Program-made: the position numbers and the translations under genes
Notes under the pieces: model-generated
Database searches by the model: none
What the model saw: only the letters and a program-made list of their open reading frames with translations
What the model was told of the DNA's origin: nothing
Part shown: one piece after another, positions 1-64,000 of the stretch
How positions within the stretch are numbered: position 1 is the first letter of the stretch
Layout of the letters: each line of letters starts with the position of its first letter
NCBI RefSeq assembly: GCF_002797495.1
Contig: NZ_PGEZ01000001.1
Span: 2,852,001-2,916,000 of the forward strand
Source: Mumia flava
GTDB lineage: Bacteria > Actinomycetota > Actinomycetes > Propionibacteriales > Nocardioidaceae
Reading direction: 5' to 3'
DNA length: 64,000 nt

Positions 1-2184
1 GCCGACGTGGCCGTCCTGGTCGAGGACCTGCTGCGCGACCTGCCCGGCCTCACGGTGCTCGCGACCAGCCGGGAGCCGCTGGCCGTCCCGGCGGAGACGG
101 TCGTGTCGCTCGGCCCGCTCGCGGTCGCGCCCGGCGGGGCGACACCGGACGAGGCGCTGGGGTACGGCGCGGTCGACCTCTTCGTCCAGCGGGCCCGCGC
201 CGCCGCGCCGTCGTTCGTGCTCGACGCCGCTGCGCTGCCGGCCGTGCTGGAGATCTGCCGTCGGCTCGACGGTCAGCCCCTCGCGCTCGAGCTCGCCGCC
301 GCACGCCTGCGGACGTTGACGCCGCAGCAGGTCGCCGCGCGGCTGGGCGACCGGTTCCGACTGCTCACCGGCGGGAGCCGTACGGCCCTGCCGCGGCACC
401 GTACGCTGCGCGCGGTCGTCGAGTGGAGCTGGGACCTGCTGTCCGACGCCGAGCGCGACCTGGCCGAGCGCGTCGCGGTCCTGCCGGGCGGCGTGACGGC
501 GTCCGCGGCGGCCGCGCTCGCCGTGATCGACGAGGCCGACGCGCTCGACCTGCTGGGTGCGCTGGTCGACAAGTCGCTGCTGGTGCCCGTCCCCGCACCC
601 GACGACACCGAGCCGCGGTTCCGGATGCTCGAGACGATCCGCGAGTACGGCCAGGACCGGCTCGCCGACCGACGGATCGGCGACGAGGTGCGCGGACGGC
701 ACCTCGCGTACGCTCTGCAGCTGGCCCGGGCGCTCGAGCCCACCCTGCGGACCCGCGACCAGGTCGCCGCCCTCGCCACCCTCGACGCGGAGCGCAACAA
801 CCTCGTCGCTGCCCTGCGCTACGCCGTCGAGCGGACCGACCGGATCTCGGCCGTGCGCCTGGTCGCGGACATCGGCTGGTACTACTCGCTGCGCGGGGAC
901 CACGCCGAGATCTCCGACTGGGCGCGCCGCGCCCTCGCTCTCGACGGTGATGCCGATCCCACGAGCGAGTCGCTGTGCCTCGCGCTCCGCGTGGTGGGGC
1001 TGCACGACGACCCCGACCGCAAGGAGTCCCTGGCCGCGTCCGCTGCGCGTCTGCGCGAGCTGCGCGAGGCCGACGGGTTCGACCGCGACCACCCGCTCGC
1101 CGCGCTCGTCCAGGTCGGCGTCGACGTCTTCGCGGAGGGTTTCGCCGACACCGCGACACCAGGACGACCCCAGCTCGGCGAGGCGGCGTCGGCCTCGATC
1201 GCGGCGGCGGTCGGCTCGGGCGACCCGTGGCTGCGTTCGGCGGTGCGCTTCATCGAGCTCAGCTGGTACGACAACGCCGGGGTCGTCAGCGACGACGTCA
1301 CCGAGCTGCTCGACGCGATCGGCGGATTCCGCGAGGTCGGCGACCGGTGGGGGCAGGCGATGGCGGCCTCGGTCCTGGCCGTGTCGTGCGAGCGGCGTGG
1401 CCGCCTCGACGAGGCACGCCGCTGGATCGACGACGCGATCGCGCTCCTCGTCGAGGTCGGGGCCGTCGACGACGTCCTCCAGCTGCGGACCCGTCGCCTC
1501 GGGCTCGACCTCGTGGCGGCCGGCCCCGAGGACACCGACCGGCTCCGGGCGGAGCTCGCGACGATCGCAGCCGACGCTCGCCACCAGGGCCGCCCGGACG
1601 CTGCGCGGTACGTCGGCGTCGCGGAGGTGGACCTCGAACGACGTCTCGGGGACACGGAGGCCGCCGAGCGCGCGGCTGCCCGGCTGCTCGAGGCGCTCGG
1701 CCCGTCCCGGATGCCCGGGGCGCCGCAGGTCCGGGCGATCGCGCTGCTGTCGACCGCCCTGGTCCTGCTGCGTCGCGACCCCGCCGCCGCACGGACTCAG
1801 CTGGCCGAGGCCGCCGCCGCAGCCCGGGACGTACGGGACATGCCGGTGGTCGCGATGGTCGGGGTCGGGCACGCCTGGCTGGCCGAGCGGCTCGGCGACG
1901 ACGTGCTGGCCGCGCGGCGGCTCGGTGCGGCCGACGCGGTCCGAGGCGGGCCCGACGCGGCGAACCGCGATGCGAGCGATCTCGAGCAGCGGCTACGGGC
2001 CCGGATGGGGGACGCCGCGTACGACACCGCGTACGGCACGGGTCGGGCGCTGCGGCGGACCGCGGCACTGGCGCTCGCCAGCCCGGTACCCGCGGACGGC
2101 CCAGGTGCGGGGCCGGACAGGACCGAGGTCGACGAGGCCGGTGGGGCCGCGGACCCCACCGACGCTCAGGCCTTTCGCCGGTAG
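1..2184 (+). CDS. AfsR/BTAD-like NTPase-TPR transcriptional regulator, 5' end outside window
   Basis: This is the C-terminal part of a large STAND-type regulator. The reading frame is open from base 1, so the start and the nucleotide-binding P-loop lie upstream. The visible part opens with the end of an NB-ARC-like ATPase (VLATSREPL sensor motif) followed by a GLPL-like motif (DGQPLALELAAARLR). A winged-helix segment follows (SWDLLSDAERDLAERVAVLPGG), then FRMLETIREYGQDRL and about 480 residues of alpha-helical TPR-like sequence. Proteins of this build carry an N-terminal SARP/BTAD or other DNA-binding domain, which cannot be seen here. The gene converges on the DrrAB-type exporter operon and its last 19 bases overlap the permease gene. 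A role in controlling that exporter is only an inference from proximity. Confidence 0.8.
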   Translation, partial: ADVAVLVEDLLRDLPGLTVLATSREPLAVPAETVVSLGPLAVAPGGATPDEALGYGAVDLFVQRARAAAPSFVLDAAALPAVLEICRRLDGQPLALELAAARLRTLTPQQVAARLGDRFRLLTGGSRTALPRHRTLRAVVEWSWDLLSDAERDLAERVAVLPGGVTASAAAALAVIDEADALDLLGALVDKSLLVPVPAPDDTEPRFRMLETIREYGQDRLADRRIGDEVRGRHLAYALQLARALEPTLRTRDQVAALATLDAERNNLVAALRYAVERTDRISAVRLVADIGWYYSLRGDHAEISDWARRALALDGDADPTSESLCLALRVVGLHDDPDRKESLAASAARLRELREADGFDRDHPLAALVQVGVDVFAEGFADTATPGRPQLGEAASASIAAAVGSGDPWLRSAVRFIELSWYDNAGVVSDDVTELLDAIGGFREVGDRWGQAMAASVLAVSCERRGRLDEARRWIDDAIALLVEVGAVDDVLQLRTRRLGLDLVAAGPEDTDRLRAELATIAADARHQGRPDAARYVGVAEVDLERRLGDTEAAERAAARLLEALGPSRMPGAPQVRAIALLSTALVLLRRDPAAARTQLAEAAAAARDVRDMPVVAMVGVGHAWLAERLGDDVLAARRLGAADAVRGGPDAANRDASDLEQRLRARMGDAAYDTAYGTGRALRRTAALALASPVPADGPGAGPDRTEVDEAGGAADPTDAQAFRR

Positions 2185-2966
2185 GCGCCGACCGCCAGCG
2201 GCGCGAACACCGCCATGATCAGAGCCGCACCACCGAGCGAGACCGCGATGTCGGAGACGGCGGCGCCGCCGGTGAAGAGGCCGCGCACGGCATCGGTGAG
2301 GCTGCTGAGCGGGTTGACGTTCACGAAGGCCTGGAGCCATCCCGGCAGAGTGTCGGGGTCCACGAACATGCTCGAGCCGAACGTCAGCGGGAACAGGACC
2401 AGGAACGCGATCCCCTGCACCGCGCCGGACTGGCGGACGATCATCCCCAGGAACACCGACACCCAGCACAGCGCCCACGCGAACAGCAGGACGAGCAGCA
2501 TCCCGGCGACCACGGAGGCCGGGTTGGTGTCGGCGCGGAAGCCGATCACGTACCCGAATGCGAGGGTCACGACGATCGACGTGCTGTAGCGGACGCCTTC
2601 GGCGAGGACCGCGCCGACCAGGGGAGCGGAGCGTGGGATGGGCAGGGAGCGGAAGCGGTCGAACAGGCCTTCCTTGATGTCGTCGTTCATGTTGACGCCG
2701 ATGCTCACGGTGCTGAGCAGCACCGTCTGCACCATCAGACCCGGGAGGACGAACTGCAGGTAGTCGTGGGTCGAGCCACTGATCGCGCCGCCGAACAGAT
2801 AGACGAACACGAGCGTGAACAGGATCGGCTGGAGCGTGACGTCGATCAGCTGCTCGGGCGTGCGCACGATCGTGGAGATCGAGCGGCGGGCCAGCACGAG
2901 GCCGTGCCGGACCAGGGGGAGCGGTCGGGGCGCGGTGCGGCCCGGAACGGCGGTGAGGGTGGTCAT
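2166..2966 (-). CDS. ABC-2 type exporter permease, DrrB family
   Basis: This 266-residue membrane permease would form an exporter with the ATPase encoded just upstream. About six hydrophobic segments are visible (for example LQFVLPGLMVQTVLLSTVSI and VVAGMLLVLLFAWALCWVSV). The family-typical stretch NMNDDIKEGLFDRFRSLPIPRS and the C-terminal NPLSSLTDAVRGL are present, as in daunorubicin-resistance-type permeases. The ATG overlaps the stop of the ATPase gene (ATGA), which indicates translational coupling and fixes the start. The substrate is unknown; DrrB relatives export drugs, lipids or natural products. The 3' end overlaps the convergent regulator gene by 19 bases. Confidence 0.9.
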   Translation of the reverse strand: MTTLTAVPGRTAPRPLPLVRHGLVLARRSISTIVRTPEQLIDVTLQPILFTLVFVYLFGGAISGSTHDYLQFVLPGLMVQTVLLSTVSIGVNMNDDIKEGLFDRFRSLPIPRSAPLVGAVLAEGVRYSTSIVVTLAFGYVIGFRADTNPASVVAGMLLVLLFAWALCWVSVFLGMIVRQSGAVQGIAFLVLFPLTFGSSMFVDPDTLPGWLQAFVNVNPLSSLTDAVRGLFTGGAAVSDIAVSLGGAALIMAVFAPLAVGAYRRKA

Positions 2967-3949
2967 CGGACCAGCTCCTTGTCGTGGGGTTCGGTCGGTG
3001 CTTCCGCGGTGGCGCCGGGCGCGCCGTGGCCGGTGAGGGCGAAGAAGACCTCGTCCAGGTCGGGCAGCGCGAGCCGCAGCTCGGAGACCGCCACGTGGTG
3101 CTCGTCGAGGGTGCGGACCACCGTGGGGAGGGTCGCGTCGTCGACGACGGGCACGGCGACGACACCCGTGCCGATCTCCTCCGCGCTCCGGCCCGCGACC
3201 CGCTCGAGCGCCTCGGTGACGGCCGGCAGGTCGGACGGGTTCGCCGGCCGGACCTGGAGGGTGCGGCCGCCGACGAGCGACTTGAGCTCGTGCGGGGTGC
3301 CCTGCGCGATCACGCGGCCCCGGTCGATCACGGTGATGGCGTCGGCGAGCGCGTCGGCCTCCTCGAGGTACTGCGTGGTGAGGAGCACCGTGGTGCCGGC
3401 ACGGGTCAGGTCGCGCACGATCTCCCACATGTCCTCGCGCTTGCTCGGGTCGAGCCCGGTGGTGGGTTCGTCGAGATAGATCACCTGTGGACGGCCGACG
3501 AGGCTCGCCGCGAGGTCGAGGCGGCGTCGCATGCCGCCCGAGTACGTCCGGGCGCGGCGCCCGGCGGCCTCGGTGAGCCCGAACTGCTCGAGCAGCTCGT
3601 CGGCCCTCGCCTGCGCGTCACGGCGGCTCAGGTCCAGCAGCCGGCCGAACAGCACGAGGTTCTCGCGACCCGACAGCTGCTCGTCGACCGATGCGTACTG
3701 CCCGGTGAGCCCGATCGAGCGGCGGACCCCGTCCGGGTCCCGGGCGACGTCGTGACCGGCCACCGAGGCGCGGCCGGCGTCGGCGCGCAGCAGGGTGGCC
3801 AGGATGCGGACGGCGGTCGTCTTGCCGGCGCCGTTGGGGCCGAGCACCCCGAGCACGGTGCCCTCGGGAACCAGCAGGTCGACGCCGTCGAGAGCAGTGG
3901 TGTCGCCGAACCTCTTGACGAGACCTTCGGCTTCGATCGCGTGTGTCAT
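2963..3949 (-). CDS. ABC exporter ATP-binding protein, DrrA family
   Basis: This 328-residue ATPase energises the adjacent permease. It shows Walker A (GPNGAGKTT, about residue 38), a Q-loop region (GLTGQYASVDEQLSGREN), the signature TYSGGMRRRLDLA and Walker B VIYLDEPTTGLD, followed by the switch histidine region. The C-terminal 80-90 residues (HHVAVSELRLALPDLDEVFFALTGH) match the DrrA-type extension. A GGAGG lies almost against the ATG. The gene sits 47 bp behind the GntR regulator gene on the same strand, so the order gntR-drrA-drrB probably forms one transcript. Resistance or export of a compound made elsewhere is possible but not shown here. Confidence 0.93.
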   Translation of the reverse strand: MTHAIEAEGLVKRFGDTTALDGVDLLVPEGTVLGVLGPNGAGKTTAVRILATLLRADAGRASVAGHDVARDPDGVRRSIGLTGQYASVDEQLSGRENLVLFGRLLDLSRRDAQARADELLEQFGLTEAAGRRARTYSGGMRRRLDLAASLVGRPQVIYLDEPTTGLDPSKREDMWEIVRDLTRAGTTVLLTTQYLEEADALADAITVIDRGRVIAQGTPHELKSLVGGRTLQVRPANPSDLPAVTEALERVAGRSAEEIGTGVVAVPVVDDATLPTVVRTLDEHHVAVSELRLALPDLDEVFFALTGHGAPGATAEAPTEPHDKELVR

Positions 3950-3967
3950 GCCTCCACGGTCGCGACC

Positions 3968-4000
3968 GGTGCTGTCAAGGTGCTGTCAGCGGCCTGTCAG
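3968..4000 (-). promoter_or_regulatory. Three CTGTCA iterons before the drrA-like gene (candidate operator)
   Basis: GGTGCTGTCA occurs at 3968-3977 and again at 3979-3988, an 11-bp helical period, and a weaker GGCCTGTCAG follows at 3991-4000. On the coding strand the middle copy presents TTGACA, a perfect -35 hexamer, but no convincing -10 is seen. The last copy overlaps the stop codon of the GntR gene. The spacing suggests protein binding to one face of DNA; the GntR protein is the obvious candidate. Confidence 0.35.
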
Positions 4001-4371
4001 TCCCACAGGTCGCCGACGAGGCGCTGGGCCTCCGTCCGTCCGAGGCCGAGGCGGCGGACGTCGGCGACGTAGTCCCGTGCGGCCCGTCGCGCAGCCTGCG
4101 CGGCGTCGCCCTCGAGGACAGCGCTGCGCACGTAGGTCCCGCGCCGGCCGCGGGTCTCGATCACGGCGTCGGCCTCGAGCGCGCGGTAGGCCTTGGCGAC
4201 GGTGTTCACGGCCAGCCCCAGCTCGTCGGCGAGCCCACGGACGGTCGGCAGGCGCGACCCGCCGGGGAGGGACCCGGTCGCCACGGCCGCAGCCACCCGG
4301 CGGCGGACCTGCTCGTACGGCGGCTCGTCGTCGGTCGGGTCGACGACCAGTCCGGGGATCGACGACGTCAC
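3997..4371 (-). CDS. GntR-family regulator, short YtrA-like type
   Basis: This 124-residue regulator has an N-terminal GntR winged helix (PPYEQVRRRVAAAVATGSLP, then SRLPTVRGLADELGLAVNTV and AYRALEADAVIETRGRRGTYV). Only about 45 residues follow, so it lacks a FadR/HutC effector domain, as in YtrA-type regulators that accompany ABC transporter operons. The GTG at 4371 is preferred because GAGGAGG lies 5 bases upstream; a longer frame to 4437 has no comparable ribosome site. It is first in the gntR-drrA-drrB run and divergent from pcrA, with 122 bp between the starts. It likely represses the exporter genes in response to a small molecule. Confidence 0.88.
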   Translation of the reverse strand: MTSSIPGLVVDPTDDEPPYEQVRRRVAAAVATGSLPGGSRLPTVRGLADELGLAVNTVAKAYRALEADAVIETRGRRGTYVRSAVLEGDAAQAARRAARDYVADVRRLGLGRTEAQRLVGDLWD

Positions 4372-4477
4372 GGTGCCTCCTCGACCACTCGCTCGGAGCA
4401 CCAGCGTACGGCCCCGGGGTGCCGGAGCCTTCTCCATCGTCCGGCGGTGCGGGGCCCGCGGTGTCGGGCCCCGGTCG

Positions 4478-4483
4478 TAGGCT
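4478..4483 (+). promoter_or_regulatory. -10 element of pcrA
   Basis: TAGGCT ends 10 bases before the ATG at 4494. A start site about 7 bases downstream would give a 5' leader of only a few bases and no Shine-Dalgarno site. Confidence 0.5.
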
Positions 4484-4493
4484 GGGACCCACG

Positions 4494-7052
4494 ATGAGCC
4501 TTCCGTTCCCCGTGCCCTCCGACCGTGCCTCCGACGCTGCCCGCGACCGTTCGAGAGGAGCCTCGGATCCGGCGGCGCCGTCGCACGCGCGACTCAGCGA
4601 CGAGGAGATCGAGGCGAAGCGCGCGGCCGAGGCGGAGCGCCTCCTGGCCGGCCTGAACGATCCCCAGCGCGAGGCCGTCACACACACCGGGGGCCCGCTG
4701 CTCGTCGTCGCCGGTGCCGGTTCGGGCAAGACCCGGGTGCTCACCCGGCGGATCGCCTGGATGATCTCCCAGTACCGCGTGCACCCCGGCTCGATCCTCG
4801 CGATCACCTTCACCAACAAGGCGGCGGCCGAGATGCGCTCGCGGGTCGCCGAGTTCGTGGGCGGACGCTCGAGGCTGATGTGGGTGAGCACGTTCCACTC
4901 CGCGTGCGTGCGGATCCTGCGCAAGGAGGCCCAGCGCTTCGGCTACACCTCCACGTTCACGATCTACGACGCAGCCGACTCCAAGCGCCTGATGACGCAG
5001 GTGTGCCGGGACTTGGAGCTGGACCCCAAGCGGTTCGCGCCGCGCTCGGTGCTCGCCTGGGTGTCCAACCTCAAGAACGAGCTCGTCGATCACGAGACCG
5101 CGGTGGCGAAGGCCGCGAACGACTCCGAGCGGACCTACGCCGCGGCGTACGCGACGTACCAGGAGCGGTTGAAGGCATCGAACTCGATGGACTTCGACGA
5201 CCTGATCATGACGACGGTCCACCTGCTCCAGGCGTTCCCCGACGTCGCCGACGTGTACCGGCGGCGGTTCCGTCACGTCCTCGTCGACGAGTACCAGGAC
5301 ACCAACCACGCCCAGTACGTCCTGATCCGCGAGCTGTGCAACGAGCCGGACTCCGACCTGCTCGTCGTCGGCGACTCCGACCAGTCGATCTACGCCTTCC
5401 GCGGCGCGAACATCCGCAACATCCTCGAGTTCGAGGCCGACTTCCCGTCCGCACGCACGATCCTGCTCGAGCAGAACTACCGCTCCACGCAGCACATCCT
5501 CGACGCCGCGAACGCCGTGATCTCCCGCAACGAGGGCCGCAAGAAGAAGAACCTCTGGTCCGCTGCCGGCAAGGGGGAGCTCGTGACCGGCTACGTCGCC
5601 GACGACGAGCACGCCGAGGCCCAGTACGTCGCCGACGAGGTCGACCGGCTCACCGACGAGGGTGAGGCGAAGCCCGGCGACGTCGCGGTGTTCTACCGGA
5701 CGAACGCCCAGTCCCGTGTGTTCGAGGAGGTGTTCATCCGCGTCGGCCTCCCGTACCGCGTCGTCGGGGGCGTGCGCTTCTACGAGCGCAAGGAGATCAA
5801 GGACGCGATCGCGTACCTCCGGGTGCTGGTCAACCCCGCGGACTCGGTGTCGCTGCGCCGGATCCTCAACACCCCGAAGCGCGGGATCGGTGACCGCGCG
5901 GAGGCCTGCGTGGCGGCGTACGCCGACCGTCAGCGGATCACGTTCTGGGAGGGTCTGCAGCAGGCCGAGGAGGCGCCCGGGATCGCGACGCGCTCCCTGA
6001 ACCAGGTCCGCGGCTTCGTCGAGGTGGTCTCCGGGCTGCAGGACATGGTCGCCGCGGGAGAGCCCGTCGACGCGGTGCTCGAGGCCACGCTGGCGCGGTC
6101 GGGCTACCTCGACGAGCTCGAGCACAGCACCGATCCGCAGGACGAGGCCCGTACGGAGAACCTCGCCGAGCTCGTCGCCGTGGCGCGTGAGTTCGTCTCC
6201 GACGCGGCGACGCTCGCGGACCTTCCGGCCTCCGACACCCCCGCTGGTCGAGGCGCGAGCGAGGTCTCGTCTCCCGGTGGTCGAGGCGCGAGCGAGGCCG
6301 CGTCTCCCGGTGGTCGAGGCGCGAGCGAGGCCTCGTCTCCCGGTGGTCGAGGCGCGAGCGGAGCGAGCGATCGAGACCCCGCGCCGGTCGAGCCTGCCGA
6401 GACCTCCGACGACGTTCTCGAGCCGGGCTCGGTCGCGTCCTTCCTCGAGCGCGTCTCGCTGGTCGCCGACGCCGACTCGATCCCCGACTCCGGCGACGGG
6501 ATGGTCACGCTGATGACGCTGCACACCGCGAAGGGGCTGGAGTTCCCGGTGGTGTTCCTGACCGGCCTCGAGGAGGCGGTCTTTCCCCACATGCGGTCGC
6601 TCGGCGATCCGAAGGAGCTCGAGGAGGAGCGCCGGATCGCGTACGTCGGGCTGACGCGCGCGGAGCAGCGGCTCTATCTCACCCGGGCCCTGGTCCGTTC
6701 GGCCTGGGGAGCGCCGTCGCACAATCCGCCGTCCCGCTTCCTTTCCGAGATCCCCACCGACCTGGTCGACTGGAAGCGCACCGAGGCCGACACGACGACC
6801 TGGTCGGGCGGGTACGCCCCGCCGTCGCGTCGTTCCGCGCCGATGCGTGCCGCCTCGGCCGACCAGGCCAGCCGGGCGAAGCGTGACGTGCCGAGCCTGA
6901 GTCCCGGCGACCGGGTCACGCACGACACCTTCGGCCTCGGCACGGTGGTGGCGTTGGAGGGTGCGGGGGACCGCGCGGTCGCGTCGATCGACTTCGGTTC
7001 GGAGGGCGTGAAGCGTCTGCTCCTCCGCTACGCGCCCGTCGACAAGATCTGA
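4494..7052 (+). CDS. pcrA: UvrD/PcrA-family ATP-dependent DNA helicase with a repeat-derived insert
   Basis: This 852-residue SF1A 3'-5' helicase acts in repair and in clearing replication-transcription conflicts. Motifs in order are the Q motif (LNDPQREAV), Walker A (AGAGSGKT, 73-80), Walker B (LVDEYQDTNH, about 264), motif III (VVGDSDQSIYAFRGA), motif IV (LEQNYRST), motif V (VTLMTLHTAKGLEFPVVFL) and motif VI (EERRIAYVGLTRA). The C-terminal segment GDRVTHDTFGLGTVV is the PcrA-type tail. Residues about 583-628, between the 2B domain and motif V, are encoded by four copies of the dispersed palindromic repeat and read as GRGASEASSPG units. This partly explains a length above the usual 720-780. 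The start was chosen from the TAGGCT -10 and the absence of upstream coding signal. Confidence 0.95.
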   Translation: MSLPFPVPSDRASDAARDRSRGASDPAAPSHARLSDEEIEAKRAAEAERLLAGLNDPQREAVTHTGGPLLVVAGAGSGKTRVLTRRIAWMISQYRVHPGSILAITFTNKAAAEMRSRVAEFVGGRSRLMWVSTFHSACVRILRKEAQRFGYTSTFTIYDAADSKRLMTQVCRDLELDPKRFAPRSVLAWVSNLKNELVDHETAVAKAANDSERTYAAAYATYQERLKASNSMDFDDLIMTTVHLLQAFPDVADVYRRRFRHVLVDEYQDTNHAQYVLIRELCNEPDSDLLVVGDSDQSIYAFRGANIRNILEFEADFPSARTILLEQNYRSTQHILDAANAVISRNEGRKKKNLWSAAGKGELVTGYVADDEHAEAQYVADEVDRLTDEGEAKPGDVAVFYRTNAQSRVFEEVFIRVGLPYRVVGGVRFYERKEIKDAIAYLRVLVNPADSVSLRRILNTPKRGIGDRAEACVAAYADRQRITFWEGLQQAEEAPGIATRSLNQVRGFVEVVSGLQDMVAAGEPVDAVLEATLARSGYLDELEHSTDPQDEARTENLAELVAVAREFVSDAATLADLPASDTPAGRGASEVSSPGGRGASEAASPGGRGASEASSPGGRGASGASDRDPAPVEPAETSDDVLEPGSVASFLERVSLVADADSIPDSGDGMVTLMTLHTAKGLEFPVVFLTGLEEAVFPHMRSLGDPKELEEERRIAYVGLTRAEQRLYLTRALVRSAWGAPSHNPPSRFLSEIPTDLVDWKRTEADTTTWSGGYAPPSRRSAPMRAASADQASRAKRDVPSLSPGDRVTHDTFGLGTVVALEGAGDRAVASIDFGSEGVKRLLLRYAPVDKI
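6241..6378 (+). repeat. Palindromic repeat array A, inside the pcrA coding region
   Basis: Four direct units begin at 6241, 6274, 6307 and 6340 with a period of exactly 33 bp, so the reading frame is kept. The first three are truncated and share a linker ending TCTCCC. The fourth is full length and ends GATCGAGACC. The unit core, GGTCGAGGCGCGAGCG, is the same as in the intergenic arrays near 22.2, 30.6, 35.7 and 42.0 kb. Confidence 0.9.
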
Positions 7053-7056
7053 CGCG

Positions 7057-7077
7057 ACTCGCGGGCCCGCCGCGAGT
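7057..7077. terminator. Hairpin between convergent pcrA and M23 peptidase genes
   Basis: ACTCGCGG pairs with CCGCGAGT around a 5-base loop. There is no T tract, which is usual in such GC-rich genomes. The position between two convergent stop codons fits a shared terminator. Confidence 0.5.
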
Positions 7078-7083
7078 GACTCG

Positions 7084-8259
7084 TCAGGGGAAGACGTGGT
7101 GCTCGTGCAGCGCCGGCAGGGGGTCGACCGGAGTGTCGGCGGTCGGCCGTACCTCGAGGTGGAGGTGCGGGCCGGTCGTGTTGCCGGTCGAGCCGACCGT
7201 CCCGATGGTCTGACCCGGCTCGACGGACTCGCCGACGCTGACCGAGATCGACGACTGGTGGCAGTACCAGATCTCCGTGCCGTCCTCGAGCGTGAGGACG
7301 GTCTTGTTGCCGTACGCGCCGTCGTAGCCGGTCTCGGTGATCGTGCCGCGCGCGATCGCGACCAGCGGCGTGCCCGACGGTGCGGCGAAATCGAGCCCCG
7401 TGTGGACGGTCGACCACAGCGAGCTGGACTGGCCGAAGCGTGCCGTGAGGCGGTAGCCCGTCAGCGGGATCACCCACTGGTTGCGCTCGATCTGCTCGGA
7501 GCGGTGCTCGGCCTTCGCGGCGAGCTGCTCGAGCGACGCCTGCAGCTGCTCCGCCTGGGCCTCGACCTGCTTGTCCAGCATGGCCCGGTCGAAGTCACGG
7601 GTGACGTCGGGGTTGTTCGGGTCGTACCGCTTCGACGCCGCGCCGTCCACGCTGGCCGACAGGGCCTGGTAGTCGACCGCCTCGATCACGGGCGGCTTCG
7701 CCGAGGACAGGGCGACGGCGCCGACACCGGCGATCACCAGCGCCGCGGCGCCGACCAGCGCCGGGGCGGGGAGCCGTCGGCGGGTGCGGACGCGGGTCGA
7801 GCGCGAGCCGGGCGGGACCGGCCGTCGGCTCGAGCGGCTCTCACCGGAACGGCGCTCGGTCACGGTCGTGCGGGGGCCGACGGCGTCGATCTGCGTCGTC
7901 GCGTCGGACGGGATCGGGGGGAGCTCGGCGGCCCGCTTGCCGCGGTAGGCGGACGAGCCGGGAGCCGGAGACTGCGCCGGCTCGGTCGGGGTGTCCCGCA
8001 GGGCCGCGCGGTACGGGGAGGCGGGGGCCTCGGACCACGACGCGCTCGACCGGGAGGTCCCGCGCTCGGGCGGGGTGGCGCCGGAGGGGCGTACGGAGCC
8101 CTGGTCGGCCTCGGACGTGCGCTCCGCACGGGGCTCGTCCTGGGGCTTCCCTGCGCTGCGACGGCCGATCGATCCGGTCTCGTCTGCGGAGGTCGCCGGG
8201 CGAGAGAAGCGCTTCCTCGGCTTCTCGGCGCGGCGCTTCGGCGCAGGGCGCGACGTCAC
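7084..8259 (-). CDS. Membrane-anchored M23 (LytM) family peptidase
   Basis: This 391-residue cell-wall protein has a long basic/acidic low-complexity cytoplasmic N-terminus, one transmembrane segment (ALVGAAALVIAGVGAVALSS) and a short coiled-coil-like stretch (QVEAQAEQLQASLEQLAAKAEHR). A C-terminal LytM domain follows, with HTGLDFAAPSGTPL (zinc HxxxD) and GPHLHLEVR (HxH). Both zinc motifs and the intervening YGNKTVLTLEDGTEIWY are intact, so it is probably an active peptidoglycan endopeptidase. The GTG at 8259 is chosen because GGAGG lies 8 bases upstream; a TTG at 8286 is the alternative. The coiled-coil plus LytM build recalls divisome-associated hydrolases, but no partner is encoded nearby. 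Confidence 0.88.
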   Translation of the reverse strand: MTSRPAPKRRAEKPRKRFSRPATSADETGSIGRRSAGKPQDEPRAERTSEADQGSVRPSGATPPERGTSRSSASWSEAPASPYRAALRDTPTEPAQSPAPGSSAYRGKRAAELPPIPSDATTQIDAVGPRTTVTERRSGESRSSRRPVPPGSRSTRVRTRRRLPAPALVGAAALVIAGVGAVALSSAKPPVIEAVDYQALSASVDGAASKRYDPNNPDVTRDFDRAMLDKQVEAQAEQLQASLEQLAAKAEHRSEQIERNQWVIPLTGYRLTARFGQSSSLWSTVHTGLDFAAPSGTPLVAIARGTITETGYDGAYGNKTVLTLEDGTEIWYCHQSSISVSVGESVEPGQTIGTVGSTGNTTGPHLHLEVRPTADTPVDPLPALHEHHVFP

Positions 8260-8433
8260 GAGCTGGACCTCCGTGGGGGTGGACAACGACTGCCGACCCT
8301 AACGGATGCGCCCCCGTTTCCGAAGGAGTGGCATTCCGACAAGGGTGCTGGATGTTGGGCGCGTGGTCAAGGTCCTCGGGAAATCCGCTGGCATGATCGG
8401 AAGGGAACGAGAAGATGTGACCTTCACGACAAG

Positions 8434-8461
8434 TTGGACAAATCAGAGTGACAAGTAGGTA
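8434..8461 (+). promoter_or_regulatory. Promoter of the 8467 gene
   Basis: TTGGAC (8434-8439) and TAGGTA (8456-8461) are 16 bp apart, with the GTG start only 5 bases beyond the -10. The surrounding 8290-8466 stretch is clearly AT-richer than its neighbours and otherwise holds only the upstream region of the divergent peptidase gene. Confidence 0.5.
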
Positions 8462-8466
8462 ACAAC

Positions 8467-8745
8467 GTGCGCATCGCTCTTCACGGCCCGCTCGATCAGG
8501 TGGCAACGTACGCGCGCGCCTCGCGCGACGACGGCCACGAGGTCGTGCTCGTCGGTGCGCTCGAGACCGCCGAGGCGCTCGCTGCGGTGGCCGTCCAGGA
8601 GGACGTCGACGTCGTCGCGCTCGCCGGTACGGGCGGGGGCCCGGGCGCCGACGCTGTCAGGGCGGCCCTCGACGCGCTCGGCGCCGAGGACGTCGCCGTG
8701 CTCGACCTGAGCACCGACCCGCTCAAGCCGCCACGCGGCGCCTGA
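8467..8745 (+). CDS. Small protein resembling a cobalamin-binding-domain fold without the cobalamin motif
   Basis: This 92-residue protein is not assigned to a function. Its pattern of short beta strands and helices (VVLVGALETAEALAAVAVQE, then DVDVVALAG, then EDVAVLDLS) resembles the Rossmann-like C-terminal domain of methylmalonyl-CoA mutase-type proteins. The DxHxxG cobalamin motif is absent and the protein is shorter than such domains (about 120-135 residues). Codon usage is typical of the genome, and the gene has its own promoter. The last 23 bases overlap the convergent hydrolase gene. Function unknown. Confidence 0.7.
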   Translation: MRIALHGPLDQVATYARASRDDGHEVVLVGALETAEALAAVAVQEDVDVVALAGTGGGPGADAVRAALDALGAEDVAVLDLSTDPLKPPRGA

Positions 8746-9610
8746 TCACCTCGGCGGTCCGCTCCGGGTGCGTCCAGACCATCCAGTGACCGGCGTCGAC
8801 GTCGACCCGGTCGAGCTCGGGCACGCGGCGCGGGAGGTCCTCGTACAGCTCCGGCGACAGGAAGTCGTCGCGGGTCGGCACGACGAGGGTGACCGGCACG
8901 TCGGTCGGCTCCGGAGCGAGCCCCCCGAGCTGCCGGAACGCGTTGGCGCGGTAGAGGTTGACGCCGTTCGAGGCGTTGCGCGCCAGATCGGGCCCCCACG
9001 GGTCCCCGCCGTACCGGTCGAAGCGCTGGCTGCGCCGGAGCACGCTGCGGATCGTCTCCGAGGCCCGGTCGAACCCGGCCTCGGGCAGCCGCGGCACCTG
9101 GAACGCCCCGACGTACCACGACTTCGCCAGCTGCCGGCACAGCACGCCGAGCCGGCGGTCGCGCCACGCGGCCCGCAGGAACCCGCCGTACAGCCGCAGG
9201 TCCGGACCGCTGATCGACGTGAAGGACGCCAGCCTCCCCGTCAGGCGCGGGTCCTCCGCGGCGGCGAAGACCCCGGCCCAGAGCTGGACCGAGCCCCAGT
9301 CGTGCCCGACCAGGTGCACGGGCTCGCCGTCCGGTCGTACGGCGTCGATGACGGCGGCGAGATCGTCGACCAGGCGCTCGATCCGATAGCCGTCGACGTC
9401 GCCGGGCACCGAGGAAGCGCCCGCACCACGCACGTCGTAGCGGACGACGTCCAGGTCGGAGAGCAACGGCACCGCGCGGTCCCACACGCTGTGGTCGTCG
9501 GGGAAGCCGTGAACCAGCACGACCGTCGGCCCGGACGGATCCCCGTCGCGGTAGACCGCGAGAGTCGCGCCACGGGAGTGCACACTGATCGGAGTGCCGT
9601 CGGAAGCCAT
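8723..9610 (-). CDS. Alpha/beta hydrolase, epoxide hydrolase-like
   Basis: This 295-residue hydrolase has the oxyanion motif HGFPDDHSVWD near residue 34, a nucleophile elbow VGHDWGSVQLW and a C-terminal catalytic histidine in DAGHWMVWTHPE. The elbow nucleophile is Asp (HDWG), as in epoxide hydrolases and haloalkane dehalogenases, not Ser. A cap-domain region lies between residues about 140 and 220. The substrate cannot be read from the sequence. A TAGGCT hexamer ends 6 bases before the ATG, so it is probably a monocistronic leaderless gene. Confidence 0.88.
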   Translation of the reverse strand: MASDGTPISVHSRGATLAVYRDGDPSGPTVVLVHGFPDDHSVWDRAVPLLSDLDVVRYDVRGAGASSVPGDVDGYRIERLVDDLAAVIDAVRPDGEPVHLVGHDWGSVQLWAGVFAAAEDPRLTGRLASFTSISGPDLRLYGGFLRAAWRDRRLGVLCRQLAKSWYVGAFQVPRLPEAGFDRASETIRSVLRRSQRFDRYGGDPWGPDLARNASNGVNLYRANAFRQLGGLAPEPTDVPVTLVVPTRDDFLSPELYEDLPRRVPELDRVDVDAGHWMVWTHPERTAEVIRRRVAA

Positions 9611-9616
9611 GCGCTG

Positions 9617-9622
9617 AGCCTA
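9617..9622 (-). promoter_or_regulatory. -10 element, leaderless start of the alpha/beta hydrolase
   Basis: TAGGCT on the minus strand, 6 bases before the ATG at 9610. No Shine-Dalgarno sequence fits in the gap. Confidence 0.6.
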
Positions 9623-9729
9623 GGGCCGAGACCCCGGTACTGATGTGACGAGGCTCACGAGACTACTCTCGCGAGAGGTTGTCGAGAGGTTGTACGGCAG
9701 CGTACCGAACTGGTTAGGACGGCATCACC

Positions 9730-10896
9730 GTGGATCTGATGGAGTACCAGGCGAAGGAGCTCTTCGCCAAGCACGGGGTTCCCGTGACGCTCGGCGTCGT
9801 GGCGAACACCCCGGAGGAGGCGCAGCAGGGCGCCGAGGACCTGGGCGGCGGCGCAGTCGTCGTGAAGGCTCAGGTCAAGGCCGGTGGCCGCGGCAAGGCC
9901 GGTGGCGTGAAGCTCGCGAAGACTCCGCAGGAGGCCCGCGACCGCGCCGACGACATCCTCGGGATGGAGATCAAGGGACTCACGGTCAACCGGGTCCTGA
10001 TCGCTCCTGCCGCGTCGATCGAGGACGAGTACTACTTCTCGTTCCTCCTCGACCGCTCGAACCGCCGCTACCTGTGCATCGCCAGCGTGGAGGGCGGCGT
10101 CGAGATCGAGGAGGTCGCCAAGACCAACCCCGACGCCGTCAAGCAGATCCCGATCGACCCGTCCACCGGTGTCGACGCCGCCAAGGCCCGCGAGATCGCG
10201 GAGACCGCAGGCTTCCCCGCGGAGCTGCTCGACCAGGCCGCGACCACGATCGAGCAGCTGTACCAGGTGTTCGTGAACGAGGACGCGACGCTCGTCGAGG
10301 TGAACCCGCTCGCGCGCCTGGCCGGCGACAAGCTCGAGGCCCTCGACGGCAAGGTCTCGCTCGACGAGAACGCCGACTTCCGGCACGCGGACCACGCCGC
10401 GTTCGAGGACAAGGAGGCCGCCGACCCGCTCGAGGCCAAGGCGAAGGCGAAGGGCCTCAACTACGTCAAGCTCGACGGCCAGGTCGGGATCATCGGCAAC
10501 GGCGCGGGCCTCGTCATGTCGACCCTCGACGTCGTCGCGTACGCCGGTGAGGCGCACGGCGGCGTCAAGCCTGCGAACTTCCTCGACATCGGCGGCGGCG
10601 CGTCCGCCGAGGTGATGGCCAACGGCCTCGACGTGATCCTGCACGACCCGCAGGTCGTCGCGGTCTTCGTCAACGTCTTCGGCGGCATCACCGCCTGCGA
10701 CGCGGTCGCCAACGGCATCGTCGGGGCGCTCGACCTGCTCGGTGACGAGGCCTCCAAGCCGCTGGTCGTGCGGCTGGACGGCAACAACGTCGAGGAGGGT
10801 CGCCGTATCCTCAACGAACGCAACCACCCGCTCGTGACCCTCGTGGACACGATGGACGGCGCCGCCGACCGCGCCGCCGAGCTGGCGAACGCATAA
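9730..10896 (+). CDS. sucC: Succinyl-CoA synthetase beta subunit
   Basis: This 388-residue subunit has the N-terminal signature [18 protein letters not shown], an ATP-grasp fold ([20 protein letters not shown]) and the family motif [19 protein letters not shown] near the C-terminus. With SucD it interconverts succinyl-CoA and succinate with substrate-level phosphorylation in the TCA cycle. sucD follows 13 bp downstream in an operon. The GTG at 9730 gives the usual N-terminus; an ATG three codons later is possible. Length matches the family. Confidence 0.96.
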
Positions 10897-10909
10897 GGGG
10901 CGAGGTCAC

Positions 10910-11812
10910 ATGTCGATCTTCCTGAACAACAACTCCAAGGTCATCGTCCAGGGCATCACCGGCGGTGAGGGCACCAAGCACACCGCGCTGATGCTCAAGG
11001 CCGGCTCCGACATCGTCGGCGGCGTGAACGCCCGCAAGGCCGGGACCACCGTCAGCCACGTCGACGCCTCCGGCGCCGACGTCGAGCTGCCCGTCTTCGG
11101 CTCGGTCTCCGAGGCGATCGAGAAGACCGGCGCGAACACCTCGGTCGTGTTCGTGCCGCCGGCCTTCACCAAGGACGCCGTCATCGAGGCGATCGACGCG
11201 GGCATCGAGCTCCTCGTCGTCATCACCGAGGGCGTCCCGGTCCAGGACACCGCCGAGTTCTTCGCGTACGCGCAGGAGAAGGGCACCACGCGGATCATCG
11301 GCCCGAACTGCCCCGGCATCATCACGCCGGGCGTCTCGCTCGCGGGCATCACGCCGGCGACGATCTCCGGGTCGGGCCCGATCGGTCTGGTCTCGAAGTC
11401 GGGCACGCTGACGTACCAGATGATGTTCGAGCTGGCCGACTACGGTTTCTCGACCGCCATCGGCATCGGGGGCGACCCGATCATCGGGACCACGCACATC
11501 GACGCGCTCGCCGCGTTCGAGGCCGACCCCGAGACGAAGGCGATCGTGATGATCGGCGAGATCGGCGGCGACGCCGAGGAGCGGGCCGCGGCCTACATCG
11601 CCGAGAACGTCACGAAGCCGGTCGTCGGGTACGTCGCCGGCTTCACCGCGCCGGAGGGCAAGACGATGGGCCACGCCGGCGCCATCGTGTCCGGCTCGTC
11701 CGGCACCGCCGAGGCGAAGAAGGAGGCGCTCGAGGCAGCCGGCGTCAAGGTCGGCAAGACGCCGTCCGAGACCGCCGAGCTGATGCGGGCGATCCTCAAG
11801 GACCTCGGCTGA
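10910..11812 (+). CDS. sucD: Succinyl-CoA synthetase alpha subunit
   Basis: This 300-residue subunit has a CoA-binding Rossmann domain ([19 protein letters not shown]) and the ligase domain carrying the phosphorylated active-site histidine in [29 protein letters not shown] is also family-typical. GAGGT stands 4-8 bases before the ATG. It is the second gene of sucCD and is followed by a strong hairpin. Confidence 0.97.
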
Positions 11813-11857
11813 GCGTCGAGACCCGGCTCGGCTGACCCCGGGCCCGCCTGAACGACG

Positions 11858-11889
11858 ACGGCGCCCCGACCTGCGGGTCGGGGCGCCGT
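11858..11889 (+). terminator. Terminator after sucCD
   Basis: A perfect 14-bp stem (ACGGCGCCCCGACC and its complement) with a TGCG loop, 46 bp after the sucD stop. The rest of 11890-11972 holds short GTACG-rich repeats and no gene. Confidence 0.7.
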
Positions 11890-11972
11890 TCGCGTCGTTC
11901 GGAGGCCCGTCGTTCGGGGTCCCGGCGTACGCGGTCCCGGCGTACGGGGCGGGCCCACGTCGTACGGGTGCG

Positions 11973-13850
11973 TCAGCCTGGGGAGTTCGCGAGCCGCTGC
12001 CCGGCGCGGTCGGCGAGCTGGGCGAAGGTCCGGTTGCCGAGGTCGACCCTGCGGTTGCCGGCCTGCGCGACCTCGGCGACGAGGTTGCCGCGCCGCACCA
12101 GGGCGAGATGGTAGTAGAGCCGGCCCTTCGGCCCCGTCTCGAACTCGATCCGCCAGGTCCGCCCCCGGTAACCCGGACCGGACACGCGCTGCGTGGTCCG
12201 CACGCTCGCCGACTCGACGCGGTTGTCGCACTTGCGGATCCGCTTCTGGAGCTTCGCGACGTACGCCTGGGCCTGCTTGGGGTTGCCGAACCGGGCGACG
12301 GTCTCGGCGACCGAGAACGGCCGCGGAGCCACCTTGTCGTTCGGGATCACGTACACCCGCGACCGCGCGCGGTCGAGACCCTTGGCCTCCTTGGGGGCGA
12401 ACGTGGCGTTGTCGCAGAGCGTCGCTGCCGGGTTCGGGCGCGGCGCGGACGGATCGGTCCCGCCCCACGGCTGGCTCTGCCCGTCGAGACTGGGGAGGTC
12501 GACGAGGGCGAGGTAGGTCGCGTGCTTCGACGTCGGCGGCAGCGGTGCGCGGGTCGCCTTCGCGCCCGAGCGCGGGCAAGGGCCGGCCGCGTCGGCGCAG
12601 ATCAGGCGGGTGCCCTCCGTGAGCGCGTTCGCGAACGGCTGGGTCGGTGCCGCACCGTTGCGGGCGTCGTGGAGCAGGAAGGTCGTGGCGACGCCGGTCT
12701 GGCTGATGCCCACCGTGATGGTGCTCGCGGGCGAGCCGGAGTCGCGCAGCCGCAGGATCGTGGTCCGGCCCTGCGCTCCCGCGACCCGGCTGGCCTCCAG
12801 CAGACGGATCCCGGGGACCGAGCAGTTGGCGAACCACGAGACCTGCCGGCCGTAGGCCTGCCGGGCCTGGTCGGCGTTCTGGGCGACCTCGATGGTCTGC
12901 GTGACGGTCTGCGGCTTCTCCTGCGCCTCGAACTCGCGCATCAGCCGCGCGGCCGGGTTCTTCGTGGCCCACCGCTGGGGTGCGCAGGCGGTCAGCGGAG
13001 TGTCGTCGACGGTGTCGGCCTGCTGGCTGTCCGCCGCGGCGCTCGCGTCGTCGGACGGCTGGTCGGCGACGTCGGACGAGGACGCGACCGTCGTCCAGCT
13101 CAGGCCCGGTGCGATCGTCGAGACCTCGGTCGCGGTCATCAGGGAGCCGCTCGTGATCGCTTCGCCGGGGGCGGCGTCGGCGACGGAGGCCTCGCCCACC
13201 CGATCGCGCTCCTGGGCCGCGGCCTGGCTCATCGGCTCGGTCGGGGCGACGGCGACGCCGGCGGCGACGACCGCGGCGCACGCGGCCGCCACGACCACGA
13301 CCGTGTTGCGTCGTGAGCGGCGACGGGCGATGCGGCGGATGTGCGCGGGGCGCGGCAGCTCGATGCCCTCGGACACCTCGGCCAGACCGAGGAGGCGTCC
13401 CTCGAGCTGTCCGATGCTCTGGCCGAGGTCGGCCTCGAGGCTCGCGACGGCCTCCTGGGTCGCGGCGACCGCGGCCTCGTCGGTCATCTGGACCTCGCGT
13501 GCGGCCGAGGAGAGATCGAGCTCGCCGAGCGTCTGGAGCACCACGAGGCGACGTCCGCGCGCCGGCAGGGCCGCCATCGCCTCGAGCAGCTCGACGTCGC
13601 TGTCCTCCTCGTGGCGGCGACGCCAGGGGTGCGTCCCGCGGGAGACCCGGGTCCGGTGGAAGGCCTCGGAGCGGACCTCGGCGAGCGGATCGGTGGTGCG
13701 GACCTTGGCCCACCGTCGCCAGGCGTGCTCGTACGCCTCCGCGACCGCGTCCGCGGTGGCGACCCGGTCGCCGCTGACGGCGTAGGCGAGGTGGGTGACG
13801 TAGCGACTGGTGGAGTCGTAGAACGTGTCGAACTCGTCCACCTTCGGCAT
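11973..13850 (-). CDS. ECF sigma-like protein fused to a transmembrane segment and a large extracellular sensor-like region
   Basis: This 625-residue protein has three parts. Residues 1-145 resemble an ECF sigma factor: a sigma-2-like region (FDTFYDSTSRYVTHLAYAVS, then AVAEAYEHAWRRW) and a sigma-4-like region (LLEAMAALPARGRRLVVLQ, then LSSAAREVQMTDEAAV). Residues 183-202 form one transmembrane helix preceded by an Arg-rich stop (RRIARRRSRR). Residues about 205-625 should lie outside the cell and seem to contain two related sensor-like domains with paired cysteines, recalling PknH/LppH sensor domains. The start has a GAGGAG site upstream. The topology would tether the sigma-like domain to the membrane. 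It may signal after proteolysis or be a degenerate scaffold. It is divergent from the DUF6350 gene. Confidence 0.75.
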   Translation of the reverse strand: MPKVDEFDTFYDSTSRYVTHLAYAVSGDRVATADAVAEAYEHAWRRWAKVRTTDPLAEVRSEAFHRTRVSRGTHPWRRRHEEDSDVELLEAMAALPARGRRLVVLQTLGELDLSSAAREVQMTDEAAVAATQEAVASLEADLGQSIGQLEGRLLGLAEVSEGIELPRPAHIRRIARRRSRRNTVVVVAAACAAVVAAGVAVAPTEPMSQAAAQERDRVGEASVADAAPGEAITSGSLMTATEVSTIAPGLSWTTVASSSDVADQPSDDASAAADSQQADTVDDTPLTACAPQRWATKNPAARLMREFEAQEKPQTVTQTIEVAQNADQARQAYGRQVSWFANCSVPGIRLLEASRVAGAQGRTTILRLRDSGSPASTITVGISQTGVATTFLLHDARNGAAPTQPFANALTEGTRLICADAAGPCPRSGAKATRAPLPPTSKHATYLALVDLPSLDGQSQPWGGTDPSAPRPNPAATLCDNATFAPKEAKGLDRARSRVYVIPNDKVAPRPFSVAETVARFGNPKQAQAYVAKLQKRIRKCDNRVESASVRTTQRVSGPGYRGRTWRIEFETGPKGRLYYHLALVRRGNLVAEVAQAGNRRVDLGNRTFAQLADRAGQRLANSPG

Positions 13851-13955
13851 GACCCGGGGCTCCTCGATCGCTGTGCTGGTCGGTCGTCGGTGACGGCAGA
13901 CCCGCGGCGCCCCCGTCGGCGTGCCTCCGTCCTGGCGCTCAAGGCTACAGGGACC

Positions 13956-15272
13956 ATGGTCGCGATGACCTCCACGCTTGCGCGACCCGAGTCCGCGACC
14001 GCCCGGCCCGCCGTGGACCAGCTGCGCGCCGCCGCGCTCGCGGGCCTCGTGGCCGGCCTCGCAGGTGCTGCCGGCGGCGTGATCCTGGCCGGCGGCGTCG
14101 CGGTCCTGGTGTGGATCCCGGACGGGTCCGGTGACGCCGTGGGCGCCCTGCGGGTCGGGGCGATGGCGTGGCTGCTCGGCAACGGGTCCGGCCTGGAGGC
14201 GGCCGGGACCCCGATCGGCGCGATCCCGCTCGGCGTGCTGGCTCTGGCGGCGATCGGACTGGTCGCCGTCGCCCACCGGACGTGCCTCGCGTTCGGCGTG
14301 GCGCCGCGAGCTCGCACCACGGCGGTGGTGGGCGGGACCTGCGCGGTCGCGTACGCCGGCGCGCTCGCCCTGCTCGCTGTCTGGTCGGCGACGGGCCCGG
14401 CCCACGTGGATCCGCTGCGCGCCGCGGTCGCGGGCGGGCTCGTGGGCCTGGTGTGCGGTACGGCGGGGGCGGCGCTCGCGACCGGGGTGGCGGGCCGGTG
14501 GGCCGCCGCGCTCCCGGCCTCGGCACGGTCGGCCGTCCGGGGCGGCGTGATCGGTGCCGGCGCCCTGGTGCTGTGCGGGCTGCTCGTCGTGGTCGGTGGT
14601 CTCGTCGTCAACCTCGACGCGGCGGTGGCGCTCTGGGACGGGCTGTCGCCCGGAGCCCTGGGTGGCGCCGGACTGCTGGTGGTGTGCGCGGCCGTGCTCC
14701 CGAATCTCGTCCTGTGGGCCGTCGCGATGCTGCTGGGCCCGGGTTTCGCCGCGGGCTCGGGCACGTCGGTCACCCTCGGCGCCTCGACGCTCGGGCCGCT
14801 GCCCGCGCTGCCGGTCCTGGCCTGGATCCCGGCCGAGGGGGAGCGCCCGGGCTGGTTCGTCGTCCTCGGGTGTCTCCCGCTGCTCGCCGGGGCGCTGGCG
14901 GGATTCCTCGCGGCCCGGCGTCACCCGACCGACCCGATGGGAGCGCTCGCTGTCGGCGCCGGCGCCGGGGCCTTCGCCGGCACGCTGGTGGCGGCGGCGA
15001 CCACCCTGTCCGGCGGCGCGGTCGGACCGGGACGGCTCGCGGACACGGGCCCGGACCTGCTGCTCGCCGGGTCCCTGGCGATCGGGGTGCTGGCGGTGGG
15101 CGGCGCGCTCGGTGGGGCGTTCGGCCACTATCGTGGGCCGCGTGGAGGACACGACGCCGCAGTCGAGCCCAGGCGGGACGACCGCACCGGACCCGCAGCC
15201 GACGGCGGCTCCGACGCCGGGAGAGAGTCCGGCGAGCGAGTCGGTCGCCCGGACGACGCCTCCGACGGGTGA
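13956..15272 (+). CDS. DUF6350-family multi-pass membrane protein
   Basis: This 438-residue integral membrane protein has about ten hydrophobic helices starting at AALAGLVAGLAGAAGGVILA. It ends in a hydrophilic Asp/Gly/Arg-rich tail. The family lies immediately upstream of purN-purH in many actinobacteria; its function is unknown, though division or envelope roles have been proposed. Two in-frame ATGs (13956, 13965) are possible starts. Its last 131 bases overlap the purN start in another frame, so the tail composition is under constraint from two frames. Confidence 0.85.
   Translation: MVAMTSTLARPESATARPAVDQLRAAALAGLVAGLAGAAGGVILAGGVAVLVWIPDGSGDAVGALRVGAMAWLLGNGSGLEAAGTPIGAIPLGVLALAAIGLVAVAHRTCLAFGVAPRARTTAVVGGTCAVAYAGALALLAVWSATGPAHVDPLRAAVAGGLVGLVCGTAGAALATGVAGRWAAALPASARSAVRGGVIGAGALVLCGLLVVVGGLVVNLDAAVALWDGLSPGALGGAGLLVVCAAVLPNLVLWAVAMLLGPGFAAGSGTSVTLGASTLGPLPALPVLAWIPAEGERPGWFVVLGCLPLLAGALAGFLAARRHPTDPMGALAVGAGAGAFAGTLVAAATTLSGGAVGPGRLADTGPDLLLAGSLAIGVLAVGGALGGAFGHYRGPRGGHDAAVEPRRDDRTGPAADGGSDAGRESGERVGRPDDASDG
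15129..15134 (+). promoter_or_regulatory. -10 element for purN inside the DUF6350 gene
   Basis: TATCGT ends 7 bases before the GTG at 15142, matching the leaderless pattern of other genes here. Confidence 0.5.
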
Positions 15273-15879
15273 CCGTCCGGCGCGTCTGGTGGTGCTGGTC
15301 TCCGGATCGGGGAGCAACCTGCAGGCGCTCCTGGACGCCTGCGGCGACCCCGCGTACGGCGCCCAGGTGCTGGCGGTCGGAGCCGACCGGCACGGGACGT
15401 ACGGCGTGGAGCGCGCCGAGGCGGCGGGGGTCGCGACGTTCGTCGAGCGTGTCTCGGACCACCCGGACCGGGCGGCGTGGGACTCCGCGCTGACCGCGGC
15501 CGTCGCTGCGTACGAGCCGGACCTGGTGATCTCGGCCGGGTTCCTCAAGCTGGTCGGTCCGACCTTCCTGGAGGAGTTCACCGACCGCTACGTCAACACG
15601 CACAACTCGCTGCTGCCGAGCTTCGCCGGGATCCACGGTCCCCGTGACGCGCTCGAGTACGGCGTGAAGGTCGCCGGCGCGACGCTGTTCTTCGTCGACG
15701 CCGGCGTCGACACGGGTCCGATCGTCGCGCAGGTGGCCGTCGAGGTCGCCGACGACGACACCGAGGAGACCCTGACCGAACGCATCAAGCAGGCCGAGCG
15801 TCGACAGCTCGTCGACGTCGTCGGCGCGATGGTCGGGCGCGGCTGGACCATCGACGGAAGAAAGGTCACGATCGGATGA
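15142..15879 (+). CDS. purN: Phosphoribosylglycinamide formyltransferase
   Basis: PurN transfers a formyl group from 10-formyl-THF to GAR in purine synthesis. The core carries [16 protein letters not shown], the catalytic [20 protein letters not shown] (Asn-His) and [13 protein letters not shown] (Asp). The GTG at 15142 adds about 48 Pro/Thr/Ser-rich residues before the core. It is preferred because of the -10 TATCGT 7 bases upstream; GTG codons near 15288 would give the minimal protein. It overlaps the DUF6350 gene upstream and purH downstream (ATGA), so purN and purH are translationally coupled. Confidence 0.93.
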
Positions 15880-17435
15880 GCGAGGATCGTCGCCCCCTGA
15901 AGCGGGCCCTGATCTCGGTGTACGACAAGACGGGCCTCGCCGACCTGGCGACGGCGCTGTCCGACGCGGGGGTCGAGCTCGTCTCGACCGGGTCGACCGC
16001 GGCCCGGATCGCGGAGGCCGGGGTCGCCGTGACGAAGGTCGAGGAGCTCACGGGGTTCCCCGAGACGCTCGACGGTCGGGTGAAGACGCTGCACCCCCGG
16101 GTCCACGCCGGGATCCTGGCGGACCAGCGGCTCGACAGCCATCGGCAGCAGCTCGCCGACCTCGGGATCGAGGCGTTCGACCTGGTCGTCGTCAATCTGT
16201 ACCCCTTCCGCGAGACGGTGGCCTCCGGCGCGGCCCCGGACGACGTCGTGGAGCAGATCGACATCGGCGGGCCGTCGATGGTCCGCGCCGCCGCGAAGAA
16301 CCACGCCTCGGTCGCCGTCGTGGTCAGTCCGACCCGGTACGAGGCGCTGATCGACGTCGCGCGCAGCGGCGGGTTCACCCTCGAGCAGCGCAAGCGGCTC
16401 GCCGCCGAGGCGTTCGCGCACACCGCGACGTACGACATCGCGGTCGCCAGCTGGTTCGAGAGCGTGCACGCACCGCAGCCCGCGCAGCAGTTCCCGGCGT
16501 GGGTCGGCGGGGACTGGGCGCTCTCGACGGTGCTGCGGTACGGCGAGAACCCGCACCAGGCGGCTGCGCTCTACCACGGCTCCCGCCCCGGGATCGCGTC
16601 CGCGCGCCAGCTGCACGGCAAGGAGATGTCGTACAACAACTACGTCGACGCCGACGCGGCCCGTCGTGCCGCTGCGGACTTCGACCGGCCCGCGGTCGCG
16701 GTGATCAAGCACGCAAACCCGTGCGGCATCGCGGTCGCCGACGACATCGCGGTCGCGCACGCGAAGGCGCACGCCACCGACCCGGTCTCGGCGTTCGGCG
16801 GCGTGATCGCGGCGAACCGTACGGTCACGGCCGCGATGGCCGACCAGGTCGCCGAGGTGTTCACCGAGGTGATCGTCGCGCCGGAGTACGAGCCGCGCGC
16901 CGTGGAGATCCTCACCCGCAAGAAGAACATCCGTGTGCTGATCTGCGACGCCGACCCGCACGGCGGCGGGATCGAGATGCGTCCGGTCTCCGGCGGGCTG
17001 CTGGTCCAGCGCACCGACCACGTCGACGCCGACGGGGACGACCCCGCTTCCTGGACGCTGGTGTCGGGCGAGCCGGCCGACGAGCGCACGCTCGCCGATC
17101 TCGCGTTCGCGTGGACGGCGTGCCGCTCGGTGAAGTCGAACGCGATCCTGCTGGCGAACGACGAGGCCGCGGTCGGCGTCGGGATGGGTCAGGTCAACCG
17201 GGTCGACTCCTGCCGCCTGGCCGTCGAGCGAGCGGGCGCCGAGCGGGCCGCGGGTGCGGTGGCCGCGTCGGACGCGTTCTTCCCGTTTCCCGACGGTCTC
17301 CAGGTGCTGATCGACGCCGGCGTCCGCGCCGTCGTCCAGCCCGGGGGATCGGTACGAGACGAGGCCGTGATCGAGGCGGCCGAGGCCGCGGGCATCACGA
17401 TGTACACGACCGGGACCCGGCACTTCTTCCACTGA
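15876..17435 (+). CDS. purH: Bifunctional AICAR formyltransferase/IMP cyclohydrolase
   Basis: This 519-residue enzyme carries out the last two steps of IMP synthesis. The N-terminal MGS-like cyclohydrolase domain shows [18 protein letters not shown] and [15 protein letters not shown]. The C-terminal transformylase has [12 protein letters not shown] (catalytic Lys-His), [11 protein letters not shown] and [13 protein letters not shown]. The ATG overlaps the purN stop by 4 bases. A GC-rich palindrome follows the stop. Confidence 0.97.
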
Positions 17436-17442
17436 GCCGCGG

Positions 17443-17462
17443 GGCCGCCCCGCGGGGCGGCC
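17443..17462 (+). terminator. Terminator after purH
   Basis: A 20-bp perfect palindrome, GGCCGCCCCGCGGGGCGGCC, directly after the purH stop. Confidence 0.55.
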
Positions 17463-17483
17463 TCACCCTCGGTCCCGGTCCGA

Positions 17484-17497
17484 GATATCTTGATATC
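17484..17497 (+). promoter_or_regulatory. GATATC direct/inverted motif upstream of icd
   Basis: GATATCTTGATATC places two self-complementary GATATC boxes 2 bp apart, overlapping a possible -10 (TATCTT) 32-45 bp before the icd start. It is an AT-rich island in GC-rich DNA and a candidate operator. I cannot assign a regulator. Confidence 0.4.
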
Positions 17498-17528
17498 GAC
17501 AGAACTTCACGCAGTCGAAGGGCGATCC

Positions 17529-19751
<2,223 letters not shown>

Positions 19752-19780
19752 GCAACCGCGTCCCGGGCGGCCCCGCTCCG

Positions 19781-19877
19781 TGGACGCTGTCCTACCGCTC
19801 GCGGTCGCGTTCCGCCGACGGTAGGACAGCGTCCAGCCGCGCCCGTACGCAGGGCCACCGTAGACGCTGCCTTGCCG
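19781..19877. repeat. 17-bp-arm hairpin plus a third degenerate arm
   Basis: TGGACGCTGTCCTACCG (19781-19797) is perfectly complementary to 19819-19835 across a 21-base loop. A degenerate copy of the left arm (GTAGACGCTGCCTTGCCG) lies at 19860-19877. It lies between the convergent icd and YbaK-type genes and could act as a terminator for both. Otherwise 19752-19899 is non-coding. Confidence 0.6.
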
Positions 19878-19899
19878 CCCGAGCCCGGGGCCGGGGGGG

Positions 19900-20445
19900 T
19901 CAGGCGGTCGCGAGCGGGAGCACCTGGGCGCCCGGGAGTGCGGCGAGCACGCGGCCGGGCAGCACGAGCTTGGAGCGGCGCAGCCCGGACCCGATGATCG
20001 CCTGGTCCAGCTGCGCGACCCGCTCGTCGATCAGCAGCGGCCACGCGCCGGGCAGCCCGACCGGCGTGATCCCCCCGTACTCCATCGCCGTGTGCTCCGT
20101 GGCCCACTCCCGCGGCGCGAACGAGCACTTGCGCACGTCGAGCCGCTTGCGTACGACGCCGTTGACGTCGAGCCGCGCGTCCGCGGGGATCACACACCCG
20201 GCCGTACGCTCCTCGCCGGCGCGCTTGCCGAGCACGACGATGCAGTTCGCGGACACCTCCAGCGGCAGGTCGTACGCGTCGGTGAGCGCCGCGGTGTCGG
20301 CGAGGTCCGGGTCGATCTCGCAGACCAGGACCGTGGCGGCGTCGTCCGCCGACAGACCGGCGAGCGCACCCGCGACGGGCGGCGCGAGCAGGTCCGGGCG
20401 TTCGGCGGCCGGGACGAGGTCGAGGGTTCCGAGGCTGGCAGACAT
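19900..20445 (-). CDS. YbaK/ProX-type aminoacyl-tRNA deacylase domain protein
   Basis: This 181-residue protein has the YbaK/aaRS-associated fold, with [60 protein letters not shown] and [18 protein letters not shown]. The last block corresponds to the conserved G-x-x-x-P substrate loop of prolyl-tRNA editing relatives. A role in clearing mischarged tRNA is likely for the family, but the substrate is not known. It is divergent from folD, with 31 bp between the starts and a shared palindromic promoter. Confidence 0.85.
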
Positions 20446-20451
20446 GGGCGC

Positions 20452-20469
20452 ATCCTCGCATGCGAGACT
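20452..20469. promoter_or_regulatory. Compact bidirectional leaderless promoter with central palindrome
   Basis: The palindrome CTCGCATGCGAG (20455-20466) sits between two divergent starts. On the plus strand GAGACT (20464-20469) ends 7 bases before the folD GTG. On the minus strand GAGGAT (20452-20457) ends 6 bases before the deacylase ATG. Both hexamers overlap the palindrome arms, so one bound protein could affect both genes. Confidence 0.45.
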
Positions 20470-20476
20470 GGCGACC

Positions 20477-21337
20477 GTGACTGCGCAGATCCTCGACGGG
20501 AAGGCGGCTGCCGCCGCGATCAAGTCCGAGCTGGCCGAGCGGGTCGCCGCGCTGAAGGAGCGCGGCGTGACGCCGGGCCTCGGCACCGTGCTGGTCGGTG
20601 AGGACCCGGGCAGCCAGATCTACGTCAACGGCAAGCACCGCGACTGCGCACAGGTGGGGATCGAGTCGATCCGGGTCGACCTGCCGGCGACGGCGACGCA
20701 GGCCGAGGTCCTCGACCACCTCGCCGAGCTGAATGCCGACCCCGCCTGCACCGGCTACATCGTCCAGCTCCCGCTGCCGAAGTCGATCGACGAGAACGCC
20801 GTGATCGGCGCGATCGACCCGACCAAGGACGCGGACGGCCTCCAACCGACGAACCTCGGCTGGCTCGTGCTCGGCCGGCCGGCTCCGCTGCCGTGCACGC
20901 CGCGCGGGATCGTCGAGCTGCTGCGCCGCAACGACGTCGAGATCGCGGGCGCGAACGTCGTGGTCGTCGGTCGCGGCGTCACCGTGGGCCGCCCCCTCGG
21001 CCTGCTGCTGACCCGCCGTACGGAGAACGCCACCGTCACGCTGTGCCACACCGGCACCCGTGACCTGGCCGCGGAGGTCAGCCGCGCGGACATCGTCGTC
21101 GCCGCGGCCGGGGTGCCGTCGATCATCACCGCCGACATGGTCAAGCCCGGCGCCGCGCTGCTCGACGTCGGCGTCAGCCGCGACGCGGACGGCAAGATCG
21201 CCGGCGACCTCGCCCCGGACGTCATGGACGTGGCGGGGTGGGTCTCCCCGAACCCCGGTGGTGTCGGGCCGATGACGCGCGCGATGCTGCTGCAGAACGT
21301 CGTCGAGGCCGCGGAGCGGGCAGCCGCCGACGCATGA
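20477..21337 (+). CDS. folD: Methylenetetrahydrofolate dehydrogenase/cyclohydrolase
   Basis: This 286-residue bifunctional enzyme interconverts 5,10-methylene-THF and 10-formyl-THF, which feeds PurN and PurH. Motifs include [18 protein letters not shown] (catalytic Tyr, Lys), [39 protein letters not shown] (nucleotide binding) and [13 protein letters not shown]. The GTG start has no Shine-Dalgarno site but has a -10-like hexamer 7 bases upstream. The DUF3017 gene overlaps the stop (ATGA). Confidence 0.97.
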
Positions 21338-21621
21338 GAGCCGAGGGGCAGCTCAAGGAACGCGGTAGCCAGGTCTTCGTCGCCCTGGTCGCCGTCCTCG
21401 GCGTCGGCATGGTGATGGTCGGCGTGGGGGCGTGGCGGTTCGGCATCGCGGCGATCGGCGCGTCGCTGGTGTTCGGCGCGGTCGTACGAGCGGTGCTGCC
21501 CGATCCGGCCGCCGGGCTGCTGCGGGTGCGGGGTCGTGTGTTCGACACCGTGTGGATGGCGCTGCTCGGGACCGCGCTGGTCACCCTGGCGATCATCGTG
21601 CCGCCGGGGCTGTTCGCCTGA
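21334..21621 (+). CDS. DUF3017-family membrane protein
   Basis: This 95-residue protein has three hydrophobic segments ([40 protein letters not shown] and [20 protein letters not shown]). It starts in an ATGA overlap with folD, the usual arrangement in actinobacteria. Function unknown. Confidence 0.88.
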
Positions 21622-21698
21622 CGGAGCACACGCAGGCACCTCACCCGGCCGTACGGCGCGTCGCCGCCCGGACGGCCTCACGAGGGGTGAGTTGGCGC

Positions 21699-21704
21699 TA
21701 GGCT
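21699..21704 (+). promoter_or_regulatory. -10 element, leaderless start of the holin-like gene
   Basis: TAGGCT ends exactly 6 bases before the ATG at 21711. Confidence 0.65.
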
Positions 21705-21710
21705 CCGGAC

Positions 21711-22103
21711 ATGATTCGGATGCTCTGGAACATCGGCATCTCCCTGATCGGCGCTGCGATCGGGATCTTGATCGCCGGGTCGCTGTTGGACGACATGACG
21801 GTGTCGGCCGGGGGCTTCGTCGTCGCCGTGGTGATCTTCGCGATCGCTCAGGCGATCCTGTCGCCGTTCATTCTCAAGGTCGCGGTGAAGAACGCGAACG
21901 CGTTCGTCGGTGGCGTCGGCATCATCTCGACGCTCGCGGCGCTGATCGTCGCGTCGCTCCTGTCCGACGGGATCGAGATCAGCGGAGCGGGGACCTGGAT
22001 CCTGGCCGCGCTGATCGTCTGGCTCGTCGCGGCGCTCGCGACGCTGGTGGTGCCGTTCCTGCTGGTCAAGGCCGGCGTCCAGTCCCTGCGCGACGACGAC
22101 TGA
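21711..22103 (+). CDS. Phage-holin-IV-like small membrane protein
   Basis: This 130-residue protein is almost entirely four transmembrane helices (for example LWNIGISLIGAAIGILIAGS and WILAALIVWLVAALATLVVP) with a short charged C-terminus. The build matches the chromosomal four-helix phage-holin-family proteins common in actinobacteria and Gram-positives, which are not usually prophage remnants; no phage gene is nearby. Function unknown. Confidence 0.75.
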   Translation: MIRMLWNIGISLIGAAIGILIAGSLLDDMTVSAGGFVVAVVIFAIAQAILSPFILKVAVKNANAFVGGVGIISTLAALIVASLLSDGIEISGAGTWILAALIVWLVAALATLVVPFLLVKAGVQSLRDDD

Positions 22104-22108
22104 CCCGA

Positions 22109-22341
22109 CCGCTGGTCGAGGCGGGCTCAGCCAATCCGCTGGTCGAGGCGGGCGAGGAACGAGCCCGATCGAGACCCCTGGTCTCGATCACTCGCTTCGC
22201 TCGCGCCTCGACCAGCGGTAGGGTCTCGCTTCGCTCGCGCCTCGACCAGCGGTAGGGTCTCGCTTCGCTCGCGCCTCGACCAGCGGTAGGGTCTCGCTCC
22301 GCTCGCGCCTCGACCAGCGGTAGGGATGCCTCGACCAGCGG
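22109..22341. repeat. Palindromic repeat array B, two arrays meeting tail to tail
   Basis: On the plus strand a truncated unit (22109) is followed by a full unit (22136-22176, ending GATCGAGACC). On the minus strand a short fragment (22321-22341) and three identical-period truncated units of 34 bp (22287-22320, 22253-22286, 22219-22252) are followed by a full unit (22180-22218). The two full units meet with their GATCGAGACC ends together. The array lies between the convergent holin-like and mdh genes and fills this non-coding stretch. Confidence 0.92.
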
Positions 22342-22349
22342 CGGGTGCG

Positions 22350-23339
22350 TCAGATCAGGCCGAGCTTGGTGACGGCGTCGCGCTCCTCGGCGAGCTCGGC
22401 GACGCTGGCGTCGATCTTGGTGCGCGAGAAGTCGTCGATCTCCAGACCCTGGACGATCTCCCAGTCGCCGCCCTTGGTGGTCACCGGGAACGACGAGATC
22501 AGGCCCTCGGGGACCCCGTAGGAGCCGTCCGACGAGACCGCCATCGATACCCAGTCGCCTTCGGGCGAGCCGAGCAGCCAGTCCCGGGCGGCGTCGATCG
22601 TCGCCGACGCGGCGGAGGCCGCCGACGACGCGCCGCGCGCCTCGATGATCGCCGCGCCGCGCTTGGCGACGGTCGGGATGAAGTCGTTCTCGATCCAGGC
22701 CTGGTCGTCGACGACTTCGGCGGCGTTGCGGCCGGCGATCTCGGCGTGGAAGACGTCCGGGTACTGGGTCGCGGAGTGGTTGCCCCAGATCGTCATCTTG
22801 GAGATGTCGGTGACCTTCGCGCCGGTCTTCGCGGCGAGCTGCGACAGCGCGCGGTTGTGATCAAGGCGGGTCAGCGCGGAGAAGCGCTCGGCCGGGATGT
22901 CGGGCGCGTTGGTCTTCGCGATCAGCGCGTTGGTGTTGGCCGGGTTGCCGGTGACGCCGATCCGGATGTCGTCGGCCGCGTTGTCGTTGAGCGCCTTGCC
23001 CTGCGCGGTGAAGATCGCGCCGTTGGCCTCGAGCAGGTCGCCGCGCTCCATGCCCTTCGTACGGGGGCGCGCGCCGACGAGGAGCGCGAGGTTGGCGCCG
23101 TCGAAGATGTGATTCGGGTCGTCGCCGATCTCGACCGAGTCGAGCAGGCCGAACGCGCAGTCGTCGAGCTCCATCACGACACCCTCGAGCGCCTTCAGCG
23201 CGGGGGTGATCTCGAGCAGCCGCAGCTGGACGGGCGTGTCCGGGCCGAGCAGATCGCCGGCGGCGATCCGGAAGAGCAGGCTGTAGCCGATCTGACCGGC
23301 GGCGCCGGTGACGGCCACCTTCACGGGTGTTGCGCTCAC
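22350..23339 (-). CDS. mdh: Malate dehydrogenase
   Basis: This 329-residue NAD(P)-dependent enzyme oxidises malate to oxaloacetate in the TCA cycle. It shows [19 protein letters not shown] (nucleotide binding), [17 protein letters not shown] (substrate arginines), [25 protein letters not shown] and [12 protein letters not shown] (catalytic His). The GTG start has GAGGAG 5 bases upstream. A TAGCGT at 23389-23394 (minus strand) is a likely -10, giving a 5' leader of about 40 bases, unlike its leaderless neighbours. Confidence 0.97.
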
Positions 23340-23444
23340 GACATCTCCTCAGAAGGACGGGGCGTACGCGTGGTACACGGTGTCGCCGACGCTAGCAACA
23401 CCGCCCGTCCTGCAGAGTCGCGGGTCACACCGCGAGCGTGCCCG

Positions 23445-24209
23445 CTACTCAGCCTCGACGTCGCCGGTGACCTCGACGCCTTCGCGATCGACGCCGGTCA
23501 CCAGCGCGTACGTCAGGCCGGCGATCGCTCCGCCGACGAGTGGTGCGAGCAGGAACAACCAGACCTGCGACAACGCGTCGGAGCCGGCGAACCACGCGAC
23601 GCCGAGGGAGCGGGCCGGGTTCACCGAGGTGTTCGTGACCGGGATCGAGATGAGGTGGATGAGGGTGAGCGCGAGACCGATCGCGACACCCGCGAATCCG
23701 ATCGGCGCCCGGGCGTCGGTCGCGCCGAGGATCACGTACAGGAACATCGCGGTCAGCACGACCTCGATCACGGCGCAGGCGAGCAGCGAGTAGCCGCCGG
23801 GGGAGAGGTCGTCGTACCCGTTGGTGGCGAAGCCCGACTCGGATGCCGAGAATCCCGGGATGCCGTTGGCGACGACGAGCAGGACGGCGCCGCCGATCGT
23901 GGCGCCGATGATCTGCACGATCCAGTAGGGGACGACGTCCTTCCAGGGGAACCGCTTGCCGAGCGCGAGCCCGAACGTCACTGCTGGGTTGAAGTGCCCG
24001 CCGGAGACCGCGCCGAGCGCGTAGATCCCGGTCAGGACCGTGAGGCCGAACGCGATCGAGACGCCGAGGTGCCCGACGCCGAGGTTGACCGCTTCGTTGT
24101 CGGGTGCGAGGAAGTACGCGCCCAGGACGGCTGTGCCGCAGCCGCCGAAGACCAGCCAGAAGCTGCCGAGCATCTCCGCGCCCAGGCGGGCGCTCATCTT
24201 CGGTGTCAT
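23445..24209 (-). CDS. aqpZ: Aquaporin (AqpZ type)
   Basis: This 254-residue MIP-family channel has six predicted transmembrane helices and both half-helix motifs, [15 protein letters not shown] and [15 protein letters not shown] (Asn-Pro-Ala twice). The aromatic/Arg filter region with Ala and Arg after the second NPA fits a water-selective channel more than a glycerol facilitator. The ATG at 24209 is preceded by a GGGGGGA site. Longer frames to 24299 would add non-homologous residues. Confidence 0.92.
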
Positions 24210-24273
24210 CGTTCCCCCCGGTTCGTGATGGGTCACCACCGACGATCTTGTCCGCATTCGAGGGGATTCGCGC

Positions 24274-24300
24274 GGTGACACGCGGGTGAGTGAGGTCACC
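24274..24300. promoter_or_regulatory. Inverted GGTGAC/GTCACC pair between aqpZ and the MFS gene
   Basis: GGTGAC at 24274-24279 and GTCACC at 24295-24300 are separated by 15 bases in the divergent promoter region. A possible operator; weak evidence. Confidence 0.2.
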
Positions 24301-24333
24301 CCGCTCGGCCGGGAATTGTCGTGCAGCCAAACT

Positions 24334-24339
24334 TATTGT
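24334..24339 (+). promoter_or_regulatory. -10 element, leaderless start of the MFS gene
   Basis: TATTGT ends 7 bases before the GTG at 24347. Confidence 0.55.
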
Positions 24340-24346
24340 GGTTCTG

Positions 24347-25597
24347 GTGACCGATTCGCAGCTTCGCCACCGGACCGTACGCCTGCCTCGCATCCTGCGG
24401 GAGCGGCGCGACGACCGTCCCGCCCACCTCACTCTCGCCCTGCTCGCGCTGGCGCTGGGCGGCTTCGCCATCGGCACGACCGAGTACGTGACGATGGGCC
24501 TGCTGCCGCAGATCGCCGACGCGGCCGGTGTCTCGATCCCGAGTGCGGGGCACCTGATCTCCGCGTACGCGGTCGGCGTCGTCGTCGGCGCCCCCGTGAT
24601 CGTGTCGCTGACCGCGCGGCTGCCGAAGCACGCGCTCGCGATCGGCCTGATCGCCGCCGTCGCGTTCGGGAACCTGCTCACCGCGATCGCCCCCACGTAC
24701 GAGACGCTGGTGCTGGCCCGGTTCGTCGCCGGCCTCCCGCACGGCGCGTACTTCGGCGTCGCGTCCCTGATCGCCGCGTCGATGGTCGCGCCGGAGCGAC
24801 GCGGACGCGCGGTCGCGTCGGTGATGATGGGGCTGTCCGCAGCCAACCTCGCCGGTGTCCCGGCGAGCACCTGGCTCGGGCAGGCGATGGGCTGGCGCTC
24901 GGCGTACTGGGTCGTCGTCGCGCTCGCCGTCGTGACGATCGGGATGATCGGCGCGTTCGTGCCGCAGCACCAGCGCGACACGTCGGCGACCGTACGGCGC
25001 GAGCTGCGCGCCCTGCGCAAGCCGCAGGTGCTGCTGACCGCGGGCGTGGGTGCGGTCGGGTTCGGCGGCCTGTTCGCCGTCTACAGCTACATCGCGCCGA
25101 TCACCACGGACGTGACCGGCCTCGCCGAGGCGTACGTTCCGGTGGCGCTGCTCGCGTTCGGGCTCGGGTCGATCGCCGGGACTGCGATCGGCGGGCGGCT
25201 CGCTGACCACGCGCTGTTCGCGTGGCTGGTCGCGATGCTGACGACGATGGCGGTGCTGCTGGCGATCTTCTCGTGGACCGCGCAGCACGGCGCGCTGATG
25301 TTCGCCGGGGTCTTCCTGCTGTCGACGGCTGCGTCGGCGCTCGGTCTGCTGCTCCAGATGCGGCTGATGCAGGTCGCCGGGAGCGCGAAGATGCTCGGCG
25401 CCGCGCTGAACCACTCCGCTCTCAACGCCGCGAACGCGCTCGGGGCCGCACTCGGTGGTGCGGCGATCGCGGCCGGGTTCGGGTACCTCTCGACCGCGTG
25501 GGTCGGCGTGCTGCTCAGCCTGGCCGGCCTGGGGATCCTCGTCGCCTCCGCGGTGCTCTACCGCAGCGAGCGCCTGTCGCTGTCCCTCGCGTACTGA
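24347..25597 (+). CDS. MFS transporter, DHA1 family (AraJ/YdhP-like)
   Basis: This 416-residue protein has twelve hydrophobic segments and the DHA1 signatures GFAIGTTEYVTMGLLPQIAD (first helix) and ARFVAGLPHGAYFGVASLIA. These match the sugar-efflux/drug-efflux group of AraJ and YdhP. The GTG at 24347 is chosen because it lies 7 bases from TATTGT; an upstream in-frame ATG at 24290 would span the promoter. Substrate unknown. It is a single-gene unit divergent from aqpZ. Confidence 0.87.
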   Translation: MTDSQLRHRTVRLPRILRERRDDRPAHLTLALLALALGGFAIGTTEYVTMGLLPQIADAAGVSIPSAGHLISAYAVGVVVGAPVIVSLTARLPKHALAIGLIAAVAFGNLLTAIAPTYETLVLARFVAGLPHGAYFGVASLIAASMVAPERRGRAVASVMMGLSAANLAGVPASTWLGQAMGWRSAYWVVVALAVVTIGMIGAFVPQHQRDTSATVRRELRALRKPQVLLTAGVGAVGFGGLFAVYSYIAPITTDVTGLAEAYVPVALLAFGLGSIAGTAIGGRLADHALFAWLVAMLTTMAVLLAIFSWTAQHGALMFAGVFLLSTAASALGLLLQMRLMQVAGSAKMLGAALNHSALNAANALGAALGGAAIAAGFGYLSTAWVGVLLSLAGLGILVASAVLYRSERLSLSLAY

Positions 25598-25773
25598 CCC
25601 GCCCGACCGCGATGTGGGCAATCCGGGGAAGAATGACGGTGCTGATCTCTCCTCGGATCGCCCGAATCCTGGGCGGAGCCGAGGCGAACGCACGTTGACA
25701 GCGTTGATCCAGTCGAGAAGACTGGCGCGCCCCGGACGCGGGCAGCCACTGCCAGCGCCGCCGAAGGAGGCGC

Positions 25774-27465
25774 GTGAACCAAGAGCGAGTGGTCAAACCG
25801 ATTCCTGCCGTCACGCTGCTCGATACCGAGGTTGACACGCAGCCGCTCGAGGGGAGCCGACGGCAGGTCCAGGCCTCAGGCATCGGAGGCATTCCCGCAC
25901 GTGGGGTCGATGCGGTAACGGTGCTGATCACCGTGCGATCGGCGACGACCGACGGTGACGGCATCGTGGTCGGACCCCAGGACGATCAGATCACCGTTTC
26001 GCAGTACGGCGTGGGCCGCTTGCCGGCGCCGCAATCCGTGACCGTCCCGTTGGACGCGGACGGCCGATTTCAGGTGGGAAACTCGATCGGTTCGACCCAC
26101 GCCAGGATTGACGCGCTCGCCTTTCATGCCTCTGAGGGGACCGCCGAGATCGATCGTGGACGGATTGTTCTCCTCCAGAATCCTGTCGCCTTTCCCGGCA
26201 TGGCTCTCGAAGCCAACGCCTCCGGCGAGCTGATCGTCACGAGGAGGTTTGGGATACCGGCGGGGACGCTCGCTGTTCTCGGACGTGTCAGCGTGGATTC
26301 GGCAGGAGATGGAGTCGTGTACTTCGGGAGAGGTGGCGATGCAGCGCCACGGACGCCCACGGAGCCGGGGGCGATCGCGTACCGGGCAAGCAGCTCGTCG
26401 GAGGCGTCCTCCTCGATCATGCGGTTGAACAGTTCGGGGCATCTGGCGATCGACCTGGTCGGGAGCGAGCAAGCGCGCGTCGTCGTCACGGTGACGGGGT
26501 ACGTGTCGGGTGACGGAACTGGCGCGGGGATCCTCACGTCGACGCCGCAGACACGGTCGATCTGCGTGGACGTGGGTGACCGGGAGACCAGATCATTGAG
26601 CTTGCGCGAGTCCCTTGGCGTGAACGAGATCGGGGGAGCAGAGATCGCGGTGTGGGCCTCCGATGCGACCGGTGATGCCACGGGCTGGGTCGACGTGTAC
26701 CCGACGGGGGCACCGCCTATCGGTGAGCGGGGGGTCGTTGCCTTGGGTTTGCATGAGGATCCGTTGTCGGGTGTCTCGGCCGTGACCTGGATTCCGATTG
26801 CGGCGTCGGGCGACGAGGTCACCATCAGGAATCGATCCGGTTCCGACCAGATCAGCGTGTGTCTTCGTCCGACGATCGTGTTGGGCCGATCTGTCAGTGA
26901 ACCGCGCCCACTGGCGGCGGAGGATGCCAAGCCCCTGGCACTCCCGACGCCGGATCCGGGCTCGGTGCCGCAGTGGTGGAACACAGGAAGAAGCACCATG
27001 GACAGTCCGAAGCTCGTGCATCGGTCGGTCGTCGACGACGCCTACGTGGAGGGCTACCTGTGGTGGGCCTACCTCGGCACGGGCACGGCAGATGCCGACG
27101 CGAAGGAGGCCTTGTTGCTCGGCGTCGCCGACCGCGTGCGGTTCTTCCGCAGCGGTGCGTACTGCCCGGTTGCCGGCTCCAACCGCCGGCTGAGCGTCGC
27201 GCTCGAGCTGTGGTCGGGTGAGCCGCCCGACTCGCCCGACCTCGCCGGGTGGGAGCGGGCGTCGGCGGATGTCACGTCCGACGGTGTCGACGTCGAGGTC
27301 CGCACCTCGCTCGACCACTGCCTGCTCACCTCGCACCCGGCACCAGAACCGGGCGCGTACCGGCTCGAGGTGATCCATCGCGTGGTGCCCGAGGAAGAAG
27401 GCAGCTTCTTCACCCAAGCCCACGCGCTCGTGCGCTACTGGCCCGTCGACGCGCCCGAGTCCTGA
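25774..27465 (+). CDS. Composite protein: three surface-type beta domains joined to a native-style C-terminal domain
   Basis: This 563-residue frame has no recognised enzyme. Residues 1 to about 385 carry three related beta-rich units (around GVDAVTVLITVRSATTDGDG; AGTLAVLGRVSVDSAGDGVV; and GGAEIAVWASDATGDATGWV followed by DVYPTG). They resemble the repeat seen in many actinobacterial secreted proteins, but no signal peptide is present. Codon usage here is less GC-rich (TTG, CGA, GGA, TTT, ATT, CAT common). From about 26998 (MDSPKLVHRSVVDD) it becomes typical of the genome, and GGAAGAAG stands just before an in-frame ATG. The last 155 residues may be an older independent gene. AAGGAGG 3 bases before the GTG supports the long start. 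Confidence 0.6.
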   Translation: MNQERVVKPIPAVTLLDTEVDTQPLEGSRRQVQASGIGGIPARGVDAVTVLITVRSATTDGDGIVVGPQDDQITVSQYGVGRLPAPQSVTVPLDADGRFQVGNSIGSTHARIDALAFHASEGTAEIDRGRIVLLQNPVAFPGMALEANASGELIVTRRFGIPAGTLAVLGRVSVDSAGDGVVYFGRGGDAAPRTPTEPGAIAYRASSSSEASSSIMRLNSSGHLAIDLVGSEQARVVVTVTGYVSGDGTGAGILTSTPQTRSICVDVGDRETRSLSLRESLGVNEIGGAEIAVWASDATGDATGWVDVYPTGAPPIGERGVVALGLHEDPLSGVSAVTWIPIAASGDEVTIRNRSGSDQISVCLRPTIVLGRSVSEPRPLAAEDAKPLALPTPDPGSVPQWWNTGRSTMDSPKLVHRSVVDDAYVEGYLWWAYLGTGTADADAKEALLLGVADRVRFFRSGAYCPVAGSNRRLSVALELWSGEPPDSPDLAGWERASADVTSDGVDVEVRTSLDHCLLTSHPAPEPGAYRLEVIHRVVPEEEGSFFTQAHALVRYWPVDAPES

Positions 27466-27466
27466 C

Positions 27467-27540
27467 CCGACCGCGATTCGTCGACTTCCGGTCGGATCCG
27501 TGCCTGCGATTGGCGCCGGAACTCGACGAATCGTGGTCGG
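27467..27540. repeat. Long-arm hairpin repeat, copy 1
   Basis: Arms at 27467-27491 and 27516-27540 (25 nt) are complementary at 23 positions and contain GATTCGTCGA and TCGACGAATC. The loop is 24 bases. Nearly identical arms recur at 60798-60871. It lies between the convergent composite-protein and purU genes, so it may terminate both. Confidence 0.8.
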
Positions 27541-27545
27541 AAGGG

Positions 27546-28409
27546 TCAGGGGAAGACGACCGTACGGGCGCCGTTGAGCAGCACGCGCTGCTCGGCGTGC
27601 AGGCCGACCGCGCGCGAGAGCACCCGCGTCTCGACGTCGCGCCCCGCCTGGACGAGCGCGCTCGGGCCCATCTGGTGCCCGACCCGCGTCACGTCCTGCT
27701 CGATGATCGGCCCCTCGTCGAGGTCCGCGGTCACGTAGTGCGCGGTCGCGCCGATCAGCTTCACGCCGCGGTCGTGCGCCTGGTGGTACGGGCGGGCGCC
27801 CTTGAAGCTCGGCAGGAAGCTGTGGTGGATGTTGATCGCGCGGCCCTCGAGCGCACGGCACGCGTCGTCGGACAGGATCTGCATGTAGCGCGCGAGCACG
27901 ACGAGGTCGACGTCGAGCTCGTCGACGAGCCGGAGCATCTCAGCCTCCGCGTCCGCCTTCGTCTCCTTGGTCACGGGCACGTGGTGGAACGGCACGTCGT
28001 ACGAGGCGGCCATGCGCTCCAGCACCGTGTGGTTGGAGACGACGGCGGCGATCTCGATGTTGAGGGCACCGATGCTCTGCCGGAACAGCAGGTCGTTCAG
28101 GCAGTGACCCTCCTTCGAGACCAGCACGAGCGTGCGGCACGGGGCCTCCGCGACCACGAGGCTCCAGGTCATCGCGTGCTGCTCCGCGACCGGCGCGAAC
28201 GCGGCCCGCAGCCGCTCGGTGTCGTACGCCTCGCCGCTGGTCGGCTCGACGTGCACCCGCAGGAAGAAGCGACCGCCGTCGGCGTCGGTGAACTGCTGTG
28301 CGTCCAGGATGTTGCCGCCCTGCTCGACCACCCAGGACGAGATCGCGTGGACCAGCCCCGGGCGGTCGGGGCAGGTCAGGGTCAGGACGTACGTCGGCAC
28401 CTCGGACAT
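27546..28409 (-). CDS. purU: Formyltetrahydrofolate deformylase
   Basis: This 287-residue enzyme hydrolyses 10-formyl-THF to THF and formate, balancing one-carbon units. It has an N-terminal ACT domain (VLTLTCPDRPGLVHAISSWV) and a formyltransferase-like domain with SKEGHCLNDLLFR, NIHHSFLPSFKGARPYHQA (catalytic Asn-His) and ATAHYVTADLDEGPIIEQDV (Asp). A TACCCT hexamer ends 7 bases before the ATG. The gene seems to be transcribed alone. Confidence 0.96.
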   Translation of the reverse strand: MSEVPTYVLTLTCPDRPGLVHAISSWVVEQGGNILDAQQFTDADGGRFFLRVHVEPTSGEAYDTERLRAAFAPVAEQHAMTWSLVVAEAPCRTLVLVSKEGHCLNDLLFRQSIGALNIEIAAVVSNHTVLERMAASYDVPFHHVPVTKETKADAEAEMLRLVDELDVDLVVLARYMQILSDDACRALEGRAINIHHSFLPSFKGARPYHQAHDRGVKLIGATAHYVTADLDEGPIIEQDVTRVGHQMGPSALVQAGRDVETRVLSRAVGLHAEQRVLLNGARTVVFP

Positions 28410-28416
28410 GACCGAC

Positions 28417-28422
28417 AGGGTA
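28417..28422 (-). promoter_or_regulatory. -10 element, leaderless start of purU
   Basis: TACCCT on the minus strand, 7 bases before the ATG at 28409. It lies just inside the 18-base gap to the upstream MFS gene. Confidence 0.55.
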
Positions 28423-28427
28423 CGGCG

Positions 28428-29951
28428 TCAGTCCGCCGCGGCAGCGGGCGCCGTTGCGACCTCGCGGCGGCGGCCCGGGCGCAGCTGCGTCGGACGGGCG
28501 TAGCAGAGCACCGCGACCAGCCCGATCACGAGCACCGCGGCCGGGAGCAGCAGCGACTGGCCCATCGCCGAGCTGAACCCCTCGACCGCCTGCGCCGGGA
28601 GCGAGCCGCCGGCAGACCCCATCTCCGCGGGGGAGACGTCGCCGCTTCCGGGCACCTCGACCGCGAGCCGCGCGGTCATGATGGCCGCGATCGCCGCACT
28701 GCCGAACACGGCGCCGACCTGACGCATCGTGTTGTAGATCCCGGAGCCGGCGCCGGCCTTGTCCATCGGCAGGTTGCGCGTCGCGGTGGAGGTCGTCGGA
28801 CCCCACATGAAGCCGTTCGCGACTCCGAGCAGCGAGATCGGAAGCAGGATCTGCCAGACCGGGACGTCGGCGCTCAGCGTCATCCCCAGCCACACCAGCG
28901 CCACGATGAACGACCCGATCCCGATGCCGGACAGGATGCGCGGGTGCATCCGGTCGGCCAGCCCGCCGACCCACGGCGCGAGCACCGACGCGAGCACGGC
29001 CATCGGGATCAGCAGCATCCCGGCCTGGGTCGGGGTGTAGCCGCGCGCCACCTGGGCCCACAGCATCACCGGGAAGGACATCGCCGTGATGCCGAAGCCG
29101 ATCGTCGCGATCGCCACCGCCGACAGCGAGAAGTTGCGGTCCCGGAACAGGCTGAGCGGCACCAGCGGCTCCGCGCGGTTGACCCGCTGCCAGACCACGA
29201 AGATCCCGAGGACGACCACGCCGGTCGCGATCAGACCCCACACCGTCACGAACCCGGTGATCGTCCCCCACTCGTACGTCTCGCCCTCCTGGATCCCGAA
29301 GACCAGCAGGAACATCCCGACGGCACTGAGCGCGACGCCGAGCAGGTCGAAGCGGTGCGACAGCGTCGGGAGCGCGGGGACGAGCCGCATCGCCAGCACG
29401 AAGCCGACGATCCCGACCGGGACGTTCACGAAGAAGATCCACTCCCACCCCAGCCCGTCGACGAGCAGCCCACCCGCGATCGGGCCGACGAGCATCGCGA
29501 CGCCGGACACGGCGCCCCACAGGCTCATCGCGCGTCCGCGCTGGTCCGCGGGGAACGTCCGGGTGATGACGGACATCGTCTGCGGCGTCATCATCGACGC
29601 GCCGAGCCCCTGCACGACCCGGGCGGCGATCAGCATCTCGATCGTCCCGGTCAGCCCGCACCACAGCGACGCGGCGGTGAACAGCGCGAGCCCGGTCAGG
29701 TACACCCGCTTCGGTCCGACCCGGTCGCCCAGCCGTCCCGTGACCAGCAGCGGGACGGCGTACGCGAGCAGGTACGCGGAGGTGACCCACACGACCGTCG
29801 ACACGTCGGCGTCGAACGACTCCATGATCGCCGGCATCGCGACCGTCACGATCGTGGTGTCGACCAGGATCATGAAGAACCCGATCACGAGCGCCCACAG
29901 CGCCGGCCACGGGCTGCGGGTCTCGGCGTCGGTCACTGCGGGTGCGGCCAT
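28428..29951 (-). CDS. MFS multidrug transporter, DHA2 family (EmrB/QacA type)
   Basis: This 507-residue protein has 14 predicted transmembrane helices, an N-terminal VDTTIVTVAMPAI motif, motif A GRLGDRVGPKRVYLTG, ARVVQGLGASMMTP, and motif C-like VAMLVGPIAGGLLVDGLGWE. These mark a proton-coupled drug exporter. It overlaps the upstream padR gene by 19 bases on the same strand, so the two form a regulator-pump operon. The inducing compound is not known. Confidence 0.93.
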   Translation of the reverse strand: MAAPAVTDAETRSPWPALWALVIGFFMILVDTTIVTVAMPAIMESFDADVSTVVWVTSAYLLAYAVPLLVTGRLGDRVGPKRVYLTGLALFTAASLWCGLTGTIEMLIAARVVQGLGASMMTPQTMSVITRTFPADQRGRAMSLWGAVSGVAMLVGPIAGGLLVDGLGWEWIFFVNVPVGIVGFVLAMRLVPALPTLSHRFDLLGVALSAVGMFLLVFGIQEGETYEWGTITGFVTVWGLIATGVVVLGIFVVWQRVNRAEPLVPLSLFRDRNFSLSAVAIATIGFGITAMSFPVMLWAQVARGYTPTQAGMLLIPMAVLASVLAPWVGGLADRMHPRILSGIGIGSFIVALVWLGMTLSADVPVWQILLPISLLGVANGFMWGPTTSTATRNLPMDKAGAGSGIYNTMRQVGAVFGSAAIAAIMTARLAVEVPGSGDVSPAEMGSAGGSLPAQAVEGFSSAMGQSLLLPAAVLVIGLVAVLCYARPTQLRPGRRREVATAPAAAAD

Positions 29952-30499
29952 GCGAGGTCCTTCGTACGGAGGCGGTCGAGCAGCCGGTCGATCCAGGCGA
30001 GCTCGGCGCGGTGGACGGTGAGCAGGTAGTCGGCGACGAACCAGTAGGCCTCGTGGACGCCGCGCTCGTGGGCGCGCACGATCACGGACTCCAGCTCGGC
30101 CTCGTCGGCTGCGAGGGCGTCACGGCGCTCGGCGAGCAGCGTGATGACCTCGTCGGCCGGGAGGTTGTGCGCCTCGCTGAGCGCGAACGGGAAGCGCGGG
30201 TACTCGTTCACGGGCGTACGAAGCAGGTCGGTGACCGCGCTGCGGAGCGCGTCGCGACCTGCGTCGGTCATCGCGTACGTGGTGCGCTCCGGGCGGTTGC
30301 CCGACCGCTCGGTGCCGACCGCCTCGACGAGCTGGTCGCGCTCGAGACGCTCGATCGTGTGGTAGAGCGAGCCGGCGCGCACCTTGAGCAGCCGGTCGTC
30401 GCGCCGCTCGATCAGCAGCTGGAGCATCTCGTACGGGTGCATCGGCCGCTCCGCGAGCAGCGCGATCGTCGAGATCGCGAGCGGGGTGAGAGCGGCCAT
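29933..30499 (-). CDS. PadR-family transcriptional repressor
   Basis: This 188-residue regulator has the PadR winged helix (LTPLAISTIALLAERPMHPY, then VRAGSLYHTIERLERDQLVE and TTYAMTDAGRDAL). A C-terminal helical dimerisation region (AHERGVHEAYWFVADYLLTV) follows. The ATG at 30499 yields the conserved N-terminus. An AT-rich inverted repeat 28-43 bp upstream overlaps a TAATAT -10, a good autoregulatory operator. It probably controls the DHA2 pump encoded directly downstream. Confidence 0.9.
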   Translation of the reverse strand: MAALTPLAISTIALLAERPMHPYEMLQLLIERRDDRLLKVRAGSLYHTIERLERDQLVEAVGTERSGNRPERTTYAMTDAGRDALRSAVTDLLRTPVNEYPRFPFALSEAHNLPADEVITLLAERRDALAADEAELESVIVRAHERGVHEAYWFVADYLLTVHRAELAWIDRLLDRLRTKDLAWPHPQ

Positions 30500-30526
30500 C
30501 GGCGGTCCTGTGTGGTCGGTGCGGAT

Positions 30527-30545
30527 TATTCCAGGTGGAATATTA
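30527..30545 (-). promoter_or_regulatory. padR promoter and operator
   Basis: TATTCCA-GG-TGGAATA (30527-30542) is a perfect 7-bp inverted repeat, in clear contrast to the GC-rich surroundings. On the minus strand it follows and overlaps TAATAT (30540-30545), a likely -10. The layout fits repression of padR and the pump by PadR. Confidence 0.6.
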
Positions 30546-30566
30546 CGTCGGGCCTCGGACACGACC

Positions 30567-30598
30567 AAGGGCGGGACACGTGATCGTGTCCCGCCCTT
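30567..30598 (-). terminator. Terminator downstream of the thioredoxin gene
   Basis: A perfect 14-bp stem (AAGGGCGGGACACG and its complement) with a TGAT loop, ending CCCTTCTGTC on the plus strand. It lies 80-110 bp after the thioredoxin stop. Confidence 0.65.
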
Positions 30599-30609
30599 CT
30601 GTCGGTTCC

Positions 30610-30676
30610 GCCACTGCTCGAGGCGGAGCGACTTCCCCCCGCTGGTCGAGGCGGAGCGAAGCGACGATCGAGACCC
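30610..30676 (+). repeat. Palindromic repeat array C
   Basis: A truncated unit (from about 30610, CTCGAGGCGGAGCGA) is followed by a full unit (30639-30676) ending GATCGAGACC. It is the shortest array and ends 1 base before the thioredoxin stop codon. Confidence 0.85.
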
Positions 30677-30677
30677 C

Positions 30678-31070
30678 TCAGGCCGGGGCGTCACCGTTCT
30701 CGGACTGCTCCGCCTGCTGCTTGGCGACCTCGGCGCGCACCTCGTCCATGTCGACCTCGCGTACCGCGTCGATCACCTGCTCCAGCGCCGTAGCGGGGAG
30801 CGCCCCGGGCTGGTTGAAGAGCAGGATGCCGTCGCGGAACGCCATCAGCGTCGGGATCGAGGTGATCTGGAGGCCACCGGCGAGCTCCTGCTCGGCCTCG
30901 GTGTCGACCTTGGTGAACGTGATGTCCTCGTGGGACTCCGACGCGGCCTCGAAGACCGGCGCGAACTGGCGGCACGGGCCGCACCAGGAGGCCCAGAAGT
31001 CCACCAGCACGATCCCGTCGGAGGAGATCGTGTCCATGAAGCTGTCAGCGGTCAGGGCGGTCGTTGCCAT
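30678..31070 (-). CDS. Thioredoxin
   Basis: This 130-residue thioredoxin-fold protein has the active site FWASWCGPCRQFAPVF, the cis-Pro region ITSIPTLMAFRDG, and FTKVDTEAEQELAGGL. It has no signal peptide, so it acts in the cytoplasm as a disulfide reductant. The C-terminus carries an extra Glu/Gln-rich stretch (DEVRAEVAKQQAEQ). The ATG at 31070 gives the usual N-terminus; the frame continues upstream to 31193 without homology. Confidence 0.93.
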   Translation of the reverse strand: MATTALTADSFMDTISSDGIVLVDFWASWCGPCRQFAPVFEAASESHEDITFTKVDTEAEQELAGGLQITSIPTLMAFRDGILLFNQPGALPATALEQVIDAVREVDMDEVRAEVAKQQAEQSENGDAPA

Positions 31071-31170
31071 GTCTATCCGTTCCGATCGTGTCGGGAAGTC
31101 CGTTCTCGCCTGGTTCAACAGCGGACCGGCCGCACATGTTCCCGGCGCGCTCCCGTACGGCACGCCCGCG

Positions 31171-31219
31171 TCAGTGTCGAAGATCGAGGTCACTCCGTGT
31201 CAACGTTCTTCGACACTGA
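31171..31219 (-). terminator. Inverted repeat after pheA
   Basis: TCAGTGTCGAAG (31171-31182) and its perfect complement (31208-31219) flank a 25-base loop. It lies 16-64 bp beyond the pheA stop, in the gap before the thioredoxin gene. It could be a terminator for pheA; the loop is long, so this is tentative. Confidence 0.4.
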
Positions 31220-31234
31220 GGGAAGCGCCCGCCC

Positions 31235-32134
31235 TCAGGGGTTCTCGGCGCGGTGCGGGTGCGCTGGGTAGACGCCCATCACCTGCACCTCGGTGGAGAA
31301 GAACGCCAGCTCCTCGAGCGCCCGGGCGAGCGCCGGCTCGTCCGGATGCCCGTCGACCTCCGCGAGGAACATCGTCGCCGCGAACGCACCCCCGACCATG
31401 TAGCTCTCGAGCTTGGTCATGTTGATGCCGTTGGTCGCGAACCCGCCGAGCGCCTTGTAGAGCGCCGCCGGGATGTTGCGCACGTTGAAGATGAACGTCG
31501 TCACCGTCGGCCCGATCCCCACCGGCGGGACATCCGGGGTCCTCGACAGCACCACGAACCGCGTCGTGTTGTGGTCCTCGTCCTCGACGTGCCGCGCCAG
31601 CGTCTCCAGCCCGTACGTCTGCGCGGCCAGCGGCGTCGCGAGCGCGGCCTTGGTCGGGTCCGCCCACTCGGCGACCTCGCGCGCGGCGCCGGCGGTGTCG
31701 CCGGAGATCACCGGGACGAACCCGTGCTCGCGGATGATCTTGCGGCACTGCCCGAGCGCGTGCACGTGGCTGTGGACCTCGCGGACCTGGTCGATGGCCG
31801 TCCCCGGGACGACGAGCAGGTCGAAGTGGATCGGCAGGAAGTACTCGCCGACGATGTGCAGCCCGCTGGTCGGCAGGAAGTGGTGGATGTCCGCGACGCG
31901 GCCCGCGAGCGTGTTGTCGATCGGGATCATCGCCAGGTCTGCGCTCCCGTCGCTGACGGCGGCGAACGCGTCCTCGAACGACGCGCACGCGACGGGCTCG
32001 GCGTCCGGGTACGCGTCGGCGCAGGCGATGTGCGAGTTCGCGCCGGGCTCACCCTGATAGGCGATCCGGCGCGGGCCCTGGCCGGGAGCGGGCGTGCCGG
32101 ATCCGGCGGTGTCGGGTGCAGCGTCGACGGTCAC
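31235..32134 (-). CDS. pheA: Prephenate dehydratase with ACT domain
   Basis: This 299-residue enzyme converts prephenate to phenylpyruvate for phenylalanine synthesis. The catalytic part shows IAYQGEPGANSHIACADAYP, MIPIDNTLAGRVADIHHFL and the DEDHNTTRFVVLSR motif (Thr-Arg-Phe). The C-terminal ACT domain has FNVRNIPAALYKALGGFATN. It then has LESYMVGGAFAATMF where the common Phe-binding ESRP is replaced by ESYM, closer to the ESYQ form known in some other bacteria. The GTG start lacks a Shine-Dalgarno site but has GATGAT 6 bases upstream. Confidence 0.94.
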   Translation of the reverse strand: MTVDAAPDTAGSGTPAPGQGPRRIAYQGEPGANSHIACADAYPDAEPVACASFEDAFAAVSDGSADLAMIPIDNTLAGRVADIHHFLPTSGLHIVGEYFLPIHFDLLVVPGTAIDQVREVHSHVHALGQCRKIIREHGFVPVISGDTAGAAREVAEWADPTKAALATPLAAQTYGLETLARHVEDEDHNTTRFVVLSRTPDVPPVGIGPTVTTFIFNVRNIPAALYKALGGFATNGINMTKLESYMVGGAFAATMFLAEVDGHPDEPALARALEELAFFSTEVQVMGVYPAHPHRAENP

Positions 32135-32140
32135 CGCGCC

Positions 32141-32146
32141 ATCATC
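32141..32146 (-). promoter_or_regulatory. -10-like element of pheA
   Basis: GATGAT on the minus strand ends 6 bases before the GTG at 32134. It is the same hexamer and spacing as at the P450 gene. Confidence 0.4.
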
Positions 32147-32157
32147 GCAGCAGCGGC

Positions 32158-33276
32158 TCAGCCGATGCGGCCGGCGCCGTCCTCGGGCGCGACCACGAAC
32201 GTCCGCGGCTCCGTGAACTCGACCCGCGCGAACGCCGCGACCACCGCTTCGGTCAGCGCTTCGACCCGCTCGGCGTCGACGAGCGCGATCGCGCTCCCGC
32301 CGAACCCGCCGCCGGTCATCCGCGCACCGAGCGCGCCGTTCTCCAGCGCGGTCTCCACCGCCAGGTCCAGCTCCGGAGCACTCACCTCGTAGTCGTCGCG
32401 CAGCGACGCGTGCGACGCCGACATCAGCTGGCCGAACTGCGCCCAGTCACGCGACGACAGCGCCCGTACGGCCGAGCGCACCCGCTGCGTCTCGGTGATC
32501 ACGTGCCGCAGCCGCGCCTTGAGCACCGGGTCGTCGACCTTCAGCACGGCGTCCGGCGGCGCGGTCGCCAGCACCTCGAGATCCAGCAGACCGGTGAGCT
32601 CCTCGGTCTGCGCCCGCCGCTTGCCGTACTCCCCGTCGGCGAGGCTGTGGCGTGCCTGCGTGTCGATCACGACCAGCGCGTACCCGTCGGCGACCCAGTG
32701 GGCCGGCACCGCCTCGACGGTCGGCGGCGTCGGAGCGGTCTCGATCAGTAGGGCGTGGCCGGACTGCCCGCACATCGCCGCGAGCTGGTCCATCGAGCCG
32801 GTCGGCGCCCCGACGTAGTCGTTCTCGGCGCGCTGGCACAGCAGCGCCGTCTCGATCGGGTCGAGCGACCACCCCTCCATCCCGGCCAGCGCGACCGCGA
32901 CCCCGCACTCGATCGCGGCCGAGCTCGACAGGCCGGCGCCGAGCGGCACGTCGGAGTCGATCACGAGGTCGGCGCCGGAGACCCGGTGCCCCGCCTGCGC
33001 GAGCGACCAGACCGTGCCGGCGACGTAGCGCGCCCAGCCCTGGACGTCGCCCGGCGCGGTGTCGACACCGAACTCGACCGACTTCTCCGTTATCCCCGAC
33101 CAGACCCGCACGCGGCCGTCGTCACGGCGGCGGACCTTGACGGTCGTGCGCCGGTCGATCGCGATCGGCAGGACCGGGCCGCCGAGGTAGTCGAGGTGCT
33201 CGCCGATCAGGTTCACCCGGCCGGGAGCCGCCCAGGTCGTGACCTCGCCGTCGGCCGCCTTCTCGTGCGCACTCAT
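32158..33276 (-). CDS. galK: Galactokinase
   Basis: This 372-residue GHMP kinase phosphorylates galactose at C1. It shows the galactokinase signature GRVNLIGEHLDYLGGPVLPI, the ATP loop VPLGAGLSSSAAIE, and GARMTGGGFGGSAIAL. No galT or galE is adjacent; it lies alone between pheA and a divergent CNNM-type gene. A CAGGAT hexamer lies 6 bases before the ATG. Confidence 0.94.
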   Translation of the reverse strand: MSAHEKAADGEVTTWAAPGRVNLIGEHLDYLGGPVLPIAIDRRTTVKVRRRDDGRVRVWSGITEKSVEFGVDTAPGDVQGWARYVAGTVWSLAQAGHRVSGADLVIDSDVPLGAGLSSSAAIECGVAVALAGMEGWSLDPIETALLCQRAENDYVGAPTGSMDQLAAMCGQSGHALLIETAPTPPTVEAVPAHWVADGYALVVIDTQARHSLADGEYGKRRAQTEELTGLLDLEVLATAPPDAVLKVDDPVLKARLRHVITETQRVRSAVRALSSRDWAQFGQLMSASHASLRDDYEVSAPELDLAVETALENGALGARMTGGGFGGSAIALVDAERVEALTEAVVAAFARVEFTEPRTFVVAPEDGAGRIG

Positions 33277-33282
33277 GGCCCC

Positions 33283-33310
33283 ATCCTGGACTACGGCGCC
33301 TGGCTAGGCT
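33283..33310. promoter_or_regulatory. Divergent -10 elements of galK and the CNNM-type gene
   Basis: On the minus strand CAGGAT (33283-33288) ends 6 bases before the galK ATG. On the plus strand TAGGCT (33305-33310) ends 6 bases before the GTG at 33317. The two starts are only 40 bp apart, so the core promoters must overlap. Confidence 0.5.
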
Positions 33311-33316
33311 GTCGGC

Positions 33317-34624
33317 GTGGACCAGACCCTGTGGAACGTGGCCCTGGTCGGGCTGTTCATCATCGTCGGTGGAGTGTTCGCGGCCGCGGAGATGGCCCTG
33401 GTCTCGATCCGTGACTCGCAGCTCGCCGAGATCGCGACCCGGGGCAAGCGCGGTGCGACGGTGGCCCGGCTGGCCTCGGACCCGAACCGTTTCCTGTCCG
33501 CCGTGCAGATCGGCGTCACCCTGTCGGGATTCCTGTCGGCGGCCTTCGGCGGAGCGACGCTCGCGGGCGACCTGAGCCCCGTCCTCGAGGACGCCGGGAT
33601 GGCGCCCGGCGTCGCGTCCGTGGTCGCGCTGGTCGGGATCACGATCCTGATCTCGTACCTGTCGATCGTCTTCTCCGAGCTCAGTGCGAAGCGCCTGGCG
33701 ATGCAGCACGCCGTCGCGTTCTCGATGGCGCTCGCGCCCGGCGTCGACCTGATGGCCCGGATCGCGACGCCGGTGATCTGGCTGCTGTCGGTCTCGACGA
33801 ACTTCGTCGTCCGGATCCTCGGCGGCGACCCGTCCGCGGCCCGCGAGGAGATCACCGACGTCGAGCTGCGCGGTCTCGTGCAGACCACCGAGGGGCTCTC
33901 GGACGAGGAGCGGCGGATCGTCGACGACGTCTTCTCCGCCGGCGACCGGCACGTCCGCGAGGTCATGCTGCCGCGGACCGAGGTCGACTTCATGGACGCC
34001 TCGATGCCCGTCTACAAGGCGGTCGAGCTGGCCCGCGAGCAGCCGCACTCGCGCTACCCGGTGATCCGCGGCACCGCCGACGAGGTCGAGGGGTTCGTCC
34101 ACGTCCGCGACCTGTTCGACCCCGCGATGCAGGGCCGCTCCGTACGGGTGGGTGAGCTGGTCCGCGACATCGTCGTGATCCCGGGGACCCGCAACGTGCT
34201 GGCCGCGATGACCGACATGCGTCGCGCGGGCGTGCACCTCGCGATCGTGATCGACGAGTACGGCGGCACCGACGGGATCGTGACGCTCGAGGACCTCGTG
34301 GAGGAGGTCGTCGGCGACATCCGCGACGAGTACGACACCGCGGAGCGGGCCGCGACGGGGTTCGTCGGCAACACGATGGTCGTCGAGGGTCTGCTGAACA
34401 TCGAGGACTTCGCCGACGAGACCGGGGTGGCGCTGCCCGACGGCCCGTACGAGACCGTCGCCGGGTACGTGACGGCGCGGCTCGGGCGGATCCCGGAGGT
34501 CGACGACGTGGTCACGTACGAGGGGTTCCGGCTCGTGGTGGCGGCGAAGGACGGTCGGAGGGTCGCGCAGCTGCGCCTGGAGCGTGACGAGGGCCGGGCC
34601 GAGCTGGGGCTCGACGAGGGCTGA
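33317..34624 (+). CDS. CNNM/CorC-HlyC family membrane protein with CBS pair
   Basis: This 435-residue protein starts with a DUF21/CNNM transmembrane domain ([20 protein letters not shown], then [14 protein letters not shown]). Two CBS domains follow ([16 protein letters not shown] and [20 protein letters not shown]), then a C-terminal transporter-associated CorC/HlyC domain. Members are implicated in Mg2+/Co2+ handling; the hemolysin label is historical. Leaderless start: TAGGCT 6 bases before the GTG. Confidence 0.93.
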
Positions 34625-34674
34625 GCCGCACCCGCCCGGGCAAATCCGGTGGACCGGAGCGCGGAGCCTGCTGG

Positions 34675-34680
34675 CAGAAT
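34675..34680 (+). promoter_or_regulatory. -10-like element of trpS
   Basis: CAGAAT ends 6 bases before the ATG at 34687. Confidence 0.45.
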
Positions 34681-34686
34681 CGGAGC

Positions 34687-35703
34687 ATGCCCGATCCGTC
34701 CTCGCGTCCCCGTGTGTTCTCCGGCATCCAGCCGACCGCCGACTCGTTCCACTTCGGCAACTACCTGGGTGCCCTGCAGCACTGGATCCGCCTGCAGGAC
34801 GACCACGATGCCTTCTACTGCGTCGTCGACATGCACGCGATCACGGTCGACTACGACCCGGCCGCGCTGCGGGAGCGGACGTACCGCTCGGTCGCGCAGC
34901 TGCTGGCCCTCGGGCTCGACCCGCAGCGGGCCTCGGTGTTCGTGCAGAGCCATGTCCCGGAGCACGCGGAGCTCGCGTGGGTCCTGAACTGCATCACCGG
35001 CCTCGGCGAGGCGCAGCGGATGACGCAGTTCAAGGACAAGGCGGCCAGGGGGGGCCTCAACCAGGCCTCGGTCGGGCTGCTGACGTACCCGATGCTGATG
35101 GCGTCGGACATCCTGCTCTACCAGACCCAGGGCGTGCCGGTCGGCGAGGACCAGCGTCAGCACCTCGAGCTCACCCGCGACCTCGCGCAACGGTTCAACG
35201 GCCGCTTCGGCGAGACCTTCACCGTGCCCGAGCCGATCATCATCGCCGACACCGCGAAGATCGTGGACCTCCAGGACCCGACGATCAAGATGAGCAAGTC
35301 CGCGTCGTCGCCGAAGGGGATCGTCGACGTGCTGGACGATCCGAAGTCCGCGGCGAAGAAGATCCGGTCGGCGGTGACCGACTCCGAGGCCGAGGTGCGC
35401 TTCGACCGCGAGGAGAAGCCCGGCGTCTCGAACCTGCTGACGATCTACTCCGCGCTCACCGGCCGCAAGGTCGACGAGATCGCGGGGCAGTACGCCGGGC
35501 AGGGGTACGGCGCGTTCAAGGTCGACCTGAGCGAGATCGTGGCGGACTTCGTCGGCCCGCTGCGCGCGGCGACGATGGAGCTGCTCGACGACCGGGCCGA
35601 GCTCGACCGGATCCTCGGCGAGGGTGCGGCGCGTGCGCGCGAGGTCTCGCAGGCCACGCTCGACGCGGCGTACGACCGGGTGGGATTCGTCCGCGCCCGC
35701 TGA
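34687..35703 (+). CDS. trpS: Tryptophanyl-tRNA synthetase
   Basis: This 338-residue class I synthetase has the HIGH-equivalent [18 protein letters not shown] near residue 14, [19 protein letters not shown], and the KMSKS loop [13 protein letters not shown]. Length is typical. It has its own leaderless-type promoter and is followed by a palindromic repeat array. Confidence 0.97.
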
Positions 35704-35716
35704 TCGGGGCGGGTTC

Positions 35717-35789
35717 GGTCTCGATCGCTCGCGCCGCTCGCGCCTCGACCACCGGAGGGAGCTCGCTCCGCTCGCGCCTCGACCACCGG
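35717..35789 (-). repeat. Palindromic repeat array D
   Basis: On the minus strand a truncated unit (35756-35789) is followed by a full unit (35717-35755) ending GATCGAGACC. It lies between trpS and the 2H phosphoesterase gene, both on the plus strand. Confidence 0.88.
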
Positions 35790-35854
35790 AGAGGTTCCGG
35801 ATCGAGACGCGTCGTACGGCGTTGCGGCCTCGACTGCGACCGCCGATCTGCCGC

Positions 35855-35860
35855 TAGGGT
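35855..35860 (+). promoter_or_regulatory. -10 element, leaderless start of the 2H phosphoesterase
   Basis: TAGGGT ends 6 bases before the ATG at 35867. Confidence 0.6.
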
Positions 35861-35866
35861 GTCCGC

Positions 35867-36376
35867 ATGCCCACGATCGGCGTCGCGATTCCCGTCCCCG
35901 AACCCTGGGGCAGCGAGTTGCGGGCGCACCGCGCCGACTTCGGGGACCCGGAGGCGGCGCGGATCCCCAGCCACGTGACGCTGCTCCCGCCGACCGAGGT
36001 CGAGGACACCGATCTGCCGAAGGTCTACGAGAAGCTCGCCGACGATGCGCGGGCGGTCGACCCGTTCCCGATGCGGCTGCGGGGGACGGGCACGTTCCGC
36101 CCGGTCTCGCCCGTGGTCTTCGTCGCGGTCAGCGAGGGGATCTCCAGCACGGAGGTGCTCGCGAAGCACGTGCGCGACGGACTGCTGGTCGGCCAGCTCG
36201 AGTTCCCGTACCACCCGCACGTCACCGTCGCCCACCACCTCGACGACGCGGCGCTCGACCGCGCGTACGCGACGCTCGCGGACTTCGAGTGCGACTTCGA
36301 GGTGCGCTCCTTCGCGCTGTACCGGCACGATGATGCGGATGGCTGGAGCCCGTCGCAGGAGTTCACGCTCGGCTGA
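35867..36376 (+). CDS. 2'-5' RNA ligase/2H phosphoesterase family protein
   Basis: This 169-residue protein carries the two HxT motifs of the 2H superfamily, SHVTLLPP (about residue 36) and HPHVTVAHHL (about 119). They form a phosphodiesterase active site on 2',3'-cyclic or 2'-5' linked substrates. The actual substrate is unknown. It starts leaderless from TAGGGT. Confidence 0.85.
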   Translation: MPTIGVAIPVPEPWGSELRAHRADFGDPEAARIPSHVTLLPPTEVEDTDLPKVYEKLADDARAVDPFPMRLRGTGTFRPVSPVVFVAVSEGISSTEVLAKHVRDGLLVGQLEFPYHPHVTVAHHLDDAALDRAYATLADFECDFEVRSFALYRHDDADGWSPSQEFTLG

Positions 36377-36424
36377 CACGCGCGACACGCGCGACCGGCG
36401 GACCGTACGACCGGCGAGGAAGAG

Positions 36425-37495
36425 GTGGGGGACCTGATCGCACGGCTGAAGGAGTGGTTCGAGCGCCAGCGGCGTCGGTGGCCGCTGCTCGACCACGTCG
36501 TCCGGATGGTCCAGTACGTCGGTGCGGTGAAGGGGACGCTGCTGGCCGGTGCGATCACCTACTTCGGCTTCCTGTCGGTCTTCCCGCTGCTCGCGCTCGC
36601 GTTCGGCCTGATCGGCAAGGTCAGCCAGTGGTTCCCCGACCTCGACGACGCGCTGGCGACCGCGGTCAGCGAGGTCTTCCCGGGCATCATCACCACCGAG
36701 GACCCGCCGCCGACGGGGCAGATCTCGATCGAGCAGATCGCCGGCTCGAGCGACGCGGTGATCGGGATCGGCTCCGTGCTCCTGCTGTACACCGGGCTGG
36801 GGTGGATCTCGCGGATGCGGGCGGTGCTCGCGACGATGTTCGACGTCCCGGAGCAGCGGGAGTTCGGGTTCGTCCCCGGCAAGCTGCGGGACCTGGCGGT
36901 GCTGATCCTGACCGGCGTCGTCCTGATCCTGTCGGTCAGCATCTCCGGTGCGGTCACGCAGTACGTCGGCGACCTCCTCGATCTGGTCGGCGTCCGCAGC
37001 GGCGTGGCGGAGCTCGGGATCGGTGTCCTGAGCGTGCTGCTCGGCGTGGCCAGCGGGGCTCTGCTGTTCTTCACCATGTACAAGCTCCTGTCGGGGACCG
37101 ACGTGCCGAACCGCTCGCTGTGGCAGGGGGCGCTGCTCGCGGCGGTCGGCTTCGAGATCCTCAAGCAGCTCGCCTCGTTCGTCCTGGGCAACGTCGCCGG
37201 CGGCGCTCTCGCGACCTTCACGGTGGCGGTGACGATGCTGGTCTGGATCTACTACTTCTCCCAGCTGATCGTGTACGGCGCGGGCTGGGCGGTGACCTCG
37301 AGAGCGGCGCGGCACCGGGCCGTGGTGCCGCGCGTCGAGACCGTCCCGTCACCCGGGACCGCGGCGATCACGCCGGTCGGACGTGCGCCGGAGCGCCAGG
37401 ACGCGGGCGCGGTCGGACGCGCTGCGTTCGTCGGGGCGGGAATCGTCGCGGCGGCGTGGGCGTGGGTGCGCTGGGACAAGAAGCGCGGCGCCTGA
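36425..37495 (+). CDS. YihY/BrkB-family inner membrane protein
   Basis: This 356-residue protein has six hydrophobic segments. The family start LKGTLLAGAITYFGFLSVFP is recognisable here as VKGTLLAGAITYFGFLSVFP, followed by a central VIGIGSVLLLYTGLGW and SLWQGALLAAVGFEILKQLA. Function is unsettled (once called ribonuclease BN). The GTG start lies 4 bases after GAGGAAG. The stop sits inside a 20-bp palindrome shared with the convergent LysR gene. Confidence 0.88.
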   Translation: MGDLIARLKEWFERQRRRWPLLDHVVRMVQYVGAVKGTLLAGAITYFGFLSVFPLLALAFGLIGKVSQWFPDLDDALATAVSEVFPGIITTEDPPPTGQISIEQIAGSSDAVIGIGSVLLLYTGLGWISRMRAVLATMFDVPEQREFGFVPGKLRDLAVLILTGVVLILSVSISGAVTQYVGDLLDLVGVRSGVAELGIGVLSVLLGVASGALLFFTMYKLLSGTDVPNRSLWQGALLAAVGFEILKQLASFVLGNVAGGALATFTVAVTMLVWIYYFSQLIVYGAGWAVTSRAARHRAVVPRVETVPSPGTAAITPVGRAPERQDAGAVGRAAFVGAGIVAAAWAWVRWDKKRGA

Positions 37496-37507
37496 CGCGT
37501 CAGGCGC
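37488..37507. terminator. 20-bp palindrome containing the stop codons of two convergent genes
   Basis: GCGCCTGACGCGTCAGGCGC is perfectly self-complementary. Its TGA at 37493-37495 ends the BrkB-family gene and its mirror TGA at 37500-37502 ends the LysR gene, 4 bases apart. It is the only non-coding sequence between them and could form a hairpin in either transcript. Confidence 0.5.
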
Positions 37508-38426
37508 GGTCGACCTCGGGGCCGCCCGGCTCGTCGGCGGTGGCGCCGAGGTGCTCGACGAGCATCCGGCGGAACGCCTGCGACGCGAGCGGCAGGGCCT
37601 CCGTACGGCGGTGCGCCAGCGCGATCGTCCGTGTGAGCCGCGGTCGTTCGATCGGCGTGCCCCGCAGCCCGGGACGCGACGCGAGGACCATCGGCGGCAC
37701 CACCGCGTACCCCAGCCCGTCCTCGACGAACCGCAGCACCGCTCCCATCTCGCCGCCCTCGATCGCGAGCGTCGGCTCGAAGCCGGCGTCGAGGCACGCG
37801 TTCGTCGTGGTGTCGCGCAGGTCGTAGCCCTCGCGGAACGTCACCAGCGGCACACCCTCGAGATCGGCCACCGCGATCGGGTCGTCGCCGAAGCGTGACG
37901 GCGTCCCCGCCGGCCTCGCCAGCACGAGCCGCTCGCGCAGCAGCGGGGTCGCGACCAGGTCAGGGTCGCCGGCGCGCAGCGGGACGATCACGAGCGCCAG
38001 GTCGAGGTCGCCGCGTCCCAGGCCGCGGGTGAGGGTGCGCGACCCGCCCTCGGTGACCTCGAGCTCGATGCCCGGGTGGGCCGCGCGGAACGCCGCGAGC
38101 GTGCCCGACATCAGCCCGTCCCACATCGACGGCGTGGCGCCGATCCGGACGCGGCCGCGCTGCAGCCCGGAGACCTCGCGCACTGCGCGCAGGCCCTCGT
38201 CGACCTCGATCAGGATCTCCTGCGCATGGGGGAGCAGGGCCTCGCCGGCCGGGGTCAGCGACACGGCGCCGCGCTCGCGGACGAACAGCGCGGTGCCGAG
38301 CGAGTTCTCCAGGACGCGGATCTGCTTCGACAGGCTCGGCTGCGAGACGCCGCACTCGTCGGCGGCGTGCGTGAAGTGCCGGGTGCGGGCCACGGCGACG
38401 AAGTAGGCGAGCTGCTGGATCTGCAC
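37500..38426 (-). CDS. LysR-family regulator divergent from sdhCAB
   Basis: This 308-residue regulator has an N-terminal helix-turn-helix (QLAYFVAVARTRHFTHAADE, then VSQPSLSKQIRVLENSLG) and a LysR substrate domain. GGGAGG lies shortly before the GTG. It is divergent from sdhC with 88 bp between the starts. The gap contains a perfect CATAGCC-AAC-GGCTATG palindrome with the T-N11-A spacing of LysR boxes. LysR genes next to sdh operons are found in other actinobacteria. Autorepression and control of succinate dehydrogenase are the likely roles. Confidence 0.9.
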   Translation of the reverse strand: MQIQQLAYFVAVARTRHFTHAADECGVSQPSLSKQIRVLENSLGTALFVRERGAVSLTPAGEALLPHAQEILIEVDEGLRAVREVSGLQRGRVRIGATPSMWDGLMSGTLAAFRAAHPGIELEVTEGGSRTLTRGLGRGDLDLALVIVPLRAGDPDLVATPLLRERLVLARPAGTPSRFGDDPIAVADLEGVPLVTFREGYDLRDTTTNACLDAGFEPTLAIEGGEMGAVLRFVEDGLGYAVVPPMVLASRPGLRGTPIERPRLTRTIALAHRRTEALPLASQAFRRMLVEHLGATADEPGGPEVDRA

Positions 38427-38440
38427 GCCTCCCAGTGTTC

Positions 38441-38457
38441 CATAGCCAACGGCTATG
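38441..38457. promoter_or_regulatory. LysR box between lysR and sdhC
   Basis: CATAGCCAACGGCTATG is a perfect inverted repeat with a 3-base centre and T-N11-A geometry. It is 15-31 bp upstream of the LysR GTG and 58-74 bp upstream of the sdhC start, well placed as a shared operator. Confidence 0.65.
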
Positions 38458-38502
38458 AAAGTGAGCCTCAGTATGACTTAGCGCACCTGCATCCGTTCGT
38501 CC

Positions 38503-38508
38503 TATCGT
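38503..38508 (+). promoter_or_regulatory. -10 element, leaderless start of sdhC
   Basis: TATCGT ends 6 bases before the GTG at 38515, with the LysR box 46-62 bp upstream of the hexamer. Confidence 0.55.
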
Positions 38509-38514
38509 GATCGG

Positions 38515-39231
38515 GTGGCGACAACCGAGACGACCAAGCGGGTCACCGCGAGGCGGTCCACCGTGGCGCTGAAGGCGCTGATGGCGGTCTCCGGCCTCAT
38601 CATGGTGGGCTACCTGCTCCTGCACATGTACGGCAACCTCAAGGTCTTCAGCGGCCAGGTTGCCTTCGACGAGTACGCGCACCACCTGCGGACGCTGGGC
38701 GAGCCGCTCCTTCCGTACGAGGGCGCGCTCTGGATCGTCCGCGTCGTGCTCCTCGCGGCGATCATCGCGCACATCTACTCGGCGGTGACGCTGACGATCC
38801 GCGACCGCAAGGCCCGCGGTGCGGTGGGCGGCCGGCGCTACCGGTCGACCCAGAACCGCCGCGGCTTCCAGCGCTCCTACGCGTCGTTCACGCTGCGCTG
38901 GGGCGGCGTCATCATCTTCGCGTTCATCATCTTCCACCTGCTGAACCTCACGACGAACGACATCCACCCCGGTGGCGCGTCCGGCAGCCCGTACGAGCGG
39001 GTCGTCAACACGTTCGAAGTCTGGTACATGGTGCTCGCGTACACGATCGCGCTGCTCGCGGTCGCGTTCCACCTGCGCCACGGCATCTGGGCCGCGTGCA
39101 TGACGCTGGGTGCCAACACCAGCGCCCGCGCGCGCCGCAACCTCAACGTCCTCGCCTACGCGCTGGCCGCGATCATCACGATCGGGTTCCTGCTGCCGCC
39201 GTTCGCGATCTTCTTCGGATGGGTGGGCTGA
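38515..39231 (+). CDS. sdhC: Succinate dehydrogenase cytochrome b subunit
   Basis: This 238-residue single-chain membrane anchor has five transmembrane helices, as in two-heme b558-type complexes that lack SdhD. Candidate heme-ligand histidines are in [32 protein letters not shown] and [11 protein letters not shown]. It anchors SdhAB and passes electrons to (mena)quinone. The GTG is leaderless from TATCGT. sdhA starts 4 bases after the stop. Confidence 0.95.
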
Positions 39232-39235
39232 TTCC

Positions 39236-41211
<1,976 letters not shown>

Positions 41212-41215
<4 letters not shown>

Positions 41216-41958
41216 AGATCACCGTTCGTGTGTGGCGGCAGGCCAACCCGTCTGCCGAGGGCCAGATGGTCTCCTACGAGCTGGACGACGTCTCCGAGCA
41301 CATGTCGTTCCTCGAGATGCTCGACGTGCTCAACGAGCGCCTCACCGTCACCGGCGAGGAGCCGATCGCGTTCGACAGCGACTGCCGCGAGGGCATCTGC
41401 GGCATGTGCGGGATCGTCATCAACGGGCTGGCGCACGGCCCGGAGCGTACGACGACGTGCCAGCTGCACATGCGCTCCTTCAACGACGGCGACGTGATCG
41501 ACATCGAGCCGTGGCGCTCGGGCACGTTCCCGGTCGTCAAGGACCTCGTCGTCGACCGTGGCGCGTTCGACCGGATCATCCAGGCCGGCGGCTTCATCAG
41601 CGCTCCGACCGGATCGGCCGTCGAGGCCAACAACATCCCGGTGCCGAAGGAGAACGCCGACCACGCGTTCGAGGCGGCGACGTGCATCGGCTGCGGCGCC
41701 TGCGTCGCCGCGTGCCCGAACGGGTCGGCGATGCTGTTCACGGCCGCGAAGATCACCCACCTGGGCCTGCTGCCGCAGGGGCAGGCCGAGCGCGACTCGC
41801 GCGTGCTCGGGATGGTCGAGCAGCACGACGCCGAGGGCTTCGGCGGCTGCACGAACATCGGTGAGTGCACCGCGGCCTGCCCGAAGGGGATCCCGCTGTC
41901 GACGATCTCGCGACTCAACCGCGACCTGCTCGGCGCCCTCGCCAAGGGCAAGGCCTGA
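41212..41958 (+). CDS. sdhB: Succinate dehydrogenase iron-sulfur subunit
   Basis: This 248-residue subunit carries the [2Fe-2S] ligands in [16 protein letters not shown] with a later Cys in TTTCQLHM, and the [4Fe-4S]/[3Fe-4S] ligands in [15 protein letters not shown] and [17 protein letters not shown]. It starts with GTG inside the sdhA stop codon region. It is the last gene of sdhCAB and is followed by a repeat array. Confidence 0.97.
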
Positions 41959-41965
41959 CGTACGG

Positions 41966-42115
41966 CGTCTCGATCCTCGCTCCGCTCGGCCTCGACGAAC
42001 GACTCCCGCTGGTCGAGGCGCGAGCGGAGCGTGTGGGTTCCCGCTGGTCGAGGCGCGAGCGGAGCGTGTGGGTTCCCGCTGGTCGAGGCGCGAGCGGAGC
42101 GAGTGATCGAGACCC
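41966..42115. repeat. Palindromic repeat array E
   Basis: One degenerate full unit on the minus strand (41966-41998) is followed on the plus strand by two truncated units of 35 bp (42005 and 42040), identical in linker (GTGTGGGTT). A full unit (42075-42115) ending GATCGAGACC closes the array. It separates the convergent sdhCAB and SHOCT genes and fills the gap. Confidence 0.9.
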
Positions 42116-42126
42116 GAGGCCTTCTG

Positions 42127-42438
42127 CTACTGCGTCAGCGCGCGGGAGCGGGCGGCCTCGTACTCGTCCTGCGTGATCATCTGGCGGTCGCGCAGGCTGG
42201 TGAGCTCGGCGAGCCGGGCTTCGAGCGACTTCCCGGCGAACATGGAGCCGTCGATGGCCCTCGCCATGGCCGTCGTCTCCATCGTCATCGGGTCGAGGCC
42301 GTGCCTGCGAGCCTCGCGGACGTTGCGGCGGACGGCGATCACCATGAAGGCCACGACGACGAAGAAGAAGATCGCGACGAATGCCAGGAACACGGTGAAG
42401 ATCAGACCGACGCTGCCGAAGATGAGCTCGTCGCCCAT
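42127..42438 (-). CDS. Small membrane protein with SHOCT domain
   Basis: This 103-residue protein has one long hydrophobic segment (IFTVFLAFVAIFFFVVVAFM) and a C-terminal SHOCT motif (LEARLAELTSLRDRQMITQDEYEAARSRAL). SHOCT is a short oligomerisation domain common in actinobacterial membrane proteins. GGGAGGGG stands 2 bases before the ATG. Function unknown. Confidence 0.85.
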   Translation of the reverse strand: MGDELIFGSVGLIFTVFLAFVAIFFFVVVAFMVIAVRRNVREARRHGLDPMTMETTAMARAIDGSMFAGKSLEARLAELTSLRDRQMITQDEYEAARSRALTQ

Positions 42439-42496
42439 GGCCCCTCCCGGGGATCCTGCCCACCGTTCTGCGGGCGTCCTGGCGAGAGCGTAACGG

Positions 42497-42502
42497 TAGC
42501 CT
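42497..42502 (+). promoter_or_regulatory. -10 element, leaderless start of the M20 amidohydrolase
   Basis: TAGCCT ends 6 bases before the ATG at 42509. Confidence 0.6.
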
Positions 42503-42508
42503 GGGGTC

Positions 42509-43687
42509 ATGCTCACGCCTTCGGACCTCGTCGATGCTGTCGACGCACTGGTCCCCGACCTGCTCGAGATCAGGCGTGATCTGCACGCCCACCCCGAGCT
42601 GTCGTGGCAGGAGCACCGCACCACCGACGTGGTCGCCCGGCACCTCGACAAGCTCGGGCTGACCTGCTCCCCGCTGGGCGCGACCGGACTCGTGGCCGAG
42701 GTCGGGTCCGGCCCCGGACCCGTCGTCGCGCTGCGAGCGGACCTCGACGCGCTCCCGGTCGAGGACACGACCACCGATCCCTGGCGGTCGACCGTCGCGG
42801 GCGTGGCGCATGCCTGCGGCCACGACGTCCACACCACGGCGCTCCTCGGCGCGGCAGGGGCGCTGGCCACGCTCGACGACGCACGAGCGCTGCCGTTCCG
42901 GGTGCGGCTGGTCTTCCAGCCCGCCGAGGAGGTGATGCCCGGTGGCGCGCTGTCCTCGCTCGCGGCCGGGGCGCTCACCGGGGTCTCGCGCGTGTTCGCC
43001 CTGCACTGCGACCCGGCACTCGACGTCGGTACCATCGGCCTCCGCGAGGGCTCGCTCACCGGCGCCGCCGACATGATCACGGTGACGCTGGCCGGCCGCG
43101 GCGGGCACACCTCGCGCCCGCACCTCACCCAGGACCTGACGTTCGCGCTGGCGACGCTGTGCACCCAGCTGCCGGCGGCCCTGTCGCGGCGGGTCGACCC
43201 GAGGGCCGGCGCCAGCCTGGTGTGGGGGAGCATCAACGCCGGCAGCGCCCCGAACGTCATTCCCTCCTCCGGGCAGGTCCGCGGCACGCTGCGGATGCTC
43301 GACGCCGCCGCGTGGCACGACGCCGAGCACCTCGTGCGAGCCCTGGTCCGCGAGATCGTCGCGCCGTACGGCGTGGACGCCGACGTCGCCTACACCCGCG
43401 GCGTGCCGCCGGTCGTCAACGACGTCGAGTCGACCGAGCTGCTGCGGGACGCCGTCGCGGCCGCACTCGGCCCGAGCGCGGTGACCACCACGACGCAGAG
43501 CCTCGGCGGCGAGGACTTCGCCTGGTTCGTCGAGTCGGTCCCGGGCGCGATGGGGCGCCTCGGCACCCGGACCCCGGGCGGCCCCACGTACGACCTGCAC
43601 CAGGGCAATCTCCGGGTCGACGAGCGCGCGGTCGCCGTCGGTGCGAAGGTGCTGGCGATGTCGGCCTTGGCGAGCGCGACGGTCTGA
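42509..43687 (+). CDS. M20D-family amidohydrolase
   Basis: This 392-residue metalloenzyme has the M20D metal motifs: RRDLHAHPELSWQEH, ALRADLDALPVED, HACGHDVHTTALLGA and FQPAEEVMPGGA, with the C-terminal His in YDLHQGNLRVDE. Relatives hydrolyse N-acyl amino acids, hippurate, or indole-3-acetyl conjugates; the substrate cannot be decided. It has its own leaderless promoter and is followed by a hairpin. Confidence 0.92.
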   Translation: MLTPSDLVDAVDALVPDLLEIRRDLHAHPELSWQEHRTTDVVARHLDKLGLTCSPLGATGLVAEVGSGPGPVVALRADLDALPVEDTTTDPWRSTVAGVAHACGHDVHTTALLGAAGALATLDDARALPFRVRLVFQPAEEVMPGGALSSLAAGALTGVSRVFALHCDPALDVGTIGLREGSLTGAADMITVTLAGRGGHTSRPHLTQDLTFALATLCTQLPAALSRRVDPRAGASLVWGSINAGSAPNVIPSSGQVRGTLRMLDAAAWHDAEHLVRALVREIVAPYGVDADVAYTRGVPPVVNDVESTELLRDAVAAALGPSAVTTTTQSLGGEDFAWFVESVPGAMGRLGTRTPGGPTYDLHQGNLRVDERAVAVGAKVLAMSALASATV

Positions 43688-43688
43688 G

Positions 43689-43713
43689 ACCCAGGGCGGG
43701 GACGGCCCTGGGT
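43689..43713. terminator. Hairpin between convergent amidohydrolase and secreted-protein genes
   Basis: ACCCAGGGC pairs perfectly with GCCCTGGGT across a 7-base loop, 2 bases after the amidohydrolase stop. Confidence 0.55.
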
Positions 43714-43729
43714 GTGCGTACGTGCCCGC

Positions 43730-44374
43730 TCAGTCCTTCGCGAATCGGTAGCCAAGATCGCGATTGCTGATGATCCACTTCGTCCGGCGGGGCGCGTGCA
43801 CTCGCTTCTTCTTGCACCACTTGCCGTTCGGGGTGGTCCAGCACTCCCGGACCTTGAAGACGGGCTCCTTGATCCCGCTATAGCAGTACAGCTTCGAGCG
43901 TTTCGGGATCGTGCTCGAGACTCCTGACGAGAAGGTAGTTGTCTTGGACCGGCTCACGTCGAACGAGACACTTGCGGACAGCTTGGTAAAGATCCATGGG
44001 GAACCGAACTCTCCTGTGATCGTGAGAGACGTGCCCCACTTGAACGTCTTCGACTCGTCCACTCTGCACGTGACGGTAACTGGGCGGTCTGAGCGGTTCG
44101 CGAAGACTGCGGCGTCGCCGAGCCTGAAGCGTGTTCGTATGACCTTGAGGACCTTGATGCACTGTTGGATCGAGGAACCCGAGCTTCGGGCGGTCCGGCA
44201 GTACGTGCGTCCGTTGAGCCGCGCATGCGACGTTCGTTGGGTGGCTTGGGGCTGAGCGACGGCACGATCGGCGCCGGTCCGCTCGACGGAGCCCGCAGCT
44301 GTGCTCGGAAAACCGAGTCCCGCCAACAGGAGGAGGCCGAGGGTGAGGGACACGGCACGGTTCTGTCTTCGCAT
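43730..44374 (-). CDS. Secreted Cys-containing protein of unusual base composition
   Basis: This 214-residue protein has a Sec signal peptide (MRRQNRAVSLTLGLLLLAGL then GFPSTAAGS). The mature chain is beta-rich and Ser/Thr/Lys-rich, with about six cysteines (YCRTARSS, QQCIKVL, VTCRVDES, LYCYSG, RECWTT, KWCKKK). GC content is clearly lower than in neighbouring genes and AT-ending codons are common, as is the 250 bp upstream. These are signs of recent transfer or fast evolution. I do not recognise the family. The start has a weak GAAGAAGGG site. Confidence 0.7.
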   Translation of the reverse strand: MRRQNRAVSLTLGLLLLAGLGFPSTAAGSVERTGADRAVAQPQATQRTSHARLNGRTYCRTARSSGSSIQQCIKVLKVIRTRFRLGDAAVFANRSDRPVTVTCRVDESKTFKWGTSLTITGEFGSPWIFTKLSASVSFDVSRSKTTTFSSGVSSTIPKRSKLYCYSGIKEPVFKVRECWTTPNGKWCKKKRVHAPRRTKWIISNRDLGYRFAKD

Positions 44375-44624
44375 GGGTAGGGGCCACCCTTCTTCAGGAG
44401 GCGACGAGCGGTTCGCCGCGCGGAACGAACGTAGCGAACCGACGGGTCAGCTCGTGCCCGTCCGGCTCTGCTGGCGCAGCCGGACGTGGCCGCCCGGTAA
44501 CAAGTGCGTATCGCCTTGGGACAGAGGTAGCCATGTGGCAGTTCTCGTCCGTGAGCGGGGTTATTGTCTGAAGATCATCCGGGGACGACCCCGGGTTGCA
44601 CGAGTTTTCGATTGAGGAGTCCTC
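44375..44624. other. 250-bp AT-richer intergenic region with the nucleoside-importer promoter
   Basis: No gene is visible. TATTGT at 44562-44567 is a plausible -10 for the lipoprotein gene, which would give a leader of about 50 bases. That leader holds a small CCGGGG-ACGA-CCCCGG hairpin (44577-44592) and the GAGGAG site before the TTG start. No riboswitch class is recognised. Confidence 0.45.
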
Positions 44625-45713
44625 TTGCGTCGAATGGGCAAGCTGACCGCGTTCGCCGCGGTCGCCGTCCTGGCGGTGGCCGGGTGCGGTAGCGATGACA
44701 GCAGCAGCGATGGTGGCAGCGACAGCGGCAGCGAGAGCAGCAACGCGCTCGACTGCACGGCTGCCGAAGGCGACGGCCCCGCTGTCGGCGTCGCGTACGA
44801 CGTCGGCGGCCAGGGCGACAAGTCGTTCAACGACGCCGCCGCCGCGGGTGTCGCCCAGGCGGTCGACGAGCTGGGTGCGACCTGCACCGAGGCCGAGGCG
44901 CAGGACGGCGAGCCGGAGTCGGCCCGCGAGGACCGCCTCCGTCAGCTGGCCGATGCCGGCAACAGCCCGATCCTGGCGGTGGGCTTCCTCTACAGCGAGG
45001 CGGTCAACGCGGTCGCTCCGGACTACCCGGAGATCAACTTCGCGGTCGTCGACGGATTCGACCCAGACGACGAGCCGAACGACAACGTCGCCTACCTCGG
45101 CTTCGCCGAGGAGCAGGGCTCCTTCCTGGTCGGCGCGGCCGCGGCACTCAAGACCGAGGCCGACCACATCGGCTTCGTGGGTGGCGTCAACACCGACCTG
45201 ATCAAGAAGTTCGAGGCGGGCTACGTCGCGGGCGCGACCGAGGTCAACCCCGACATCACCGTCGACGTGACCTACATCGAGGAGTCCAACACGACGGGCT
45301 TCAACGACCCGGCCGGCGGCCAGGCCGCCGCGACCGGCATGTACGACCAGGGCGCCGACATCATCTACCACGCTTCGGGTGGTTCGGGCGCCGGCGTCTT
45401 CGAGGCCGCGGTCCAGGCAGGCGAGGGCATGTGGGCGATCGGTGTCGACTCCGACCAGTACCAGACGGCCTCGCCGGACGAGCAGGAGCACATCCTCACC
45501 TCCATGCTCAAGCGGGTCGACGTGGCCGCGTTCGACGCGATCGAGGCCGTCTCCAACGACGAGCCGCTGGTGAGCTACCAGGTCTACGACCTGGCGGCCG
45601 ACGGCGTCGGCTACTCCACCTCCGGTGGGTACGTCGACGACATCTCCGGCGACCTCGACGACTACGCCCAGCAGATCGTGGACGGCGAGATCGAGGTTCC
45701 GACGGCTCCGTGA
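44625..45713 (+). CDS. BMP-family nucleoside-binding lipoprotein
   Basis: This 362-residue substrate-binding lipoprotein of the Bmp/Med (TmpC/PnrA) family captures nucleosides outside the cell. The signal peptide ends in the lipobox VLAVAGC (Cys 21), followed by a Ser/Asp/Gly linker. The domain shows VGVAYDVGGQGDKSFNDAAA and FLVGAAAALKTEADHIGFVG, then HASGGSGAGVFEAAVQAGEG. TTG is chosen as start because GAGGAG lies 5 bases upstream; the next ATG is too far from it. It heads the importer operon. Confidence 0.93.
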   Translation: MRRMGKLTAFAAVAVLAVAGCGSDDSSSDGGSDSGSESSNALDCTAAEGDGPAVGVAYDVGGQGDKSFNDAAAAGVAQAVDELGATCTEAEAQDGEPESAREDRLRQLADAGNSPILAVGFLYSEAVNAVAPDYPEINFAVVDGFDPDDEPNDNVAYLGFAEEQGSFLVGAAAALKTEADHIGFVGGVNTDLIKKFEAGYVAGATEVNPDITVDVTYIEESNTTGFNDPAGGQAAATGMYDQGADIIYHASGGSGAGVFEAAVQAGEGMWAIGVDSDQYQTASPDEQEHILTSMLKRVDVAAFDAIEAVSNDEPLVSYQVYDLAADGVGYSTSGGYVDDISGDLDDYAQQIVDGEIEVPTAP

Positions 45714-45754
45714 TCGCGGGATAGGACGCTGAGGCCTATCGTCAAGGTCGAGGT

Positions 45755-45787
45755 GGGCCCGGGGACGGCGCAGCCGTTCCCGGGCCC
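45755..45787 (+). terminator. Intercistronic hairpin between lipoprotein and ATPase genes
   Basis: GGGCCCGGGGACGG and CCGTTCCCGGGCCC pair with one G-T wobble around a 5-base loop. Placed after the binding-protein gene, it may stabilise or partly terminate the message so that the binding protein outnumbers the membrane parts. Confidence 0.5.
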
Positions 45788-45822
45788 GACCCCGCTGTGG
45801 GCGGGGAGGTGAGAGGAGCAGG

Positions 45823-47321
<1,499 letters not shown>

Positions 47322-47325
<4 letters not shown>

Positions 47326-48419
47326 ACAGGCTCCGCTCGTTCGGCCTGTCCCTGGCCGCCCCGCTCCTGGCGATCGCCTTCTCACTGGTCGTCACCAGCA
47401 TCGTCATCGAGATCTCCGGCGGCTCGGCCTCCGACTTCCTCGCCATCATCTTCTCCTGGCCGGTCGACCGCCTCCTGGTCAACATCGTCAACCAGACGTC
47501 ACTGATCTACCTGTCCGCGCTCGCCGCTGCGGTGGGCTTCCGGATGAACCTCTTCAACATCGGCGTCGAGGGCCAGTACCGCATGGCGGCCTACGCCGCC
47601 GCGGTGTTCGCCGGAGCGGCCATCCTGCCCGGCGCCCTGAACGTCCTGGGGGCACTGATCGTGGCGATGGCCGCCGGTGCCGCCTGGGCCGGGATCGCCG
47701 GTCTCTTGCGGGTCTACCGCGGCGTCAGCGAGGTGATCTCGACGATCATGCTGAACGCCATCGCCATCACCCTCACCGGCTACATGCTCAACACGTACGG
47801 CACCCAGGTCGGTGACTCCCGCCGGACCACCGAGATCCCGGCGTCGAGCCAGGTGCCGGGGTGGCAGCCGTTCGAGCAGTCCGCGGGCCAGGTGTGGACC
47901 GTGGGGCTCCTCGCGGTGATCGCCGGCGTGACGTTCTGGCTCGTGCTCAACCGGACCCGGTTCGGGTTCGACCTGAGGGCGACCGGTCAGTCACCGACGG
48001 CCGCGATCGCCAGCGGCGTCAACAACCGCCGGATGACACTGCTCGCGATGCTGATCTCGGGCGCGATCGCCGGCCTGGTGTGGATGCCCTCACTGTTCGG
48101 GTCGTCGCACTACTACGGCTCGACGTTCCAGACCGGGCTCGGCTTCACGGGCATCGCGGTCGCGCTGCTCGGCCGCAACAAGGCACTCCCGATCGCCTTC
48201 GCGGCCCTGTTGTTCGCCTACCTGAACGAGCAGTCCAACCGCCTGACGATCGAGGCGGGGATCTCGGTCGAGGTCATCCAGATCACCCAGGGCGTGATCG
48301 TGCTCGCAGTCGTGATCGCCTACGAGCTCGTCCGCCGCTACCGCCTGCGGGCCGAGGAACGGCGGGTGGCCCAGTCCTCCGGACCGTCGTCCCCGAGTGT
48401 TGAGGAGGTGGCGGTATGA
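47322..48419 (+). CDS. Nucleoside ABC importer permease 1
   Basis: This 365-residue permease of the BPD_transp_2 family has about nine hydrophobic helices, with GFRMNLFNIGVEGQYRMAAY and VYRGVSEVISTIMLNAIAIT typical of YufP/NupP. It starts in an ATGA overlap with the ATPase gene and ends in one with permease 2. Confidence 0.93.
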
Positions 48420-49672
48420 CCACCACGGCACCCGAGCCCACGCAGTCGCCGGACGGGCGCATCGCGCGTCTCGGTCGCGGCTACCTGTGGCTGCTCGTCA
48501 CCGTCGGCTTCCTCGCGATCGTGTCCACCGTCCGGGTCTTCAGCGGGGCGGGCCAGCTCAACTCCGTCGGGACGCTGCAGGCCGCGCTGATCGCGACCTG
48601 CCCCATCCTGCTCGCGGCCCTCGGCGGTCTGTGGTCGGAGCGTTCGGGCGTGGTCAACATCGGTCTCGAGGGCGGGATGATCCTCGGCACCTGGGGTGCG
48701 GCCTACTTCACCTACTTCTACGGGCCGTGGGTCGGTCTGATCGGCGCGGCGCTGATGGGCGCGCTCGGCGGCATCCTGCACGCGATCGCGACCGTGACCT
48801 TCGGCGTCGACCACATCGTCTCCGGCGTCGCGATCAACATCATCGCCGCGGGCGCGGTCAGCTTCCTGGCCGAAGCGTACTTCCGCGACCTCCAGGGCGG
48901 CGGCATCAAGCAGCTCACCGGCCTCGACACGCCCCCACGGATCGAGATCCCGTGGCTGGGGGAGGCCGCGAGCGACCTGGCGGGCCAGGGGTGGTTCTTC
49001 GTATCCGACCTCTCCGCCGTCGTCGGCGCCCTGACCAACGGTCTGTCGATCATGGTCTACCTGGTCGCGGGCCTGGTCGTCCTGACCTGGTGGGTGCTGT
49101 GGCACACGGCGTTCGGGCTGCGTCTGCGGTCGTGCGGCGAGAACCCTCAGGCGGCCGAGACGCTGGGCGTCAACGTCTACCGCTACAAGTACATCGGCGT
49201 CGTGATGTCCGGGGTCTTCGCCGGGCTCGGCGGCTACATGCTGGTGCTGGTCTCGTCCAGCGGCTTCGTCACCGGCCAGACCGGCGGGCGCGGCTACATC
49301 GGCCTCGCGGCGATGATCTTCGGCAACTGGCGGCCGTTCGGTGCGGCCGGTGCCGCGACGATGTTCGGCTACACCGACGCGATGCAGCTGCGCAGCAACG
49401 ACGCGGTGCACGCGCTGCTGCTGCTCGTGGCGGTCCTGCTGTTCGTGTTCGCGATCCTGCGCCTGCGTCAGGGAGACCGCCTGAACACCTCCCTCTACGC
49501 GATCATCGGCGTGGCGTTCCTCGTGTGGTTCTTCAACAGCGACTCCGTGCCGCGCGAGTTCGCCGGCATGACGCCGTACGTCGCGACGCTGCTGGTCCTG
49601 GCCCTGGGGACGCAACGCCTGAGGATGCCGGCAGCCGACGGAAAGCCCTATAAGAAGGGTCAGGCCGGATAG
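48416..49672 (+). CDS. Nucleoside ABC importer permease 2
   Basis: This 418-residue permease of the YufQ/NupQ type shows GLWSERSGVVNIGLEGGMIL, VDHIVSGVAINIIAAGAVSF and GRGYIGLAAMIFGNWRPFGA. It has a GGAGGTGG site upstream and overlaps permease 1 (ATGA). Its TAG shares a base with the GTG of the cytidine deaminase gene, tying import to salvage. Confidence 0.93.
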   Translation: MTTTAPEPTQSPDGRIARLGRGYLWLLVTVGFLAIVSTVRVFSGAGQLNSVGTLQAALIATCPILLAALGGLWSERSGVVNIGLEGGMILGTWGAAYFTYFYGPWVGLIGAALMGALGGILHAIATVTFGVDHIVSGVAINIIAAGAVSFLAEAYFRDLQGGGIKQLTGLDTPPRIEIPWLGEAASDLAGQGWFFVSDLSAVVGALTNGLSIMVYLVAGLVVLTWWVLWHTAFGLRLRSCGENPQAAETLGVNVYRYKYIGVVMSGVFAGLGGYMLVLVSSSGFVTGQTGGRGYIGLAAMIFGNWRPFGAAGAATMFGYTDAMQLRSNDAVHALLLLVAVLLFVFAILRLRQGDRLNTSLYAIIGVAFLVWFFNSDSVPREFAGMTPYVATLLVLALGTQRLRMPAADGKPYKKGQAG

Positions 49673-50085
49673 TGGCGGACACGTCTGCGCAGGAGCCGGA
49701 CTTCGAGGCGCTGCGCGAGGTGGCGACCGGAGCGATGCGCCGGGCCTACGCCCCGTACTCCGGCTATCCCGTCGGCGCCGCTGGCCTCGTCGACGACGGC
49801 AGGGTCGTGGTCGGGTGCAACGTCGAGAACGCCGCGTACGGCGTGGGACTGTGCGCCGAGTGCGGGATGGTCTCGGCGCTGCACGCGACCGGCGGCGGGA
49901 AGCTCGTCGCCGTCGTCTGCGTGGACCGCGACGGCCAGGCGCTGATGCCGTGCGGTCGGTGCCGCCAGCTGCTCTGGGAGAACGGCCGCCCGACGACGCA
50001 GCTGCTCACCGCACGCGGGCCGGTGCCGATGACCGAGGTGCTGCCCGACGCGTTCGACGCCACCGACCTCGGCGCGCAGGGTTGA
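49672..50085 (+). CDS. cdd: Cytidine deaminase
   Basis: This 137-residue enzyme deaminates (deoxy)cytidine to (deoxy)uridine. It shows AYAPYSGYPVGAAGLV, GCNVENAAYGVGLCAECGM (Zn ligand Cys and catalytic Glu) and MPCGRCRQLLWE (two Zn cysteines). It directly follows the importer in one operon, with the start codon overlapping the permease stop by one base. Confidence 0.96.
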   Translation: MADTSAQEPDFEALREVATGAMRRAYAPYSGYPVGAAGLVDDGRVVVGCNVENAAYGVGLCAECGMVSALHATGGGKLVAVVCVDRDGQALMPCGRCRQLLWENGRPTTQLLTARGPVPMTEVLPDAFDATDLGAQG

Positions 50086-50097
50086 CGCCCCGCGGGC

Positions 50098-50103
50098 GAT
50101 GAT
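50098..50103 (+). promoter_or_regulatory. -10-like element of the P450 gene
   Basis: GATGAT ends 6 bases before the GTG at 50110, so the P450-deoA pair may have its own leaderless start inside the salvage operon. Confidence 0.4.
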
Positions 50104-50109
50104 GGCGTC

Positions 50110-51326
50110 GTGGACACCGACGTCGATCTGGCCGACCCGGCCTTCGTGGCCGACCCGTACCCGACGCTCGCCGAGCTGAGGGACCAGGGGCCGATGCTGT
50201 GGCACGCACCGACCGGTCGGTGGCTCGCCACGACCCATGCGGCTGTCTCCGCCACGCTCCGCAACCGCCGGCTCGGTCGGATCTGGACCGACTGGGACCC
50301 GGTCGAGGAGATGGAGCCGTTCAACGCGCTGCACCGCAACCAGATGATGGAGAACGAGCCGCCCGAGCACACCCGGTTGCGCCGGCTGGTCGCGGCGGCG
50401 TTCGGTCGTGGCCACGTGGAGCGGATGCGCCCGCGGGTCGAGGCCCTGACGGCACGCATGCTGGACGACGTCGCGGACCTCGCGTCCGCCGGCGACGGGA
50501 CGGTCGACGTCCTCGGCGCGTACGCCGAGCCGCTCCCGGTCTACGTCATCTGCGACATGCTCGGCGTGCCCGGGGACGACCACGCGCGCCTGCGTGGTTG
50601 GTCCCAGGGCATCGTCCACATGTACGAGGAGGGGGTCGACGACGCGACGAAGCGTCAGGCGATCGAGGCCAGCACCGAGTTCAGCGCGTACGTCGCCGAT
50701 CTCGTCGAGGTGCGCAAGCGGGCGATCACAGACGGCCGCGGCGGGGACGACCTGCTCACCGACCTGATCGCGGAGCGCGACTCCGGGACGCGCCTGTCCG
50801 ACGACGAGCTGGTCGCCACCGTCGTCCTGCTGCTCAACGCCGGCCACGAGGCGTCGGTCAACGTGTTCGGAAACGGCCTGCACGCGCTGCTGTCGCACCC
50901 GTGGCAGCGCGACCGGGTGCTGGCCGGCGAGGTGCCGGTGGCCACGGCGCTGGAGGAGCTGATCCGCTACGACGCGCCGCTGCAGCTGTTCGAGCGGACC
51001 GCGACCACGGAGGTCGAGATCGAGGGGACCACGGTGCGCCCGGGCGAGACGGTCGCGTGCCTGATGGGCTCCGCGAACCGCGATCCCGCGGTGTTCGACG
51101 ATGCAGCGGCCTTCGACGTCGCTCGTGACCCGAACCCGCACGTCGGGTTCGGTATGGGCCTGCACTTCTGCCTCGGCGCGCCGCTGGCGCGGATGGAGCT
51201 GGAGATCTCGTTGCGTGGTCTGCTGGAGCGGTTCGGCCCCGTGGAGCTGACCGGTGTGGCTCCCCGGCGCCCGACCTGGGTGCTGCGCGGTTTCGAGTCG
51301 GTCGAGGTGGACCTGAAGGAGGCAGC

Positions 51327-51330
<4 letters not shown>
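50110..51330 (+). CDS. Cytochrome P450 embedded in the nucleoside salvage operon
   Basis: This 406-residue soluble class I P450 has the heme-binding loop FGMGLHFCLGAPLARME (Cys thiolate), an ExxR motif in ALEELIRYDAPLQLF, and an I-helix LLLNAGHEASVNVFGNG where the usual acid-Thr pair reads Glu-Ala followed by Ser. The C-helix stretch ENEPPEHTRLRRLVAAAF is also typical. No ferredoxin or reductase gene is adjacent. It lies between cdd and deoA, and its stop overlaps the deoA start (ATGA), which implies co-expression with pyrimidine nucleoside breakdown. The substrate is unknown. Confidence 0.94.
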
Positions 51331-52616
<1,286 letters not shown>

Positions 52617-52646
52617 CCCGACGTCGGGTGTGGCCCACGTCACGGA

Positions 52647-52652
52647 TACGGT
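52647..52652 (+). promoter_or_regulatory. -10 element, leaderless start of the MaoC-type gene
   Basis: TACGGT ends 6 bases before the ATG at 52659. Confidence 0.55.
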
Positions 52653-52658
52653 GAGGTC

Positions 52659-53114
52659 ATGCGCGTGCTCAACTCTTCGGACGAGATCGCCTCGGCCGCC
52701 GGCACCACGCTCGGGACGAGTGAGTGGCTGGAGGTCACCCAGGACCGCATCGACGCGTTCGCCGACGCGACCGGGGACCACCAGTGGATCCACGTCGACC
52801 CGCAGAAGGCGCTCGAGGGGCCGTACGGCTCGACCATCGCCCACGGCTATCTGACGCTGTCGCTGGTTCCGCTGTTCGGGTCCCAGGTGTTCGCGTTCGC
52901 AGGCGACGCCGCCAAGGTGAACTACGGCCTCAACAAGGTACGGTTCCCCGCGCCGGTCCCGGTGGGATCGAAGGTGCGCGGACACGTCGCGCTGGGCGAC
53001 GTGGTGGACATCCCCACCGGCCAGCAGGTCACGATCCGCTACACGATCGAGATCCAGGGCTCGGACAAGCCGGCCTGCGTCGCCGAGACCGTCGTGCTGC
53101 TGCTCGGCTCCTGA
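52659..53114 (+). CDS. MaoC-family (R)-specific hydratase/dehydratase
   Basis: This 151-residue hot-dog protein carries the hydratase 2 motif (DAFADATGDHQWIHVDPQKA then STIAHGYLTLSLVPL, with catalytic Asp and His). Such enzymes hydrate enoyl-CoA or related thioesters. The substrate is unknown and no thioester pathway genes are adjacent. It interrupts the deoA-add order, with its own leaderless promoter. Confidence 0.9.
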   Translation: MRVLNSSDEIASAAGTTLGTSEWLEVTQDRIDAFADATGDHQWIHVDPQKALEGPYGSTIAHGYLTLSLVPLFGSQVFAFAGDAAKVNYGLNKVRFPAPVPVGSKVRGHVALGDVVDIPTGQQVTIRYTIEIQGSDKPACVAETVVLLLGS

Positions 53115-53132
53115 GGAGCAGCGGCAGGCCAC

Positions 53133-53138
53133 TAGGCT
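53133..53138 (+). promoter_or_regulatory. -10 element, leaderless start of add
   Basis: TAGGCT ends 6 bases before the ATG at 53145. Confidence 0.65.
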
Positions 53139-53144
53139 GGCCGC

Positions 53145-54230
53145 ATGCTGACGCTCGAGGAGATCCGAGGGGTTCCGAAGGTCCTGCTGCACGACCACCT
53201 CGACGGAGGGGTGCGGCCGCAGACCGTGGCCGAGATCGCCGAGCGGATCGGTCACCGCCTGCCGGTCGAGGACCCCGACGACCTCGGCCGCTGGTTCGCC
53301 GACGCGGCCGGCTCCGGCACACTGGTGCGCTACCTCGAGACCTTCGAGCACACCGTCGCCGTGATGCAGACGACCGAGGACCTGGTCCGGGTCGCGCGCG
53401 AGTGCGTGGTCGACCTCGCCGGCGACGGGGTCGTGTACGCCGAGGTGCGGTGGGCCCCGGAGCAGCACCTGACGGCGGGGCTGACGCTGACCGGTGCCGT
53501 CGATGCGGTCCGCGAGGGGTTCGCCCAGGGCACGGCCGAGGCGCAGCGTGCGGGGCGGACGATCGTCGCGCGTCAGATCCTCACCGCGATGCGGCACCAG
53601 GCGCGTTCCCTGGAGATCGCCGAGCTCGCGGTGGCGTACCGCGACTCGGGCGTGGTCGGGTTCGACATCGCCGGCGCTGAGGCGGGCTACCCGCCCACCC
53701 GGCACCTCGACGCCTTCGAGTACCTCCACCGCGAGAACGCCCACTTCACCATCCACGCCGGCGAGGCGTTCGGGCTGCCCTCGATCTGGCAGGCGATCCA
53801 GTGGTGCGGCGCCGACCGGCTCGGTCACGGCGTCCGGATCATCGACGACGTGGACACGTCGGACCCGTCGGCCCCGCGGCTCGGGCGGCTCGCCGCGTAC
53901 GTCCGTGACAAGCGGATCCCGCTGGAGCTGTGCCCGTCGTCGAACGTCCAGACCGGAGCGGCGGCGTCGATCGCCGAGCACCCGGTCGGCACGCTGGCCG
54001 ACCTCGGGTTCCGGGTGACCGTCAACACCGACAACCGCCTGATGAGCCAGACGTCGATGAGCCGGGAGATGGCGCTGCTCAGTGAGGCGTTCGGTTACGG
54101 GCTGGACGACCTGCGATGGTTCTCGGTGAACGCGATGAAGAGCGCCTTCCTGCCCTTCGACGAGCGCCTCGCGATGATCCAGGACGTGGTCAAACCGGGA
54201 TATGATACGCGGTCTCTCGACACGCTCTGA
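53145..54230 (+). CDS. add: Adenosine deaminase
   Basis: This 361-residue Zn enzyme converts (deoxy)adenosine to (deoxy)inosine. It shows [14 protein letters not shown] (two Zn histidines), [26 protein letters not shown] (Zn His and catalytic Glu), [11 protein letters not shown] and [11 protein letters not shown] (Zn Asp). The product can feed the PNP encoded at the right end of the window. Confidence 0.96.
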
Positions 54231-54244
54231 TACCTTGGCCCCGC

Positions 54245-54270
54245 GGTCGTGTGCGAGACACCACACGACC
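54245..54270 (+). terminator. Inverted repeat after add
   Basis: GGTCGTGTG and CACACGACC are perfectly complementary around an 8-base loop, 14 bp after the add stop. It could terminate add or act in control of the downstream VWA gene. The rest of 54271-54311 holds only the GGGAG ribosome site. Confidence 0.45.
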
Positions 54271-54311
54271 ATGTGTGTGACCAGACGACCCCCCCAACGT
54301 AGGGAGCACTC

Positions 54312-55910
54312 ATGGGCGGCCGACACGCCATGTCCAAGGAGAGCGATGCTGCACGCAAGTGGCAGTACGGCATCGGTCTCCTTGTCGTTGCCTCCATCCT
54401 GGCCGGCGTCTTCGTGCTGCGCGACGACGAGGAGCCGGCGGTCGCCGACTGCGCGTCGACGACCGACGTCTCGGTAGCGGCGTCGCCGGAGATCGCCGAG
54501 GTCGTCACCTCGGCCGCCGAGCGCGCCGCGGACGAGGCGTGCACCACCTACGACGTGCAGGCGCAGGCGCCCGCCGTGGTCGCGCAGTCGATCGCGGTCG
54601 GCGACGGTGTGCCGGACATCTGGATCCCGGACTCGACGCTGTGGCTGGGCCGCGTCCAGGCGCAGCTCGTCGAGGGTGCCCAGGGTCCTCAGGTGGTCTC
54701 GGAGTCGGTCGCGGCGACCCCGGTGGTCCTGGCCGGTCAGGCGGACGCGATCGCGAGCCCGCAGACCTGGCTCCAGGCGCTGTCGTCCCCGCAGTTCGTC
54801 AGCGGCGACCCGCTCGCGTCGACCGAGGCGACGGTCCCGCTGATCGCCTCGCAGGCCGAGGCCGCGAAGGGCGTCACCGATGCCGAGCAGGTCTCGGCCG
54901 CGGTCGTGGCGCTCGCCCAGAACCAGACGGTCGACAAGGCGGTCTCCGACAACGCCGGCCTGATCAAGCAGGCAGCGGGCGGCAGCACGGTCGTCCTGAC
55001 CGAGCAGGCGCTGGCGTCCAACCCGGACGCCGCGGCCCTCACCGGTGTGGTCCCGAAGACGGGCACGATGATGCTGAACTACCCGCTCGCCGTCACGGCT
55101 GACACGGCGACGGACGCCGCCTCGGCGCTGGCCGGTGCGCTCAGCTCCGCGAGCGGTGTGGGTGACCTGACGGCCGCCGGGTTCCGCACCCCGGACGGCG
55201 CTGCGCCCGACGAGGGCGGTGTCGGCGCGTTCACCCCGATCACGGTCGACGACCCGGCGGCGGTCACGAAGCTGCTCCGGTCGTGGTCCTCGATCGCGCT
55301 CCCCGGCCAGACGCTGGCCGTGATCGACGTGTCCGGCTCGATGGCCGCGCAGGCCGGAGACTCGACCCGGATGGAGCTCACGATCCAGTCGGCCCTCACG
55401 GGTCTCGCCGCGATGCCGGACTCGTGGAAGATCGGCACGTGGGCGTTCTCGGTCGGCCTCGACGGCGACAAGGACTACAAGGAGCTCGCTCCGATCCGCC
55501 GGCTCGGCTCGTCCAGCGGCGGCGTCACCCACCGCAGGGTCGAGGAGCGTGTGACCTCCGAGCTCGGCTCGCTCGTCGGCGGCGGGACCGGCCTCTACGA
55601 CACCGTCCTGGCGGCCTACCGCACCGTGCAGTCGCAGTACGACCCGCGCGCCGTCAACAGCGTGATCGTGCTGACCGACGGCCGCAACGAGGACAGCAAC
55701 AGCCTGTCGCTGTCGGAGCTGCTGGCGACGCTCCAGCGCGAGCGCGACCCCGCACGGCCGGTGATCGTGATCGCCCTCGGCATCACGAAGGACGCCGACG
55801 AGTCCGCTCTGAAGAAGATCGCGAACGTCACCGGCGGTCTCTCGTACATCGCCCGCGAGCCCGCCGACATCCCGGCCGTGTTCGTCGACGCGCTGCAGTC
55901 GCGAGGCTGA
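54312..55910 (+). CDS. Membrane-anchored solute-binding-like protein with C-terminal VWA domain
   Basis: This 532-residue protein begins with one membrane segment (YGIGLLVVASILAGVFVL) and then faces outward. Residues about 45-290 resemble a type 2 periplasmic solute-binding domain (DIWIPDSTLWLGRVQ, ATPVVLAGQADAIASPQTW). Residues about 330-532 form a von Willebrand A domain with an intact MIDAS, VIDVSGSMAAQAGDST, plus GGGTGLYDTVLAAYR and VIVLTDGRNED. Similar SBP-VWA proteins occur widely in actinobacteria with unknown function, probably adhesion or ligand-dependent assembly. Start ATG has AGGGAG upstream. Confidence 0.85.
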   Translation: MGGRHAMSKESDAARKWQYGIGLLVVASILAGVFVLRDDEEPAVADCASTTDVSVAASPEIAEVVTSAAERAADEACTTYDVQAQAPAVVAQSIAVGDGVPDIWIPDSTLWLGRVQAQLVEGAQGPQVVSESVAATPVVLAGQADAIASPQTWLQALSSPQFVSGDPLASTEATVPLIASQAEAAKGVTDAEQVSAAVVALAQNQTVDKAVSDNAGLIKQAAGGSTVVLTEQALASNPDAAALTGVVPKTGTMMLNYPLAVTADTATDAASALAGALSSASGVGDLTAAGFRTPDGAAPDEGGVGAFTPITVDDPAAVTKLLRSWSSIALPGQTLAVIDVSGSMAAQAGDSTRMELTIQSALTGLAAMPDSWKIGTWAFSVGLDGDKDYKELAPIRRLGSSSGGVTHRRVEERVTSELGSLVGGGTGLYDTVLAAYRTVQSQYDPRAVNSVIVLTDGRNEDSNSLSLSELLATLQRERDPARPVIVIALGITKDADESALKKIANVTGGLSYIAREPADIPAVFVDALQSRG

Positions 55911-55934
55911 GCGCGTCACACCCCGCCGCGACTC

Positions 55935-55982
55935 GACGGCTTCTCCACCGAATCAGCAACGCGATTCGGTGGAGAAGCCGTC
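55935..55982. terminator. Bidirectional terminator between convergent VWA and kinase genes
   Basis: A perfect 20-bp stem, GACGGCTTCTCCACCGAATC at 55935-55954 with its complement at 55963-55982, and an 8-base loop. It sits between two stop codons and is the strongest hairpin in the window. Confidence 0.75.
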
Positions 55983-55995
55983 ACATCGGGGGCGC

Positions 55996-56598
55996 TCAGG
56001 CGCCGCGCAGGGCCGCGATCCGGCGCTCGGCCGCGCGAGGCGTCACCGGGCTGCAGCCCCGGTCGACCGCCGCCGCGACCACAGCAGGCTCGGCGCGCAT
56101 CAGCGCCCAGCCGCGGCGCAGCAGGACGCCCAGAGGCTTGCGCTTCTCCCGCAGGTCCCGCACGAGTCGCAGGACGAACGTGACCATCCTCTGGTGACGG
56201 ACGCAGAACGCCTGCGCGAGCAGTCCCCGCTCGGCGAGCTCCGCGACGACGTCGGGCGCGAAGAGGCCCTCGGCGACCACGAGCGGCGCTCCGCCGAGGG
56301 CGAGCCGCTGGGACCCCGTACGCCGGCTGGCAGCGATGTCGTAGACGGGGACGTCGGAGGTCCCGCTCCGGCACAGCCGCTCCAGCGCGTCGCAGGCGGC
56401 GTCGTGGTCCCACGACGCGACGTCGTCCCAGTCCACCACCTCGACGTCCCCGAACCGTACGCGCGGCAGCCCGGGTGCGTCGTGGTCGCGGTAGAAGTCG
56501 TCGAGCCGCAGCACCGGCAGGCCGCTGCGCTCGGCGACGCGCGACTTGCCGGAGCCGGAGGGACCTGCGAGGACGACGACGCGGGCCGGCGCGCTCAC
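55996..56598 (-). CDS. Uridine-kinase-like P-loop kinase
   Basis: This 200-residue protein has a P-loop (VVLAGPSGSGKSRVAE, about 8-22) and the uridine kinase-like substrate motif LRLDDFYRDHD. VVDWDDVASWDHDAACDAL and VVAEGLFAPDVV follow. It is likely a (deoxy)nucleoside or sugar kinase; the exact substrate is uncertain. It is last in the deoC-ALDH-ALDH-like-kinase operon. Its GTG overlaps the upstream stop (GTGA). Confidence 0.82.
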   Translation of the reverse strand: MSAPARVVVLAGPSGSGKSRVAERSGLPVLRLDDFYRDHDAPGLPRVRFGDVEVVDWDDVASWDHDAACDALERLCRSGTSDVPVYDIAASRRTGSQRLALGGAPLVVAEGLFAPDVVAELAERGLLAQAFCVRHQRMVTFVLRLVRDLREKRKPLGVLLRRGWALMRAEPAVVAAAVDRGCSPVTPRAAERRIAALRGA

Positions 56599-57455
56599 AC
56601 GCCGACCGGGTGCCAGACGGTCTTCGTCTCGAGGAACGTCGTCATCCGGCCGATCCCGGGCGTCGCCGTCCAGTCCGGTGCGCTCGGGCGCAGCACGCGC
56701 TTGAGGTTCACCGCCGCCTCGGCCTCGAGCTCGGCGGCCCCCTCGGCGTCGGTGATCCCGGTGAGGTCGAGGGCGTTCACGTCCAGGTGCGCGGCGAGCC
56801 ACGGGGCGAGCGCGTCGGCGTCGCCGGTCAGCACGTTGACGACGCCCCCGGGGACGTCGGAGGTCGCGAGCACCTCCGCGAGCGTGATCGCCGGCAGCGG
56901 GCGCTCGTACGAGCTGACCACGACCGCGGTGTTGCCCGAGACGATGACGGGAGCGAGCACGCTCACCAGCCCGAGGAGGCTGTCGTCGGCCGGGGCGACC
57001 ACCGCGACGACGCCGGTCGGCTCCGGCGAGGACAGGTTGAAGAACGGCCCCGCGACCTGGTTGGCGTTGCCCGTGACCTGGGCGAGCTTGTCGGCCCACC
57101 CGGCGTACCAGACCCAGCGGTCGATCGCGGCGTCCACCTTCTTGGCGGCCTGCGGCTTGGTCAGACCCTCGGCCGCGGCGACGTCCGAGGTGAACTGGTC
57201 GTGCCGTCCCTCGATCATCTCCGCGACGCGGTAGAGGACCTGCCCCCGGTTGTACGGGGTGCGTCCCGCCCATCCGCCGAACGCCTTGCGCGCGGCGACG
57301 ACGGCGTCGCGCGCGTCCTTGCGGGAGGCCTTCGCGGCGTTCGCGAGGAAGCGGCCCTTCGCATCGGACACCTCGAAGGTGTGCCCGGACTCCGAGCGCG
57401 GGAACGCCCCACCGATGTAGAGCTTGTACGTCTTGCGCACGTCGAGCCGGCTCAC
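56595..57455 (-). CDS. Truncated aldehyde dehydrogenase-like protein without catalytic residues
   Basis: This 286-residue protein matches only the first part of an aldehyde dehydrogenase (TYKLYIGGAFPRSESGHTFE, ARDAVVAARKAFGGWAGRTP, WVWYAGWADKLAQVTG). It ends soon after the NAD-binding half. It contains no cysteine at all, lacks the LELGGK glutamate, and the usual PWNFP segment reads PADDS. It cannot be an active dehydrogenase. It starts by GTGA overlap with the full-length ALDH gene and is followed by the kinase in the same way, so it is maintained in an operon. It may be a regulatory or structural partner of the active ALDH. Confidence 0.85.
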   Translation of the reverse strand: MSRLDVRKTYKLYIGGAFPRSESGHTFEVSDAKGRFLANAAKASRKDARDAVVAARKAFGGWAGRTPYNRGQVLYRVAEMIEGRHDQFTSDVAAAEGLTKPQAAKKVDAAIDRWVWYAGWADKLAQVTGNANQVAGPFFNLSSPEPTGVVAVVAPADDSLLGLVSVLAPVIVSGNTAVVVSSYERPLPAITLAEVLATSDVPGGVVNVLTGDADALAPWLAAHLDVNALDLTGITDAEGAAELEAEAAVNLKRVLRPSAPDWTATPGIGRMTTFLETKTVWHPVGV

Positions 57456-58924
57456 GCGTCCTCGCCTCCCTCGGCGAGGTACGCAGCCAGCCCGTGCCGC
57501 CCGCCCTCGCGACCGTACCCGGATTCCTTGTAGCCGCCGAACGGCGACGCCGGGTCGAACTTGTTGAACGTGTTGGCCCACACCACGCCGGCGCGCAGCC
57601 GGTCGGCCATCGCCAGGATCCGCGAGCCCTTCTCGGTCCACACCCCGGCCGACAGTCCGTACGGCGTGTTGTTGGCCTTCGCGACCGCCTCGTCGGGCGT
57701 CCGGAACGTCAGGACCGACAGCACCGGTCCGAAGATCTCCTCGCGGGCGATCCGGTGGGCCTGGGTGACGCCGGTGAAGATCGTCGGCGCGTACCAGAAG
57801 CCGCTGCTCGGCAGGTCGCACGGAGGCGACCAGCGCTCCGCGCCCTCGGCGTCCCCGGTCCTGGCCAGCTCGGTGATCCGGTCGAGCTGCTCGCGGGAGT
57901 TGATCGCGCCGACGTCGGTGTTCTTGTCCAGCGGGTCGCCCACGCGCAAGGTCGTCATGCGGCGCTTCAGCCGGTCCATCACGTCGTCGTAGACGTTCTC
58001 CTGGACCAGCAGGCGTGAGCCGGCGCAGCAGACGTGCCCCTGGTTGAAGAAGATGCCCGAGACGATGCCCTCGACGGCCTGGTCGAGCGGGGCGTCGTCG
58101 AAGAGGATGTTCGCGGCCTTGCCGCCGAGCTCGAGGGTGAGCCGCTTGTCGGTGCCGGCGACCGAGCGGGCGATCTGACGCCCGACGTCGGTGGACCCGG
58201 TGAACGCGACCTTGTCGACCCCCGGGTGGGACACGAGGGCGCGACCGGTCTCCCCGGCGCCGGTGACGATGTTGACCACGCCCGGCGGGAGGTCGGCCTG
58301 CTGGCAGATCTCGGCGAAGAGCAGGGCGGTCAGCGGCGTCGTCTCCGCGGGCTTGAGGACGACGGTGTTGCCGGCAGCGAGGGCGGGCGCGATCTTCCAG
58401 GAGAGCATGAGCAGCGGGAAGTTCCACGGGATCACCTGGGCGGCGACGCCGAGCGGCCGTGGGCTCGTACCGAGGCCCGCGTGCTCGAGCTTGTCGGCCC
58501 ATCCGGCGTAGTAGAAGAACCACTGCGAGACCAGCGGCACGTCGACGTCGCGGGACTCGCGGATCGGCTTGCCGTTGTCCAGGGACTCCAGGACGGCCAG
58601 CTCGCGCGACCGCTCCGCGAGGATCCGGGCGATCCGGTAGAGGTACTTCGCGCGCTCGTGGCCGGGCATCCGGGACCAGACCCGCTGGTAGGCCCGCCGG
58701 GCGGCGGCGACGGCCGCGTCGACGTCGGCGTCGCCTGCCTCGGCGACCTCGGCGAGCACCTCCTCGCTCGCCGGGTTGACGGTCTTGAAGGAGCGCCCGT
58801 CGGCGCCGTCGACGAACGCACCGTCGACGAACAGCCCGTACGAGGGCCGCAGGTCGACGATCGCGCGCGACTCGGGCGCGGGCGCGTACTCGAGGGCGAC
58901 GGGTGGGATCGCGTGGTCGGTCAT
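57452..58924 (-). CDS. Aldehyde dehydrogenase of the deoxyribose catabolic operon
   Basis: This 490-residue NAD(P)-dependent aldehyde dehydrogenase is complete. It shows VIPWNFPLLMLSWKIAPALA, the AFTGSTDVGRQIA loop, LTLELGGKAANILF (general base Glu) and FFNQGHVCCAGSRLLV (catalytic Cys). It lies 7 bases after deoC on the same strand, so acetaldehyde released by DeoC is the likely substrate, giving acetate. This is inferred from context. Confidence 0.93.
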   Translation of the reverse strand: MTDHAIPPVALEYAPAPESRAIVDLRPSYGLFVDGAFVDGADGRSFKTVNPASEEVLAEVAEAGDADVDAAVAAARRAYQRVWSRMPGHERAKYLYRIARILAERSRELAVLESLDNGKPIRESRDVDVPLVSQWFFYYAGWADKLEHAGLGTSPRPLGVAAQVIPWNFPLLMLSWKIAPALAAGNTVVLKPAETTPLTALLFAEICQQADLPPGVVNIVTGAGETGRALVSHPGVDKVAFTGSTDVGRQIARSVAGTDKRLTLELGGKAANILFDDAPLDQAVEGIVSGIFFNQGHVCCAGSRLLVQENVYDDVMDRLKRRMTTLRVGDPLDKNTDVGAINSREQLDRITELARTGDAEGAERWSPPCDLPSSGFWYAPTIFTGVTQAHRIAREEIFGPVLSVLTFRTPDEAVAKANNTPYGLSAGVWTEKGSRILAMADRLRAGVVWANTFNKFDPASPFGGYKESGYGREGGRHGLAAYLAEGGEDA

Positions 58925-58931
58925 GCCTGCC

Positions 58932-59876
58932 TCAGTCGATCGTGACGTAGTCGGGTCCGGCGTAGCGGCCGGTGGTGAGCTTCTGACGCTGCATCAGCAG
59001 ATCGTTGAGCAGGCTGGAGGCGCCGAAGCGGAACCAGGTCGGCGTCATCCAGTCCAGGCCCGCGGTCTCGTTGACCGTGACGAGGTACTTGATCGCGTCC
59101 TTGGTGGTGCGGATCCCGCCCGCCGGCTTCACGCCGATCTGGCGACCGAACGCGTCGCGGTAGTCCCGTACGGCCTCGAGCATGAGCAGCGTGACCGGGA
59201 GCGTGGCCGCGGGCGAGACCTTGCCGGTGCTCGTCTTGATGAAGTCCGCGCCTGCCGCCATCGCGAGCCAGGACGCCCTGCGGACGTTGTCGTACGTCGC
59301 GAGCTCCCCGGTCTCGAGGATGACCTTGAGGTGGGCACGGGACCCGTCGGGGCGCTCGCACGCCGCGCGAATGGCGACGATCTCGTCGTAGACCTTGCGC
59401 AGGTCGCCGGCGAGGAACGCGCCACGGTCGATCACCATGTCGATCTCGCTGGCCCCGGCCTCGACGGCCATCGTGGTGTCGTCGACCTTCACCGACATCG
59501 GGGCCCGGCCCGACGGGAACGCGGTGGCGACGCTCGCGACGCCGATCGGCGCGTCGCCGAGGACCTCGCGCGCGGTCGCGACGAGGTCCGGGTAGACGCA
59601 GACGGCCGCGACCTGGGGACAGGTCGGGTCCGACGGGTCGGGGCGCAGCGCCTTGGCGGCCAGAGAGCGGACCTTGCCCGGGGTGTCGGCACCCTCGAGC
59701 GTGGTCAGGTCGACCATCGAGATCGCCAGGTCGATCGCCGTGGCCTTGGCCTCCTTCTTGATCGAGCGGGTGGCGAGGGCCGCGGCCCGGGCTTCCAGGC
59801 CGACGGCGTCGACCCCCGGGAGGTCCGTCAGGAGCGGGGCGACGTCGGACGCCGCGGGCTCGGAGGTGGTGGTCAC
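58932..59876 (-). CDS. deoC: Deoxyribose-phosphate aldolase
   Basis: This 314-residue class I aldolase cleaves 2-deoxyribose-5-phosphate to glyceraldehyde-3-phosphate and acetaldehyde. It shows VAAVCVYPDLVATAREVLG, EIDMVIDRGAFLAGD, LKVILETGEL, and the Schiff-base lysine in ADFIKTSTGKVSPAAT, with GVKPAGGIRTTKDA. It is longer than the E. coli enzyme, as in eukaryote-like and many actinobacterial forms. The GTG is 6 bases from TAGACT (leaderless). It leads the operon. Confidence 0.96.
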   Translation of the reverse strand: MTTTSEPAASDVAPLLTDLPGVDAVGLEARAAALATRSIKKEAKATAIDLAISMVDLTTLEGADTPGKVRSLAAKALRPDPSDPTCPQVAAVCVYPDLVATAREVLGDAPIGVASVATAFPSGRAPMSVKVDDTTMAVEAGASEIDMVIDRGAFLAGDLRKVYDEIVAIRAACERPDGSRAHLKVILETGELATYDNVRRASWLAMAAGADFIKTSTGKVSPAATLPVTLLMLEAVRDYRDAFGRQIGVKPAGGIRTTKDAIKYLVTVNETAGLDWMTPTWFRFGASSLLNDLLMQRQKLTTGRYAGPDYVTID

Positions 59877-59882
59877 CCCTGC

Positions 59883-59888
59883 AGTCTA
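59883..59888 (-). promoter_or_regulatory. -10 element, leaderless start of deoC
   Basis: TAGACT on the minus strand ends 6 bases before the GTG at 59876. Confidence 0.6.
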
Positions 59889-59942
59889 CGAACCCCGGCG
59901 CCGGAGAACAGGTCCCGTGCGCGCCGCACCGCGAGCGCGCGG

Positions 59943-59948
59943 CATGCT
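59943..59948 (+). promoter_or_regulatory. -10-like element of the universal stress protein gene
   Basis: CATGCT ends 6 bases before the ATG at 59955. Confidence 0.4.
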
Positions 59949-59954
59949 GGGGGC

Positions 59955-60788
59955 ATGAGTGAGCAACGTGGACCTGTGACCGTGGGGATCGACGGCTCGG
60001 CCGACAGCGCCCTGGCGGTCGCGTGGGCGACAGACCTGGCCGGTCGGGCGTCGGTGCCGCTGCGCGTCGTGGACGTGCTCGGAGCCGAGGAGGCCGAGAC
60101 CGACTGGGGTCGGCAGATGGCGGAGGACCGAGTCGCCGAGGTGCGCCGGCGGTTGGACGCCGCGGGCGTGTCGTACGAGGTGGAGACCCGCACGGGCCGA
60201 CCGGCCGAGCAGCTGATCGCCGCCGCGGGGGACGCGTCCGCGCTCGTCGTGGGGGCGAAGGGGCACGGGGCCGTCGAGGGCCTGCTGATCGGGTCGGTCA
60301 GCCAGCACGTGTCCCGGCACGCACCCTGCCCGGTGGTGGTGGTTCGCGAGCCGGCGGATGCCGCGGCGACGCGGGTCGTGGTCGGTGCCGACGGGTCGGA
60401 CGAGAGCGTGGCGGCGCTGAGCTGGGCGTTCGCGCACGCGGAGGCGACGGGTGCCCAGCTGCGGGTCGTCTACGCGTTCCGTACGTCCGCGCAGAGTCCG
60501 GCGGTGCTCTCGGGTTACGTGCCGACGAACGTCGGTGACGAGGTCGCGATCGCCGAGCGGTTCCTCGACGACCTGGTCGCGGTGACGGCGGAGTCGTACC
60601 CGGACGTGGTCGTCACGACCGACGCGATCCCGGTGCCGTCGACGCAGGCGCTGATCGAGGCGTCGCAGAGCGCGGCGCTCGTCGTGGTCGGCTCCCGGGG
60701 CCGCGGCGCGTTCGAGGGGCTGCTCCTCGGCTCGGTGAGCCAGACCCTCCTCCAGCACGCCGCCTGTCCGGTCGCCGTCGTCCGCTGA
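59955..60788 (+). CDS. Tandem universal stress protein (two UspA domains)
   Basis: This 277-residue protein has two UspA domains, each with the ATP-binding G-2x-G-9x-G-S/T motif: GAKGHGAVEGLLIGSVSQ in the first and GSRGRGAFEGLLLGSVSQ in the second. Starts VTVGIDGSADSALAVAWA and VVVGADGSDESVAALSWA mark the repeats. Tandem ATP-binding Usps in actinobacteria are linked to hypoxia and stasis. It is divergent from deoC. Confidence 0.92.
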   Translation: MSEQRGPVTVGIDGSADSALAVAWATDLAGRASVPLRVVDVLGAEEAETDWGRQMAEDRVAEVRRRLDAAGVSYEVETRTGRPAEQLIAAAGDASALVVGAKGHGAVEGLLIGSVSQHVSRHAPCPVVVVREPADAAATRVVVGADGSDESVAALSWAFAHAEATGAQLRVVYAFRTSAQSPAVLSGYVPTNVGDEVAIAERFLDDLVAVTAESYPDVVVTTDAIPVPSTQALIEASQSAALVVVGSRGRGAFEGLLLGSVSQTLLQHAACPVAVVR

Positions 60789-60797
60789 GCTCTCGCC

Positions 60798-60871
60798 CCG
60801 ACCGCGATTCGTCGAGTTCCGGAGGGATTTGGGGTGCCTTTTCGCGCCGGAACTCGACGAATCGGGGTCGG
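60798..60871. repeat. Long-arm hairpin repeat, copy 2
   Basis: Arms at 60798-60822 and 60847-60871 are complementary at 24 of 25 positions and nearly identical to the arms at 27467-27540. The 24-base loop is unrelated to that of copy 1, so only the arms are conserved. It lies between two genes on the same strand and may terminate the stress-protein message. Confidence 0.8.
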
Positions 60872-60878
60872 GGGCTGC

Positions 60879-60884
60879 CAGACT
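60879..60884 (+). promoter_or_regulatory. -10-like element of the AIM24 gene
   Basis: CAGACT ends 8 bases before the ATG at 60893. Confidence 0.35.
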
Positions 60885-60892
60885 GACGGACC

Positions 60893-61573
60893 ATGGAGAC
60901 CGAGATCACCTCCGCGCCCGCCTACGCGGTGGCGCGATGCACCCTGTCCCCGGGCGAGACCGTCCGCGCCGAGTCGGGCGCGATGCTGGCGAAGTCGCCG
61001 AACGTCGAGATCGAGACCTCCTCCCAGGGCGGCTTCATGAAGGGTCTGCGCCGCTCCCTGGGAGGCGAGTCCTTCTACATGAACACCTTCACGGCCAAGG
61101 ACGGTCCGGGGGAGATCCGGCTTGCGCCGACGCTGCCCGGCGACATCGTCGAGTGGCAGCTGACCGGCCAGACCGTGTTCCTCGCCTCGGGGGCCTATCT
61201 GGCCTCCGGCGGTGACATCGACGTCGACAGCAAGTGGGGTGGCGCGAAGGGGATGTTCAGCGGAGCCGGGCTGGTCCTGCTCAAGTGCACCGGCACCGGT
61301 CCGCTGCTGACCGCCAGCTACGGCGCGATCGAGTCCGTCGACCTCGCCGCCGGTCAGACCTACACGATCGACACCGACCACGTCGTCGGCTGGGGCTCCG
61401 ACGTCACCTACGAGGTCCGCAAGGTGGGCGGCTGGAAGTCGACGATGCTGTCCGGCGAGGGTCTGGTCGTCGACGTGACGGGCCCGGGACGGGTCTACCT
61501 CCAGACCCGCAGCGCGCAGGCGTTCCTCGGCTGGCTGATCCCGAAGCTGCCGCGCGACAACAGCCGCAGCTGA
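60893..61573 (+). CDS. AIM24/TIGR00266 family protein
   Basis: This 226-residue beta-rich protein matches the AIM24 family, with SPGETVRAESGAMLAKSPN, GGFMKGLRRSLGGESFYMN and FLASGAYLASGGDIDV. It ends in YLQTRSAQAFLGWLIPKLP. There is no signal peptide. The molecular function in bacteria is unknown. Confidence 0.88.
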   Translation: METEITSAPAYAVARCTLSPGETVRAESGAMLAKSPNVEIETSSQGGFMKGLRRSLGGESFYMNTFTAKDGPGEIRLAPTLPGDIVEWQLTGQTVFLASGAYLASGGDIDVDSKWGGAKGMFSGAGLVLLKCTGTGPLLTASYGAIESVDLAAGQTYTIDTDHVVGWGSDVTYEVRKVGGWKSTMLSGEGLVVDVTGPGRVYLQTRSAQAFLGWLIPKLPRDNSRS

Positions 61574-61613
61574 CGCGCGCGCACTCGTCGGGGCGGACGG
61601 CGCGGTCGGGGCG

Positions 61614-63239
61614 TCAGCCGAGCCCGAGCACCTCGGCCAGGTCGGCCCGGATCGCGTCGAGCCGCGCCGCGGCGGCGATCCGGGCTGCGTCCACACCGTC
61701 GTCGGTCGCCGAGACGACCTCGAGGTAGCACTTCAGCTTCGGCTCGGTCCCGGACGGCCGTACGACGACCCGCGCGTCGTCGGCGAGGACGAGCCGCAGC
61801 CCGTCGGTCGGCGGCAGGTCCGCCGACCCGACGGCGAGGTCGTCGACCCGCTGCACGTCGAGTCCGCCGAGCACCGACGGCGGTGCGTCGCGCAGCCGCT
61901 GGACGGCGTCGCGGATCTGCGCCGGGTCGTCGACCCGGATCGACAGCTGGTCGGTGCTGTCGAGCCCGTGCTCGCGCGCGATCGCGTCGAGCCGGTCGCG
62001 CAGCGTCGCGCCCTCGGCCTTGAGACCGGCAGCGAGCTCGAGCACGAGCAGCATCGCCGAGATCCCGTCCTTGTCCCGCGCGACGGCGGGCGCCACGGCG
62101 TACCCGAGCGCCTCCTCGTACCCGAACGCCAGCTCCGGCACCCGACCGATCCACTTGAACCCGGTCAGGGTCTCGGCGTACGGCCGGTCGTACGCGGCGG
62201 CGAGGCGGCCCAGCATCGACGCGGACACGATCGTGGTCGCGTACGTCCCCGGCGTGCCGCGGCGCAGCAGGTGGTCGGCGAGCAGGATGCCGACCTCGTC
62301 GCCGGACAGCTGGTGCCAGCCGGTCGCCGTCGGCACCGCGACCGCGCAGCGGTCGGCGTCGGGGTCGTTCGCGATCGCGACGTCGGCCCCGACGGCGTCG
62401 CCGAGGGCGAGCAGGAGGTCGGTCGCGCCGGGCTCCTCGGGGTTCGGGAACGACACGGTCGGGAACTCGGGGTCGGGCTCGGCCTGCTCGGCGACCTCGT
62501 GCACCGGCGCGTACCCCGCTGCCTGCACGACCCGGCGGACGGTGCGCGACCCGACGCCGTGCATCGCGGTGTACGCGACGACGAGGTCGCGCGGGGTCGT
62601 CGGGTCCGCGAGCGCCGCGACCGCGTCGGCGTACGCGGAGGTGATCTCGTCGCCGAGCACCTCGTACGCGTCGGAGCGGGGGAGCGCGTCGACGGGTCCG
62701 GCCGCGGCGATCGCGTCGGCGATGTCGGCGTCGGCGGGCGGGACGATCTGGGAGCCGTCGCCGAGGTAGACCTTGTAGCCGTTGTCGCGGGGCGGGTTGT
62801 GCGACGCGGTGACCACGACGGCGGCGTCCGCCCCGAGGTGCCGGATCGCGAAGGCGACCACCGGCGTCGGGGTCGCGCGGTCGAGCAGCAGCGCCCGGAC
62901 CCCCGCGCCGGCGGCGATCTGCGCCGTGTCGCGCGCGAACGTCGCGGAGTTGTGCCGGGCGTCGTAGCCGATCACGAGGGTCGGGGTGTCGTGGCGTGCG
63001 CGCAGGTACGCGGACAGCCCCGCCGCGGCCTGCGCGACCACGACGCGGTTCATCCGGGTCGGCCCGGCGCCGAGCGGGCCGCGCAGGCCCGCGGTGCCGA
63101 ACTCGAGCCGCCCCCCGAACCGCTCCGCCAAGGCGTCGTCGTCGCCGTCGTCCAGCAGCGCCTGCAGCTCGGCGCGGGTCTGCGGATCGGGGTCCTGGGC
63201 CAGCCACTGCTCGGCGGCGCGGCGCACCTGCTCGCTCAC
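61614..63239 (-). CDS. Alpha-D-phosphohexomutase family enzyme, candidate phosphopentomutase
   Basis: This 541-residue mutase has the catalytic serine loop VVTASHNPPRDNGYKVYLG, metal loop ANDPDADRCAVAVP, sugar-binding loop and the C-terminal phosphate loop RPSGTEPKLKCYLEV. Annotated relatives are called phosphomannomutase (PmmB). It lies 7 bases behind a PNP gene on the same strand and near deoA/deoC. Interconversion of (deoxy)ribose-1- and -5-phosphate is therefore an attractive role, since no classical deoB is seen. The exact specificity is inferred. Confidence 0.9.
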   Translation of the reverse strand: MSEQVRRAAEQWLAQDPDPQTRAELQALLDDGDDDALAERFGGRLEFGTAGLRGPLGAGPTRMNRVVVAQAAAGLSAYLRARHDTPTLVIGYDARHNSATFARDTAQIAAGAGVRALLLDRATPTPVVAFAIRHLGADAAVVVTASHNPPRDNGYKVYLGDGSQIVPPADADIADAIAAAGPVDALPRSDAYEVLGDEITSAYADAVAALADPTTPRDLVVAYTAMHGVGSRTVRRVVQAAGYAPVHEVAEQAEPDPEFPTVSFPNPEEPGATDLLLALGDAVGADVAIANDPDADRCAVAVPTATGWHQLSGDEVGILLADHLLRRGTPGTYATTIVSASMLGRLAAAYDRPYAETLTGFKWIGRVPELAFGYEEALGYAVAPAVARDKDGISAMLLVLELAAGLKAEGATLRDRLDAIAREHGLDSTDQLSIRVDDPAQIRDAVQRLRDAPPSVLGGLDVQRVDDLAVGSADLPPTDGLRLVLADDARVVVRPSGTEPKLKCYLEVVSATDDGVDAARIAAAARLDAIRADLAEVLGLG

Positions 63240-63246
63240 GGCCCGC

Positions 63247-64000
63247 TCAGATCCTCGGCATCACGCGCGCGAGGAGCTCGCCGACCTCCTCCGCGGCGTG
63301 GGCGCCGGCGGCCAGCACCTCCTCGTGGTTCAACGGCTCGCCGGTGATCCCGGCGGCGAGGTTCGTGACGAGTGAGATGCCGAGCACCTCCAGGCCGGCC
63401 TCGCGGGCCGCGATCGCCTCGAGCACGGTCGACATCCCGACCAGGTCGCCCCCCATCGTGCGGATCATCCGGATCTCCGCAGGGGTCTCGTAGTGCGGCC
63501 CGGGCAGCTGGACGTAGACGCCCTCGTCGAGGGTCGGGTCCACCTCGCGGCACAGCGCCCGCAGCCGGGAGGAGTACAGGTCGGTGAGGTCCACGAACGT
63601 CGCACCGCGCAGCGGCGAGGTCGCGGCCATGTTGATGTGGTCCGAGATCAGCACCGGCGTGCCCGGGCTCCAGGTCTCGTGGAGGCCGCCGCATCCGTTC
63701 GTCAGCACCACGGCGTGGCAGCCCGCCGCCGCAGCGGTCCGCACGCCGTGCACCACGCGGTCGACGCCGTGCCCCTCGTACAGGTGGGTCCGCCCGAGGA
63801 ACACCAGCGCGCGGGTGTCGCCGATCCGCACGGAGCGGACCTTCCCGCCGTGGCCGGCGACCGCCGGGACGAGGAAGCCCGGGAGCTCCGCGGTGGCGAT
63901 CTCGTGCTCGGGCTCGCCGAGCGCGTCCGCGGCGGGCATCCAGCCCGAGCCCAGCACGAGCGCGACGTCGTGGTCGCCCCCGGTCCGCTCCCGCAGCTCG
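63247..64000 (-). CDS. Purine nucleoside phosphorylase, 5' end outside window
   Basis: This trimeric-type PNP phosphorolyses (deoxy)inosine and guanosine. The frame runs off the right edge, so the first residues are missing; it enters as a short hydrophilic stretch before [14 protein letters not shown]. Motifs are [60 protein letters not shown] and [15 protein letters not shown], then [23 protein letters not shown] replaces the mammalian NAAG. It is upstream of the mutase gene in one operon. Confidence 0.93.

Follow-up and report, generated by a model that had tools for sequence, protein, structure and literature searches.

Polar arrays of half-hairpin repeats in Mumia and their relation to a hairpin on one strand

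Mumia is a soil bacterium, and in the window analysed here, a 64-kb stretch of a 4.40-Mb genome assembled in seven contigs, short repeats form arrays in which truncated units come first and a full unit comes last. This arrangement raises the question of how a repeat can grow on one side only, and always on the same side. The six arrays that a sequence-only reading of the window had listed were all found where it had put them, and they consist of the following features:

6246..6344, plus strand: three truncated units of 33 bp each, lying in frame within the gene of a UvrD/PcrA-type helicase
6345..6378, plus strand: full unit closing the helicase-gene array
6386..6404, plus strand: 19-bp minimal form GGTCGAGCCTGCCGAGACC; similar 19-20-bp forms recur in other genera
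22114..22140, plus strand: truncated unit of subfamily B (GGTCGAGGCGGGCTCAGCCAATCCGCT)
22141..22176, plus strand: full unit of subfamily B, 36 bp, with stem CGGGC/GCCCG and apex CGAG-GAA-CGAG
22180..22213, minus strand: full unit of the main array, 34 bp, preceded on the minus strand by the 5' tag CCGCT
22214..22315, minus strand: three truncated 34-bp units (5' arm plus linker ACCCTACCGCT)
22316..22336, minus strand: further truncated unit, 21 bp (GGTCGAGGCATCCCTACCGCT), first in the array
30610..30643, plus strand: degenerate truncated unit (CTCGAGGCGGAGCGACTTCCCCCCGCT), extent approximate
30644..30675, plus strand: 32-bp full unit, sister subfamily
35717..35750, minus strand: full unit
35751..35784, minus strand: one truncated 34-bp unit
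41966..42006, minus strand: adjacent element from a third subfamily, oriented the opposite way (GTCGAGGCCGAGCGGAGCGAGGATCGAGAC), extent approximate
42011..42080, plus strand: two truncated 35-bp units
42081..42114, plus strand: full unit

The core that all of them had been thought to share, GGTCGAGGCGCGAGCG, is exact in four of the six arrays, and those at 22109-22176 (plus strand) and 30610-30675 represent sister subfamilies with the cores GGTCGAGGCGGGCGAGGAACGAGCCCGATCGAGACC and GGTCGAGGCGGAGCGAAGCGACGATCGAGACC, respectively. The exact core has 13 copies in the window and 189 in the whole genome, against 0 for the reversed control. Its copy burst is lineage-specific, with 189 copies here versus 0 in five congeners; one of the remaining relatives holds a single copy. 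The neighbourhoods of the core were read from the matches listed, which cover about 175 of the 189 cores. Alignment of the 95 full units among these matches defines a bounded REP-like element of about 41 bp with sharp edges. Specifically, the conserved block extends from -5 to about +35 and reads CCG[C/T][T/C]-GGTCGAGGCGCGAGCG-N-AGCGAG-Y-GATCGAGACC-C, and the sequence outside it is approximately random. An unpaired 5' tag, CCGNY, precedes the hairpin GGT-CGAG...CGAG-ACC in Mumia, and the G at -3 and T at -1 of this tag are kept in other genera (NNGNT).

Four of the five congeners are rich in matches to a looser pattern, GGTCGAG...TCGAGACC, which is patchily distributed across the family, with 77-238 copies in rich genomes versus at most 2 in the control. 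The interiors of the elements it finds differ from species to species. An exact search for the full unit of this genome in the named genomes gave no match. Mumia and its relatives hold hundreds of short repeats with a hairpin on one strand only, and the family is a large, rapidly replaced set of hairpin repeats without RAYT. Being short, high-copy, extragenic at gene ends and hairpin-forming, the elements are REP-like in the wide sense. Rfam 15 at the gathering score returned no match anywhere in the 64-kb window, and no description of these sequences, of actinobacterial REPs or of polar half-hairpin arrays was found in the searchable literature, which is itself incomplete. Additionally, 19-20-bp minimal forms (GGTCGAGCTTGTCGAGACC and GGTCGAGCGAAGTCGAGACC) recur at loci L216-L255 of genomes G009 and G018 and may form the core of a broader repeat family in actinobacteria. 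Two hairpin subfamilies of G009, which belongs to another genus, alternate in opposite orientation in long, BIME-like clusters (L216-L226), with stems GGTTGC/GCAACC and AGGCGC/GCGCCT and GCA loops.

The sequence-only reading had proposed that every array carries its truncated units first and a single full unit last. Among the matches listed (about 175 of 189 cores), 84 clusters contain a full unit: 41 consist of one to seven truncated units followed by a full one, 34 are solitary full units, one has the order tttFt (t, truncated; F, full), its final t being a separate 19-bp form, and eight contain several full units (FFF five times, FFFFF, tFtFtF and tFF). Genome-wide extraction of the core with a polarity test thus never yielded the order full then truncated (0 of the 84 clusters listed), and the polarity stands, while the eight clusters with several full units show that a single full unit at the end is not absolute. 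The period, described as fixed at 33, 34 or 35 bp, is indeed fixed within each locus and ranges from 18 to 58 bp genome-wide. With full units as the anchor of the search, upstream truncated 5' copies outnumber downstream truncated 3' copies by 50 to 1 in this genome, by 27 to 2 and 11 to 0 in two congeners, and by 14 to 1 and 10 to 0 in two other genera with different element sequences. The five genomes together give 112 to 4, a count made per full unit with some units from one cluster; counted by cluster, the ratio in the window's own genome is 41 to 0. Since the counting starts from full units, these figures are free of search bias.

The truncation point lies at the apex of the hairpin. Among 108 distinct truncated units from five genomes, the 5' copy ends at a median offset of 0 nt from the loop centre (quartiles -1.5 and +3.5), and 77% of the ends fall within 5 nt of it, as compared with 42% for uniform ends (56% in the highest of 2000 draws). 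The arm grows with element length (rho 0.48, P 1e-7), from 11 nt in elements of 25-29 bp to 17 nt in 34-bp and 20.5 nt in 39-50-bp elements. The linker does not follow (rho 0.02); its median is 12-14 nt in every size class except the smallest (3 loci). Linkers are identical inside one locus, as had been noticed from the window, and they often equal the immediate upstream flank, with a mean exact suffix of 5.2 nt versus 2.0 nt for permuted loci (highest of 500, 3.0 nt). In many arrays the match between linker and flank is gone, and several junctions contain 1-5 unexplained bases. Only 4 of 175 distinct cores, among the matches listed, are without a strict full unit on the same strand within 300 nt; three of these four are near-full or lie beside a near-full unit, which leaves 1 of 175 truly without. 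Truncated copies are thus almost never found away from a full unit, which indicates that they are made on the spot, and the ends at the apex together with the resemblance of linker to upstream flank indicate that arrays start as local tandem duplications. In the founding event of an array, about 13 nt of the upstream flank and the 5' arm are duplicated in tandem, and the intact element thereby stays last.

As a separate observation, loci that form arrays have C-rich and G-poor upstream flanks and linkers at -6 to -11 from GGTCGAG, relative to solitary units.

The ends of the unit are not Watson-Crick inverted repeats, and their complete pairing requires tandem G.A pairs (CGAG opposite CGAG). 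With G.A allowed, the interior also pairs, one bulged position aside, and closes on a GNA or GNNA loop, the type found in most element types. Two positions vary inside the unit, the N of the GNA loop (16) and a C/T opposite G (23); both were left free in the search pattern with the rest fixed, and the same positions vary in an unbiased list of element types. Variability confined to these two positions is as predicted from the G.A hairpin. With RNA parameters, the GGTCGAG strand of the 34-bp unit forms the full hairpin at -13.3 kcal/mol (10 of 200 shuffles equally good), and the complement reaches -7.3 kcal/mol with the hairpin absent (115 of 200 shuffles equally good). The GGTCGAG strand folds better in 40 of 40 element types, DNA parameters included. 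Stems of a sister genus covary, with 95.4% of cells paired and 9 cells changed on both sides; none of 500 shuffles was as high, and every slid register gave zero doubly changed cells. This covariation fits RNA-level selection equally well. The earlier description of the repeats as palindromic therefore holds for the GGTCGAG strand under RNA parameters once tandem G.A pairs are counted, and fails for the fold with DNA parameters, which is no better than that of shuffles. A plain palindrome with DNA energies was set aside on the same ground, and the G.A hairpin was adopted after variants from sister species. With DNA nearest-neighbour parameters, another fold of the 34-bp unit (-5.6) is preferred to the G.A hairpin (-2.7), whose stability as DNA is therefore presumed from what is generally known of sheared tandem G.A pairs and GNA loops. 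A hairpin on one strand only provides a physical reason for the polarity of the arrays.

The window is syntenic with five congeners, and the arrays at all five window sites are absent in all five. As to the hallmarks of a MITE, the empty sites are too diverged to reveal a target-site duplication, and the unit ends are inverted only when G.A pairs are counted. The array at 6241-6378 lies in frame in the UvrD/PcrA-type helicase gene at 3795-7052 (plus strand), where it encodes GRGASE(V/A)(S/A)SPG repeats and enlarges a linker of the protein, a lineage-specific change absent in the five congeners. Periods of in-gene arrays are divisible by three at the sampled loci, and those of intergenic arrays are not bound to this, as judged from approximate and mildly circular gene calls by a codon-usage script. 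Arrays inside genes occur in both sense and antisense orientation. Intergenic elements occupy 25 convergent, 34 co-directional and 5 divergent gaps, so that divergent gaps are avoided, and the folding strand is more often that downstream of a same-strand gene. By eye, several of the congener gaps corresponding to 22090-22345, 30560-30700 and 41965-42120 carry a GC-rich, terminator-like inverted repeat, and the element arrays may replace or accompany terminators.

These observations bear out the proposal that the arrays grew locally, repeatedly and independently with one polarity rather than by copying of a finished array: linkers equal the flank, stray truncated copies are few, and the same polarity recurs in other species with other element sequences. 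The best explanation, in which we place roughly even confidence, is a chain that starts from the one-strand hairpin, passes through a nick or stall at its apex and a slip-back of the 3' end, and continues by slippage. Specifically, when the foldable strand is single-stranded, the hairpin would extrude; synthesis interrupted, or the strand nicked, at the apex would leave the 5' arm terminating in a free 3' end; this freed end could re-pair about 13 nt upstream of the element and copy flank and element again; and ordinary slippage between the direct repeats so formed would add later copies. Extension is possible from a 3' end only, and folding on one strand only, so the half copy would always come to lie on the 5' side. 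The model gives no reason for a left end 12-14 nt from the hairpin.

A dedicated non-Y1 enzyme that recognises the hairpin with its 5' tag, cleaves at the apex and some 13 nt upstream, makes half copies and spreads the full element is the strongest competitor, although we consider it unlikely. The near-constant linker of 12-14 nt at any element length could equally reflect such an enzyme, and the tag, conserved in other genera at -3 (G) and -1 (T), and the lineage-specific copy burst also speak for one. Against it, truncated copies do not turn up at new sites, and a Y1_Tnp family search found no member in nine genomes. REP-like elements are usually attributed to RAYT transposases, and the sequence-only reading had accordingly suggested a RAYT/TnpA-REP protein. 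The Y1_Tnp/RAYT family is represented in none of the nine genomes (this genome and eight relatives), although the control search detected it in 5 of 14 reference genomes, so a RAYT mechanism is not supported. The full element spreads to new sites without a detectable Y1 transposase.

Tandem duplication with random ends followed by slippage, with the polarity as an artefact of a core that sits in the 5' half, is improbable. Such a process would give clean tandem repeats whose linker is specific to the locus, as most arrays are, and it would suit the short flank homology seen in several duplications (for example L056 and L038); however, the ratio of 112 to 4 persists when the search is anchored on full units, with search bias removed, and the end points gather at the apex and track element length. 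Least probable of all is that a role in RNA (3'-end formation or mRNA stability) keeps the arrays and that polarity reflects selection rather than mutation. The location at gene ends, the folding strand downstream of same-strand genes, the terminator-like repeats of congener gaps and the stem covariation suit it, but arrays also lie within genes, sense and antisense, and selection leaves the apex end points and the flank-copied linker unexplained.

Three further origins were considered and rejected. A nascent-strand hairpin as the direct cause needs both arms in the first copy, and the truncated copies are without a 3' arm. Deletion from two full tandem units fails to predict a linker equal to the upstream flank; it also expects solitary truncated units, as does insertion of half elements at new sites, and these are nearly absent.

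Returning to the slip-back reading and its enzymatic counterpart, we tentatively suggest that a sheared-G.A hairpin on one strand might direct the polar copying, enzymatic or replicative, of exactly one arm plus a fixed flank. If so, it would constitute a distinct class of repeat-generating mechanism, active in several genera of this actinobacterial family. The directional signature ties array growth to the apex of a one-strand hairpin and points to strand-directed repeat growth, which opens the birth and direction of bacterial minisatellites to direct test with a cloned element of 41 bp. In-frame insertion into genes also occurs, here into that of a UvrD/PcrA-type helicase.

Several known systems invite comparison. 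The arrays fall outside CRISPR arrays, as their linkers are the same within a locus and often flank-derived rather than unrelated spacers. In hairpin-promoted slippage and trinucleotide repeat expansion, a strand-specific structure drives repeat growth; unlike trinucleotide expansion, Mumia duplicates one arm and a nearly fixed stretch of flank, strictly on one side. Rickettsia palindromic elements are palindromic repeats that enter genes in frame, a feature shared with the helicase array, but their length is far greater and their sequence unrelated. A REPIN consists of two REPs in inverted orientation and is mobilised with RAYTs. In Mumia, unlike in REPINs, a single unit is enough and the arrays repeat half units in direct orientation, and both are short, non-autonomous, dispersed and often clustered (PMC3116915). 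CGTC-tagged REPs, described mainly from alphaproteobacteria and without a dedicated transposase (PMC3733652), resemble the Mumia elements in being REP-like with no dedicated transposase, and differ in tag and sequence, CGTC being absent from the consensus. The tag of the 95 full units, CCG[C/T][T/C], and the lack of a RAYT place the elements outside the GTAG superfamily; the tag CCGNY (NNGNT elsewhere), the tandem G.A pairs, the polar half-unit arrays and the absence of Y1_Tnp from the nine genomes set them apart from GTAG-tagged REPs, with which they nevertheless share short length, high copy number, a preference for convergent and co-directional gaps, many lineage-specific families, an imperfect hairpin tagged at its 5' foot and adjacent units in opposite orientation (PMC3733652, PMC2817692).
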